Below are positions 1-43,091 of a stretch of DNA of 43,091 nt, piece by piece. The notes under the pieces are model-generated. The model was given only the letters and a program-made list of their open reading frames with translations, did no database searches and was not told the origin of the DNA. This DNA comes from an uncultured Candidatus Saccharibacteria bacterium (GTDB lineage: Bacteria; Patescibacteriota; Saccharimonadia; Saccharimonadales; Saccharimonadaceae): the NCBI GenBank assembly GCA_947087275.1, contig CAMUBZ010000008.1:1-43091 (forward strand), in the 5' to 3' direction. Position 1 is the first letter of the stretch. Every line of letters begins with the position of its first letter. A program made the position numbers and the translations under genes.

Positions 1-40
1 TGACTGTACGGTAAAGCAAGTGCCCGCCTGTGAGTAAAAT

Positions 41-92
41 GGAGCCTTGGGGCTCGGTTAACACAAATGAGCCCTATGACGGGCTCATTTGT
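41..92 (-). promoter_or_regulatory. Attenuator-like hairpin series downstream of rplA
   Basis: Read on the minus strand after the rplA stop, a perfect 12-bp stem (81-92 with 63-74, 6-nt loop) is followed by a smaller hairpin (51-55 with 42-46) and a weak T-rich stretch. The 63-74 arm can instead pair, through GGGCTC, with GAGCCC at 50-55, so the two structures compete. In most bacteria the rplJ-rplL leader bound by L10 lies here, so this could be that leader. The downstream gene is outside the window. Confidence 0.5.
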
Positions 93-104
93 ACGCAACT
101 AATA

Positions 105-1031
105 TTAGTTATAAATATTCTCAACCGCGATGGATGGACCCATAGTGGTGGTAATATAGATTGACTTCACGAAGTTGCCTTTGATAGACGCTGGGCGGTG
201 ACTCTTGAGAGATTCAAAGAAAGTCTCAGCGTTTTCGAGCAATTTAGCCTGATCGAAGTTGGTCTTGCCGAGGCCAATGTGGATAATGGCCTGCTTATCA
301 ACACGATATTCAACTTTACCAGCCTTGGCTTCTTTGACGGCTTTCTCGATGTCAGTGGTCACGGTACCAGCCTTGGGGTTTGGCATCAAACCTTTTGGAC
401 CAAGTAAACGAGCAAATTTACCGAGTTTGGGCATGTAAGCTGGAGTAGAAATCAAAACGTCGAAGTCAATCGTTCCCTTTTCGAGACGCTTCAAGAATTC
501 TTCATCTTCGGCAATGTCGGCACCAGCGACAGCAGCCTTTTTGGCTTCATCAAGCGGAGCAAAGACAGCGACGCGGACAGTTTTGCCATTACCATTTGGC
601 AAAACTACGGTAGCACGGATGTTTTGATCGGCCTGACGTGGGTCAACACCGAGGCGAACGTGCGCTTCGACAGTGGCGTCAAATTTGGCTGGGTTGATTT
701 TGGTGGCCAACTCCAAAGCGTCCTTGAGGCTGTAAAGTTTGCCAGCTTCAACTTGCTTGGCGGCAGCTTGGTACTTTTTGCCACGGCGTTCGATGCGAGG
801 GCGAGTGACAGGGGTGGCGCCACGAGGCTTCTCGCCGGCTTCCTCAAGGGCCTTGGTCTCAGCTTTGCGAGCCTGGCGCTCTTCTTCAGCTTTGACTTCT
901 TCAATGTGTTTCTTGGACTTTTTGCCGGATTTGGCATAAGTCTCTTCGGCTTCAACAGCGGCCTCAATCTCGGCGCCGGCCTTGATTTCTTCGATTTTTT
1001 CGGTGATTTCTGCAGATTTATCTTCTGCCAT
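105..1031 (-). CDS. rplA: Large-subunit ribosomal protein L1 with long charged N-terminal extension
   Basis: L1 binds 23S rRNA at the L1 stalk and helps release deacylated tRNA; in many bacteria it also represses its own mRNA. The product is 308 aa against about 230 for the family. Residues 1 to about 80 are an Ala/Glu/Lys-rich, probably helical extension. From about residue 82 (RRGKKYQAA) the L1 body follows, with landmarks [24 protein letters not shown] and the C-terminal [10 protein letters not shown]. The start is an ATG preceded by AAGGAAT. The gene has its own promoter at 1103-1131 and is separated from rplK by another gene and two terminators. Identity is certain; the role of the extension is unknown. 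Confidence 0.98.
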
Positions 1032-1102
1032 AGAATTCCTTTCTGTGGTTTTGACGAGCCAAAAATCTTATGACTCTCCCATCATGGTTAATATTTGGTT
1101 AC

Positions 1103-1131
1103 ATTATAGCAAAAATATGGCGATTTGGCAA
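1103..1131 (-). promoter_or_regulatory. Sigma70-type promoter of rplA
   Basis: On the minus strand: TTGCCA (1126-1131), 17-nt spacer, TATAAT (1103-1108), about 70 nt before the rplA ATG. It makes rplA transcription independent of rplK. Confidence 0.8.
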
Positions 1132-1142
1132 GATTAAACATC

Positions 1143-1186
1143 AAAAAAGCGAGGCCTAGGCTTCCTATCCAGGATGCTGTACCTCG
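1143..1186 (-). terminator. Probable terminator of the nuclease gene
   Basis: On the minus strand CGAGG (1182-1186) pairs with CCTCG (1150-1154), with smaller internal pairing, followed by six T (1143-1148). It lies 86 nt downstream of the nuclease stop. No gene is seen between 1187 and 1271. Confidence 0.5.
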
Positions 1187-1271
1187 TCGCGGTGCCAAGC
1201 TGTGGTCTTATGCTAATCTTTGGAAGAATTTAGGTGCCATACTGGGTCGCATAATAAATCTAAAATGTCTA

Positions 1272-1679
1272 TTACTCTTTTATTATCTCAAAGTTACAAA
1301 ATTTGTCAATAATTCTATTAGGCCTTGCTATTACGAGTACATTTTTGATTGCTGTAACTTGACTAACTTGCCGTTGAATACATCGTAAACATTGCGCCTC
1401 AGAGATTTTAGTGAAGCGAATGTCTATGATGAGGTTTGGTGACTGAGATGACCCTCGGCGTAGACAGTCCTCGATCGTCCGACTACCTTTGCCTGACGGT
1501 GTTTTGATTTCCCATTCTTTATTTAGAAAAACGATATCTGGAGTTTTGATTGAGCGAGGTGGAAGAAAGGTAATCGATTCGCCAGTGGCAGATATGAGCG
1601 TTTTAGCGGCTGCTAGCTCATGTTGGTTAATTTGTGCTCCGTATAGTTTAATTATTTTTCCAGTCGTATTTTTAGGCAT
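1272..1679 (-). CDS. Stand-alone PD-(D/E)xK nuclease resembling CdiA C-terminal tRNase domains
   Basis: A 135-aa protein with no signal peptide or membrane segment. The core reads TPDIVF-(3)-EWEIKTP, with D48, E57 and K59 in PD-(D/E)xK arrangement, then a Ser/Gly loop, SQSPN (78-82) and the hydrophobic strand LIIDIRF. This matches, from memory, the tRNA nuclease domain at the C-terminus of some CdiA contact-dependent toxins and phage head proteins. Here it stands alone with no delivery domain and no obvious immunity gene beside it. It sits between rplK and rplA, bracketed by terminators, with a possible leaderless -10 at 1686-1694. Function could be toxin remnant, defence nuclease or RNA processing; family call moderately sure, role unknown. 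Confidence 0.6.
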   Translation of the reverse strand: MPKNTTGKIIKLYGAQINQHELAAAKTLISATGESITFLPPRSIKTPDIVFLNKEWEIKTPSGKGSRTIEDCLRRGSSQSPNLIIDIRFTKISEAQCLRCIQRQVSQVTAIKNVLVIARPNRIIDKFCNFEIIKE

Positions 1680-1685
1680 ATTGCC

Positions 1686-1694
1686 AGCCTAGCA
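1686..1694 (-). promoter_or_regulatory. Extended -10 element 6 nt before the nuclease ATG
   Basis: Minus strand TGC-TAGGCT, then 6 nt, then ATG. The hexamer is weak, but the spacing equals that of several other genes here and implies a leaderless mRNA. No Shine-Dalgarno site is present. Confidence 0.4.
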
Positions 1695-1726
1695 CAAAAA
1701 AGAAAAAATTAGCAAGCACAAGCATC

Positions 1727-1760
1727 AAAAAAGGCAGAAAATGTTGCTATTCTGCCTTTT
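1727..1760 (-). terminator. Intrinsic terminator of rplK
   Basis: Minus strand GGCAGAA (1750-1756), 10-nt loop, TTCTGCC (1733-1739), then six T (1727-1732). It begins about 10 nt after the rplK stop and separates rplK from the nuclease gene. Confidence 0.85.
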
Positions 1761-1766
1761 CGAGAA

Positions 1767-2195
1767 TTAGTCTACGACTTCGACGCCCATCGAGCGAGCG
1801 GTGCCAGCGATGACTTTGACGGCGCCGTCAAGATCGATAGCGTTGAGCTGGTTCATCTTGGTTTTGGCGATGTCTTCGAGGTCGGCGCGGGAGATTTTGC
1901 CAACTTTTTCTAAGTTTGGCTTGCCGCTGCCCTTTTCGATTTTGATTTTTTCGCGAATCAAATCGTCAACCGGTTGGCCAAGACAAACCCAGTCAAAAGT
2001 ACGATCATCATAAACTTTGATGTGCACAATGACGTTCTTGCCCATGAAATCTTTGGTAGCCTCGTTGAAGGGGTTGATGAAATCCATCATATTGAGGCCC
2101 CACTGACCGAGGGTAGAACCAACTGGAGGTCCGGCTGTAGCCTTGCCGCCAGGGATGCGCAACTTGAGGTTGCCGATAACTTGCTTTCCTGCCAT
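1767..2195 (-). CDS. rplK: Large-subunit ribosomal protein L11
   Basis: L11 binds the GTPase-associated region of 23S rRNA. The 142-aa product has the family's N-terminal LRIPGGKATAGPPVGSTLGQ region and the C-terminal RNA-binding domain ending in ARSMGVEV. I chose the ATG at 2195 (MAGKQV) over an upstream in-frame start at 2228 because the upstream residues are not family-like and AAGGAAA precedes the 2195 start at good distance. It has its own promoter and terminator, so it is monocistronic. In most bacteria rplK is cotranscribed with rplA, but that is not what the sequence shows here. Confidence 0.97.
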   Translation of the reverse strand: MAGKQVIGNLKLRIPGGKATAGPPVGSTLGQWGLNMMDFINPFNEATKDFMGKNVIVHIKVYDDRTFDWVCLGQPVDDLIREKIKIEKGSGKPNLEKVGKISRADLEDIAKTKMNQLNAIDLDGAVKVIAGTARSMGVEVVD

Positions 2196-2264
2196 AATTG
2201 TTATTTCCTTTTCTTTCTGGAGAAGCATCCAGAAAACGATTATTTAATCGTGCGTAACGTTTTC

Positions 2265-2293
2265 ATTGTAGCACAAAAGCTGGGAGATGTCCA
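2265..2293 (-). promoter_or_regulatory. Sigma70-type promoter of rplK
   Basis: Minus strand TGGACA (2288-2293), 17 nt, TACAAT (2265-2270) with TGC just upstream (extended -10). Divergent from the 2314-2319 promoter. Confidence 0.75.
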
Positions 2294-2300
2294 TGTCTCG

Positions 2301-2341
2301 TAGATCTATCTGGTATAATATATTTGAGGTAGATAAATCTA
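2301..2341 (+). promoter_or_regulatory. Promoter with flanking inverted repeat for the coiled-coil gene
   Basis: TATAAT at 2314-2319 is preceded by TGG (extended -10) with no clear -35. A 10-bp inverted repeat with one mismatch (2301-2310 and 2332-2341) brackets the -10 and is a possible operator. Confidence 0.5.
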
Positions 2342-2362
2342 AGTACGTTAGGAGGTGATAAA

Positions 2363-3042
2363 ATGATGTTTTCAAGTGAGCGACGTGAGATTATGCATGC
2401 GCAGTTAATGCTTCCTATATATGGCCAGCTGGTAGACTCTGATTCTAAGAACTTAGAATCAGAAGAGGCGCAGTTGACTTATACGAATAAGGAAGCGCAA
2501 AATTATCTTCGCAAGGTAACAGAACCGTGTTTTGCCCATCTAAAATGCCTGTATGAGCGGCTGAAAAAGACGAGCTGGATAAGATGCGTCAAAATCGCGA
2601 TAAGGCAGCTCAGGCTTGTAAGAGATTGGAGGGCTTAGAGCGAAGTCGCGCGGAGATTCAGAGAGATAATCATGAGGCACTTGAGACTATTGAGCTCAAG
2701 ATAGAAGATTGTCTGAAGAACGTAGTAGAAGTCGCGCGAAATTTGGCCGATTCGACATTTCGAGTACGGCAAGATTTGGCGGACATGCGGGAGCATTTAG
2801 AAGTATACGGTGAACTCTTGCAATATCTCGAGAAAACCGAGAAAACGCAGTACTACCGGCGTATAATTGCGAAGTTTGAGGAGGAATGTAATGCTTGTCA
2901 AGAACATCCAATATATCAGTTGGATGTAGAGCAAAAACGTTCGGTGTTATTGGAGAACTTACGCGAAAAACGGTGGCGTGAACAAAGAAGCTATAACCCA
3001 ACGCGTGCCGATATGCTGGAGGCTCTACATATGGGTTGGTAA
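2363..3042 (+). pseudogene. Coiled-coil protein gene interrupted by a frameshift
   Basis: Translation is well set up: AGGAGGTGA lies a few nt before ATG ATG at 2363. The first frame runs 91 codons to 2638. A second frame, open from 2556 to 3042, continues the same charged helical character. A -1 shift at GAAAAAG (2563-2569) gives a 226-aa Glu/Lys/Arg-rich coiled-coil protein. One extra A in the five-A run (2564-2568) would give the same continuous product (LKKDELDKMRQ). No independent start with a good ribosome site exists for the second frame. I do not recognise the family; no signal peptide or membrane segment. It may be a real mutation, programmed or phase-variable frameshifting, or a sequencing error in the homopolymer. 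Confidence 0.6.
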
Positions 3043-3045
3043 TTT

Positions 3046-3074
3046 AAAAAGACCGCGTAGTTTGCGGTCTTTTT
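3046..3074. terminator. Bidirectional intrinsic terminator between the coiled-coil gene and nusG
   Basis: AAAAAGACCGC, 7-nt loop, GCGGTCTTTTT: a perfect 11-bp stem with T runs on both strands, serving the convergent genes on either side. Confidence 0.93.
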
Positions 3075-3087
3075 ATAATTTTAGGCT

Positions 3088-3636
3088 TTATTGCAATTGT
3101 TTGACTTGCAAAGCGTCAAGTTCGACAGGTGTTTCGCGACCAAACATCGAAACCATAACTTTGAGCTTGCCTTTTTGTGAATCGATTTCGGAAATTGTGC
3201 CTTCGAAGCCTTTGAACGGGCCGTCGATGATAGAAACCACTTCGTTGATCTCGTAATTGACGGAGTACTTGGGGTCTTCTACACCCATACGCTTCTTGAT
3301 TTTGGCGATTTCCTTTTCGGAGACTGGGGTAGGCTGAGTGCCATTACCAACGAAGCCAGTGACGCCTGGAGTGTTGCGGACAATATACCAAGTTTCGTCA
3401 GAAAGTGACATTTCTACAAGCACGTAACCTTGGAAGATTTTGCGGTCAACGACCTTGCGTTTGCCGTTTTTGATTTCGATACGCTTTTCTTTGGGGACGA
3501 TAGCGTCGAAAATCTTGCCCTCAAATTCAGGGCTGCCAACACGCTGGTTGATGCTTTCGGCGACTTTGTCTTCGTAACCGCTGTAGGTACTGATGGTGTA
3601 CCAGGCGCGGGTGTCGTCATAACGGTTTACTGCCAT
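3088..3636 (-). CDS. nusG: Transcription elongation/antitermination factor NusG
   Basis: NusG binds RNA polymerase and couples it to Rho or to ribosomal protein S10. The 182-aa product has the NGN domain (about residues 10-115; AWYTISTYSGYEDKVAESI, then GYVLVEMSL and VRNTPGVTGFVG) and a C-terminal KOW domain (about 131-160; GPFKGFEGTISEID). The length is standard. It lies 18 nt after secE with AGGAGA before its ATG, so the two form a secE-nusG unit. A strong terminator follows, so rplK and rplA are not in this transcript. Confidence 0.98.
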   Translation of the reverse strand: MAVNRYDDTRAWYTISTYSGYEDKVAESINQRVGSPEFEGKIFDAIVPKEKRIEIKNGKRKVVDRKIFQGYVLVEMSLSDETWYIVRNTPGVTGFVGNGTQPTPVSEKEIAKIKKRMGVEDPKYSVNYEINEVVSIIDGPFKGFEGTISEIDSQKGKLKVMVSMFGRETPVELDALQVKQLQ

Positions 3637-3654
3637 ATATTTCTCCTCTTATGG

Positions 3655-4050
3655 TTAGTTAATACCTAATAATAAATTGAAAATGAAGGTGAAAAGAGCG
3701 TCGAGCACGAGGATAAAGACCATGAAAATCGCGCAATAGATAAAGACGGCGAGGGTCATTTTCCAGGTGGCTTTGCGGTTCGGCCAGCGGACTTGGCGGA
3801 TCTCACGCCAGGAATCGCGTAGGTAACGCCCAAAGGCGACAAATGGACGTGCGAGGATAAAGACCTCCTTCAGCGGCTTTTCGTCAGTGGAATTTTTGGT
3901 GGTTTTTGCAGGTTTTGCGGTTTTGGGTTTGGCTGGCGCGGGTGTAACTGGGGTTGTTGGTTTGGTTATGGGTTGTACTTCTGGTTTTGGAGTAGAACTT
4001 GCGGTGATTTTAGTGATGTTGGTTTTGGCTTTTTGCGGCTTATTCGACAT
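3655..4050 (-). CDS. secE: Preprotein translocase subunit SecE with Pro/Lys/Thr-rich N-terminal tail
   Basis: SecE clamps the two halves of SecY in the translocon. The 131-aa protein has a disordered Lys/Pro/Thr/Ala-rich tail (about residues 1-60), the conserved amphipathic helix with VRWPNRKAT (88-96), and one membrane helix (about 98-128). A one-helix SecE is normal for bacteria outside the E. coli type, but the tail is longer than usual. AAAGGAG precedes the ATG. It is the first gene of the secE-nusG unit. The leader carries a hairpin plus T run (4117-4139) between promoter and gene. Confidence 0.95.
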   Translation of the reverse strand: MSNKPQKAKTNITKITASSTPKPEVQPITKPTTPVTPAPAKPKTAKPAKTTKNSTDEKPLKEVFILARPFVAFGRYLRDSWREIRQVRWPNRKATWKMTLAVFIYCAIFMVFILVLDALFTFIFNLLLGIN

Positions 4051-4116
4051 AGTGCTCCTTTCCCTGATCTGGCGGACTTTTTACGGTGGGTTGCCTTTTT
4101 GTGGCTGGCTACCTAA

Positions 4117-4139
4117 TAAAAAAAGTCTGTTACCAGACT
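4117..4139 (-). terminator. Intrinsic terminator (attenuator) inside the secE leader
   Basis: Minus strand AGTCTG (4134-4139), GTAA tetraloop, CAGACT (4124-4129), then a T run (4118-4124). It begins about 10 nt downstream of the -10 box at 4149-4154 and lies before secE, so it would terminate transcripts from that promoter unless bypassed. Confidence 0.7.
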
Positions 4140-4148
4140 GTCAATAGT

Positions 4149-4157
4149 ATTGTAGCA
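4149..4157 (-). promoter_or_regulatory. Extended -10 promoter of secE-nusG
   Basis: Minus strand TGC-TACAAT (-10 at 4149-4154). The -35 region is weak. It diverges from the tRNA-Gln promoter 45 nt away. Confidence 0.6.
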
Positions 4158-4196
4158 TGGAAAATGCAAATTTGGAAGACTTTTCCGAAAAAGTGT

Positions 4197-4204
4197 GATA
4201 TAAT
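4197..4204 (+). promoter_or_regulatory. Extended -10 promoter of tRNA-Gln
   Basis: TATAAT at 4199-4204 with a TGA just before it; no clear -35. Predicted initiation near 4211 leaves only a few bases before the mature tRNA 5' end at 4215. Confidence 0.65.
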
Positions 4205-4214
4205 GGCTTTGCAC

Positions 4215-4289
4215 TGGGGATTCGCCAAGTGGTAAGGCACTGGGTTCTGGTCCCAGCATTCGGGGGTTCGAATCCCTCATCCCCAGCCA
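4215..4289 (+). tRNA. tRNA-Gln, anticodon CUG
   Basis: A full cloverleaf can be drawn: acceptor TGGGGAT pairs with ATCCCCA, the D arm is GCC...GGC, the anticodon stem CTGGG/CCCAG encloses the loop TTCTGGT (anticodon CTG at 4247-4249), and the T arm contains GGTTCGAATC. The discriminator is G and the CCA end is encoded (4287-4289). It reads CAG. The gene is monocistronic, with its own promoter and a terminator whose stem begins at the CCA. Confidence 0.95.
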
Positions 4290-4331
4290 GGCTCTATGGA
4301 ATAATTTATTCTGTGGGGCCTGGTTTGGTTT
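4287..4331 (+). terminator. Terminator of tRNA-Gln, stem starting at the tRNA CCA
   Basis: A 17-bp stem (4287-4303 with 4307-4323, including some G-T pairs) with an ATT loop, followed by a T-rich run. The first three bases of the stem are the tRNA's own CCA. Confidence 0.8.
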
Positions 4332-5002
4332 TAGGCTTTGTAATCTTCGACTTCAGCGATATGCGTATCGCGCACGATGGTGGTAGGATTGACACGGCTA
4401 GCATTGAGTTTAGCACAAATGTCGGCGACTTGTTGAGGCGAGAATGGTGGACGTCGGCTGATAATATTGTCTAGGGTGGCACTTAGTTCGGCTTGGGTGC
4501 AAACGTGGCAATCGGGTGGGAGATTATCGATGACTTTGAGGGTGACGTCGCCACCAAAAACGATAACAGAATAGAGTGGTACGATGGTACCAAAGATACT
4601 AGCAATAGCGGCGACATGGGAAGCGTTTTGACGAACAGTGCTATAAAATTGATGTTTGTTTTTGCCATAAGCGGAAACTTGGGTCCAGTGGACGCGGTCA
4701 CCATGACCATAAATCCAGCCGAGGTGACCTTTGGATTCAAAGATGAAAATTCCCCGTTCGTCGATGGCGAGGCAGTCAATTTGTAGAAGTTCGGCGTCGG
4801 AAACGACGTGATTTTTGATATGGCTGGCGTTGGGTTCGGAATCGGGCTTGGGAAAATAGCAATCTACTAGAATACGCTTGGGGTCAAAAAGTTTTTGCAA
4901 ACTAAAAACGAGACGAGTTTCGGCGGGAGTGAGTTTGACGGGATAAGGTGAAGTAACGGCGGTGCCTTGGATTTTGTATGGTTCGGTGTGGGTTGATTCC
5001 AT
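4331..5002 (-). CDS. NERD (nuclease-related) domain protein
   Basis: A 223-aa soluble protein. The central segment has the NERD pattern: an acidic helix with E71, ID at 75-76 followed by a hydrophobic strand (CLAIDERGIFIFESKG), in which E89 and K91 form the nuclease-like ExK pair, then a GWIYG turn and a conserved Trp (HWTQ). NERD domains share the restriction-endonuclease core and are inferred to act on DNA; their true role is poorly known. The C-terminal third (about 165-223) has no feature I recognise. The gene stands alone, with an extended -10 6 nt before the ATG and no ribosome site, so it is probably leaderless. Confidence 0.75.
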   Translation of the reverse strand: MESTHTEPYKIQGTAVTSPYPVKLTPAETRLVFSLQKLFDPKRILVDCYFPKPDSEPNASHIKNHVVSDAELLQIDCLAIDERGIFIFESKGHLGWIYGHGDRVHWTQVSAYGKNKHQFYSTVRQNASHVAAIASIFGTIVPLYSVIVFGGDVTLKVIDNLPPDCHVCTQAELSATLDNIISRRPPFSPQQVADICAKLNASRVNPTTIVRDTHIAEVEDYKA

Positions 5003-5008
5003 AGCATA

Positions 5009-5017
5009 ATTAAAGCA
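5009..5017 (-). promoter_or_regulatory. Extended -10 element 6 nt before the NERD gene ATG
   Basis: Minus strand TGC-TTTAAT (hexamer 5009-5014), 6 nt, then the ATG at 5002. Predicted leaderless transcript. Confidence 0.5.
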
Positions 5018-5042
5018 TAAGTGAATTTGATGGGCAAGATTT

Positions 5043-5079
5043 TCCTGAGTTATTGGACAGATTGTTCAATAACTCAGGA
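5043..5079. repeat. 13-bp perfect inverted repeat in a divergent intergenic region
   Basis: Arms 5043-5055 and 5067-5079 (TCCTGAGTTATTG and its complement) with an 11-nt loop. No T run follows on either strand. It sits between the divergent NERD and racemase-like genes, about 30 bp behind the NERD -10, so an operator shared by both is possible. Confidence 0.7.
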
Positions 5080-5147
5080 TTTGGTGCTTAGCAGGGTGGA
5101 CTTTTGTAGTACAGTGGAAGGCGGAGGTAGAGAGTGATGTAGGAGAA

Positions 5148-6050
5148 ATGCTAAAAGTTGTAGTTTTTGATAGCGGTTGGGGTGGTGAGTTGGTGGCGGA
5201 TTTTTTGATGAGCGAACTAACGACCGTGGAGGTGGTGCGGGCGATAGATTGGGCGCATGCTCCGTATTGCGGCAAGCCAGTGGAAGAAATCTGTGCCTTG
5301 GCGGAGGCAGCATTGCAGCGATATATCGGCGAAGTAGATTTGATTGTGCTGGGTGGCTATGCAGTGTCGCTGGCGCTGGACTTTTTGCGTGAGAAATATC
5401 CATTGCAAAAGTTTGTGGGTATGGGAATAAATTATGATATGGTGCTTCGCTCGCGAAAATTCCCTGGTCAAGTGGTGCTTTTGATGGATCAATTGACAAG
5501 TGAATCGGAGTTACGGCAAGAATTGCGTCAGACTTTGCCGTATTCGACGCTGATTATTCCTGACTGCACTGGTTGGGAGGATTTGATTAATGAGAATCTG
5601 ATGACGCCAGAGATTTTGCGACAGGATCTGGGTTATGATTTTGCGTTGGCGCCAGTGAAAAGGCGACGCAAGTGTATTGTGAAGACGGTTGAACCAACCT
5701 TTGATGATATTGTGGTGCAAGCGGCGAGTTGTCGGCCGGAACTTTTTGAGGAGAAGCAGCAGGCATTGCGCACGGCAATTGCGAAGTTTACGCAAGCGGC
5801 AAAGATAGCAGCAAATGAAGAACAAATGGCGGAACAAGCAATGGTAAAGCAGAATGCGGAAGTGGAGCGGCGCAATAATTGGCAACCGGATGTAATTTTG
5901 TTGCTCAATACGCACTTCTGGGAAATTAAACTAGCACTTGAGGAGATTTTTGGCTACAGAGTGCGAGTACTAGACTTTAGAGAGAAGTTGTTGCATGATG
6001 TGTGCGTGGCACTGAAATTGCGTGGAACACATGGTGGGAGAGCGAAGTGA
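5148..6050 (+). CDS. Glutamate-racemase-like protein lacking both catalytic cysteines
   Basis: A 300-aa protein with the MurI/Asp-Glu racemase layout. It opens VVFDSGWGG (5-13), has HAPYCGK (37-43) where MurI has YxPYG, DLIVLGGYAVS (64-74) where MurI has the first catalytic Cys (ACNTAS), and LLLNTHFW (251-258) where MurI has the second (GCTH). Both cysteines are gone, replaced by Gly and Asn, so ordinary glutamate racemization is not expected. A long charged helical insert (about 200-245) is unlike MurI. AGGAGA lies only 2 nt before the ATG. The stop overlaps the next ATG (TGATG), coupling it to the MazF-like gene. It may be a binding protein or a repurposed fold; homology is fairly sure, function unknown. 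Confidence 0.6.
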   Translation: MLKVVVFDSGWGGELVADFLMSELTTVEVVRAIDWAHAPYCGKPVEEICALAEAALQRYIGEVDLIVLGGYAVSLALDFLREKYPLQKFVGMGINYDMVLRSRKFPGQVVLLMDQLTSESELRQELRQTLPYSTLIIPDCTGWEDLINENLMTPEILRQDLGYDFALAPVKRRRKCIVKTVEPTFDDIVVQAASCRPELFEEKQQALRTAIAKFTQAAKIAANEEQMAEQAMVKQNAEVERRNNWQPDVILLLNTHFWEIKLALEEIFGYRVRVLDFREKLLHDVCVALKLRGTHGGRAK

Positions 6051-6472
6051 TGGATAAGCGTGAATTTAGGGATTGGATAGAAGTGAAGATAGATGTACAT
6101 GGGCGTAATATTGCACGGAGTTTTAGCGAGGGAGAAATTTGGTGGTGCGCGGTTGGCAAGAATGTGGGTGTAGAAATTAACGGTAAAGGAAGGACTTTTG
6201 CTAGGCCGATGATAATCATGCGAAAATTAAATCGGCATAGTTTTATGGCTGTGCCTCTTACTTCTTAGGAGCATACTGGTACTTGGTATGTCGATTTTGG
6301 GTTTAGGGATGTACGCGAATGTGCGGTGCTGCCGCAATCTCGTATTATGAGCGCGACGCGTTTATATAGGCGTATTGGTAGGGCGGATGAGAGTGATTTG
6401 GCCAGGATTAGAATGGGCTTTCATCGGTTATTTTGTGGTGATGCGGTGAATAAAATGCCCCTAGTCGATTAA
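6050..6472 (+). pseudogene. MazF/PemK-family toxin gene with in-frame amber codon
   Basis: Translation from the ATG at 6050 gives 72 residues ending VPLTS, then TAG (6266-6268). The same frame continues for 67 residues to TAA (6470-6472). Across the TAG the sequence reads as one PemK/MazF-like domain: EIWWCAVGKNVGVEINGKG, FARPMIIMRK, VPLTS, then GTWYVDF, CAVLPQSRIM and LYRRIG. MazF-type proteins are mRNA-cleaving ribosome-independent ribonucleases. The first fragment lacks the C-terminal strands and helix. It is coupled to the upstream racemase-like gene by a 1-nt overlap. No MazE-like antitoxin is seen. Either a decayed gene, a site of amber readthrough or a sequencing error. Confidence 0.7.
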
Positions 6473-6505
6473 ACTAGGGTGGGCGAGAAATCCTCGAAAA
6501 ATTAT
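6455..6505 (-). ncRNA. Possible short antisense RNA over the MazF-like 3' end
   Basis: A near-consensus promoter faces left: TTGACT (6535-6540), 17 nt, TATAAT (6512-6517). About 26 nt past the predicted start near 6505, a 7-bp hairpin (6473-6479 with 6459-6465) is followed by a short T-rich tail. No open reading frame lies in the predicted transcript of about 50 nt. It overlaps the end of the MazF-like gene. Confidence 0.4.
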
Positions 6506-6511
6506 ATCTTC

Positions 6512-6540
6512 ATTATAGCGTACCGCATCGTGATAGTCAA
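6512..6540 (-). promoter_or_regulatory. Strong sigma70-type promoter antisense to the MazF-like gene
   Basis: Minus strand TTGACT, 17-nt spacer, TATAAT. It is one of the closest to consensus in the window and has no coding gene downstream on its strand for about 1.5 kb. Confidence 0.75.
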
Positions 6541-6569
6541 GAGGGTTTCCCGATTACCGGGAAACCCTC
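6541..6569 (-). terminator. 12-bp hairpin downstream of the LytR-family gene
   Basis: GAGGGTTTCCCG pairs perfectly with its complement across a 5-nt loop. It lies 17 nt after the stop of the minus-strand gene at 6587. No T run follows on that strand, so efficiency as a terminator is uncertain. Confidence 0.5.
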
Positions 6570-6586
6570 GAAAAAATGGTGCTGAA

Positions 6587-8623
6587 CTATTTCTCGGTGA
6601 GAGTGAGCTCGGAAAGTGGTTTGCCTTCGATGATACCCATGATATTGTCGTGGGCGGTTTTGACGGTTTCTTGGTTGGGCTCCATGACATAGAGCAATTG
6701 TTGACCCATGGAGTAAGTATAATTATGCGAATCGCTACCATTAAGGCTATACTGGCCGATTTGCCAGGACGGCATACTTTGGAGTTGCATCTTGACAAGG
6801 CTGCTGATCTCATTCTTGCCGATATTGGTGGTGAGGCAGTTGGCAAGGTTGTCGAGGATTTCGGCGTATTTGGTAAGGATGACGGTGGAACCACTGACTT
6901 TCTTGATGATGGCGCTAATCACGTCTTGTTGGTTTTGGACGCGGTGACGGTCGCCAGTGGCGTATGATTTGCGTTCGCGCGCGAAAGCGAGGGCCATAGC
7001 GCCGTCCATATGGACGTTACCCTTGGGGATAGTAATATTGCGATTAGTCCAGGGTACGAATTGTTGGTCGGAATAAACATCAATGCCGCCAATAGTATCA
7101 ACCAGGCTAACAACAGTGGAGAAATTGACTTTGAGATAATAATCAATATCGATGTCGAGCAGATCCTCTAGAGTTTGCATGGACATTTGGACGCCATAGA
7201 TGCCGGCGTGGGTGAGTTTGTCGCGGTAGCCAGTGGTGCCATGGAGCTGTACATAATAATCGCGCGGGATAGAAGTGAGCAAAACTTCGTGGGTGGTGGG
7301 GTTGACGGTAGCGAGCATGTTGACATCGCTACGGCCACGTTGCATGTTGGACATGTCGCCATAGGCATCGATGCCGCTGATGAAAACAGTGAATGGTTCG
7401 GTGGATATATTAACGTTGATATCGCCTATGGAATCTGCGGTGTCAACGCGAACTTCAATAGTATATAGTACGCGTGTAGTGCTGCTGAAACTGTCTTCGT
7501 TTTCTTCAGTAAGATCGTCGAGCACTTCTTGGTGGACGGCACTAATCAAAACGGCGTCGGCTTCGTGGTTGCTAAGGCTAGCGGCGAGCGCACTGATTGA
7601 GTCAACGGTTTTGAACTCTACTTTAATTAGGGCTTGTAATTTTTTGAGAGCTTCTTGATAGATATCCTGACTTTCGTCATAAGTAGCAATGGTTTTGCCG
7701 CGGAGGTCGTGGATTTCTTGATAGTCAGAATCTTTTTCGACGACTACGTAATAGCTTTCGGTGAGATAATCTTGGCCTTTGAGACTGTCGAAGAAGTCAA
7801 AGGTTTTGTCGAGATAGCTAATGCCAAAAATATAAACCGCGCTAAAAATGATGGAAAGTAAGAAGAATGGGATTTTGATGGCGGGTTTGACTCTGCGGTG
7901 AATCATGAGAACACTAAATCCGATTGCAATGACGCCTAGGATGGCGAGTGCAGGTAGGAGATAAGTATTGGGTAGAAGGTTAATACCGACGACCATGGCG
8001 CCGAGAATGGCGCTACTGACGAGCAAAATGAGAGAAAGAATGCCGCCGATAATTTGGAAGACTTTGCGGGGTTTGGAGTCGAGTTTAGTATTTTTGGACT
8101 TCTTAGTCTCCGCTTTAGAACTTTTGGTGGACTTTTTGGGCTTATCCAGAGCGAATTCATCAACATCATAATCTTCGACGCGCTTTTCCAGATCGCCCCA
8201 ATCCATCTCGGTGTTGCCGGCCGTGGTCTTGCTGCGGTCAGCGGGGATAGTGAACGAATCGATGGATTTGCCGGATTTTTTGGTGGTAGGCTTCTTGGCA
8301 GTAGATTTTTGAGCGGTTGGTTTTTTAGCCGCCGTAGACGTGGATTTGCTTTGGCTGGTTTTGCTGCTAGATTTTGCACTGGTAGATTTTTTGGCAGGTT
8401 TGACGTCGGTTAATTTGGGGGAAGATTTGGAATTAGCACCGGACTTAGATGTAGCCTTGGCTGAAGCGGACTTTGAGGCATTTTTGCCAGAAGTGGTTTT
8501 AGATTTTGCAGATTCGCTTGCCGTCTTGACTGTAACTTTGGTAGTTTTATCCTTCGGCTTAGCGCTAACGTTAGAGCTCTTTTTGGTGGCTGGTTTTTTG
8601 GAGGTTGATTTTGCTTCTGGCAT
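6587..8623 (-). CDS. LytR-CpsA-Psr (LCP) family cell-wall glycopolymer ligase
   Basis: LCP enzymes move lipid-linked polymers to peptidoglycan outside the membrane. In this 678-aa protein, residues 1 to about 188 are a Lys/Ser/Thr low-complexity cytoplasmic tail. Three membrane helices follow (about 189-212, 219-240, 251-272), then an accessory domain (about 285-405) and the LCP catalytic domain (about 412-600). LCP hallmarks are present: RSDVNML (430-436), SIPRD with R454, FARERK with R549, and DRHRVQNQQ (558-566). The CpsA-like arrangement and position behind the polysaccharide operon suggest it anchors that polymer. It has its own promoter at 8668-8696. Confidence 0.92.
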   Translation of the reverse strand: MPEAKSTSKKPATKKSSNVSAKPKDKTTKVTVKTASESAKSKTTSGKNASKSASAKATSKSGANSKSSPKLTDVKPAKKSTSAKSSSKTSQSKSTSTAAKKPTAQKSTAKKPTTKKSGKSIDSFTIPADRSKTTAGNTEMDWGDLEKRVEDYDVDEFALDKPKKSTKSSKAETKKSKNTKLDSKPRKVFQIIGGILSLILLVSSAILGAMVVGINLLPNTYLLPALAILGVIAIGFSVLMIHRRVKPAIKIPFFLLSIIFSAVYIFGISYLDKTFDFFDSLKGQDYLTESYYVVVEKDSDYQEIHDLRGKTIATYDESQDIYQEALKKLQALIKVEFKTVDSISALAASLSNHEADAVLISAVHQEVLDDLTEENEDSFSSTTRVLYTIEVRVDTADSIGDINVNISTEPFTVFISGIDAYGDMSNMQRGRSDVNMLATVNPTTHEVLLTSIPRDYYVQLHGTTGYRDKLTHAGIYGVQMSMQTLEDLLDIDIDYYLKVNFSTVVSLVDTIGGIDVYSDQQFVPWTNRNITIPKGNVHMDGAMALAFARERKSYATGDRHRVQNQQDVISAIIKKVSGSTVILTKYAEILDNLANCLTTNIGKNEISSLVKMQLQSMPSWQIGQYSLNGSDSHNYTYSMGQQLLYVMEPNQETVKTAHDNIMGIIEGKPLSELTLTEK

Positions 8624-8667
8624 GTAATTCCCTATTCCCCGTTAGATGAATGATAAATCTGTATATT

Positions 8668-8696
8668 ATTATAGCGCTTAGGTTCGTTTATGACAA
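8668..8696 (-). promoter_or_regulatory. Sigma70-type promoter of the LCP gene
   Basis: Minus strand TTGTCA (8691-8696), 17 nt, TATAAT (8668-8673), 45 nt before the ATG. It lies between the flippase stop and the LCP start, so the ligase can be made independently of the phase-variable operon. Confidence 0.8.
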
Positions 8697-8710
8697 TGCT
8701 ATGCGTGAGA

Positions 8711-10231
8711 TTAGACACCTTTCTTCATTAGTTGTTTGATTCTGGCTTTGCAGCGTTGGAATTCCTCGGTATGACATGTTGTAATGGTAAAAATAAATAA
8801 TGTGCATATTGCCGTTATGATTGCTTTTATGATGATATGGGGTAGGGTTGTTTCAGTAATTAGTTGACTAATTAGGATACTTGGTATAGAACTTATTAGT
8901 ATAATAACAATATAAAAAGTTTGCTTCAGTATAAAGTTGGAGTATCCTTGTTTAAAGATTTTTTTATAAAGCAAATATGGTTGATGCCAACTAGTAATAA
9001 GTAGCCGAGATATTGCCGTAGCTAATAATATACCGAATACTCCAAACGCTCTGCCCATTATAAAGGATAAGACGATATTGATCACAGCAAGTAAGATAGT
9101 ATCGTTCTTGGCATCTTTGAATAACCCGGATGTATCACGGAATGTCCAAACCGGATTTTGCATAGTGTAAATGTAAAAGTTAATAATAACAATTATCATA
9201 ATATTATTATCCATGAGATAGTCGCTACCGACCCAAATTGTTATAAAGTTGCTAAATATTGCAATCAACTCTACAGCGCAAAAGCCAGTAATTAGGAAAC
9301 AAATATAGTTTAATTGCATAAAAACCGACTCTTGTTTGGCGGTGTTTTTTTCTGTCATCAAGTTGCCAACGCTTGCCGTGACTGCATTAAAGAAGATAAA
9401 TATAATGTTCGATAATGCTGAAACTACCATGTAATAGTTTGAATAAAAACCGACTGCGATAGTATCGACTAACATTGATATAAAAATGTTATCTGTATTG
9501 TTTAGAATTGTGCCGCTGACTTTGTATAGGAAAATTGATGAAACATTCTCTCGAATTTCTTTTTTGCGCGATGGATGCAAATCGGCTGGTTGCTTGATAT
9601 ATGGATACATCCTGTCAGCTACGATGGAGCATAAAATGTTGTTGAGCAGTGTACAGAATATTTGCACGACAAGAAATGCGATGTAACTTTGTGATATTGC
9701 AAGAGTTATAGTTTGTATCAACAGTTGCACTATTAGAACTGACGTGTTGATTACTTTTGTAACGTACATCTTTTGTTGGGTGTTGATAATAGATGTTTTG
9801 TATACGAATGTATATGAGCAGATTGTATTAATCAAAAACAATAAATAGTATACAATGAGATCTTGATTGCTTAGGCTAGAATGAACGATATATGGTAGAA
9901 AAGGTATAAGTATACATCCTGCTACGATGATAACACCGATAATTCCCACATATATACGCCTGTAATAGTTTAATAGGGCAGCAATTTGTCTCTCGTCCTT
10001 GTTTTTAATAGGTTTATACATGCTATATATGATGGCGTTCCCAAAACCTAATTCTGCCATTGACAACAAGGAGAGGATGTTTGTATATAAACCACTAATA
10101 CCAAGCATTTCTGCGCCGAGATAATGGATGAAGACTGTTCTAGTGATAAAGTTGATTAGTAATACGATAATCTGTGTTGCGAACCCAAATGTAACATTTT
10201 TAGCGCTATTCTGTGTGCGGTTTTTTGACAT
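8711..10231 (-). CDS. Polysaccharide flippase, Wzx/MOP family
   Basis: A 506-aa integral membrane protein with about 12-14 hydrophobic helices spread over the whole length, as in lipid-linked repeat-unit flippases. The N-terminus (KNVTFGFATQIIVLLINFIT, then FIHYLGAEMLGISGLYTNIL) is typical of the MOP polysaccharide family, as is MAELGFGNAIIYSMYKPI. It would move undecaprenyl-linked repeat units to the outer face. It begins one base after the CapA-like gene and is the last gene of the operon. The locus is visibly richer in A/T and in ATA and TTA codons than the ribosomal genes, consistent with a variable or transferred capsule locus. Confidence 0.9.
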   Translation of the reverse strand: MSKNRTQNSAKNVTFGFATQIIVLLINFITRTVFIHYLGAEMLGISGLYTNILSLLSMAELGFGNAIIYSMYKPIKNKDERQIAALLNYYRRIYVGIIGVIIVAGCILIPFLPYIVHSSLSNQDLIVYYLLFLINTICSYTFVYKTSIINTQQKMYVTKVINTSVLIVQLLIQTITLAISQSYIAFLVVQIFCTLLNNILCSIVADRMYPYIKQPADLHPSRKKEIRENVSSIFLYKVSGTILNNTDNIFISMLVDTIAVGFYSNYYMVVSALSNIIFIFFNAVTASVGNLMTEKNTAKQESVFMQLNYICFLITGFCAVELIAIFSNFITIWVGSDYLMDNNIMIIVIINFYIYTMQNPVWTFRDTSGLFKDAKNDTILLAVINIVLSFIMGRAFGVFGILLATAISRLLITSWHQPYLLYKKIFKQGYSNFILKQTFYIVIILISSIPSILISQLITETTLPHIIIKAIITAICTLFIFTITTCHTEEFQRCKARIKQLMKKGV

Positions 10232-11338
10232 TTATGAGACCTCTAACTTATATGAATATTTAACGGCTTCATCTTTATTACCTAGTATCCTGTTGACGCG
10301 CTGAATGATCTCCTGTAAGTGCTTTTTGTCGTTTTCTGATGAGCTATAGTATATGTCGGCGATATTGCGGCAAATTGGGGCTTTATCTATAGTGGTCTTA
10401 ACTATACTATATTCTATGCCGACAATTTGTTTTGCTTCTTGGTCTATGATAATAGTGACGGCGATAGACGTGTCTGGGAAATCGTCTTTTTGGTTGTGAT
10501 TAGAATACGGAGTAGCAAAAAAGTTGCCTAAGGAGTAAAAAACTAATGTATTGCATATTTTTTTGGCTTTCAACACGACATGGGGGTGATTTGCTATGAT
10601 TAAATCTACGCCGAGCTGGCTAATATGTTTACAAAGTTTTTTGGTGTAGTGTTCAATATGCTTATTGTATTGCCCACCGGTATGTAGGCATACAACTGTT
10701 ATGTCGGCGTTCCGTTTAGCGGTTTTGATTTTATTTTCGAGTCTATGAAGATAAACTTTGTCACGACGGTACGAGAAGAAACTCGCGTTTTCGCATATCT
10801 TGTTTTTAAGTTTTCTAATGAGCGAGTGACTATGCTCTTGTTTTTTGAGCAAATCTACACGAAACAGATCTTCTTGTTTTAGATAATTGTGATTAATGAA
10901 AGCATTTGTCCCATATGTATAAGATAAAAATGCTACTTTTGTGCCTTTAAGATTTTTAATAAAGACTTTATTGCTGTCGGATAAAGTTCTATAGGTGCCT
11001 GTATGCTCTATATTTAAGGCATCGAGATTCTCGATATTCTCTTCTAAACCATTAATCCCGCAGTCTAAACAGTGATTATTTGCAGTTGATACAAAATTGA
11101 TACCTGCATCTTTGAGGGATTGGGCAAATTTGATTGGTGCGGAAAAAGCATATTTTGGCATATTGTGGCGAATCTCTTGTACAATTGGGACTTCTAAGTT
11201 GCCAACTGTATAGTCTGCTGCAATGAGACGTTTAGTAATGCCCTTATCGATGAAATTGGAGTAGTTGTTTTTGGACATGACATTATGGTTGTCACACATG
11301 ATGTCACCTGTAAACATTAAACTGATTTTATTGTTCAT
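10232..11338 (-). CDS. CapA-family (PgsA-like) metallophosphoesterase-fold protein
   Basis: A 368-aa protein of the CapA/PgsA family, which has a calcineurin-like phosphoesterase fold and occurs in poly-gamma-glutamate capsule and other polymer loci. Motifs in order are FTGDIM (9-14), VGNLEVPI, STANNHCLDCG, TVVCLHTGGQY and IIANHPHVV followed by YSLGNFF. No N-terminal membrane anchor is seen, unlike many CapA proteins, so it may be cytoplasmic or borne on a partner. It abuts the flippase gene and follows the PP-loop gene by one base. Without CapB or CapC homologues a polyglutamate capsule is unlikely; processing of the polysaccharide is inferred. Confidence 0.85.
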   Translation of the reverse strand: MNNKISLMFTGDIMCDNHNVMSKNNYSNFIDKGITKRLIAADYTVGNLEVPIVQEIRHNMPKYAFSAPIKFAQSLKDAGINFVSTANNHCLDCGINGLEENIENLDALNIEHTGTYRTLSDSNKVFIKNLKGTKVAFLSYTYGTNAFINHNYLKQEDLFRVDLLKKQEHSHSLIRKLKNKICENASFFSYRRDKVYLHRLENKIKTAKRNADITVVCLHTGGQYNKHIEHYTKKLCKHISQLGVDLIIANHPHVVLKAKKICNTLVFYSLGNFFATPYSNHNQKDDFPDTSIAVTIIIDQEAKQIVGIEYSIVKTTIDKAPICRNIADIYYSSSENDKKHLQEIIQRVNRILGNKDEAVKYSYKLEVS

Positions 11339-11339
11339 G

Positions 11340-12584
11340 CTATCCCTGTGTAATTAATCGTAGTAATTTCCGTAACCTCTTTCTAACGGCGTAGCATACT
11401 TTATAGAAGTATTTTTCTTTATACTGATTGACTGTGTTGAAATCATAGTCGTAAATCCATGCATAGCGAATGTCTTTCCTGAGTTCAGGGTGTTCTTGGA
11501 ATGCCTTTTGAATATCTTGCCATAGTAAAGGGTATTGAATAAAGATTTTATTTTGGATTGCTCTTTTGGCATTGCTATAGTCGTGTTCTGTGAGATTAAA
11601 GCCAACTAGTTGTGGGTCACATCCGTTAGCAGCAAAATTAAATATTGTACGATAGCATTTTTCGCAATGTTGGCAATTTTCAACCCTGTAGTCATCTAGA
11701 CATACGCGTAGATGCAGTTTTTTGTTGTGTTTCTTAATAAAGTCGGCGACGATACGGCTTTTGTCTGTGCGATCGTTTTCGTACCCGTCATGAATGACGT
11801 TTGTATTGCATAGTTTGACTTGATTGTCTATGGTTGGATCAGAGGCACATGGAGCATGATTCCTCCTAGAAAATGAAGACGCGATATATATTGTTTTTAA
11901 GTTTTTTAGGTATGCGATTGGCGCTGCGTGTGAAATAATTGCTATACCGTGTTGAAGAGCGTGCCAATAGTTGTCGTGCAAGAGGGGTTTAATGTATTTT
12001 GTCGCCTGTTTTTCGTTTATTACTTTTCTAAACTCTGAATTGATGAAAGTAATTTGCAAACCTAGGGTATTTGCGGTATTTAATAAATGTTCCTCAACTG
12101 CATTTACTATTTTATTATAGCGAAGGTTTATATCAGACCCCTGAATATTAATTAGTAATGGACGTTCATTGAAATGGGAAGCTACTGTGGACATAGCATC
12201 GAGCCCACCACTAAAGAAGGCTGCCACCTTGTTTGTAGTGGGGCGAGTATTGTCTATTTCGTTTTTTATAATTAGCTTACCGGCAAAATTGATTTGTGGG
12301 TACATTTTTGCGTAGCCTTTTTTGATATTGGAGATGCTTCGTGCAAATGCGATGTCTAATTCTTGAATTTTTACTGTGGCGTTACAGAGCCATACAAGTG
12401 GCATAATGTTGGCCACAAAGTGGATATTACAAATTGATAGCGGGACTTTGGTTATATCATGGTCGTAGGTAACAGTATATTGTCTTCTAGATGTGAAAAA
12501 GCGCGTCCATTTACCATCGACGGCGTAGTGATAGGTAATGGAATGCTGGGTGACTTTTGTTGTAGTGAGCGTAATTGTATTCAT
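11340..12584 (-). CDS. PP-loop (N-type ATP pyrophosphatase) protein in the polysaccharide locus
   Basis: A 414-aa soluble protein of no family I can name. Residues 121-131 (AAFFSGGLDAM) resemble the SGGxDS PP-loop that binds ATP in QueC-, asparagine synthase- and ThiI-like enzymes, with Ala where Ser is usual. Further on, ENCQHCEKCYRT is a CxxCxxC cluster like a zinc site. Residues 1-100 look like a separate beta-rich domain. The chemistry would be adenylation of a carboxyl or carbonyl group, then amide or thio transfer. Its place between the pyruvyl transferase and CapA-like genes, with gaps of one base, suggests a sugar-modification role. Substrate unknown. Confidence 0.6.
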   Translation of the reverse strand: MNTITLTTTKVTQHSITYHYAVDGKWTRFFTSRRQYTVTYDHDITKVPLSICNIHFVANIMPLVWLCNATVKIQELDIAFARSISNIKKGYAKMYPQINFAGKLIIKNEIDNTRPTTNKVAAFFSGGLDAMSTVASHFNERPLLINIQGSDINLRYNKIVNAVEEHLLNTANTLGLQITFINSEFRKVINEKQATKYIKPLLHDNYWHALQHGIAIISHAAPIAYLKNLKTIYIASSFSRRNHAPCASDPTIDNQVKLCNTNVIHDGYENDRTDKSRIVADFIKKHNKKLHLRVCLDDYRVENCQHCEKCYRTIFNFAANGCDPQLVGFNLTEHDYSNAKRAIQNKIFIQYPLLWQDIQKAFQEHPELRKDIRYAWIYDYDFNTVNQYKEKYFYKVCYAVRKRLRKLLRLITQG

Positions 12585-12585
12585 A

Positions 12586-13557
12586 TTATTGGAATTGTCC
12601 TTTCCAGGCTTTAATTCCCTTTTCGTTTATGTTGATATTGGTTACGATATTTGATTTCAGAATTTTATCTAAGTTATGGATGTCTCGTCGCTCGATGGTG
12701 TTTAGACTATAACTTTTTTTCATATCGCGAGTGCGATTATCTATACTAATTATAACACTACGTACGAGATTTTGCATGGCGAAAATCCCAGCATGGAGTC
12801 TTGTCCCGACATAATCAACATTACCATCTGCCAGTGCGTGTTGATATGCTGCAAGATGTGGCGGAATGATTGTGATTCGTTCTGTGTTCTTTAGACTTTT
12901 GAGATATGAAAAGTCTTCTGCACCTTGCACCCAATAGGCTACGTTATCATAATTTTCTAATAAGATGTTGATGAGTAACTGATCTTGGATGGGGTCTTTT
13001 TTGTAATCAGTGAGCGTAAATATTGTGTTCTTGGCCTTTACTGTTGGTATTTTTGCGCAGTGTTCTTTGGTCAGACACCAGGTTGTGGCGCATCCGGTAT
13101 TAATAGCGCGCAGCCCAAGAGATTCTAAAACTTGCTTAGTCTTTTCGTCGCGAGTAGAGTGGACATATTCTTTGCTAAGAATTTTTCTATATAGGTGTTT
13201 GGTATACGTATCCATTGCCGGACGATTAGGATTAATTCCGGCCCCAATGAGGATGGAATTCTTGTATGGTGCGCAATTACAAATATTAACATTCCAGTTT
13301 GCCCAGGGTCGCATCATGTGGTATTGCAGGATGTTTGTTCCAGCAATAAATTTATATTGTGCTTCTTGGCAATACCTATATAAAGGATTTTTGTTTGTAT
13401 TTTGATACCAGTGCGATATTGGCGTATGAGTGGCGTATTCTACGAGGAAGTCGTTGGTGATTATATCTTTTATCTCCCGTTTGATTGAATCGTAAATGAT
13501 ATAATCACCAACGTTTTGGCTTCCGCATGCTGTGTTAAATATGATGTTCTTGTTCAT
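12586..13557 (-). CDS. Polysaccharide pyruvyl transferase family protein
   Basis: A 323-aa member of the CsaB/WcaK/AmsJ family, which adds pyruvate ketals from PEP to sugars. Features are the start IFNTACGSQNVGDYIIYDSI (G-x-x-N-x-G-D pattern), ILIGAGINPN, STRDEKT (the family's S-x-R-D), and the C-terminal DGNVDYVGTRLHAGIFAM, where R-L-H is the conserved nucleotide-site motif. I placed the start at the ATG at 13557 because AGGAGA precedes it; an upstream in-frame ATG at 13572 has no such site. It lies 22 nt after the EpsG-like gene. Pyruvylation would make the polymer acidic, a common feature of S-layer-binding and exopolysaccharides. Confidence 0.85.
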   Translation of the reverse strand: MNKNIIFNTACGSQNVGDYIIYDSIKREIKDIITNDFLVEYATHTPISHWYQNTNKNPLYRYCQEAQYKFIAGTNILQYHMMRPWANWNVNICNCAPYKNSILIGAGINPNRPAMDTYTKHLYRKILSKEYVHSTRDEKTKQVLESLGLRAINTGCATTWCLTKEHCAKIPTVKAKNTIFTLTDYKKDPIQDQLLINILLENYDNVAYWVQGAEDFSYLKSLKNTERITIIPPHLAAYQHALADGNVDYVGTRLHAGIFAMQNLVRSVIISIDNRTRDMKKSYSLNTIERRDIHNLDKILKSNIVTNININEKGIKAWKGQFQ

Positions 13558-13579
13558 TGTTTCTCCTAGCATTGTATTT

Positions 13580-14743
13580 TTATTGTTTTTTGACTTGAGG
13601 CCTTGCTGCTTCTAGATAGAATCTGTATGTTTGGTATCCTGACTCAACGGCACTAGATGAGCTGTAGTATGTAAGTTCGTAACACACAAAGAATGCTATT
13701 ACGCAATAAAGCAGCTTGATATTATTCTTGTAAATATAAAATAGGATGTTTGGTATTAAGATGAGGTAAAACACAAAGAAGTATGTGGTTAATCGTCCGA
13801 AAGTATATGACCGAACAACAAAAGTTTGGATGATAGTGCATATTATGATGGTATGATATAAACACTTGGCTTTATTGTCCAGTTCAAGCATTTTTTTGTA
13901 TGGTATTATACAGAACGCTAGCAGAACTAGGCGTATTAGTAGGTTTAGAATGGTTGAAAGCTTAAACGATAGATCCAGATATGACCCAAAGTACATTTGA
14001 CCATAGTGCGTTTGGGAGACAAGCGCTAATAATGGACTGTATAATATATGTATTAATACGGTTAGAGCTGCATAGATGATTAGTGTCTGTTTTGTGATGT
14101 TAATTTTCGAGATAAAATATATCGGCAAGAAAATTAATGCGCTATTATGAATGCTGGCTGCGATAATGATGGTCATTAAGAATTTTGGCAAATTGCGTTT
14201 TGGAACGATGAAATTATATGAGAAGAACACTAAAGCGATTGCTAGCATTTGCCTATATTGATTAAAAGTTTGAAAGAAAAGGCATGTGCTTATAAAGATA
14301 AATATACCTAAAGCTGGGTTTTTGCTGTGTTTCCAGATTGTTTGATAAAATAATAATATGGTGACAAGGCTTAAGCACGCAAAGAAGATATGATAATCTA
14401 TATGTAAGAAGGCAAATACGGTAGCGATACTCCTAAATCCAATGCCTAGCCAAGCGCTCTGTTGGGTGCTTAACGTTCTGTGCGCTATTGCTTCGTATGC
14501 TGCTTTATACGACTTCGTGTCAACTCCGACAGAGTCATTTTTGAGAACTATTAGTAGAAAGAGTGGTAGAAAAGATATTAAGAGGTATAGAAATGTATAG
14601 GAGACTTTAATGGAAATATTCTTTGTCTGGAAAGTGAGAGTACGGTTATTATTACGCTTTTTGTTCGCGACATACATGAAATATACGGCTATGGCCTCTG
14701 CTGCGGAGTATAGTAGTATTGTATTGATGATATCCGAATTCAT
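13580..14743 (-). CDS. EpsG-like polysaccharide polymerase (Wzy function)
   Basis: A 387-aa membrane protein with about ten helices. The N-terminal part has the EpsG family pattern: two helices, then SVGVDTKSYKAAYEAI with the conserved G-x-D-x-x-x-Y, and later FIFISTCLFFQTFNQYRQMLAIALVFFSY, where N-x-x-R-Q is the family's conserved core. EpsG-type proteins are inferred to polymerise lipid-linked repeat units on the outer side of the membrane. Its start overlaps the stop of the upstream glycosyltransferase gene (ATGA), showing translational coupling. No other polymerase candidate is in the operon. Confidence 0.85.
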   Translation of the reverse strand: MNSDIINTILLYSAAEAIAVYFMYVANKKRNNNRTLTFQTKNISIKVSYTFLYLLISFLPLFLLIVLKNDSVGVDTKSYKAAYEAIAHRTLSTQQSAWLGIGFRSIATVFAFLHIDYHIFFACLSLVTILLFYQTIWKHSKNPALGIFIFISTCLFFQTFNQYRQMLAIALVFFSYNFIVPKRNLPKFLMTIIIAASIHNSALIFLPIYFISKINITKQTLIIYAALTVLIHILYSPLLALVSQTHYGQMYFGSYLDLSFKLSTILNLLIRLVLLAFCIIPYKKMLELDNKAKCLYHTIIICTIIQTFVVRSYTFGRLTTYFFVFYLILIPNILFYIYKNNIKLLYCVIAFFVCYELTYYSSSSAVESGYQTYRFYLEAARPQVKKQ

Positions 14744-16704
14744 ATTTTCCTCTGTAACGCCGCCCGATTATAAAACTGTGTATAGATATTTGCTAGATTG
14801 GCGGCTGCTTCTATAATATCATATGCTTGACTAATTGAGTATGTGCGTTTTGAACCAACGCTCTTAATGATAGCTTCGCTCCAAACACGAGGAGAGGTGT
14901 CAATTGGGAGAAAAACCGCTTTGTTGCTGATTTTTACCTCTTTGGTGATACTTTTAGAGAAAAAACATGGTAATCCTGCAATTTGTGCTTCGATTCCTGT
15001 AACTGGCAGACCTTCAAAAAGAGAGGGTAGAACAAAAACATCAATACCCTGATAAAATTCGTCAGTATTTTTGATAGTCCCCAAGAAACGTATTGATTTT
15101 GTCAGATTAAGGTTCGAGGCGTACTCCGTGATTTCCGGCAACAGTTTTCCTGTGCCGGCCAAGAGCAGGATTGAATTTGGGTTGATTGCTTGAACTTCTT
15201 TGAAGATTTCAAGGAGATATTTGTGATTCTTTTGTTCATCAAAACGACCTATGTGGCCGATAACAGTTTTGTGATCTAGATGGTTGGTTTTTCGGTAGAC
15301 TTTCCTTTTGTCTGGACTAAACTTAAATCTATTAACATTGACTGCATTGGGTATAATTGTAAAAGATTTATTTTTAAAAAGGTATTTTCCAGCTTCAGTT
15401 GAGCAGGCAAAATTGTGTGTTGATACGAAACGTACCGGACGCATCAAGATGGCTTTTATTGTCCCTTTTAGCGTATTCTCTGTTTTGGAATTATGACTAT
15501 GTGCAATTCTTACCTTGACGCCATTCTTTTTTGCTATCATCATATGAATGAAACCGATACTATTCATATGACAGTGGATCACCTTGTATTCTGGATGCTC
15601 TCTATAGAATTTGTTCAAAAGACGTATATATTTTACGAGATTATTATCATCTCGTAGTGTAAAGCGATAAATCTTTCCACCTAATTGTCTAATTTCGTTA
15701 TCATAAAAAGAATCTTTTTGGTAGTGCACGAGGAAGTCAAATTGTATGTTATATTTATGCATTTCTCGATACCAATTCATAATTAGACTTTCGAGACCTC
15801 CTGCTTGCATATTTGGTACTATGTGTAGGATTCTAATCTCTGTTTCACGATTAGAATTAACCGTGTGTGGCCGTTTGCGCAATAGATTTCTGTAAGTCCA
15901 GTCGCGCAAGCTATTAGGCATTAAGCACGTAACGATGTGCGGCATGGCGCTAACTATATAATCTTTTTTCGAAAAGAAACCTGTTGCGACTTGTTCCTTT
16001 TTAAATTTTAGAATGGACTTAAGATATTTGATTCCCCCGCGACGCTTATAGAAATCTTTATCAACACGCATATATGTAAGCGGCTCTTGAATGTTATAAC
16101 ATTTACAGCTAGTTTGGAGCAACCTTGTGTACAGATCGTAATCTTCACAAAGATGATATGAACGGTAATTTCCGGCTTTTAGGATGGCGCTTTTTTTATA
16201 CAATAGCGAGGGGTGACGAAATGGACAACGTTTTTTTGCAAAGGAGTAGATTTGCTGCTGTTTTTCTGGCAATGTAACATGAGAGATGACATTATCGATC
16301 GTACCGTTAAATTCTTCTACGTTTGAGCCTACTAGGTCGAGTTCGGGATACTTCTCAAAAGTATTTAGTTGTTTCTCAATGCGTTTTGGCACTGCGTAAT
16401 CATCAGCGTCCATGCGTGCAATATACTCGTTATGACAATGCTCGATACCCGCCTTAAGAGCTAACCCCAAACCGATATTTTCTTTTAGTTGAACGACATT
16501 AAAGAGTTTGGGTTGCTTTTTCTTGTAGCTATTAAGAACCTTACCAATTTCTGGTGTGACTGGGCCATCTTTGATGATGACGAACTCTGTTGGTTGGACG
16601 GTTTGCGCGAGTATACTCTCGATACTTTGTTTGAGCCATTCCGGGTTATCCTTATGATAGACGCTCATCAGAACGCTGTAAGGAGGATATTCTTTAGTTG
16701 TCAT
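14740..16704 (-). CDS. Bifunctional glycosyltransferase: GT2 domain fused to GT4 domain
   Basis: A 654-aa soluble protein with two glycosyltransferase domains. Residues about 8-230 are GT-A fold family 2: YSVLMSVYHKDNPEWLKQSI, then EFVIIKDGP, ARMDADDYAVPKR with the metal-binding DxD, and the acidic CEDYDLYTRL. Residues about 290-645 are GT-B fold family 4, like EpsF: ILHIVPNMQAGGLESLIMNW, IHCHMNSIGF, NAVNVNRF, IGHIGRFDEQKN and the C-terminal PSLFEGLPVTGIEAQ with the E-x7-E motif. One polypeptide would thus add two sugars. No stop or frameshift separates the domains. It overlaps its neighbours on both sides. Confidence 0.92.
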   Translation of the reverse strand: MTTKEYPPYSVLMSVYHKDNPEWLKQSIESILAQTVQPTEFVIIKDGPVTPEIGKVLNSYKKKQPKLFNVVQLKENIGLGLALKAGIEHCHNEYIARMDADDYAVPKRIEKQLNTFEKYPELDLVGSNVEEFNGTIDNVISHVTLPEKQQQIYSFAKKRCPFRHPSLLYKKSAILKAGNYRSYHLCEDYDLYTRLLQTSCKCYNIQEPLTYMRVDKDFYKRRGGIKYLKSILKFKKEQVATGFFSKKDYIVSAMPHIVTCLMPNSLRDWTYRNLLRKRPHTVNSNRETEIRILHIVPNMQAGGLESLIMNWYREMHKYNIQFDFLVHYQKDSFYDNEIRQLGGKIYRFTLRDDNNLVKYIRLLNKFYREHPEYKVIHCHMNSIGFIHMMIAKKNGVKVRIAHSHNSKTENTLKGTIKAILMRPVRFVSTHNFACSTEAGKYLFKNKSFTIIPNAVNVNRFKFSPDKRKVYRKTNHLDHKTVIGHIGRFDEQKNHKYLLEIFKEVQAINPNSILLLAGTGKLLPEITEYASNLNLTKSIRFLGTIKNTDEFYQGIDVFVLPSLFEGLPVTGIEAQIAGLPCFFSKSITKEVKISNKAVFLPIDTSPRVWSEAIIKSVGSKRTYSISQAYDIIEAAANLANIYTQFYNRAALQRKI

Positions 16705-17333
16705 TATTGAGCCCCTTCTTGACGCAAAACAGTACCAACGGTATGGAACAGGATTTTGACATCCAATACGATTCCACGATTCTCGATATAGAAATATTCA
16801 AGTTTGAGGCGTTCGTCGTAGTCGCTGTTTTTATCACTGCGAATGCGCATGGCCCAATATCCAGTCACGCCGGGTTTAACGGACTGGTACTTTTCGATGT
16901 CTTTGGTTTTACCGCCGTGTTCTTTGAGTTCTCCGGGGATGAGCGGACGTGGGCCCACCATAGACATCTGTCCTAGCAGGACATTGACGAATTGTGGAAA
17001 TTCGTCAATCGAGCCCTTACGAATGAATTTGCCAACTTTGGTAATGCGAGGATCGTTGTCGAGTTTTTGGAATTCTTCCCACTGATTGCGATATTTTTTC
17101 TGCTTGAGGAGTTTTTCCAGGACTTTGTCGGCATTTGGTACCATGGAGCGGTACTTGATAATTTTGAAAGTTTTGCCATTTTTGCCGATGCGCTCCTGGG
17201 TATAAAAAATGGGGTGAAAATCACCAGTACAGATGTAAACTAGTTTGATAATCACGGTGAGTGGTATTAAAACAATCAGTCCCACAAGGCCAATCAAGAT
17301 ATCGCTCAATCGCTTCACGCATGCGTAAATCAT
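16704..17333 (-). CDS. Initiating undecaprenyl-phosphate sugar phosphotransferase (PglC/WcaJ-type)
   Basis: A 209-aa monotopic phosphoglycosyl transferase that transfers a sugar phosphate from a nucleotide sugar to undecaprenyl phosphate, the first step of repeat-unit assembly. One N-terminal re-entrant/membrane helix (about 10-32) is followed by family motifs FYTQERIGKNGKTFKIIKYRSM, RKGSIDEFPQFVNVL with the catalytic Asp-Glu pair, MSMVGPRPLIPGE and KPGVTGYWA. The length fits the short PglC form without the extra helices of WcaJ. It is the first gene of the operon, and its leader carries an 11-G tract. A modest AAGGA lies 14 nt before the ATG, a rather long spacing. Confidence 0.93.
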   Translation of the reverse strand: MIYACVKRLSDILIGLVGLIVLIPLTVIIKLVYICTGDFHPIFYTQERIGKNGKTFKIIKYRSMVPNADKVLEKLLKQKKYRNQWEEFQKLDNDPRITKVGKFIRKGSIDEFPQFVNVLLGQMSMVGPRPLIPGELKEHGGKTKDIEKYQSVKPGVTGYWAMRIRSDKNSDYDERLKLEYFYIENRGIVLDVKILFHTVGTVLRQEGAQ

Positions 17334-17353
17334 GGTGCTCGCTAAAATCCTTA

Positions 17354-17364
17354 CCCCCCCCCCC
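17354..17364 (-). repeat. 11-base homopolymeric G tract in the polysaccharide operon leader
   Basis: On the minus strand eleven G occur between the -10 box (17387-17392) and the first ATG (17333). By position they fall about 16-26 nt into the predicted transcript. An in-frame TAA lies just upstream of the tract, so it is not coding. Tracts of this length mutate by slipped-strand mispairing in many bacteria. Confidence 0.9.
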
Positions 17365-17386
17365 TGTTATTTGGTTACTTTATATA

Positions 17387-17395
17387 ATTATAGCA
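17387..17395 (-). promoter_or_regulatory. Proximal promoter of the polysaccharide operon
   Basis: Minus strand TGC-TATAAT (hexamer 17387-17392), an extended -10 with poor -35. A 6-bp inverted repeat (GCCATG, 5-nt loop, CATGGC; 17403-17419) covers the -35 position and may bind a regulator. Confidence 0.65.
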
Positions 17396-17440
17396 CGAAA
17401 ATGCCATGAGCGACATGGCTTGGCGCGCTAATTTAACTTG

Positions 17441-17469
17441 ATTATATCATAGATTGTGGGAAATGGGAA
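17441..17469 (-). promoter_or_regulatory. Distal promoter of the polysaccharide operon
   Basis: Minus strand TTCCCA (17464-17469), 17 nt, TATAAT (17441-17446), about 54 bp upstream of the proximal promoter. The rest of 17470-17560 shows nothing I can name. Confidence 0.5.
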
Positions 17470-17560
17470 GAGGGCTAACCTAAGTTTTACCTCCAAGTGC
17501 AACATAACTGAGAAGAGGCCTGACGCTACGATTCTTTTTATTGTATGGTTGACTATGGGT

Positions 17561-18421
17561 TTATATACCCCATTCGGAGGGTTTTGCAAATATTTTATAT
17601 AATTTAGCTATTAGTTTATGTAATTTGCTTAACTCAAGAAAATCCACAACCCAATTATTCGCATATTCCCTTAGTGCTACACATCGACCTCTTTTAACAT
17701 ACGCAAGGACTTTCTGAAGAATGCATACATTCTTCTGGCATTTGCAATTTTGCTCTTCTACTTTATATAATATAATGCACTCTTGTTCTAGAGGTGAAGT
17801 ATCACAATTGGTGGCAGTTGTTTTTGGTGAAGAGTTCTTTTGCTTGGTTACATATAATTTATATACGCGTCTGTACCAGTAATTGGAGTATCCTGACTTA
17901 TATTGTAGAAAAGCATATAGTGTAGTGGGCGCCTCAAATGGTATACCTTTAAGGCGTGTAAATAGAGCATCGTTGTCCTTGGTACTATACTGGAATGATT
18001 CGCCAGACTGTAGATGACGATGCATAACCATTCTGGACCTTAGTTCTTCTAATGGGGCTTGTTCACCCTGAAGCGATAACGATATGCTTATTTGTTCAGC
18101 CGGAAAGTTGCCTATATTTTTGATGTCGAACCAATGTAGCCTTTTACATGTCGAATTCCCGCAACGGCTCGGTATTGTACAATAGCCGCTATTTGTTTCT
18201 GCATCACACGATCGAGGAATTTCTCGGTGCTTCCCCATTGATTCTATGAGCACAAAATTTGGCTGGTTGAGTAACTCGTTATTTTTTCGTGTATCTTTTT
18301 TAGCAAGTAATAGGTTGATGATTGTCCATAATCCGCCGATTACAATCGTGAGGGGTATGAACCATTCCTCCAATAATATATTTCGGAGAGAGGTCCACGC
18401 TGTACATAGTAAATCTATCAT
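17561..18421 (-). CDS. Unknown Cys-rich protein with one N-terminal membrane helix
   Basis: A 286-aa protein of no family I recognise. Residues about 19-40 (WFIPLTIVIGGLWTIINLLL) form one membrane helix. The following region holds two cysteine clusters, CDAETNSGYCTIPSRCGNSTC near residues 73-93 and CKCQKNVC near 226-233, which could bind metal or form disulfides. Between them is a beta-rich segment (about 95-195) that resembles a generic Ig-like sandwich. It begins 32 nt after the Fic gene with no clear promoter between, so the two are probably cotranscribed. Base composition is AT-rich like the polysaccharide locus rather than the ribosomal genes. Confidence 0.55.
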   Translation of the reverse strand: MIDLLCTAWTSLRNILLEEWFIPLTIVIGGLWTIINLLLAKKDTRKNNELLNQPNFVLIESMGKHREIPRSCDAETNSGYCTIPSRCGNSTCKRLHWFDIKNIGNFPAEQISISLSLQGEQAPLEELRSRMVMHRHLQSGESFQYSTKDNDALFTRLKGIPFEAPTTLYAFLQYKSGYSNYWYRRVYKLYVTKQKNSSPKTTATNCDTSPLEQECIILYKVEEQNCKCQKNVCILQKVLAYVKRGRCVALREYANNWVVDFLELSKLHKLIAKLYKIFAKPSEWGI

Positions 18422-18453
18422 TTGAATTAACTCTTCTTTGTTTATTTATTCTG

Positions 18454-18987
18454 CTACATTTCATAATAATACGACGTCTCAAGCCCTTTGAGGATTTTGG
18501 TGTCGGAAAAGTCGTCGGTGAGATTATCGGAAATTAGAGTTTTGAGTTCTAGGCTATTGACTGGGCTGCGTTCCATGGCCTGGAGATACAGTGTTTTGTC
18601 GATTTTCTCCCAGTCGACAATTTTGCCTAGATTTTGCTTCAACATGAGGTCAAGCCAGATGCGCGTACTGCGGCCATTCCCTTCCAAAAATGGGTGGGCG
18701 ATGTTCATCTCTACATATTTGGCGATAATTTCGTCGAAAGTTGACATTGGCATAGTACCGATTTTGGCTAGAATTTCTGGAAGATAGAGTGTGTTGGCAA
18801 AGCGGAAATTGCTTTTGGAGATGTTTTGTTGGCGGATTTGCCCGGCAAAATCGTAAAGACCATCAAAAAGCGCATAGTGAATTTGTTGCAACCCGGCTGT
18901 GGTACCGATTTCTATATCCTCAATGGCAGGGCTGCCAAGAAGTTGCTTGGCATTGGCTAGGCTTTTTTGGTCGAGTTCGGATAACAT
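18454..18987 (-). CDS. Fic-family protein (AMP/NMP-transferase) with C-terminal inhibitory-type motif
   Basis: A 177-aa Fic-fold enzyme. The active-site motif HPFLEGNGR (98-106) is complete, with the catalytic His, acidic residue and Arg, so it should transfer a nucleotide monophosphate to a target hydroxyl. The flap region precedes it ([11 protein letters not shown]). The protein ends [11 protein letters not shown], placing S172-x3-E176 where class III Fic proteins carry their self-inhibitory (S/T)xxxE(G/N) helix; the final G/N is Met here. It may therefore be self-restrained. Extended -10 TGC-TAAAAT ends 6 nt before the ATG, implying a leaderless mRNA. The Cys-rich membrane protein gene follows. 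Confidence 0.92.
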
Positions 18988-18993
18988 AATATT

Positions 18994-19002
18994 ATTTTAG
19001 CA
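18994..19002 (-). promoter_or_regulatory. Extended -10 element 6 nt before the fic ATG
   Basis: Minus strand TGC-TAAAAT (hexamer 18994-18999), 6 nt, ATG at 18987. No Shine-Dalgarno site. Confidence 0.5.
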
Positions 19003-19006
19003 TATT

Positions 19007-19663
19007 TTAGTACCATTGGGCCACACCGCCGTGGCGTGAGCAAGTACCGCGACGGCTTTGGCTGTAGCTATAAGAACCGTCTTTACAGCGGGCAGTTGCG
19101 CCAGCTGGGCGTGACGAAGATTGCGTTGGCCGGCAGACCGTGTTGCCAGCGCTGTTGACGTAGGTGCCATTGGCGCAGTTTTGGCTGGCAGATTTGGAAG
19201 TTGTGGTGGTTGTGGTGGCTGGCTTTGGCGCCACGTAGGTGCCGCGAGCAATAATTTTATTGACTGGTTGTCTGGTAACCTCGACTTTTTCTACTTCACG
19301 AGCAGTTTCCACGCCGTCAGTATAAGTGATGCTGTAGGTGGTGGTTTCTACTCCTTCGACGCCATTTTGAGTAGTTTTGGTGGTGCCTTGGGCGAGGGTA
19401 TTATCGTCTACGTATTTGGTCTCAAAGGGGAGACTTTTGGTTGTAGTCTCAGTTTTGGTTTCGATGACTGGCTGTTTTTCTTCAACGGGCTGGGAATGAG
19501 ATCTGGTATTTTCGATATGGTCAGTGTTTTGTGTTTCGATCGTGATGGGCTGTGTGTCTTGCGAAGATTTTGTGGCTGGTTGACTCATGAGCGCGATGCC
19601 ACCACCTAGAATGAGGGTCGCTATACCTCCTCCAGCAATGATTGTTTGTGATAACTTATTCAT
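19007..19663 (-). CDS. Surface protein with G5 domain and C-terminal DUF3761-like domain
   Basis: A 218-aa exported protein. Residues about 5-26 (SQTIIAGGGIATLILGGGIA) are a signal/anchor helix. A Thr/Gln/Glu-rich linker leads to a G5 domain (about 75-135; VDDNTLAQGTTKTTQNGVEG through VTRQPVNKIIARGT), a domain found in cell-wall-associated and sugar-binding proteins. After a Thr/Ser linker with CANGTYVNSAGNTVC comes TARCKDGSYSYSQSRRGTCS and HGGVAQWY, the DUF3761 signature. I chose the ATG at 19663, with a -10 6 nt upstream; an in-frame start at 19711 would put a polar stretch before the signal helix and lie upstream of the -10. Confidence 0.8.
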   Translation of the reverse strand: MNKLSQTIIAGGGIATLILGGGIALMSQPATKSSQDTQPITIETQNTDHIENTRSHSQPVEEKQPVIETKTETTTKSLPFETKYVDDNTLAQGTTKTTQNGVEGVETTTYSITYTDGVETAREVEKVEVTRQPVNKIIARGTYVAPKPATTTTTTSKSASQNCANGTYVNSAGNTVCRPTQSSSRPAGATARCKDGSYSYSQSRRGTCSRHGGVAQWY

Positions 19664-19669
19664 GCCTAT

Positions 19670-19678
19670 ATTGTAACA
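19670..19678 (-). promoter_or_regulatory. Extended -10 element 6 nt before the G5 gene ATG
   Basis: Minus strand TGT-TACAAT (hexamer 19670-19675), 6 nt, ATG at 19663. It supports the later start and predicts a leaderless mRNA. Confidence 0.5.
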
Positions 19679-19717
19679 TAAATTATTGTTTTTGTATAGG
19701 ATATATAGCAAAAAATG

Positions 19718-20278
19718 TTATTCTGTAATTTCACTTGTCTGGTCGCGCGGAGATAGGCTTTTAGATTTGTGCCCAATCCACCATGCTAAATAGTAACTTG
19801 AAAATAGCAAAGTTCCTATGCATGCGCCAGCGGTATCGATTAAAACGTCCATGAATTGTCCGGTGCGGCCATCAACAAAGGTTTGGTGGTATTCGTCGGT
19901 CATAGCAAAGAGGAAACACAGGAGAACTGCGGCGGCGCAGGTGAGGAGATACTTTTTGCTGCCAAAAATGACGCGCCCAAGGGCAAGTAGAATCATTGCG
20001 AGCACAAAATACACAGTGGCGTGTGCAACTTTGCGTAGTGGTGCGTTGATAAGACTGGCGGCTTTGGCGAGTTTTTCGTCATCGGGGTGCGAATCGGTGA
20101 TGCCAGCCTCGTTGGTGGCGTCAAGAACTTTAACAATGACCTGCTCCACAATACCAGTACTTTTGCCATTAGAAGTTTCTGAGTTCATGGCGGAAAACTT
20201 GAAAATAGTGGCGCACCAGGCAATTGCGATGATGGCAATGACGGTAAGTAGGATGAATTTACTGCGAGTTATCTTCAT
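19718..20278 (-). CDS. VanZ-like membrane protein
   Basis: A 186-aa protein with four membrane helices (about 7-27, 88-106, 110-130, 147-168). VanZ-family landmarks are present: RKVAHATVYFVL (about 82-93) and DEYHQTFVDGRTGQFMDVLIDTAGA (about 127-151), with the conserved H-Q-x-F, R and D. VanZ confers low teicoplanin resistance in enterococci, but most members have no known function and are probably envelope-related. An extended -10 (TGC-TATAAT, 20289-20297) ends 10 nt before the ATG, giving a leader of about 3 nt at most. It sits in a run of single surface genes. Confidence 0.85.
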   Translation of the reverse strand: MKITRSKFILLTVIAIIAIAWCATIFKFSAMNSETSNGKSTGIVEQVIVKVLDATNEAGITDSHPDDEKLAKAASLINAPLRKVAHATVYFVLAMILLALGRVIFGSKKYLLTCAAAVLLCFLFAMTDEYHQTFVDGRTGQFMDVLIDTAGACIGTLLFSSYYLAWWIGHKSKSLSPRDQTSEITE

Positions 20279-20288
20279 ATTGTGTTTT

Positions 20289-20313
20289 ATTATAGCATAG
20301 AAAATGGTATAAT
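20289..20313. promoter_or_regulatory. Divergent, near-overlapping -10 elements for vanZ-like and 43-aa genes
   Basis: Minus strand TGC-TATAAT (hexamer 20289-20294) drives the vanZ-like gene. Plus strand TGG-TATAAT (hexamer 20308-20313) drives the small gene, ending 7 nt before its ATG. With 13 bp between the hexamers, simultaneous polymerase binding is unlikely. Confidence 0.6.
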
Positions 20314-20320
20314 AGGTTAT

Positions 20321-20452
20321 ATGTGGGATTTCGTAAATATAATTGTTTCTGGAATAATTGAATTTATCGTTGGCTGGTTGCCTTATATTTTAGTTGTTTT
20401 GTTGGTAGTGATTGCTATCCCTGTTGTTAAGCGGAAAATATTTCGACACTAG
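20321..20452 (+). CDS. 43-aa single-helix membrane protein
   Basis: A short reading frame starting ATG TGG GAT and ending at TAG, coding 43 residues. Residues about 5-36 are almost entirely hydrophobic (FVNIIVSGII, then WLPYILVVLLVVIAIPVV), followed by a basic tail KRKIFRH, so one membrane helix with an inside C-terminus. The TATAAT hexamer ends 7 nt before the ATG with no ribosome site, the same leaderless layout as its neighbours, which supports it being a real gene. It converges on recR with a 3-nt gap. Function unknown; small regulatory membrane peptide or toxin-like peptide are possible. Confidence 0.6.
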   Translation: MWDFVNIIVSGIIEFIVGWLPYILVVLLVVIAIPVVKRKIFRH

Positions 20453-20455
20453 TTT

Positions 20456-21061
20456 TTACAACCTCGTCCGATTCTCCAGCGCCGCTGACAATGTAATTTG
20501 ATCGGCATAGCTAAGATCTACTCCGAGCGGTAGGCCGCGGGCAAGGCGGGTGACTTTGACATCGGGATATTGCTCATGGAGCATTTTTTGTAGCAATAAT
20601 GCAGTTGACTCCCCTTCTACGCTAGGGTTGGTAGCAATAATGATCTCTTGCACATTGTCGGGCTCAATTCGGGCTAATAATTCCTTGATATGTAGTTGGT
20701 CGGCGGTAATGCCGTCAATGGGGCTAATCGCGCCGCCGAGCACGTGATAAGTGCCCTTAAACTGCTTGGTTTGCTCCATGGCGTAAATATCAAGTGGCTC
20801 TTCTACCACGAGAATGGTGGACTTGTCACGTGCAGGGTCGTTATATAGTTCAGAAACTTCTTCGTCGGCGTCAATCAAAGCAAAAGTCACCGGGCACGAT
20901 TTGACGCCGTTATGCAAGTTGACTAAAGTCTCGGCGATTTCGGTGCTGATGCGGGGGCTACTTTTGAACAAATAATACGCATAACGCTCCGCAGTGCGGG
21001 CGCCCACGCCGGGTAAGTGCCCGAGTGATTCAATCGTATCCTGTAATGCCTGAGGTAACAT
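20456..21061 (-). CDS. recR: Recombination mediator RecR lacking most zinc-finger cysteines
   Basis: RecR works with RecO to load RecA on single-stranded DNA. The 201-aa protein has normal length and order: helix-hairpin-helix (about 10-30; LGHLPGVGARTAERYAYYL), zinc-finger region (about 52-82), and Toprim domain (about 83-165; ILVVEEPLDIYAM, IIATNPSVEGESTALLL), then the C-terminal RLARGLPLGVDLSYAD. The zinc region normally has four cysteines; here only C56 remains (VKSCPVTF) and the second pair has become ELYNDPARD. The fold presumably holds without zinc. It starts 7 nt after a TATAAT box, so the mRNA should be leaderless. Confidence 0.95.
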   Translation of the reverse strand: MLPQALQDTIESLGHLPGVGARTAERYAYYLFKSSPRISTEIAETLVNLHNGVKSCPVTFALIDADEEVSELYNDPARDKSTILVVEEPLDIYAMEQTKQFKGTYHVLGGAISPIDGITADQLHIKELLARIEPDNVQEIIIATNPSVEGESTALLLQKMLHEQYPDVKVTRLARGLPLGVDLSYADQITLSAALENRTRL

Positions 21062-21068
21062 AGTATAT

Positions 21069-21074
21069 ATTATA
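21069..21074 (-). promoter_or_regulatory. -10 element 7 nt before the recR ATG
   Basis: Minus strand TATAAT preceded directly by TG, then 7 nt, ATG at 21061. It lies just beyond the T run of the rpsI terminator. Confidence 0.6.
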
Positions 21075-21078
21075 CATC

Positions 21079-21109
21079 AAAAAGGGGCTGACAGATAGAC
21101 TGTAGCCCC
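21079..21109 (-). terminator. Intrinsic terminator of the infA-rpsI operon
   Basis: Minus strand GGGGCT (21104-21109) and AGCCCC (21084-21089) enclose a second 4-bp stem, followed by five T (21079-21083). It lies 15 nt after the rpsI stop. Confidence 0.9.
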
Positions 21110-21124
21110 AACTTGATACGTAGA

Positions 21125-21526
21125 TTAACGCTTTGAGAACTGCTCTTTCTTGCGAGCGGAGCGCAAACCGTATTTCTTGCGTTCCTTTTCGCGTGGATCA
21201 CGCTTGAGGAAGCCGGCTTTCTTGAGCACTGGGCGCAAGTCGGCCATTTCGGTAGTCAATGCTTTGGACAAAGCCAATTTGATAGCATCAACTTGACCAG
21301 CCAGACCGCCACCAGCAACGCGGATGCTCACATCGTAATCATTCTGCTTCTCGGCAAGAGCGAGTGGGTCGGTGATTTCGGCCAACATGCTCTTATTGTT
21401 GGAAAGATACTCTAATGCAGGCTTATCATTGATGGTGATATTCCCTTTGCCTTTGTAAAGACGGACGCGAGCAGTGGCTGCTTTGCGGCGACCAAGGCCG
21501 TAAATGTATGAATCTTTGGTAGCCAT
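21125..21526 (-). CDS. rpsI: Small-subunit ribosomal protein S9
   Basis: S9 sits in the 30S head, and its C-terminal tail reaches the P-site tRNA. The 133-aa product has GRRKAATARVRLYKGKG near the start, VRVAGGGLAGQVDAIKLALSKAL, and the diagnostic tail KKYGLRSARKKEQFSKR with terminal K-R. Length is standard. It overlaps the rplM stop by one base, so the rplM-rpsI pair is translationally coupled, and it is the last gene before the operon terminator. Confidence 0.98.
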   Translation of the reverse strand: MATKDSYIYGLGRRKAATARVRLYKGKGNITINDKPALEYLSNNKSMLAEITDPLALAEKQNDYDVSIRVAGGGLAGQVDAIKLALSKALTTEMADLRPVLKKAGFLKRDPREKERKKYGLRSARKKEQFSKR

Positions 21527-21951
21527 TACTTAATCTCCTTTGGATTTTGGGCCGTGTGGGCGTGCTCGGCGCCGTCAAAGACGCGGAGGCGAGCCAGACG
21601 ATCGGCAGCCAATTTATTCTTGGGCAACATTCCCTTGACGGCGTGCTCAATAACAACCTTGGGGTCTTTTTCGATCACTTCTTCAAGTTTCAATTCGGTG
21701 AGACCGCCGGGGAAACCGCTGTGGCGATAATACTTCTTATCGACCATTTTGTTGCCGGTGACTTGGATATTCTTGGCGTTGATAACTACGACGTAATCGC
21801 CATTGTCGACGTGTGGGGTAAAAGTTGGTTTACTTTTGCCCATCAACTTATCAGCAATCACAACGGCGAGTTTGCCGAGTGGCATTCTGCCGGCGTCAAT
21901 CAAATACCATTCACGGCTGATTTCTGAACCTTTTTGACTATAAGTTTTCAT
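21526..21951 (-). CDS. rplM: Large-subunit ribosomal protein L13
   Basis: L13 is an early-assembly protein of the 50S subunit. The 141-aa product has WYLIDAGRMPLGKLAVVIA, the GDYVVVINAKNIQVTGNK core and HAVKGMLPKNKLAADRLARLRV, all family landmarks. In E. coli rplM-rpsI is a separate operon; here the pair follows rplQ by a few bases and is joined to the alpha operon. No promoter is seen between rplQ and rplM. Confidence 0.98.
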   Translation of the reverse strand: MKTYSQKGSEISREWYLIDAGRMPLGKLAVVIADKLMGKSKPTFTPHVDNGDYVVVINAKNIQVTGNKMVDKKYYRHSGFPGGLTELKLEEVIEKDPKVVIEHAVKGMLPKNKLAADRLARLRVFDGAEHAHTAQNPKEIK

Positions 21952-22344
21952 TTATTTCCCCTCCTTTTTGGCCTTTGGGGTTAGGTCGATATTGTCGACA
22001 AAACTAATCGTGCCCATTTCGGTGTTGTCGCCCTTGCGGAAACCAGCCCGCTCAATGCGAAGGTAGCCGGAATCACGCTTGATTTGTGGAGCGATGACGT
22101 CCATTAGCAAATCAGCAGACTTGATGTCATCAAGGCGAGAGATAAGCAAACGGCGATTAGCCAAGCCGCCTCGCTTTGCGATGGTGATTAGTTTTTCGGT
22201 GTCGCGACGGATTTCTTTGGCGCGGGCCAAAGTGGTCGTAATCGATTGATGCTCGATTAGCGCTTTCATTAGCCCACGTTTGAGCGCTCGTCGCTGGTCG
22301 GTTTCGCGGCCGAATTTGCGGCCTTTGTATCCATGACGATGCAT
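21952..22344 (-). CDS. rplQ: Large-subunit ribosomal protein L17
   Basis: L17 lies at the peptide-exit side of the 50S subunit. The 130-aa product starts MHRHGYKGRKFGRETDQRRAL and contains LIEHQSITTTLARAKEIR and the C-terminal GFRKGDNTEM, as in the family. It follows rpoA by one base, the usual bacterial order. A short Lys-rich tail ends the protein. Confidence 0.98.
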   Translation of the reverse strand: MHRHGYKGRKFGRETDQRRALKRGLMKALIEHQSITTTLARAKEIRRDTEKLITIAKRGGLANRRLLISRLDDIKSADLLMDVIAPQIKRDSGYLRIERAGFRKGDNTEMGTISFVDNIDLTPKAKKEGK

Positions 22345-22345
22345 T

Positions 22346-23284
22346 TTATAGTAACTCCGTTAATTTCTCTTTAACTTCGTCCAACGCTTTGCTGCCAAAT
22401 CCTTTAAGATCTTTGAGATCAACTTCGGACAAGGCAACGAGGTCGCGGACGGTCTTGATATCATTGTTGACGAGTGCGTTAGCGGTACGAGCAGACAAGC
22501 CGAGTTCTTCGATTGGTAGAGCCAAACCAGAATCATCGGTCTCGGACTCAACACCTGGAGCAGGTGCGCTCTCGACGGTGGTGCCACCAGCCAAAGCGGT
22601 ATATTGGTTGACCAAGATAGCATTGGCTTCCTCAAAGGCCTCTTGTGGAGTGATGGTACCGTCGGTGTCAACGGTGATAGTCAACTGTTGCAAGTTGGTG
22701 TCTTGACCAACACGGGTATTCTCAACCTTGAAACGGACACGCAAGACTGGGCTAAAGACAGCATCAAGTGCAATCATATCGCTGTGAATGCGGTCGTTTG
22801 AAGATTTGTCAATTGAGAGGTAACCGCGGCCAGTTTCGATGACGAAGTTCATCTTGAGAGTGAACTCGGGGTCGTCAATATGGCAAATGATTTGGTTGGG
22901 GTTACCAACTTCTACGCCAGCTGGCAACTTGATATCGCCAGCAGTCACGGCGCCGTCTTTGCCAGCGTTCTTGCCTTTGATTTCAAAAGCAACCTCGACT
23001 GGTTCGTCGGAATGTGACTTGAGACGGATGTTCTTGAGGTTGAGCATCACGTCTACAACGTCTTCACGAATGCCAGCTACTGGAGCGTATTCGTGGTTGG
23101 TGCCTTCAATGCTGAAAGCAGTGATAGCAGCACCCTTGATGCTAGAGAGCAAAACGCGGCGAATTGAGTTGCCCAAAGTATTGCCGTAGCCGTAGAACAA
23201 TGGGCGAATCACGAATTCAGCGCTGTTGTCACCCAACTGGTTGACTTCGGCTAAATTGGCCTCGTGGATAACTTTTGTAGTCAT
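22346..23284 (-). CDS. rpoA: RNA polymerase alpha subunit
   Basis: The alpha subunit dimer nucleates RNA polymerase assembly and contacts activators and UP elements. The 312-aa product has the N-terminal assembly domain (about 1-230; FVIRPLFYGYGNTLGNSIRR, LLSSIKGAAITAF, IREDVVDVMLNLK) and a C-terminal domain (about 255-312; ELGLSARTANALVNNDI, then DLKDLKGFGSKALDEVKEKL) with the helix-hairpin-helix DNA-binding pattern. Linker residues are Ala/Pro/Ser/Glu-rich. Gene order rpsD-rpoA-rplQ is conserved. Confidence 0.99.
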   Translation of the reverse strand: MTTKVIHEANLAEVNQLGDNSAEFVIRPLFYGYGNTLGNSIRRVLLSSIKGAAITAFSIEGTNHEYAPVAGIREDVVDVMLNLKNIRLKSHSDEPVEVAFEIKGKNAGKDGAVTAGDIKLPAGVEVGNPNQIICHIDDPEFTLKMNFVIETGRGYLSIDKSSNDRIHSDMIALDAVFSPVLRVRFKVENTRVGQDTNLQQLTITVDTDGTITPQEAFEEANAILVNQYTALAGGTTVESAPAPGVESETDDSGLALPIEELGLSARTANALVNNDIKTVRDLVALSEVDLKDLKGFGSKALDEVKEKLTELL

Positions 23285-23292
23285 TTTCCTCC

Positions 23293-23910
23293 TTAGCGTG
23301 AGTAGTACTCAACGATTAGTTGTTCATTAATGCCAGCTTCTGCCTCTTCGCGCTTAGGCAAGCCAGTAATTTCAATCTTCATTTTCTTCGGATCGGATTT
23401 GAGCCAACTAAGTGGAGTCGTTGCCGCACCGCTGACTACGCTTTCGAGATTCTTGAAGTACTCAGATTTTTGTGATTTTGGACGAACTTCCAAAACATCA
23501 CCTGGTTTGAGGCGGATGGATGGAATATCAATCCGGCGTCCATTGAGCAAGAAGTGACCATGAGAGACCAGTTGGCGGGCTTGACGGCGAGTGCCGGCGA
23601 AGCCAGCGCGGTAAACTGCGTTGTCGGCACGACGTTCAAGGTATTGCAAAAGGTTTTCACCAGCAAGACCATCGGCGCGGGCAGCTTCTTTCATGAGTTT
23701 TGTAAATTGCTTTTCGAGCAAACCGTAGAGACGGCGGACTTTTTGCTTTTCGCGGAGCTGAGTCAGATAAAGACTGCCACCGCGTACGCGCATATCAGCG
23801 TGTTCGCCAGGAATGCCAGACTTTTTGGCCATAACCTTGTGGGCTTTTGGCGCCAAAGCGTAGCCTTCGCGACGACTTTGTTTAACAATTGGAGAAATAT
23901 CTCGTGCCAT
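23293..23910 (-). CDS. rpsD: Small-subunit ribosomal protein S4
   Basis: S4 starts 30S assembly at the 16S 5' domain and in many bacteria represses the alpha operon. The 205-aa product starts MARDISPIVKQSRREGYAL. The S4 RNA-binding domain (about 97-155) contains ERRADNAVYRAGFAGTRRQA and RQLVSHGHFLLNGRRIDIPS. The N-terminal cysteine cluster found in zinc-binding S4 proteins is absent. It overlaps the rpsK stop by one base. Confidence 0.98.
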   Translation of the reverse strand: MARDISPIVKQSRREGYALAPKAHKVMAKKSGIPGEHADMRVRGGSLYLTQLREKQKVRRLYGLLEKQFTKLMKEAARADGLAGENLLQYLERRADNAVYRAGFAGTRRQARQLVSHGHFLLNGRRIDIPSIRLKPGDVLEVRPKSQKSEYFKNLESVVSGAATTPLSWLKSDPKKMKIEITGLPKREEAEAGINEQLIVEYYSR

Positions 23911-24350
23911 TACGGTTTCCTCTCTCCCTTAGGACGCACGCCACCGTGCGCGATTGGGGTAACATCAGTAATACTGTCGATTTTGATACCAACAGATGAT
24001 ACGGCGCGAATTGCGCTGTCGCGACCTAGGCCGATACCACTCACGTAGACATCGACACTGTTCAGACCGTGTTCGCGCTTGGCGATTTCGAGGGCTTTCT
24101 CGGCAGCGATTTGAGCGGCATAAGCCGTACCCTTTTTGCTACCACGGAAGCCGTTTGCGCCAGCGGAACTTGCGCTGAGTGCACCACCAGATTTGTCGGT
24201 AATGGTGATGATAGTGTTGTTGAAGGTGGCCTGAATGTGAACTTGACCAGAAGTCACAACACGCTTACCTTTTTTGCCTTTAACTTTGGTCTTTGCGACC
24301 TGCTCCTCGGCAACAGGAGCATCTAGATTCTTTTCAATCTCTTCTGCCAT
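23910..24350 (-). CDS. rpsK: Small-subunit ribosomal protein S11 with acidic N-terminal extension
   Basis: S11 lies on the 30S platform near the E site. The 146-aa product has an added acidic then basic lead (residues 1 to about 30; EEIEKNLDAPVAEEQ, then KVKGKKGKR) before the family body: GQVHIQATFNNTIITITD, GANGFRGSKKGTAYAAQ and the C-terminal DVTPIAHGGVRPKGERKP. Typical S11 is about 125-130 aa. Order rpsM-rpsK-rpsD is standard. Confidence 0.98.
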   Translation of the reverse strand: MAEEIEKNLDAPVAEEQVAKTKVKGKKGKRVVTSGQVHIQATFNNTIITITDKSGGALSASSAGANGFRGSKKGTAYAAQIAAEKALEIAKREHGLNSVDVYVSGIGLGRDSAIRAVSSVGIKIDSITDVTPIAHGGVRPKGERKP

Positions 24351-24367
24351 TTTTATACTCCTATTTC

Positions 24368-24754
24368 CTAAGTCTTACTTGCTGCCTTTGGCTGAGCACC
24401 ACCTACAGCAATCGCTTTACCCTTGCGAGTACGTGCATTCGTGCGGGTACGTTGACCATTAACTGGCAAGCCAGCCTTATGGCGGACACCTTTGTAGGAG
24501 TTAATGTCTTTGAGACGTTTGATATTATTGGTAACGAGGCGTTTCAGATCGCCTTCGACAGTGCATTTTGCACTAATCAAGTCGTTGATTTTCTGAACTT
24601 CAGCCTCGGTGAGATCTTTCACCCGAGTGGTAGGCTCAATCTTGGCCTCCGCAAGGATGGCTTTACTCGTTGTGCAACCAATCCCATAAACGTATGTCAA
24701 AGCAATCCAAACTTGCTTTTCGTTAGGGATAGTTACGCTAGCAATTCTTGCCAT
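24368..24754 (-). CDS. rpsM: Small-subunit ribosomal protein S13
   Basis: S13 forms bridge B1 contacts and touches the P-site tRNA. The 128-aa product begins [20 protein letters not shown], with [14 protein letters not shown] (helix-two-turn-helix region) and the basic tail [15 protein letters not shown]. It starts 2 nt after the rpmJ stop. Length is as expected. Confidence 0.98.
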
Positions 24755-24756
24755 GC

Positions 24757-24873
24757 TTAACCCTGCCTTTGCTTATTCTTAGGTTTTTTCTTGTTGATGA
24801 CACGAAGCACACCTTTGCGGCGCACGATGATGTCATCAGGGGAGATTTTTTTAACACTTGCACGTACTTTCAC
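24757..24873 (-). CDS. rpmJ: Large-subunit ribosomal protein L36, zinc-less form
   Basis: A 38-aa L36 starting at GTG (24873), giving [20 protein letters not shown] and ending [12 protein letters not shown]. Standard L36 has a C-x2-C...C-x4-H zinc ribbon; here all cysteines are replaced (SPDD in place of CRDC or similar), so it cannot bind zinc in the usual way. I chose the GTG because it matches the family N-terminus exactly and AAAGGG lies about 10 nt upstream; the longer frame starting at 24948 is not L36-like. The 105-nt gap to infA contains a 6-bp hairpin (about 24950-24968). Confidence 0.93.
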
Positions 24874-24978
24874 AGTGTCAAAACCCTTTCCGTTACCTGT
24901 TGCGAGCCTTAAAACAAGTTGCCGTAGCCTTGCGCACCTCCACGACAAATGTTGTAAAAATCACAACACTTAATATTA

Positions 24979-25239
24979 TTACTGCAAGCGAAAGCTGATT
25001 CTACCCTTTGACAGATCGTAAGGGGTTAACTCAACTTCGACCCGGTCTCCCGGCACTAAGCGGATAAAATTTTTGCGCATTCGTCCGCTCATGTGTGCAA
25101 TGATATTATGACCGTTCTCAAGCTCCACCCGAAATTGGGTGTTAGGCAACGACTCAACGACCTTGCCTGTGAGCTTGATAACTTCCTTTTGGCTACTGCT
25201 CGAAGCCTTAGCCTTGGTAGTTTGTTTTTGACTAGCCAT
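24979..25239 (-). CDS. infA: Translation initiation factor IF-1 with short N-terminal extension
   Basis: IF-1 occupies the 30S A site during initiation. The 86-aa product has a Ser/Lys/Thr-rich lead (1 to about 16) and then the S1/OB-fold body: [59 protein letters not shown]. Typical IF-1 is about 72 aa. It is the first gene of the infA-rpmJ-rpsM-rpsK-rpsD-rpoA-rplQ-rplM-rpsI operon and has its own promoter. Confidence 0.98.
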
Positions 25240-25252
25240 AAATTACTTTTCC

Positions 25253-25281
25253 ATTGTAGCACGGATTTGTAAGGATGTAAA
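25253..25281 (-). promoter_or_regulatory. Sigma70-type promoter of the infA operon
   Basis: Minus strand TTTACA (25276-25281), 17 nt, TACAAT (25253-25258) with TGC before the hexamer; 13 nt to the infA ATG, leaving a leader of about 7 nt. Confidence 0.8.
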
Positions 25282-25294
25282 GCCTAGAAATTGG

Positions 25295-26110
25295 CTAATT
25301 TTCGCTACCTTCTGGCTCTTCTAATACGGCACGAACGAAGAAGCGTTGGGAATAAGTTTTGCTTTTGGCCCACCAATCACCAGTACAGGTGATGATCGTG
25401 ATGGAGCCTTGGCCACGGACGGGAGATTCAAAAGCGGTGGTCATGTAATTATTAGCGTCTTCACCGAGATTCTTGGTGGTGGTATCAACGACGCGGTAGG
25501 TATAGATTGCTGGTTCTGCGCCTTCGGCGGCGCCCATTTCAATAGTAATTGTGTCGCCAACTACTATGCCGCGGTTGTATCCTGGGCGTGGTGGGAGGTT
25601 ACCAAAGATACCGATATTAGTAAAACCGCCATGGCCATCAAGGACGGACACACCGTTGCTACCAGGCAAGGCGCTACTATTATACCAACCAACGTTATAT
25701 ATATTATATGGTGTAGAAAGTTCGCCGGTGGCTTTGAGGCCAATTTCTACAATGCGGGCATTATGGATGCCAATACTCGGAATAGAAAAGTAACGAGGTT
25801 TGCCGGGGGCAACAATATATTCGTTGATTTCTTGTTCGGTAGGTTCGCTTTCGTCAACTTCTTCGTCGATTTCGCCAACTGGCGTGATGCTAGTGGTGTG
25901 GCGTTCGCTGCCTTCCATACGCTGGATGTAACCGTGCTCCCAGATGGCAACACGTGCGAAGAAAATGGCTAAAATGAGAATAATGACGCCCAGGATGATA
26001 TAACTTGGTCGAAGATAAATAGGGCGAACTTTGGGTAGATGCAAGGAAGGATCCTTGGCTGCGGTTTTCTTTTGATTTGTTACTTTGATTGGTTCTTTTG
26101 CTTTGCCCAC
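25295..26110 (-). CDS. Sortase-family cysteine transpeptidase
   Basis: A 271-aa membrane-anchored sortase. A basic cytoplasmic tail (1-33) is followed by a membrane helix (about 36-57), an acidic linker and the sortase beta-barrel (about 100-262). Catalytic residues are visible: His in VLDGHGGFTNIG (H160), Cys in ITIITCTGDWW (C242), and Arg in YSQRFFVRA (R256 or R260). The TCTG context resembles class D/E/F types rather than SrtA's TCD. Sortases join surface proteins to the wall or build pili. It follows secY by 18 nt and occupies the place where adk and map usually lie, so it is cotranscribed with secY. No LPxTG-type substrate is in the window. Confidence 0.9.
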   Translation of the reverse strand: MGKAKEPIKVTNQKKTAAKDPSLHLPKVRPIYLRPSYIILGVIILILAIFFARVAIWEHGYIQRMEGSERHTTSITPVGEIDEEVDESEPTEQEINEYIVAPGKPRYFSIPSIGIHNARIVEIGLKATGELSTPYNIYNVGWYNSSALPGSNGVSVLDGHGGFTNIGIFGNLPPRPGYNRGIVVGDTITIEMGAAEGAEPAIYTYRVVDTTTKNLGEDANNYMTTAFESPVRGQGSITIITCTGDWWAKSKTYSQRFFVRAVLEEPEGSEN

Positions 26111-26128
26111 TTTTGTTGCCTTTGTTAA

Positions 26129-27544
26129 TTATTTATATTCGTCGTAAGTTACCATTAAAGCGCGGGAGTTGAGTTGGCGGATATTCTCTAGTGCTACAGT
26201 GACGACAATGAGTAACCCAGTACCAGATAGCGAGAGCCCAAGCGGTGATCCGGCGATAATAATAAAGACGTAGTCGGTGATGAATGGTAACATGGCGATG
26301 AAACCAAGTGCAAGCGCGCCGAAAAGATTGAGCCGGTTGATAGTTTTGCCGAGATATTCGGCAGTCTGTAAGCCTGGGCGAACGCCTTCAATGAAAGCAC
26401 CTTGCTTTTGGAGATTGTCGGCAATTTCTTTGGTGTTGAAGATGATGCTGGTGTAGAAGTAGGTAAAGAGAACGACGAGGATGAAGTAAACGGCAGGGTA
26501 GAAGAACCATTGAGCAGTGATACCGTTGGGATAGAGGCTGGTGAAGTTTTGCTGTGAAGGCGCAGTAAACAATGCGGTGAGAGTGCTACCAAAACTATTA
26601 CCTGGATCGGCGGTTTGTAGGAGTTGGCCAAGCAGAGCTGGCAACGACAAGAAAGCTGTCGCGAAGATAACTGGGACTACGCCAGCAGCGATGAGTTTGA
26701 GTGGCAGAATAGATTTGATACCACCATAGGCGCTGTTACCGTGGACACGTTTGGCATAGTTGATCGTGACGATACGTTGAGCTTCGTTGAGTTTAACAAG
26801 GAAGTAGATAACAATGACGATAGCGACGGCGAAGCCAACCACAATCCAGAATATAACTGGGTTCACAGGCAGGTTGAGCCAGCCAAAGAGTGACAATGAT
26901 CCGGCAGACGTATCAAACAGAGCAGTGCCGAGGGTGGCAAGCGTGGTTGGCAACTGAGAGATAATAGAAGTAAAGATGACGATAGAGATACCGTTGCCGA
27001 TTCCCTGTTCGGTAATAAGCTCACCAAACCACATTAAAATAATGGAGCCGGCTACCATGGCAGTGACGGAAAGCATCCAATCGGTGGCGGTAGGAGTATA
27101 CGCTAAGGTGCCAGAACCAGCAACTGACTGATAGAGGATGAAGATGTAGATGATGGATTGGAAGATAGCTAGCGGAACAGTGATAATGCGCGTCCACTGG
27201 CTAATCTTGCGACGTCCAGTCTCACCGTCTTGAGACAGTTCTTCAAGGCGTGGAATAGCCTTGGTAACAAGCTGAACAGCAATCTGTGCTGTAATATATG
27301 GTGATAATCCAACTAGTAAAATGGAAAATGAAGTAAGCCCGCCACCAGAAATAAGGTTGAGAAATCCACCGAAGTCAGACTGAGAAATCAAGGCCTGAAC
27401 GGCATCTTGGAAAGTTTTAGGCTCACCAAAAGGCACTGGAATGTGCGCAAGAAAACGATACATGATGAGCAAACCGAGCACGATAAAAATGCGCTTGAGC
27501 ATGTCTTTGTTTTTGAATGACTTGAAAATATTTTTGAAATTCAT
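26129..27544 (-). CDS. secY: Preprotein translocase channel subunit SecY
   Basis: SecY is the protein-conducting channel. The 471-aa product has ten membrane helices and family motifs: RIFIVLGLLIMYRFLAHIPVP, GLSPYITAQIAVQL, EELSQDGETGRRKISQWTR, GIGNGISIVIF, YAKRVHGNSAYGG (cytoplasmic loop) and the C-terminal LNSRALMVTYDEYK. SecE is encoded at 3655-4050. The gene is cut off from rplO by the structured terminator at 27598-27713 and starts a secY-sortase unit with its own promoter (27575-27583). Confidence 0.99.
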   Translation of the reverse strand: MNFKNIFKSFKNKDMLKRIFIVLGLLIMYRFLAHIPVPFGEPKTFQDAVQALISQSDFGGFLNLISGGGLTSFSILLVGLSPYITAQIAVQLVTKAIPRLEELSQDGETGRRKISQWTRIITVPLAIFQSIIYIFILYQSVAGSGTLAYTPTATDWMLSVTAMVAGSIILMWFGELITEQGIGNGISIVIFTSIISQLPTTLATLGTALFDTSAGSLSLFGWLNLPVNPVIFWIVVGFAVAIVIVIYFLVKLNEAQRIVTINYAKRVHGNSAYGGIKSILPLKLIAAGVVPVIFATAFLSLPALLGQLLQTADPGNSFGSTLTALFTAPSQQNFTSLYPNGITAQWFFYPAVYFILVVLFTYFYTSIIFNTKEIADNLQKQGAFIEGVRPGLQTAEYLGKTINRLNLFGALALGFIAMLPFITDYVFIIIAGSPLGLSLSGTGLLIVVTVALENIRQLNSRALMVTYDEYK

Positions 27545-27574
27545 GAGATTCCCTGATTACTCCGTATGGTATCT

Positions 27575-27583
27575 ATTATAGCA
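27575..27583 (-). promoter_or_regulatory. Extended -10 promoter of secY-sortase
   Basis: Minus strand TGC-TATAAT (hexamer 27575-27580), about 30 nt before the secY ATG. The -35 position falls in the T run of the preceding terminator. Confidence 0.65.
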
Positions 27584-27597
27584 CACTATAAGTCAAC

Positions 27598-27713
27598 AAA
27601 AAAGATAAATAGTAATTTTCTCAAGGCGCGTTCGTGACGCCCGTCGTTACGGGGTCGCGCCGCTCTTCCTCGGCCGAGCCTCCGGATCCTTTCGAAAATG
27701 CTATTTATCTTTT
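27598..27713 (-). terminator. Large GC-rich structured element ending in a terminator between rplO and secY
   Basis: The outer arms (27701-27713 with 27600-27612, 13 bp, then ATTTTC/GAAAAT) enclose about 75 nt of strikingly GC-rich sequence and are followed on the minus strand by a T run. Inside are further pairings: GGCGCG with CGCGCC (27624-27629, 27656-27661), CCCGT with ACGGG (27640-27644, 27649-27653), and the self-complementary CTCGGCCGAG (27669-27678). No reading frame fits. It certainly can terminate rplO transcription; the elaborate interior suggests a further role. Confidence 0.75.
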
Positions 27714-27722
27714 GTTAATTTA

Positions 27723-28190
27723 TTACTCTGCTTTTTTCTCAGCAATGCGCTGTGGTACGGCGACTTTCTTGAAGTTGCCGCCAGCCTTTTTGATGGCTTC
27801 AACTGCGGTTTTGCTAGCGAACTGAGTTTCGAGATCAATCTTAGCAGTCAGTTCACCGCGAGAAATAACCTTGACTTTGGCGTAAGGATTCTCGATTAAG
27901 CCTTTGTCGGCTAAGACAAAGTTGTCAATCTTACCAGTGAGACCGTTGAGACGATCAGTATAAACTACAGTGGCTTTGTCATGTAGGCTCTTGAAACCTT
28001 TGAGCTTTGGAATAGCTTGCATAATTGCGCGTTGACCACCCATGAAGCCAGCAGGCATCTTGCTGTGGCCAGTACGAGCCTTTTGACCCTTGGTGCCACG
28101 GCCAGCAGTTTTACCACGACCAGCGGAGATACCACGGCCAGCACGAGTCGGGCGAGTATTGCGATTAACTTGTAAATCGTTGTACTTCAT
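27723..28190 (-). CDS. rplO: Large-subunit ribosomal protein L15
   Basis: L15 is a late-binding 50S assembly protein. The 155-aa product starts MKYNDLQVNRNTRPTRAGRG, with GRGISAGRGKTAGRGTKGQK (the glycine/arginine-rich N-terminal tail) and FMGGQRAIMQAIPKLKGF. Its start overlaps the rpsE stop by one base, so rpmD (L30), normally between them, is absent. It is the last gene of the rplF-rplR-rpsE-rplO unit. Confidence 0.98.
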   Translation of the reverse strand: MKYNDLQVNRNTRPTRAGRGISAGRGKTAGRGTKGQKARTGHSKMPAGFMGGQRAIMQAIPKLKGFKSLHDKATVVYTDRLNGLTGKIDNFVLADKGLIENPYAKVKVISRGELTAKIDLETQFASKTAVEAIKKAGGNFKKVAVPQRIAEKKAE

Positions 28191-28840
28191 TATTTATCCT
28201 CCTTCTTTGCGGTGGATTTTTTGGCTTCAACCTTTTTACCAACCCATTCGCTACGTGGAACTTGCTGACGCAGGCCTTCAACGACGGCGTAGGCAATGTT
28301 GACCTTGTTGGTGCTACCAAGACTTTTGGAAATGAGATTCTTGATGCCAGTGAGGCCAATGATGCTTCGTACAACACCGCCAGCGATAATACCAGTACCA
28401 GGGGCAGCTGGTTTCATGAGGATATCGGCGCCAGTAGAGCGAGTTTCAACTTCGTGGCAGATGGTTTCGCCGTCCATGTTGAACTCAATCATGTTTTTCT
28501 TGGCCTTGGTGGTAGCTTTTTGGACGGCGCTTGTAACATCGCCACCCTTGGCAATACCGATGCCAATCTTGTTTTTGTGGTTGCCCATAGCGACAAGGGC
28601 TTTGAAACGCATGCGACGGCCACCTTTGACGGTACGAGACACGCGATCAATGTTAATAGTAACAGTATCGAACTCTTTTGGAGTTGTATCCATGTTACGG
28701 TTGCGATCGCGGCGACCGTTACGGCGAGGCATGGCCTTACCGTTGATGTCTTTGCGAGCGCGGGTAGCAGCCGTCTCGTCGGTCATCTTGAGAGTGCCAG
28801 ACTTGTTGACGACTTTTGCGTTCTTGTCAGCATCAGCCAT
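28190..28840 (-). CDS. rpsE: Small-subunit ribosomal protein S5
   Basis: S5 acts at the mRNA entry channel and in decoding accuracy. The 216-aa product has a charged lead (1 to about 55), then FDTVTINIDRVSRTVKGGRR and FKALVAMGNHKNKIGIGIAKG (double-stranded RNA-binding domain), and VRSIIGLTGIKNLISKSLGS. I chose the ATG at 28840, 2 nt after rplR; a longer in-frame version to 28975 would lie inside rplR and adds non-family residues. A Lys-rich tail ends the protein. Confidence 0.97.
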   Translation of the reverse strand: MADADKNAKVVNKSGTLKMTDETAATRARKDINGKAMPRRNGRRDRNRNMDTTPKEFDTVTINIDRVSRTVKGGRRMRFKALVAMGNHKNKIGIGIAKGGDVTSAVQKATTKAKKNMIEFNMDGETICHEVETRSTGADILMKPAAPGTGIIAGGVVRSIIGLTGIKNLISKSLGSTNKVNIAYAVVEGLRQQVPRSEWVGKKVEAKKSTAKKEDK

Positions 28841-28841
28841 A

Positions 28842-29171
28842 TTAGAACTCCAATCCTTCCTTGCGGGCAGCGTCTGCGAGTGCAGAGAGGCGGCCAGCAT
28901 ATAATTTTGCTCCACGGTCGAAAACGACGGTTTTAATCTTAGCTTTTTTGGCCTTTTCGGCGATTTCTTTGCCAATGGCGGCAGCCTTTTTGATCTTGGT
29001 GCCAGCTAATTTGCTACCAACGGTAGTGGCGTAAGCCAAAGTGGTGCTTTTGTCATCATTGATGATTTGTGCAGTGATGTGCTGGTTGCTAATATGTACA
29101 CTTAGGCGTGGACGTTCAGCGGTACCATGAATTTTTGCACGGGTGCGCTTTGCGCGAAATACGTTATTCAT
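28842..29171 (-). CDS. rplR: Large-subunit ribosomal protein L18
   Basis: L18 binds 5S rRNA with L5 in the central protuberance. The 109-aa product has RAKRTRAKIHGTAERPRLSV, SNQHITAQIINDDKSTTLAY, then VVFDRGAKLYAGRLSALADA and the end RKEGLEF, all family landmarks. The N-terminus is slightly shorter than typical. It overlaps the rplF stop by one base. Confidence 0.97.
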   Translation of the reverse strand: MNNVFRAKRTRAKIHGTAERPRLSVHISNQHITAQIINDDKSTTLAYATTVGSKLAGTKIKKAAAIGKEIAEKAKKAKIKTVVFDRGAKLYAGRLSALADAARKEGLEF

Positions 29172-29707
29172 TATTTCTTACCAGCCTTTCCTGCCTTACG
29201 AATAATAACTTCGTCGACATATTTAATGCCTTTGCCTTTGTATGGCTCAGGTTTCTTCAGTGCGCGAATTTCGGCAGCAACTTGGCCAACTTGTTGTTTG
29301 TCAATGCCGCTGACGGTGATTGTCATTTTGTCAGTCTTGAGCTCAACACCTTCGGGGGCTTGATACTTGACTGGATGAGAAAAGCCAAGGGCCATCTCGA
29401 TTTCTTTAGGACCACCAGATAGGCGGAAACCGACACCGTTGATTTCGAGTTTCTTTTCGAAACCTTTGGTGACGCCTTGAACAGCATTGTTCAAGAGTGC
29501 GCGCTGTAGACCGTGCCAGGCACGAGACTTTGGCTCGTCATTGTCGCGCGTAACGATGGCTTGATTGCCTTCGATAGTGACTTTGACGCTTTCCTGAAGC
29601 GGAACAGTGAGTGAACCCTTAGGCCCTGCGACAACAATATCTTTGTCGCCGACCGTGATTGTCACTCCCGCCGGAATATCGATGGGTTGTTTTCCGATAC
29701 GACTCAT
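29171..29707 (-). CDS. rplF: Large-subunit ribosomal protein L6
   Basis: L6 lies near the sarcin-ricin loop and factor-binding site. The 178-aa product starts MSRIGKQPIDIPAGVTITVG and includes VAGPKGSLTVPL, GVTKGFEKKLEINGVGFR and the C-terminal KKPEPYKGKGIKYVDEVI, with the normal length. It is first in a separate transcription unit: a promoter (29738-29766) and a strong hairpin (29778-29807) lie between it and rpsH. Confidence 0.98.
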   Translation of the reverse strand: MSRIGKQPIDIPAGVTITVGDKDIVVAGPKGSLTVPLQESVKVTIEGNQAIVTRDNDEPKSRAWHGLQRALLNNAVQGVTKGFEKKLEINGVGFRLSGGPKEIEMALGFSHPVKYQAPEGVELKTDKMTITVSGIDKQQVGQVAAEIRALKKPEPYKGKGIKYVDEVIIRKAGKAGKK

Positions 29708-29737
29708 ATTTCCCTTTCTTTAGATAATATTCCCTGT

Positions 29738-29766
29738 CATTTTATCACGTTTGGTAAATATTTTCA
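29738..29766 (-). promoter_or_regulatory. Sigma70-type promoter of rplF-rplR-rpsE-rplO
   Basis: Minus strand TTGAAA (29761-29766), 17 nt, TAAAAT (29738-29743) with TGA before the hexamer. It lies immediately past the hairpin that follows rpsH. Confidence 0.75.
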
Positions 29767-29777
29767 AGGGGTGAATA

Positions 29778-29807
29778 TCAAAATATCCCCAAGATCGGGG
29801 ATATTTT
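29778..29807 (-). terminator. 12-bp perfect hairpin after rpsH
   Basis: CAAAATATCCCC (29778-29789) pairs perfectly with 29796-29807 around a 6-nt loop, 17 nt past the rpsH stop. No T run follows on the minus strand, so it may slow or process transcripts rather than fully terminate. Confidence 0.6.
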
Positions 29808-29823
29808 GTGGCTAGTATAAGTT

Positions 29824-30225
29824 TTAGTAAACTTTTACTAGGATTTCACCACCAAGATGTTGTTTCTTGGCTTCCCTGCCGGTCATAATCCCCTTGGAAG
29901 TGGAGATTAAGACGCAGCCACGGCCAGATTTGACAACTGGGATTTCTTCGGAGCCGACGTAAACGCGACGACCAGGTTTAGAAACTTTGGTGATTTCGTT
30001 GATGCGTGCGATGCCGCCTTCGGGGCAGATTACGACGTGCAGGATACCACGAGGTTTTGCCTCTTCGACTTCGTAGCTATCGATGTAACCAGCATGCTTG
30101 AGACCTTCAGCAACGGCAACTTTCAATTTGCTGGTAGGGACGCGGATTTCGGTCTTACCAACCATGATAGCGTTGCGAATGCGGGTGATGAGATCGGCGA
30201 TTTGATCAGTTGATTGTAATGACAT
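29824..30225 (-). CDS. rpsH: Small-subunit ribosomal protein S8
   Basis: S8 binds 16S helix 21 and in E. coli represses the spc operon. The 133-aa product starts MSLQSTDQIADLITRIRNAI and ends with the family signature VLISTSKGIMTGREAKKQHLG followed by GEILVKVY. Length is standard. It is the last gene of the rplC-to-rpsH transcript as judged from the hairpin and new promoter downstream. Confidence 0.98.
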   Translation of the reverse strand: MSLQSTDQIADLITRIRNAIMVGKTEIRVPTSKLKVAVAEGLKHAGYIDSYEVEEAKPRGILHVVICPEGGIARINEITKVSKPGRRVYVGSEEIPVVKSGRGCVLISTSKGIMTGREAKKQHLGGEILVKVY

Positions 30226-30242
30226 ATTTTCTCTCCTTTCCC

Positions 30243-30512
30243 TTACCAGCTACTCTTAGTTACGCCCGGGATTTCGCCCTTGGAGGCTTTTTCGCGGAAG
30301 TTAATACGGCTGAGGCCAAAGTAGCGCATGTAACCACGTGGACGGCCGTCGAGCATGTCGCGGTTCTTCAAACGGGTTGGGCTAGCGTTGCGAGGCAACT
30401 TTTGTAGACCTTCGAGGTCGCCAGCAGCCTTCAACTCAGCGCGCTTGGCTTTATATTTTTCGTACATTTTGCGCCGCTTTTCATCGCGGAGGACAGCAGA
30501 CTTCTTGGCCAT
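30243..30512 (-). CDS. rpsN: Small-subunit ribosomal protein S14, zinc-less type
   Basis: S14 binds in the 30S head. The 89-aa product starts [20 protein letters not shown] and ends [20 protein letters not shown] plus [10 protein letters not shown]. It has no cysteines, so it belongs to the C-minus form rather than the 61-aa zinc-binding form. RNRCxxTGRPRG of the family reads [13 protein letters not shown] here. It overlaps the rplE stop by one base. Confidence 0.97.
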
Positions 30513-31084
30513 TATTTGTTCTCCTTTTCAAACGGCATTCCAAATGCTTCTAACAATTTGGTGCTCCCTTCTTTAGATCCATTCTTGATGATAAAGGTGA
30601 TTTCGAGACCATGCAAAACTGCGGCATCTTCGAAAGTGATTTCGGGGAAGACAGTTTGCTCTTTGAGGCCGAGGCTGTAATTGCCTTGTTTATCAAAGGC
30701 TTTGCGCGATACGCCGTGGAAGTCGCGAACGTGTGGCAAGGCAATGTTGATAAGGCGATCAACGAATTCATACATTTTATCATTGCGCAAAGTGGTTAGG
30801 TAGCCGACTGGTGCGCCCATGCCCTTACGAATTTTGAAGGTAGCAATGGATTTCTTGGCGAGACGGCTGGTAGTGGCTTGACCAGTGATTTTGGTCAGAG
30901 TCAATTCGACAGTCTCGGTGAATTTTTTATCTTCACGCTTTTTGCCAACGCCAGATGAAATGACAACTTTCTCTAGTTTTGGTACTTGGTTGATATTATC
31001 AAGACCAAGTTCATCTTTGAGCTGTTTGGCGATTTTTTCGTTGTATAACGCTTTGAGGCGTGGAGTAACTTTTACATCAGCCAT
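30512..31084 (-). CDS. rplE: Large-subunit ribosomal protein L5
   Basis: L5 binds 5S rRNA and forms a bridge to the small-subunit head. The 190-aa product has [58 protein letters not shown] and [20 protein letters not shown], in standard order. Its start overlaps the rplX stop by one base. Length is slightly above the usual 179 aa. Confidence 0.98.
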
Positions 31085-31311
31085 TACTTATCCTCCTTTT
31101 TGAGGTTGGACATGTGGACACCAACATGGATATCTTTTTTGCCACCTTTAGGATTAAATTGAGTCGCTTTCATGTGGCGAGTGCGGATGCCGAGGTCTTT
31201 GAGCATAGCTTTGCCAGCTTGCTTGTCGACTTTGACGATTTCGGCAACTTTGCCTTTGAGATCACCGGCGATGACTTTGACTTTGTCGCCTACTTTGAGA
31301 CTTTTGGCCAT
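31084..31311 (-). CDS. rplX: Large-subunit ribosomal protein L24
   Basis: L24 is an assembly initiator protein with a KOW domain. The 75-aa product starts MAKSLKVGDKVKVIAGDLKG (KOW), then KVAEIVKVDKQAGKAMLKDL and HMKATQFNPKGGKKDIHVGV. It is shorter than the typical 100-105 aa, ending soon after the conserved H-V-S-N segment (HMSNLKKEDK). It follows rplN by one base. Confidence 0.96.
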   Translation of the reverse strand: MAKSLKVGDKVKVIAGDLKGKVAEIVKVDKQAGKAMLKDLGIRTRHMKATQFNPKGGKKDIHVGVHMSNLKKEDK

Positions 31312-31312
31312 A

Positions 31313-31681
31313 TTAGAGTACCTCCGGTGCTAAGCTGATAATTTTGTTGAAGCCAAGATCGCGCAACTCGCGAGGGACTGGTCCGAAGACGCGAGTACCC
31401 TTTGGAGTTTTGTCGTCGTTGACCAAAACAGCGGCGTTATCGTCGAAACGAATAGTGCTGCCATCTGGGCGACGAATCTGCTGGCGAGTACGCACAATTA
31501 CGGCGCGCACGACGGCTTTTTTCTTGACGTTGCTAGTTGGGCTGGCTTCTTTGACGCTACAAGTGACAATGTCACCCACGCGGGCATAGCGAGCGCGCGT
31601 ACCACCAAGGACACGGATTACACCAAGTTCTTTGGCGCCACTGTTGTCAGCGACTTTTAATCTAGTTTCCTGTTGAATCAT
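31313..31681 (-). CDS. rplN: Large-subunit ribosomal protein L14
   Basis: L14 forms bridge contacts with 16S helix 44. The 122-aa product has the start [31 protein letters not shown], the family core [20 protein letters not shown] and the end [17 protein letters not shown]. Length is exactly typical. It begins immediately after the rpsQ stop, with an unbroken co-oriented run on both sides. Confidence 0.98.
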
Positions 31682-31987
31682 TTATTTCTCCTCCCCTTCG
31701 GTTTCTGGGGTCTGGCCCAAAACTTCATCCTTCAACTCGACGGTGCCATGTGACTTCTCGAGGACTTTGACGAGTTTGTAGCTCTTGGTCTTTGAGAATG
31801 GGCGGCAGGCTTCAATGAGCACCTTGTCGCCAACACCGGCCTCGTTGTTCTCGTCGTGAGCAGTGTATTTGCGAGTCTTGGTGTATTGTTTGCGGTAGAG
31901 TGGATGAGTTTCGCGGCTCGCGATTGAGACGGTAATGGTCTTGTCGCGCTTTGCAGAACTCACAATTCCTTGCAATTCTCCAGCCAT
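31682..31987 (-). CDS. rpsQ: Small-subunit ribosomal protein S17
   Basis: S17 binds 16S rRNA early in assembly. The 101-aa product (ATG at 31987) starts MAGELQGIVSSAKRDKTITV, with SRETHPLYRKQYTKTRKYTA, then NEAGVGDKVLIEACRPFSKT and a C-terminal acidic tail longer than usual. A longer frame starting at 32092 overlaps rplP out of frame and is not S17. The start lies one base after the rplP stop, leaving no room for rpmC (L29), which normally precedes S17. Confidence 0.97.
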   Translation of the reverse strand: MAGELQGIVSSAKRDKTITVSIASRETHPLYRKQYTKTRKYTAHDENNEAGVGDKVLIEACRPFSKTKSYKLVKVLEKSHGTVELKDEVLGQTPETEGEEK

Positions 31988-31988
31988 C

Positions 31989-32408
31989 TTAAAACTCCTC
32001 TTTCTTAATAATTTTAGTACGCACTGGTAATTTATGACCAGCCAAGCGGAAGGCTTCTTTGGCCTGTTCTTCAGTGACGTCAGCGATTTCAAACATCACA
32101 GTGCCAGCTTTGACTTTGGCGACGTAGAACTGTGGTTCACCTTTACCACTACCCATCTTGACATCAAGTGGTTTCTTGGTAACAGGTGTGTGCGGGAAAA
32201 TCCGAATCCAGATTTTGCCACCACGTTTGACGTAACGTGTGATTGCTTGACGAGCAGCCTCGATTTGGCGGCTAGTGACGCGCTCGTTGTCGAGTGACAT
32301 CAAGCCCCAATCACCGAAAGCGACGTAGTTACAACGACTAGCTGTGCCCTCGTTTTTGCCCTTGCGGACTTTGCGGTGCGCCTCACGGCGCGGTGTCATG
32401 ATTGCCAT
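31989..32408 (-). CDS. rplP: Large-subunit ribosomal protein L16
   Basis: L16 organises the A-site region of the 50S subunit. The 139-aa product has [78 protein letters not shown] and the C-terminal [16 protein letters not shown]. These are all strong family motifs. GGGGGAG precedes the first ATG; a second in-frame ATG three codons later is less well placed. It follows rpsC by one base. Confidence 0.98.
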
Positions 32409-32409
32409 T

Positions 32410-33036
32410 TTATTTCTCCCCCTTATAGATCCAAACTTTTACACCAACAATGCCAGCGACGGTCTTAGCGTGGCAGACATAGAAATCTACATCGGCACGC
32501 AAAGTATGCAGAGGCACTGAACCTTCGATGAACTTTTCGCGGCGGCTCATTTCGGCACCGTTCAAACGTCCGGAGACTTCGACACGGATACCTTTGGCGC
32601 CAGCATTCATGGTGGATTGGCAAGCCATTTTGACGGCGCGGCGGAAGTTCATACGTTTGCCAAGTTGGAAACCGATGTTCTCGGCCACCAATTTGGCAGA
32701 TAATTCTGGTTTCTTAACTTCTTCAACATTGATGCGAATTGGCCCTTTGACGATTTTCTCAAGTTCTTTCTTGAGTTCGTTGATTCCAGCACCTTGCTTG
32801 CCGATGACGGCACCAGCTTTGGCGGTGAGAATCGTGATGGTAGTCAAATTGGCACTGCGCTCAATGTCGATGCGCGCGATAGTTGGGCGGCTACTAAAGC
32901 GCTGCTCAATGATGTCGCGGATTTTCGCATCTTCTACCAGCCAGTGGCGGAAGTCAGCCTTGCGGGTAAACCACTTGGAAGACCAATCCTTGCTGATCTG
33001 GAGGCGATAAGAGACCGGGTTAACTTTCTGACCCAT
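32410..33036 (-). CDS. rpsC: Small-subunit ribosomal protein S3
   Basis: S3 lines the mRNA entry tunnel. The 208-aa product starts MGQKVNPVSYRLQISKDWSS. A KH domain (about 40-110; TILTAKAGAVIGKQGAGINE with the GxxG loop) is followed by the C-terminal domain with MACQSTMNAGAKGIRVEVSG and GRLNGAEMSRREKFIEG. It ends shortly after VAGIVGVKVWIYKGEK, lacking the longer tail of some species. It overlaps the rplV stop by one base. Confidence 0.98.
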   Translation of the reverse strand: MGQKVNPVSYRLQISKDWSSKWFTRKADFRHWLVEDAKIRDIIEQRFSSRPTIARIDIERSANLTTITILTAKAGAVIGKQGAGINELKKELEKIVKGPIRINVEEVKKPELSAKLVAENIGFQLGKRMNFRRAVKMACQSTMNAGAKGIRVEVSGRLNGAEMSRREKFIEGSVPLHTLRADVDFYVCHAKTVAGIVGVKVWIYKGEK

Positions 33037-33440
33037 TACTTATTCTCCTTTCCATCTTCTTTTTCTGCCTTGGCTGTGGTTTTCTTGACCTTTTCTTCGC
33101 CAGCGACTTCGACAAAGATGTTACTGGAGATCTTTTCAAACGGCAAGGCGCGACCACGGCTAGCTGGAACGTAACGACGCATGCGTGTGCCAGCGGTAAC
33201 GCTGATGCGAGCGATGCGAATGGTCTTTGGATCAATGCTGACGCCAGAGTTGTTGAGCAAGTTGGCGGCGGCAGATTCAATCGCCTTACGTACGGCGCGA
33301 GCAGCGCGGCGTGGAGTGTTTTCTAGGATAACGACAGCGTCAGCGACATAGCGGTCGCGAGCAAGGCTAGCGACGACGCTGGTCTTGCGTGGTTGACTGT
33401 CAACGCCTTTAATAACGGCATGTGCAAAGTGAGTAGCCAT
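33036..33440 (-). CDS. rplV: Large-subunit ribosomal protein L22
   Basis: L22 lines the peptide exit tunnel. The 134-aa product has VDSQPRKTSVVASLARDRYV, AVVILENTPRRAARAVRKAI and the beta-hairpin extension with VTAGTRMRRYVPASRGRALP, whose tip faces the tunnel. A Lys/Glu/Ala-rich tail extends past the usual end, as in L23 and S17 here. It starts 2 nt after rpsS. Confidence 0.97.
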   Translation of the reverse strand: MATHFAHAVIKGVDSQPRKTSVVASLARDRYVADAVVILENTPRRAARAVRKAIESAAANLLNNSGVSIDPKTIRIARISVTAGTRMRRYVPASRGRALPFEKISSNIFVEVAGEEKVKKTTAKAEKEDGKENK

Positions 33441-33442
33441 GA

Positions 33443-33730
33443 TTAGTTACCTCCCTTTGCGGCTTCAGCAGCCTTTTTACCGCCGTGGCGCTTAAATTTG
33501 CGAGTCGGGGCGAACTCACCGAGTTTGTGCCCGACCATGTTCTCGCTCACAAAGACCGGAACGTGCACCTTGCCGTTATGCACGGCGATAGTGCGGCCAA
33601 CCATATCTGGAGAGATAGTAGACTGGCGTGCCCAAGTCTTGATCACGGTGCGGTCCTCGGAACCGAGGGCAGCAACTTTCTTCGCGAGTTTGTAGTCCAC
33701 GAATGGACCTTTCTTCAGACTCCGAGACAT
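33443..33730 (-). CDS. rpsS: Small-subunit ribosomal protein S19
   Basis: S19 forms a 30S head complex with S13. The 95-aa product starts [20 protein letters not shown] and has [40 protein letters not shown] and the end [15 protein letters not shown], all canonical. It overlaps rplB by one base. Length is standard. Confidence 0.99.
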
Positions 33731-34566
33731 TATTTCCTCTTTCCTTCGTGGCGACTGCGCACGATCATTTTATTAGTTTTCTTATTATGACGGGTACGAT
33801 AACCGAGTGTCAACTGACCCCATGGGGTGCGTGGAGCCTTACCAGTACCGTGGCGACCACCGTCACCACCACCGTGTGGGTGGTCAGTAGCGTTCATGAC
33901 GACACCGCGGACGGTTGGGCGAATGCCCTTGCGACGACGACGACCAGCGGCACCGATTTTGATGTTCTGGTGTTGTTCGTTGCCGACTGTACCGATGCTA
34001 GCTTCACAGTTCACGAGAACTTTGCGCATTTCACCAGATGGCATCTTGAGGGTGGCGTAGCCATTCTCTTTGGCCATGAGCTGGACGTTGGTGCCAGCAG
34101 AGCGGGCAATTTGGGCGCCGCGACCTGGGGTAAGTTCGATAGCGTAAACGAAAGTACCGACTGGGATATTCTCAAGTGGCATGCGGTTGGATGTCTCAAC
34201 CGGAGCATCCTTACCAGTAGCAAAGGTCATACCTTTTTTCATGTTGTTGTCGGCAATGACATAATAATATGTATCGTTTTGGTCCTTGACACGGGCGATA
34301 CGAGCGCTGCGGTTTGGATCGTACTCAATTTCCATCACGGTAAACTGACTGTCTACTGGGAGGCTATAAGTAACGATACGATAATGGCGTTTGACGCCGC
34401 CACCACGATGGCGCACAGTGATGCGACCTTGGTTGTTTTTGCCGGCCATTTGTTTTTTGCTCGCAAGCAAAGACTTCATTGGTTTTTTGGTCGTGATTTG
34501 ATCAAAATCCTGAGTGGTCTTTTGGCGTTGAGCAGGAGTAGTTGGGCGATAAGCTTTAATACTCAT
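33730..34566 (-). CDS. rplB: Large-subunit ribosomal protein L2
   Basis: L2 is needed for subunit joining and peptidyl transfer. The 278-aa product starts [15 protein letters not shown] and contains [40 protein letters not shown], and the highly conserved [20 protein letters not shown] near the C-terminus with the critical His. It overlaps rplW and rpsS by one base each. Confidence 0.99.
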
Positions 34567-34982
34567 TATTTCTCCTCTTTCTTGGCCTTAGTTTCTGCCT
34601 TTGCGACCTTTTTCTCAGCCTTTTCGGCTTTCTTGGCAGCTTTCTTCTCTACTTTTTCTTCCTTGGTGTCCTTAGCATCGGATTTTTTGTCGTCAGCTTT
34701 GGTTTCTTCAAATACTGGAATTTTGTCACCTTCTTTGACGGTAATGTAAGCAACTTTGTGATCCTGGCGGAAAGTGGTACCAGGGTAAGCGTGCTTGCCG
34801 CGGCTAAACCGAGTGGGTTTGCCCTTGCGAACAGCGGTGCGAACATCGATAACGGTCACCTTGAAAGCCTCAGAGATGGCTTTGGCGATAGCTTGCTTGC
34901 TGGCGGCCTTAGGAACGAAGAAAATGTAGGTGTTCTGAGTCTGAGCGACGTAAGCCTTCTCAGTAGCGCGTGGAACAATCAT
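34566..34982 (-). CDS. rplW: Large-subunit ribosomal protein L23 with charged C-terminal tail
   Basis: L23 sits at the tunnel exit and docks trigger factor and SRP. The 138-aa product has the family core in residues 1 to about 90: PRATEKAYVAQTQNTYIFFV, ASKQAIAKAISEAFKVTVID, VRTAVRKGKPTRFSRGKHA. The rest (about 95-138) is a Lys/Glu/Ala-rich, likely helical tail. Typical L23 is about 95-100 aa. It overlaps the rplD stop by one base. Confidence 0.97.
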   Translation of the reverse strand: MIVPRATEKAYVAQTQNTYIFFVPKAASKQAIAKAISEAFKVTVIDVRTAVRKGKPTRFSRGKHAYPGTTFRQDHKVAYITVKEGDKIPVFEETKADDKKSDAKDTKEEKVEKKAAKKAEKAEKKVAKAETKAKKEEK

Positions 34983-35578
34983 TATGCTTCCTCCTTATCT
35001 AATAGCCAGTTTTCGGTGTCTTTCAAAGCGGTTTCGCTGAAGACGATAGCGTCAGCATTCAGAATGTCGAAGACATTGAGATAAGTGGCGCGAACTAGCT
35101 TGAGATTGGCGATGTTGCCCGTCGCACGGAGTACTTCTGGAGCCTTTTCCGAGACAACCATTAAAACGTTTTTATTGGCCAAGCCAAGGTCTTGCAACTT
35201 CTTAGCAACTTCTTTGGTTTTGCCGGTCGTGGCAATGCCTTCGATCAAGATGGTCTTGTCGGCGTTCTTGAGACTGAGAGCCTGACGAACGGCGGTTTTC
35301 TTAGCGTTTTTGCTGAGTTTTTTGGTGAAGTTTTCTTCGCCGGTGCGGCCGAAGGCGACACCACCATGGCGCCAGATTGGGTTGCGGGTGCTACCAAAAC
35401 GAGCACGGCCGGTGCCTTTCTGCTTCCAAGGTTTTTTGCCACCACCGCGAACTTCACCACGCTTCAAAGTTTTGGCGTGTGAACTGCGGGAGTTAGCGAG
35501 ATATGCATCGTAAGCAGTCTTGAGGAGTTCGTGATTCTGAACGTCCAGACCGAAAATGTCTTTATTCAAATCAGCCAT
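34982..35578 (-). CDS. rplD: Large-subunit ribosomal protein L4
   Basis: L4 reaches into the exit tunnel and, in gamma-proteobacteria, represses the S10 operon. The 198-aa product has SRSSHAKTLKRGEVRGGGKK, PWKQKGTGRARFGSTRNPIW, RHGGVAFGRTGEENFTKKLS and the C-terminal LVRATYLNVFDILNADAIVF. All are family landmarks. It starts one base after rplC. Confidence 0.98.
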   Translation of the reverse strand: MADLNKDIFGLDVQNHELLKTAYDAYLANSRSSHAKTLKRGEVRGGGKKPWKQKGTGRARFGSTRNPIWRHGGVAFGRTGEENFTKKLSKNAKKTAVRQALSLKNADKTILIEGIATTGKTKEVAKKLQDLGLANKNVLMVVSEKAPEVLRATGNIANLKLVRATYLNVFDILNADAIVFSETALKDTENWLLDKEEA

Positions 35579-35579
35579 A

Positions 35580-36191
35580 TTACTCCTTTCCCTCGATGGT
35601 TACGATACCTTTTTTCGGGCCAGGTACTGCGCCCTTGAGGCCGATGAGATTATTCTCGGCATCAATATAGGCAACTACCAAATTCTTGACAGTTACCTGA
35701 TCATGGCCCATACGGCCTGGCATCTTTTTGCCTTTGAAAACTTTTTGTGGGTACATTGAGCCGATTGAACCAACGCGGCGAATGTTACCCTTGAAACCGT
35801 GCGTATTGCGCGATTCGTTAAAGTTCCAGCGTTTGACAGTACCAGCGTAGCCTTTACCCTTGGAGATTCCAGTGACCTGGACTTTGTCCCCAATCTTAAA
35901 GTTTTCGACGCTGACTTTGTCGCCGACTTTGAGTTCTGGAGTTTCCTCAACGCGAAACTCTTTCAGAACCTTTGGAGTGACTCCAGCCGCTTTGACGTGG
36001 CCAGAAACCGACTTGCTCAGATTCTTACCCTGACCGTACCCCAGTTGCACAGCGTTATAACCGTCGGTTTCGACAGTCTTAATCTGAGTCACTGTGGAGG
36101 GGTCGGCTTGCAAAACCGTGACTGGTGTCACGATACCGTCGTCGCCGATGATCTGGGTCATACCAATTTTGGTGCCGATGATGACTTGCAT
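35580..36191 (-). CDS. rplC: Large-subunit ribosomal protein L3
   Basis: L3 is an early-assembly protein reaching the peptidyl transferase centre. The 203-aa product (ATG at 36191) starts MQVIIGTKIGMTQIIGDDG and has VQLGYGQGKNLSKSVSGHVK, KGKGYAGTVKRWNFNESRNT, HGFKGNIRRVGSIGSMYPQK, and PGRMGHDQVTVKNLVV. AAAGGAAC precedes the chosen ATG; an in-frame ATG at 36215 is less well placed. It is the first gene of the cluster; rpsJ (S10), usually just upstream, is not present here. Confidence 0.98.
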   Translation of the reverse strand: MQVIIGTKIGMTQIIGDDGIVTPVTVLQADPSTVTQIKTVETDGYNAVQLGYGQGKNLSKSVSGHVKAAGVTPKVLKEFRVEETPELKVGDKVSVENFKIGDKVQVTGISKGKGYAGTVKRWNFNESRNTHGFKGNIRRVGSIGSMYPQKVFKGKKMPGRMGHDQVTVKNLVVAYIDAENNLIGLKGAVPGPKKGIVTIEGKE

Positions 36192-36222
36192 CCTGTTCCT
36201 TTCCCTTATAGACACACGAAAT

Positions 36223-36299
36223 CTAGACTAATGAGTGGTTCCTCTGCGTAATCGGCTCGGATGAGTGGATTACACGATAAGGCCTTCCCTATCGTCTAG
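36223..36299 (-). promoter_or_regulatory. Structured 5' leader of the rplC operon
   Basis: The leader is about 135 nt. Three pairings can be drawn: GTAATC/GATTAC (36248-36253, 36268-36273), ACGATA/TATCGT (36274-36279, 36290-36295) and CTAGAC/GTCTAG (36223-36228, 36294-36299). The last two share bases 36294-36295 and so cannot both fully form. Such leaders often bind a ribosomal protein for autoregulation. Confidence 0.5.
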
Positions 36300-36332
36300 T
36301 GCGCATGTCCGTTTATTAGACTATACCTGTCC

Positions 36333-36361
36333 ATTGTAGCATACTTTTCTCGATAAAACAA
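36333..36361 (-). promoter_or_regulatory. Promoter of the rplC-rpsH ribosomal operon
   Basis: Minus strand TTGTTT (36356-36361), 17 nt, TACAAT (36333-36338) with TGC before it. Predicted start near 36326. Confidence 0.75.
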
Positions 36362-36410
36362 GGGTTTTGATGGAGATTTCTTACGGGAATCAGGATTTGG
36401 CGGTACTTTA

Positions 36411-36439
36411 TTGACTTTTTGAAAAAAGTGTGCTATAAT
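36411..36439 (+). promoter_or_regulatory. Strong promoter of the small membrane protein operon
   Basis: TTGACT (36411-36416), 17 nt, TATAAT (36434-36439), with TGC before the -10. One of the best promoters in the window, divergent from the ribosomal operon. Confidence 0.85.
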
Positions 36440-36504
36440 GGAAGGATAGGCATTAAATTCTTTTGATTTGACCCTAAGGACTTTGGAAAGGAGATGAGAT
36501 ATGA

Positions 36505-36651
36505 ATGTCCTGGGAAGTAATTAGTAGTATTTTGGCGAAACTTGGCATCGGGTATGCGATTTACTGCGGAGTAGTATTTGTGTGCTTTGGGGTGCCGCTG
36601 ACGATTTATGCGCTGATGACGCGTGAAGATGAGAAGGAGGATTCGGAATGA
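36505..36651 (+). CDS. 48-aa single-helix membrane protein (first of three)
   Basis: Short gene of 48 residues: MSWEVISSILAKLGIGYAIY then CGVVFVCFGVPLTIYALMTR and an acidic tail EDEKEDSE. One membrane helix (about 15-37). The stop overlaps the next ATG (ATGA), coupling it to the 73-aa gene. AAAGGAG lies about 11 nt before this ATG; an ATG 4 nt earlier (36501) is better spaced but encodes only 7 residues, so it may be a tiny leader frame. Family unknown. Confidence 0.6.
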   Translation: MSWEVISSILAKLGIGYAIYCGVVFVCFGVPLTIYALMTREDEKEDSE

Positions 36652-36869
36652 ATAAGCAGACTGTTCAGGCAATGTTGGTAGCAGGTGTAACTGGAGTTAT
36701 TGGGGGCGTCGTGACGTATGCATTGTTGCATCGGCATGTTTATGTCACTGGTTACAATGAAGGTTACGATGACGGCTATGAGGATGGGTTGGATGCCTAT
36801 GAGGAGGATGAGTTTGAAGACGAATTCGAGAACGGCAAGAAAGCAGGTGAAGGCGGCGATGAAAACTGA
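36648..36869 (+). CDS. 73-aa single-helix membrane protein with acidic tail (second of three)
   Basis: Residues about 8-29 (AMLVAGVTGVIGGVVTYALL) form a glycine-rich membrane helix with small-residue spacing typical of helix packing. Then comes HRHVYVTGYNEGYDDGYEDG, a Tyr/Gly/Asp repeat, and a strongly acidic C-terminus (DEFEDEFENG). It overlaps the first small gene by 4 nt, with GGAGG just upstream of the ATG. The acidic tail could bind cations or basic proteins. No family recognised. Confidence 0.7.
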   Translation: MNKQTVQAMLVAGVTGVIGGVVTYALLHRHVYVTGYNEGYDDGYEDGLDAYEEDEFEDEFENGKKAGEGGDEN

Positions 36870-36889
36870 AACGGACGGAGGCGACTGAA

Positions 36890-37015
36890 ATGACTGAGAA
36901 AAGTCTGACCGACAAAATGATTATCGGATTTATCTGTAGCGCCGTTGGTGGCGTGGTAGCATGGTTGGCATTGGTGAAATTCATGCTTCATATGACGGCT
37001 GTGCAGAAAACTTAA
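36890..37015 (+). CDS. 41-aa single-helix membrane protein (third of three)
   Basis: The gene encodes 41 residues: MTEKSLTDKMIIGFICSAVG then GVVAWLALVKFMLHMTAVQK T. One membrane helix (about 10-32) with a GG pair in the middle like the 73-aa neighbour. GGAGG lies 8 nt before the ATG, a good site. A 20-nt gap separates it from the 73-aa gene, and a terminator follows at 37078-37113, so the three genes form one short operon from the strong promoter at 36411-36439. Confidence 0.65.
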   Translation: MTEKSLTDKMIIGFICSAVGGVVAWLALVKFMLHMTAVQKT

Positions 37016-37021
37016 TATTGA

Positions 37022-37060
37022 TTCTCCATGGAGAAAAGTGTTGCAAAATTCTTTGCAACA
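37022..37060 (+). repeat. Two hairpins in the 3' region of the small membrane protein operon
   Basis: A 14-nt palindrome TTCTCCATGGAGAA (37022-37035) and a 9-bp hairpin (37039-37047 with 37052-37060, 4-nt loop) lie between the last stop and the terminator. They may protect the RNA 3' end. Confidence 0.6.
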
Positions 37061-37077
37061 AGCAATTTGCGTTAATA

Positions 37078-37113
37078 GAATCCCGTCGGCACATCTGCTG
37101 GCGGGTTCTTTTA
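37078..37113. terminator. Terminator between the small-protein operon and the metallopeptidase gene
   Basis: GAA-CCCG and CGGG-TTC with one bulged base, plus an inner CGGCA/TGCTG stem and CATC loop (37078-37108), followed by TTTTT-type run on the plus strand. It can serve the convergent gene too. Confidence 0.8.
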
Positions 37114-37656
37114 TACTCCGGGTGAAAAGGCTTTGAGTTTGCGACGGTGATCTTTGTAACGTGGGTCGTGACTGCCGACTTCGTCCCAGAAAGCAGCCGA
37201 ATGATCCATATGATTGAGGTGGGCGAGTTCGTGTAAGATGACGTAATCGCGCAAGACTTCGGGCACTTGCATCAAACCAATATTGAGCGAAATTGTGCCA
37301 GAAGACGAACAACTGCCCCACCGCGTAGCAGCATGGGACAGGCGACAGCGTTCATAATGATAACCATAAAGTTTGGCGTAGTATTCAAGGCGGTAGGGCA
37401 AGTAATCCTTCGCCTTTTTCATGAGAAGTTTTTTCTTAGCGTCGCGCGCACGTTGGGTCTTTGGGTCACTGAGGGGGATTTTTTCGCGAATCAGGGTGCG
37501 GTTACTATTGAGAAAACGTTTCACCAAAAAGTCACTGGTGTGTTGTGGTACGGACATTTGTAATCTGCCGGATGGTGACACGGAAAACCGTACCGCACGA
37601 CTGAGTGGGTTTTTACGCACAATAACTTCGCCGAATTCGGCATCTTGGATAATCAT
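37111..37656 (-). CDS. YgjP-type (DUF45) zinc metallopeptidase-like protein
   Basis: A 181-aa soluble protein. The N-terminal half is the family's beta-rich part (VIVRKNPLSRAVRFSVSP, then SGRLQMSVP). The C-terminal half has TRWGSCSSSGTISLN and the zinc motif VILHELAHLNHMDHSAAFW (H142, E143, H146, H152), matching HExxH-x5-H. The family was named for a predicted metal-dependent hydrolase; the physiological substrate is unsettled. It follows the kinase gene by 18 nt with a G-rich ribosome site and ends the three-gene unit YhhN-like/kinase/peptidase. Confidence 0.85.
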   Translation of the reverse strand: MIIQDAEFGEVIVRKNPLSRAVRFSVSPSGRLQMSVPQHTSDFLVKRFLNSNRTLIREKIPLSDPKTQRARDAKKKLLMKKAKDYLPYRLEYYAKLYGYHYERCRLSHAATRWGSCSSSGTISLNIGLMQVPEVLRDYVILHELAHLNHMDHSAAFWDEVGSHDPRYKDHRRKLKAFSPGV

Positions 37657-37674
37657 GATTCCCCCTTGGGACTA

Positions 37675-38181
37675 CTAGCGCTCTTGCAGTTGGGTCAGAA
37701 CTTGTTTGAGTTGAGTATGGTAAGTGTGTTTACCAGAAAGCACAATTGGCATTTCGGCATCGGATGGCCCTTCCATGGCGCCAATGCGAGAATCATAGAC
37801 GGTTTTGGCCTTTTCGACACTTTTGAGACGGGTCTTGAGACGAGCCTTGACGGTACTAACATCGGTCTGAATCCAGATCAAAGTAGGAGAATAGCCGGCT
37901 GACCGCAGGATTTCGGCCAATTCTTTGCGATCCTTGGCGGTGTCGTTGCATCCTTCGAATACCAAAGTGGCGCCAGTCCGGGCGATTTGCTCGACTAATA
38001 GCAAGATGAATTGACGAGACAAGTTGTGTTCTTGCTTCAAAGCATCCAAATCATAAAATGTAGCATTAAATTGATCAGCAAATTGCTTGGCAAAAGTGGT
38101 TTTGCCGCTGCACGGGACGCCAAAAACTAGGATTGCGCGTTGGCCGTTGCTGGGTGTCGTGTGTGATTTTTTAGTTTCCAT
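37675..38181 (-). CDS. Small P-loop kinase (AAA_33/zeta-toxin-like fold)
   Basis: A 168-aa soluble protein with Walker A FGVPCSGKTTF (20-30) and, further on, FYDLDALKQEH (where kinases of this group have a D-x-D substrate contact) and TLVFEGCNDTAKDRKEL. The layout matches small ATP-dependent kinases of uncertain substrate. I chose the ATG at 38181 because GGAGG lies 5 nt upstream; an in-frame TTG at 38205 is less likely. It overlaps the end of the YhhN-like gene by 11 nt. Confidence 0.75.
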   Translation of the reverse strand: METKKSHTTPSNGQRAILVFGVPCSGKTTFAKQFADQFNATFYDLDALKQEHNLSRQFILLLVEQIARTGATLVFEGCNDTAKDRKELAEILRSAGYSPTLIWIQTDVSTVKARLKTRLKSVEKAKTVYDSRIGAMEGPSDAEMPIVLSGKHTYHTQLKQVLTQLQER

Positions 38182-38911
38182 GTCTACCTCCATTTTGTAG
38201 CACAATTACCTTCCTTTGTTTCATTGTAGCATACTTTGAACTGTTTGACACTAGAATTTGTGAAGGATAATAGAAAAACCAGGCAAAAAAGTTGGCTGGG
38301 GCGTAGAGGAAGGCGGGAAACATTTGATTCAATGACAGATATGAAATTCCGGTGCAAGCGTCACAACACAAAAAGAGCAAGAATCCAAGAAATCCGCAGA
38401 AAGCCTGGAGATTTTGCGGATTTTGGCGCCACCAGCGCCAACTAACATATATGTTAGTGACAATGGCGACGATGTAAAACCCGCAGATAAGATACATCAT
38501 AGGGATAATCTGCCAGATGAGGTTGATGATCATAGTGACGACGGCGAGTCCGGCAAAGCTGATAATCTGGGTGATGTAGTTCTTGCCTTCGAGGCGTATG
38601 GTGTGGAGAATCTGAGCAAACAGAAAGATGAGGACGCCAGCCTCGGCAGTGTTATTGACGGCGAGGATAATGTCAGCACAGAAAGTGACTAAAAGCGCGA
38701 GTTGCAAGAGACGGTCTTTGGGAAAGATGCGGAGCGCATAGATAAAACAGAGAAAAATGCCACCGATTTTGATGAAAGTGAGGGTGAAATTGTGGGGCGT
38801 AGCAAGTCCAAGAACAACAATAGCCAAGAAAATCCAAGCCCAAATGGCCGGCCAAGGTGCGGGAAAGGGGTTGGTCCAATTGGAGCGCGGGGTTTGCGAT
38901 GTGGCTTTCAT
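38171..38911 (-). CDS. YhhN-like multi-pass membrane protein
   Basis: A 246-aa protein with about eight membrane helices. The segment CGFLGFLLFLCCDACTGISY in the sixth helix resembles the G-x-x-x-F-x-x-S-D-x-x-x-x signature of the YhhN/TMEM86 family, which includes lysoplasmalogenases. The match is by pattern and topology only, so the enzyme activity is not claimed. The extended -10 TGC-TACAAT ends 7 nt before the ATG, implying a leaderless mRNA, while the two genes behind it have ribosome sites. Confidence 0.5.
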   Translation of the reverse strand: MKATSQTPRSNWTNPFPAPWPAIWAWIFLAIVVLGLATPHNFTLTFIKIGGIFLCFIYALRIFPKDRLLQLALLVTFCADIILAVNNTAEAGVLIFLFAQILHTIRLEGKNYITQIISFAGLAVVTMIINLIWQIIPMMYLICGFYIVAIVTNIYVSWRWWRQNPQNLQAFCGFLGFLLFLCCDACTGISYLSLNQMFPAFLYAPANFFAWFFYYPSQILVSNSSKYATMKQRKVIVLQNGGRHGN

Positions 38912-38918
38912 GGTATCT

Positions 38919-38927
38919 ATTGTAGCA
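38919..38927 (-). promoter_or_regulatory. Extended -10 element 7 nt before the YhhN-like ATG
   Basis: Minus strand TGC-TACAAT (hexamer 38919-38924), 7 nt, ATG at 38911. No Shine-Dalgarno site. Confidence 0.55.
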
Positions 38928-38931
38928 TAAC

Positions 38932-40179
38932 TTATTTGAGATACATGACGGCAATGTCGACATTGCCGCTAATTCCATCAACTTGGCCGCTATCGGTGAG
39001 CTGCCAGAGCCAGTAGTCGCCGGTATAAGTGGCATAATCATAATATTGGGCGAGCCAAACTGGCGCGGTGGGTTGCCAGAATTGTTCAAGATAGTATTTG
39101 CTGCCATAGAGAGTGGTTTTGTAACCATGGCTGGCGGCGGTACTAAGAAAAGCCTCGGCGACTTGGTTGAGAATGCGAAAACTCATACCATATTGGTTGA
39201 AATCGCTCCAATCCTCCCAGTCAAAGACAACGCCGAGTTCGACCGAGTAATTTTGGATTTGCTCGTGGACCCATTCGGCTTGAGTCTGAGCCTCGCTGAC
39301 ATTGTCAGCGTAGGAATAGAAATAGACTCCGACAGGTAGACCGACGGCAGTGGCACCTTCAATATTGGCTTGGAATTTGGTGTCGAGGAAATTTTCGTCG
39401 TTGTAGCCATAACCAACGCGTAGAAAAGCAAATTCGACGCCAGAGGCTTTGACTTTGTTCCAATTGATGTCGCCTTGCCAAGAGGAGACGTCGATGCCGA
39501 TTTTGGTGTCGGCGGTTTTGTGCTGTTGGATAATCTGACTGATCGGCGTGCCGTTGCTAGTGGTAGATGTAGATGTGTTGCCGGTGCTGGGAGTAGGCTC
39601 GACAACGTTGAGGATAAAGGGGTGGCTAGTGCTATTGCTGCTGGCGTCGGTGATACGATATTCAAGGCTATATTTGCCGACCTTATTGAGATTGTAGTCG
39701 CCGATAATTTCGCGCACGGGGTGATCGTCGAGGTCGTCACCACTGAGCATGAGGTTGGTGAGATCACCGCCATAGCCCTTAGTAACAGTGTAAGTGCTTT
39801 GCCCAAAGACGCGTGGTGGCATAACGTCGGCCACGGTAATAGTAAATGTGCTCTTGCGGCGACGATTTTTGATATTAACGTATTCGAAAGTGACTGATTG
39901 TGTGCCCAGAGTGTCGGTGGGGATGGTAAAATCGTCGACCAGGCTGCCGTTAAGGTGCTCGAGAAAATCGGAAACTTTGACTTCGACGCCAAATGGCACC
40001 GTGAGATAATCGGCAGATTTGAGGGTGACAGAGGTGGCATCTAGACGGCGATTTTCGGCAATGTCATGGGCGATGAGAATGCTGGCAAAGATAGCTATGA
40101 TAACGAGAATGATCGCGCCAAAAATCACGCCTTGGCGGTGTTTGTGTAACCATGACCGGGGCTGCTCTGGGGCAGGCAA
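38932..40179 (-). CDS. GH25 lysozyme with membrane anchor and two Ig-like domains
   Basis: A 415-aa surface protein. A short cytoplasmic lead is followed by a membrane helix (about 17-37), two Ig-like domains (about 50-118 and 120-195; each with the VTFEY / SLEYRITDAS pattern of bacterial wall-binding repeats), a Ser/Thr linker and a GH25 muramidase domain (about 226-414). Catalytic residues are present: IGIDVSSWQGDINW with D230, and FDWEDW with D320 and E322. GH25 enzymes cleave the MurNAc-GlcNAc bond of peptidoglycan, so it may remodel the wall or act on a host bacterium. The start is a TTG, the only candidate in frame; an AAAGGAG lies 17 nt upstream, so the true start is uncertain. Confidence 0.92.
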   Translation of the reverse strand: MPAPEQPRSWLHKHRQGVIFGAIILVIIAIFASILIAHDIAENRRLDATSVTLKSADYLTVPFGVEVKVSDFLEHLNGSLVDDFTIPTDTLGTQSVTFEYVNIKNRRRKSTFTITVADVMPPRVFGQSTYTVTKGYGGDLTNLMLSGDDLDDHPVREIIGDYNLNKVGKYSLEYRITDASSNSTSHPFILNVVEPTPSTGNTSTSTTSNGTPISQIIQQHKTADTKIGIDVSSWQGDINWNKVKASGVEFAFLRVGYGYNDENFLDTKFQANIEGATAVGLPVGVYFYSYADNVSEAQTQAEWVHEQIQNYSVELGVVFDWEDWSDFNQYGMSFRILNQVAEAFLSTAASHGYKTTLYGSKYYLEQFWQPTAPVWLAQYYDYATYTGDYWLWQLTDSGQVDGISGNVDIAVMYLK

Positions 40180-40208
40180 TGTAGTATCGATATAAACTCC
40201 TTTGGACT

Positions 40209-40214
40209 ATTTTA
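40209..40214 (-). promoter_or_regulatory. Possible -10 of the GH25 gene
   Basis: Minus strand TAAAAT, 29 nt before the proposed TTG start. The -35 is not clear. Confidence 0.3.
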
Positions 40215-40255
40215 ACATTTTTTGGGCGAATTTGGCCAAAAATAAGCGTTATGTC

Positions 40256-40284
40256 TTGACAAAAATGTAAATCTGTGATACAAT
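40256..40284 (+). promoter_or_regulatory. Consensus-like promoter of the DapB-like gene pair
   Basis: TTGACA (40256-40261), 17 nt, TACAAT (40279-40284). The leader to the ATG at 40346 is about 55 nt and ends with AAGGAGGGG, an excellent ribosome site. Confidence 0.88.
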
Positions 40285-40345
40285 GATAGGTGAAGTACCT
40301 GAAAATTGCTGAAATTTCAAAATATAATCATAAGGAGGGGCAATT

Positions 40346-40813
40346 ATGAGTGAAAAATGGCAAATTAACCGGGTAAGTACGTCCGAGCGGATTTTCGACA
40401 AGATTAATGTGGAGGTCGATCGGCCATTCGGCATCATCGTTTATGGAGCTGATTGCGATTACAAATTTAAGACTGTAGACAAGTTTTTAAACAACCTTAC
40501 GGACGTTTTCTTTACGAATTACCGGAGCATGATGGAGGATTTCTCTCAGGTAGAGAAGTTACTGGGTGATTTCCGTAGTATGGTAGTAGTAATGAATAGT
40601 AAGGATTCTAAATCGCATCATCTACGTCATGAATGTGTGCAGAAATTGACTGAGGCTGGAGCGAAGGCTGTAGTGGGAGTGTTTGTGAAACCGAAAGGAT
40701 CATTACAGAAGGAAAAAGACGAAGCAACGCGCCGGCATTTGGAGCAATATCCACCGAGTGCGGATGGCTTACGTTACCAAATTATTGTCGATGAAGAGGA
40801 GGAAGAAGCATGA
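40346..40813 (+). CDS. Unknown 155-aa protein paired with the DapB-like gene
   Basis: A soluble protein, no signal or membrane segment. Order: strand IIVYGADCDY (about 29-38), helix YKFKTVDKFLNNLTDVFF, strand MVVVMNSKDSKSHHLRHECV (about 79-98), then AGAKAVVGVFVKPKG (about 104-118) and a strongly acidic end (DEEEEEA). The alternating strands and helices suggest an alpha/beta fold of Rossmann size, but I recognise no family. It overlaps the next gene by 4 nt (ATGA) and shares its promoter, so the two products probably act together. Confidence 0.6.
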   Translation: MSEKWQINRVSTSERIFDKINVEVDRPFGIIVYGADCDYKFKTVDKFLNNLTDVFFTNYRSMMEDFSQVEKLLGDFRSMVVVMNSKDSKSHHLRHECVQKLTEAGAKAVVGVFVKPKGSLQKEKDEATRRHLEQYPPSADGLRYQIIVDEEEEEA

Positions 40814-41601
40814 GTGAAGAAAGAGTGGTGAGGGTGTTGTTTAGTGGTTTGCAGGGACGTACTGGTGTTGAGGCACTGAAAGCTGTAACGCGAATTTCAG
40901 GCATAAAAATCGTGGCTGGCATTACGCGTAAGCTGACGAGCGCTTTGGATTTTGATTTGGGTAATGGAAGTTGTAGCAAGTGGTATTGCTATGCCGATAT
41001 TGCCAACCCATTGAAAGAGCGGCCGAAGGATTTTGATATCATTGTGGACTTTTCACATCCAGATGCTTTTGAAGAAGTCGTAGAATTGGCCGTGCGTACG
41101 CACGTTCCACTAATTAGTGGAACGTCAGGTTTATCTGATCGTCAAATGGCGATGCTGTATGATGCGACCAATAGAATTCCGGTGTTTCGCGGCGGTAACT
41201 TTCGGTTTAAGGTGAAGAAATTCATCGACCAAGCCGTGGAATTAGCGAAAACTCAGAACGGTAATTTTACTTTGTATGAAAATTTCTATGAAGGTAAAAG
41301 TTTGCCGAGTGAAACTTCAAGAGTAATCCAGCGTAGGATTTTTGAAGTAACCGGCAAAACGATCGGTGTGCGCTCTTCGGCTAATCTGCCTAAAGAGGAT
41401 TTACCGTGTGATTGGCTGATTGACTTGGGTACTGAACTGCGTAACAATCTGCGTTGCCATACGGTTGGCCTTGATGAGCTGGCACATGACGTGCTGGAAA
41501 TCGCCAAAGTAATGGTGAACAAGCCGATACAGAAAGGCGAATTTTATGACCTTGACGAGATTTGGGGAGATTTGCCGGCTGACGTGAGGATGCGTGCCTA
41601 A
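40810..41601 (+). CDS. DapB-like dehydrogenase-fold protein lacking the catalytic His pair
   Basis: A 263-aa protein with the layout of 4-hydroxy-tetrahydrodipicolinate reductase (DapB). The Rossmann N-terminus has VLFSGLQGRTGVEAL (9-23; compare G-x-x-G-R-M-G), IIVDFSHPDA (77-86), PLISGTSGLS (100-109) and the C-terminal domain with ENFYEGKSLPSETS (157-170). DapB has E-x-H-H-x-x-K and P-S-G-T in that place; here the two His are Phe and Tyr, K163 is kept, and the S-G-T becomes S-E-T. Ordinary DapB activity is unlikely. It follows the 155-aa gene and is ended by a terminator. A repurposed NAD(P)H enzyme or sensor is possible. Confidence 0.65.
   Translation: MSEERVVRVLFSGLQGRTGVEALKAVTRISGIKIVAGITRKLTSALDFDLGNGSCSKWYCYADIANPLKERPKDFDIIVDFSHPDAFEEVVELAVRTHVPLISGTSGLSDRQMAMLYDATNRIPVFRGGNFRFKVKKFIDQAVELAKTQNGNFTLYENFYEGKSLPSETSRVIQRRIFEVTGKTIGVRSSANLPKEDLPCDWLIDLGTELRNNLRCHTVGLDELAHDVLEIAKVMVNKPIQKGEFYDLDEIWGDLPADVRMRA
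41091..41125. repeat. Two overlapping perfect palindromes inside the DapB-like gene
   Basis: A 14-nt palindrome (41091-41104) overlaps a 24-nt palindrome (41102-41125). Both are perfect over their full length and sit in coding sequence. They encode VRTHVPLISGT. Confidence 0.75.
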
Positions 41602-41624
41602 ACATCTACAGTTTTATGAAGATT

Positions 41625-41653
41625 CCCTGCCGGGTGACTGGCGGGGAGTTTTT
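41625..41653 (+). terminator. Terminator of the DapB-like gene pair
   Basis: CCCTGCC, 8-nt loop, GGCGGGG (one G-T pair), then AGTTTTT. It lies 23 nt after the DapB-like stop. Confidence 0.85.
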
Positions 41654-41654
41654 G

Positions 41655-41688
41655 TTGTCTTTCTGAGAAAATATGCTATAATTATAGC
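41655..41688 (+). promoter_or_regulatory. Promoter of the radical SAM gene, -10 within a palindrome
   Basis: TTGTCT (41655-41660), 16 nt, TATAAT (41677-41682) with TGC before it. The -10 lies inside the 14-nt palindrome GCTATAATTATAGC (41675-41688). The leader (41689-41752) repeats TATAGCC/TATGGC elements that could pair. Confidence 0.65.
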
Positions 41689-41752
41689 CAGTAACTATGG
41701 CTTAATGTTTTAACTATAGCCGCAACTTAATTTTTTGAAGGAGGAACAAACG

Positions 41753-42856
41753 ATGAACAATTTTCCGATTTATTACCCTTGGAGTATATGGCAGTTGCTG
41801 CTTGCAACGAAACCGGCGCGTGAGGCGTTGTGTATGTTGGACGTGCAATTAGGTTCGGCGTGCAATGCCAAATGTCCGCGCTGCGACAGTTCCTGTTGTG
41901 ATTTGAACGAACCGTCCGCCCTCGATATCGAGGCAGTAGGTACGCTTGCTAATCTCGTCGGCAAGCGTACCGCAATACTTAAGAGCAGAGATATTGCTTT
42001 AAGCCAGAGCCGGCCGCAAGGATTTGTCTGTGGTTTAGGTGAGCCAACGGCGGGTCCAAACTTAGAAAAGCTGAAGGATCTGATTTGGCGCACGAAAGAT
42101 AGCGGATTTATTTGGTCCATGTTTAGCAACGGACTGTATTGGGATGATGTGCTTGATAGGTTTTTGGAAGACGGATCTTTAGCGGTGATGATACAGTGCA
42201 ATAGTGATAAGGTTGACTTGGTGGCTGAAACAATGGGGATTAGTCACCAGCAGGCTATAAAGCATCTCGAAAATCGTGAGTACTTGTGGAGTCTGGCGGC
42301 AGAGAGTGTTTTTGCCGGCCATACTGAACCGGGATGCACGCATGTTGCGGCGTCAATTGTTCCGGATAAGGATAATTATCTGGAAGTGCCGCGGATGATT
42401 GATAATTGCGTATCTCACAATGTCTTCCCTCTGGTAGCAGAGCTGGAAGAGGCGGGTAATTCCGTGGGGAAGTATTACGATGATCATCGTCTGGATAAGG
42501 AAATGCTGCGGAATATTGTAGGCTATATCAATATAGCCTACAATATTAAGTATGAGATTCCGCTTTGTCCGGCAGCGATTGGCGCAATTCATGTTAATAA
42601 TCGTAACTTAGTGACAGTAGACGCGTTTACGGGAATGGGATGTAGCTGGTTTGGCATGGGTAACCCTGAGGTGAAAGTGATTGGTGATATTCGTGACATG
42701 GCAGGCGATGAGATTGTGATAGCAACTTTAGCTTATCGCGAAACACGTATTCCGCATGTGCAGGCTGCAATCAAAGATTATCCGGAAATGGTATTTGGCG
42801 GATGTGGCGGTAACGCAAGGAAGTTATTGTCTGAATATGTGGCATTGTACAATTAA
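41753..42856 (+). CDS. Radical SAM protein of unknown substrate
   Basis: A 367-aa protein. The 4Fe-4S motif C-N-A-K-C-P-R-C (C37, C41, C44; CxxxCxxC form) and the GLGEPT motif (94-99, compare GGEP) identify the radical SAM fold. More cysteines nearby (CDSSCC, 44-49) and at the C-terminal end (MGCSWFGMG, FGGCGG) could bind a second cluster. I chose the ATG at 41753, 8 nt after AAGGAGG; a TTG start at 41735 would lie upstream of that site. The product may modify a protein, tRNA or cofactor; nothing nearby fixes the substrate. The coding sequence contains several perfect inverted repeats. Confidence 0.85.
   Translation: MNNFPIYYPWSIWQLLLATKPAREALCMLDVQLGSACNAKCPRCDSSCCDLNEPSALDIEAVGTLANLVGKRTAILKSRDIALSQSRPQGFVCGLGEPTAGPNLEKLKDLIWRTKDSGFIWSMFSNGLYWDDVLDRFLEDGSLAVMIQCNSDKVDLVAETMGISHQQAIKHLENREYLWSLAAESVFAGHTEPGCTHVAASIVPDKDNYLEVPRMIDNCVSHNVFPLVAELEEAGNSVGKYYDDHRLDKEMLRNIVGYINIAYNIKYEIPLCPAAIGAIHVNNRNLVTVDAFTGMGCSWFGMGNPEVKVIGDIRDMAGDEIVIATLAYRETRIPHVQAAIKDYPEMVFGGCGGNARKLLSEYVALYN
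41920..41971. repeat. Palindrome and inverted repeat inside the radical SAM gene (5' part)
   Basis: A 14-nt perfect palindrome (41920-41933) is followed by an 11-bp inverted repeat (41939-41949 with 41961-41971, 11-nt loop). Confidence 0.75.
42512..42547. repeat. 17-bp perfect inverted repeat inside the radical SAM gene (3' part)
   Basis: Arms 42512-42528 and 42531-42547 are perfectly complementary with a 2-nt centre, encoding NIVGYINIAYNI. In RNA the loop would open to about 6 nt, leaving a 15-bp stem within the coding region. Confidence 0.9.
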
Positions 42857-42882
42857 AATTGAATATTGGTTTTGTTCTGACT

Positions 42883-42915
42883 AAAAAGGCTCTGCCGTGA
42901 GGCGGGGTCTTTTTA
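42883..42915. terminator. Bidirectional terminator of the radical SAM gene
   Basis: AAAAA, then GGCTCTGCC (42888-42896), GTGA loop, GGCGGGGTC (42901-42909; G-T pairs allowed), then TTTTT. It also overlaps the stop of the convergent gene. Confidence 0.88.
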
Positions 42916-43091
42916 TTTATGCTCGATAATGATTGAGGCGATGCCGCAGAGCATGCCGCCGATCGGGAAAATTACCCAGTTGATTTGCCAGAGTTGCATG
43001 ACGAAACCGAGGATAAAATAGATAATAGTGGCAATAATCATGATGACGGCGCAGATTTTGCTGAGGCGGTCTTGGTTGGATTTGGTGACTC
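42913..43091 (-). CDS. Membrane protein, 3' end only (cut by the window edge)
   Basis: The last 58 codons of a minus-strand gene end at TAA (42913-42915); the start is beyond the window. Two membrane helices are visible: ICAVIMIIATIIYFILGFVM, and after WQINW, VIFPIGGMLCGIASIIIEHK. The W-x-x-x-W between helices and the I-F-P-I-G-G start of the second recall small two-helix membrane domains, some of which follow DNA-binding domains in Gram-positive regulators. No assignment is justified from the fragment. Confidence 0.65.
   Translation of the reverse strand, partial: VTKSNQDRLSKICAVIMIIATIIYFILGFVMQLWQINWVIFPIGGMLCGIASIIIEHK

Follow-up and report, generated by a model that had tools for sequence, protein, structure and literature searches.

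Judged by its sequence context, a run of eleven guanines before a capsule-type operon of an uncultured Saccharibacteria bacterium is a good candidate for a tract that switches or dials expression. As best explanation we propose, with a probability of about 0.5, that this run is a slippage-prone tract in a conserved mRNA leader and would tune the operon output stepwise, in analogy to uspA1 of Moraxella catarrhalis.

A poly-G tract upstream of a polysaccharide operon

The tract is located at positions 17354-17364 and reads as eleven C on the plus strand and as eleven G on the minus strand, which is the coding strand; it covers approximately positions +16 to +26 from the predicted transcription start. 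The 43-kb window, i.e., the whole stretch of DNA analysed, is one of the 15 contigs of an 829-kb genome; its longest homopolymer is this tract, which is also its only G or C run above five bases. Other G/C runs reach at most five bases and other runs of any kind at most seven, and a first-order Markov model predicted about 0.004 G/C runs of at least eleven bases for the window. All sense-strand frames entering the tract have a stop closely upstream, and the bases from this stop to the tract include none of ATG, GTG and TTG, thus the tract is non-coding. A coding frame-shift switch was rejected, as no open frame has a start codon upstream. Eleven residues exceed the length of about eight that is counted as enough for a high slippage rate in contingency loci, and the site between the extended -10 element and the Shine-Dalgarno sequence of a polysaccharide operon is a position suited to such a locus. 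The first-pass annotation had reported a G11 run on the minus strand, as longest homopolymer of the window, non-coding and placed between the promoter and the first gene of a seven-gene polysaccharide operon; it was recovered exactly so, with the extended -10 element before it and UAAGGA and the start codon behind it.

On the sense strand, the elements are arranged in the order P1, inverted repeat, P2 (TTTTCGTGCTATAATTATATA), G11, TAAGGA, 14 nt and ATG. The extended -10 element of P2, TGCTATAAT (17387..17395, minus strand), is kept in the sister species G525 and before the orthologue in another genus member (G033), and the tract starts 22 nt past this -10 element. The extended -10 sequence TTTTCGTGCTATAAT was found again at other promoters of the genus, the TTTTCRTGCTATAAT string of P2 is also present at other gene starts, and the P2 string recurs near letter-for-letter upstream of unrelated genes. 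P2 therefore represents a genuine promoter type in the genus, and G11 is most likely transcribed; the predicted transcription start of the operon lies most likely about 7 nt after TGCTATAAT. P1 is a promoter-like element further upstream (TTCCCA-17-TATAAT with TG before the -10 box; 17441..17469, minus strand). Its -10 box is conserved in G525, and a P1-like string precedes a tRNA-like sequence elsewhere in the same genome. Between P1 and P2 lies the inverted repeat GCCATG-TCGCT-CATGGC (17403..17419, minus strand), perfect over 6 bp with a loop of 5 nt and followed by ATTTT, thus resembling a weak terminator or an operator; it is imperfect in G525.

The Shine-Dalgarno sequence TAAGGA (17348..17353, minus strand) directly follows the tract on its 3' side, 14 nt before the ATG, and is conserved in G525. 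The distance from TAAGGA to the ATG is independent of the length of G11, hence a simple Shine-Dalgarno spacing switch was ruled out: the tract is situated 5' of UAAGGA. An effect of G number would consequently have to be exerted by way of transcript start-up, the structure of the RNA or the length of the leader; a graded effect is probable in this case. The leader RNA folds weakly (z +1.4) and formed no stable structure in ordinary folding, a method with G-quadruplexes outside its scope, so that ordinary folding predicts no structural switch. A search of the leader against Rfam found no family, and no phage records matched the region.

The operon and its counterpart in a sister species

Seven genes on the same strand follow the tract with intergenic gaps of -4 to +8 bases. 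The first gene codes for a priming phosphoglycosyl transferase of 209 aa (16704..17333, minus strand as all genes of the operon; Bac_transf PF02397, E 1e-58), which is 94% identical in G525. It is followed by a fusion of GT2 and GT4 glycosyltransferases (14740..16704), an EpsG-type polymerase (13580..14743; PF14897), a polysaccharide pyruvyl transferase (12586..13572; PF04230), a protein of 414 aa without Pfam match (11340..12584), a CapA-like PGA_cap protein (10232..11338; PF09587) and a Wzx-type flippase (8711..10231; PF01943). By these domain assignments, the seven close-packed genes are predicted to serve Wzx/Wzy-like surface polymer synthesis. A LytR-CpsA-Psr (LCP) ligase (6587..8623, minus strand; PF03816), 83% identical in G525, forms a separate transcription unit; its own promoter beyond the operon, expected from the first reading of the DNA, was identified as TTGTCA-17-TATAAT (8668..8696, minus strand) and is free of a G tract. 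A gene of the Fic/DOC family is located upstream of the operon (18454-18987).

Among 174 genus genomes, the leader is common to this genome and G525 only, and the tract has eleven G in both. Outside the tract, the last 60 bases of the leader offer 49 sites for comparison with G525, of which 2 differ; for the fourfold sites of the priming transferase gene, the figure is 21 of 82 (26%; P about 8e-5). The leader is thus under constraint, which could stem from ordinary needs of the promoter and the ribosome site. The DNA upstream of the leader is unrelated in G525. Within the operon, EpsG is only 30% identical, extra GT2 genes or different glycosyltransferases are present in G525, and the CapA-like gene has no detectable counterpart there. 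The ends are thus conserved and the middle is diverged or replaced: a variable polymer cassette is framed by the promoter, leader and priming gene on one side and by the ligase on the other, both constant; a swapped or diverged middle is as expected for a surface polymer that would be under diversifying selection. Priming transferase orthologues in other members of the genus have short leaders and no tract. A strain comparison had been suggested as a way to detect length variation at the tract; G525, the one further species that has the leader, also carries exactly G11, thus no variation was seen at the operon tract.

Poly-G tracts in the genus and beyond

Genomes were surveyed by pattern searches with the reversed pattern as control. 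This genome contains ten G or C runs of at least eight bases. Across 60 genomes of the genus, runs of at least eight G within 0-4 nt of TATAAT gave 41 overlapping matches against none of the reversed control. Runs of at least ten G numbered about 78, spread over 31 of the 60 genomes; after inspection as distinct runs, 24 of 72 were situated in a -35/-10 spacer, mostly adjoining the -10 box, against 1 of 72 for the reversed control. A run was assigned to this spacer class if it lay inside the spacer of a -35/-10 pair with a score of 9 or more out of 12; the spacers were 15-20 nt long. A strongly hydrophobic N-terminus, called by a heuristic distinct from a signal-peptide predictor, was present in 24 of 36 first genes behind poly-G tracts and in 31% of background ORFs. 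By this measure, the products of such first genes are often secreted or membrane proteins. Tracts lying at the end of a contig (L020, L112, L119) were excluded as possible assembly artefacts.

The leader placement itself was not enriched: TATAAT-N10-32-G9 yielded about 10 distinct tracts in 147 genus genomes, against about 9 genomes with control matches. Leader tracts of independent appearance were found in three genomes, a G14 before a GT2 gene (G025), a G10 located 8 nt before the ATG (G475) and a G9 (G063), and several other matches to the leader pattern were coding or spacer tracts.

Two spacer-type promoters were observed elsewhere in the same genome (the pair L023/L025). TTGACC-TTTTTCT-G9-TATAAT precedes the gene of a 472-aa signal-peptide protein (G000:C10:9225), and TTGACT-TTTC-G14-TAGAAT is situated upstream of a 308-aa frame with a weak match to an HNH repeat (G000:C13:154). 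A conserved coding tract, G9 in this genome (L009, G000:C4:7183) and G12 in G014 (L094), follows the codons for ...RREEAxNFY; the assembled frame ends soon past the tract, and the conserved frame NCVETITSFMLL... follows in another phase. This tract is a candidate translational switch that would be out of frame in both assemblies. In several genus members, G10 tracts are found close to the codons for the signal peptide in genes of secreted proteins (L070, L088, L102, L124, L104, L105) and are candidate frame switches by their position.

A stricter pattern of the poly-G promoter was present in 15 of 380 Patescibacteria genomes with 19 matches, against one match of the control. Among the matches listed, TTGAC-n-G8-TATAAT promoters were common in gut Clostridia, Bacilli, spirochaetes and others (L138-L217), and named records of Saccharibacteria from ruminant intestine carried the same promoter type. 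This promoter type is thus not peculiar to Saccharibacteria. The genus studied here most likely belongs to the gut Saccharibacteria.

MutS (PF00488) was detected in none of the 60 genus genomes and in 11 of 14 control genomes, and MutL is absent in this genome. For Saccharibacteria, the absence of MutS and MutL has likewise been reported (PMC8406219). Four tracts are common to this genome and G525, with lengths of 10/9, 9/9, 10/11 and, for the operon tract, 11/11, thus two of the four differ by one residue and the operon tract is equal, each length being one assembly consensus that is possibly wrong for homopolymers. Near-identical paralogous promoters inside single genomes have tracts of G15/G10 and G11/G10.

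Alternative roles of the tract

The equal length in both species would also suit a fixed leader element, in which about eleven G would be required to stabilise the transcript, to escape from the promoter or to load ribosomes, and the length would be selected without any switch. In agreement with this, G11 was retained although about a quarter of the fourfold sites changed, the entire leader is constrained, and leader placement of such tracts shows no enrichment. However, a homopolymer this long should slip often in a cell without MutS, other tracts common to the same two genomes vary in length, and the orthologous priming transferases elsewhere in the genus have no tract; a fixed element is thus conceivable, but rather doubtful. 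Slippage may as well be without effect, and the tract a hot spot of mutation in the leader that is neutral or close to neutral. We regard this as unlikely: the tract is kept across species within a strongly constrained leader, and the sole G/C run above five bases in the window falls just there, even though no structural effect is predicted, the Shine-Dalgarno spacing is unaffected, and tracts occur also at sites with no obvious role, e.g., between divergent genes (L013).

The commonest poly-G layout in the genus, the spacer arrangement, would be realised here if the tract separated the two boxes of another promoter further downstream, of the type TTGAC-n-Gn-TATAAT. The sequence behind the tract, TAAGGAT, is a poor -10 box, and a TTGACA-like -35 box is missing at the right distance; the best combined score is 7/12 against 9-12 in the spacer class. 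In addition, a strong promoter of the genus type lies immediately upstream of the tract, and a second promoter is therefore very improbable. For the same score, and with the tract downstream of TGCTATAAT, a porA-type spacer switch was rejected for G11.

Discussion

Our preferred reading, the mutable leader tract, starts from replication slippage, by which G11 would gain or lose G residues in a cell lacking mismatch repair. Leaders of differing G number may alter promoter clearance by the RNA polymerase, the openness of the ribosome site, or both; eleven G would be barely long enough for a two-tier G-quadruplex. Cells would consequently vary stepwise in polysaccharide output, with the LCP ligase expressed from its own promoter. 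The mode would be graded and transcriptional, as for the G tract upstream of uspA1, and unlike an all-or-none frame switch.

In uspA1, the G tract is located in the transcribed leader. The number of G upstream of its reading frame shifts transcription in graded steps, and like G11 the tract of about 9-12 G is non-coding and precedes the frame of a surface gene (PMC7302503). There, length variants and their effects were demonstrated for a single adhesin gene, whereas the target here is a seven-gene polysaccharide operon of Saccharibacteria, with a tract of equal length in both species. Homopolymers in promoter spacers are known from switches of the porA/opc and fim type. Spacer G tracts are also mentioned for Bifidobacterium breve (PMC9187656). 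These systems share with G11 that a surface gene has a G tract close to its -10 box, where slippage is expected to alter transcription, and many other tracts of the genus are of exactly this promoter-spacer type. Spacer tracts lie between the -35 and -10 boxes, in contrast to G11, which is situated downstream of the -10 box in the transcribed leader and therefore leaves the -35/-10 spacing unaltered. The pilus genes of B. breve offer a further G tract with slippage in a gut bacterium and for a surface structure, but those tracts are coding and switch the frame (PMC9187656), whereas the operon tract is non-coding.

The proposal of the first-pass annotation, a candidate phase-variation switch, was a reasonable guess that is partly supported and better founded through the genus context. 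The tract is real, the leader is genuine and the operon is of the surface-polymer kind, but both species that have the leader carry G11. Poly-G tracts at promoters, the lack of MutS and differences by one residue at other tracts favour the switch, whereas the leader position was not enriched. For the genus as a whole we consider it rather probable that many of its species, which lack MutS, run genome-wide poly-G contingency tracts which would vary the host- or immune-facing surface stochastically, mostly at the -10 boxes of genes for secreted or surface proteins, and elsewhere in signal-peptide codons and, for the present operon, in a capsule-type leader.

Our search of the open-access literature on phase variation in Saccharibacteria retrieved nothing on point. 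To our knowledge, Saccharibacteria are ultrasmall, and all cultured cases are epibiotic; how they vary their surface is the question on which G11 bears. Should the tracts slip, an epibiont would switch its surface polysaccharide and its secreted proteins stochastically, which would matter for attachment to the host, escape from phages and contact with the immune system; the loss of MutS and MutL, already known, would acquire a possible adaptive side.
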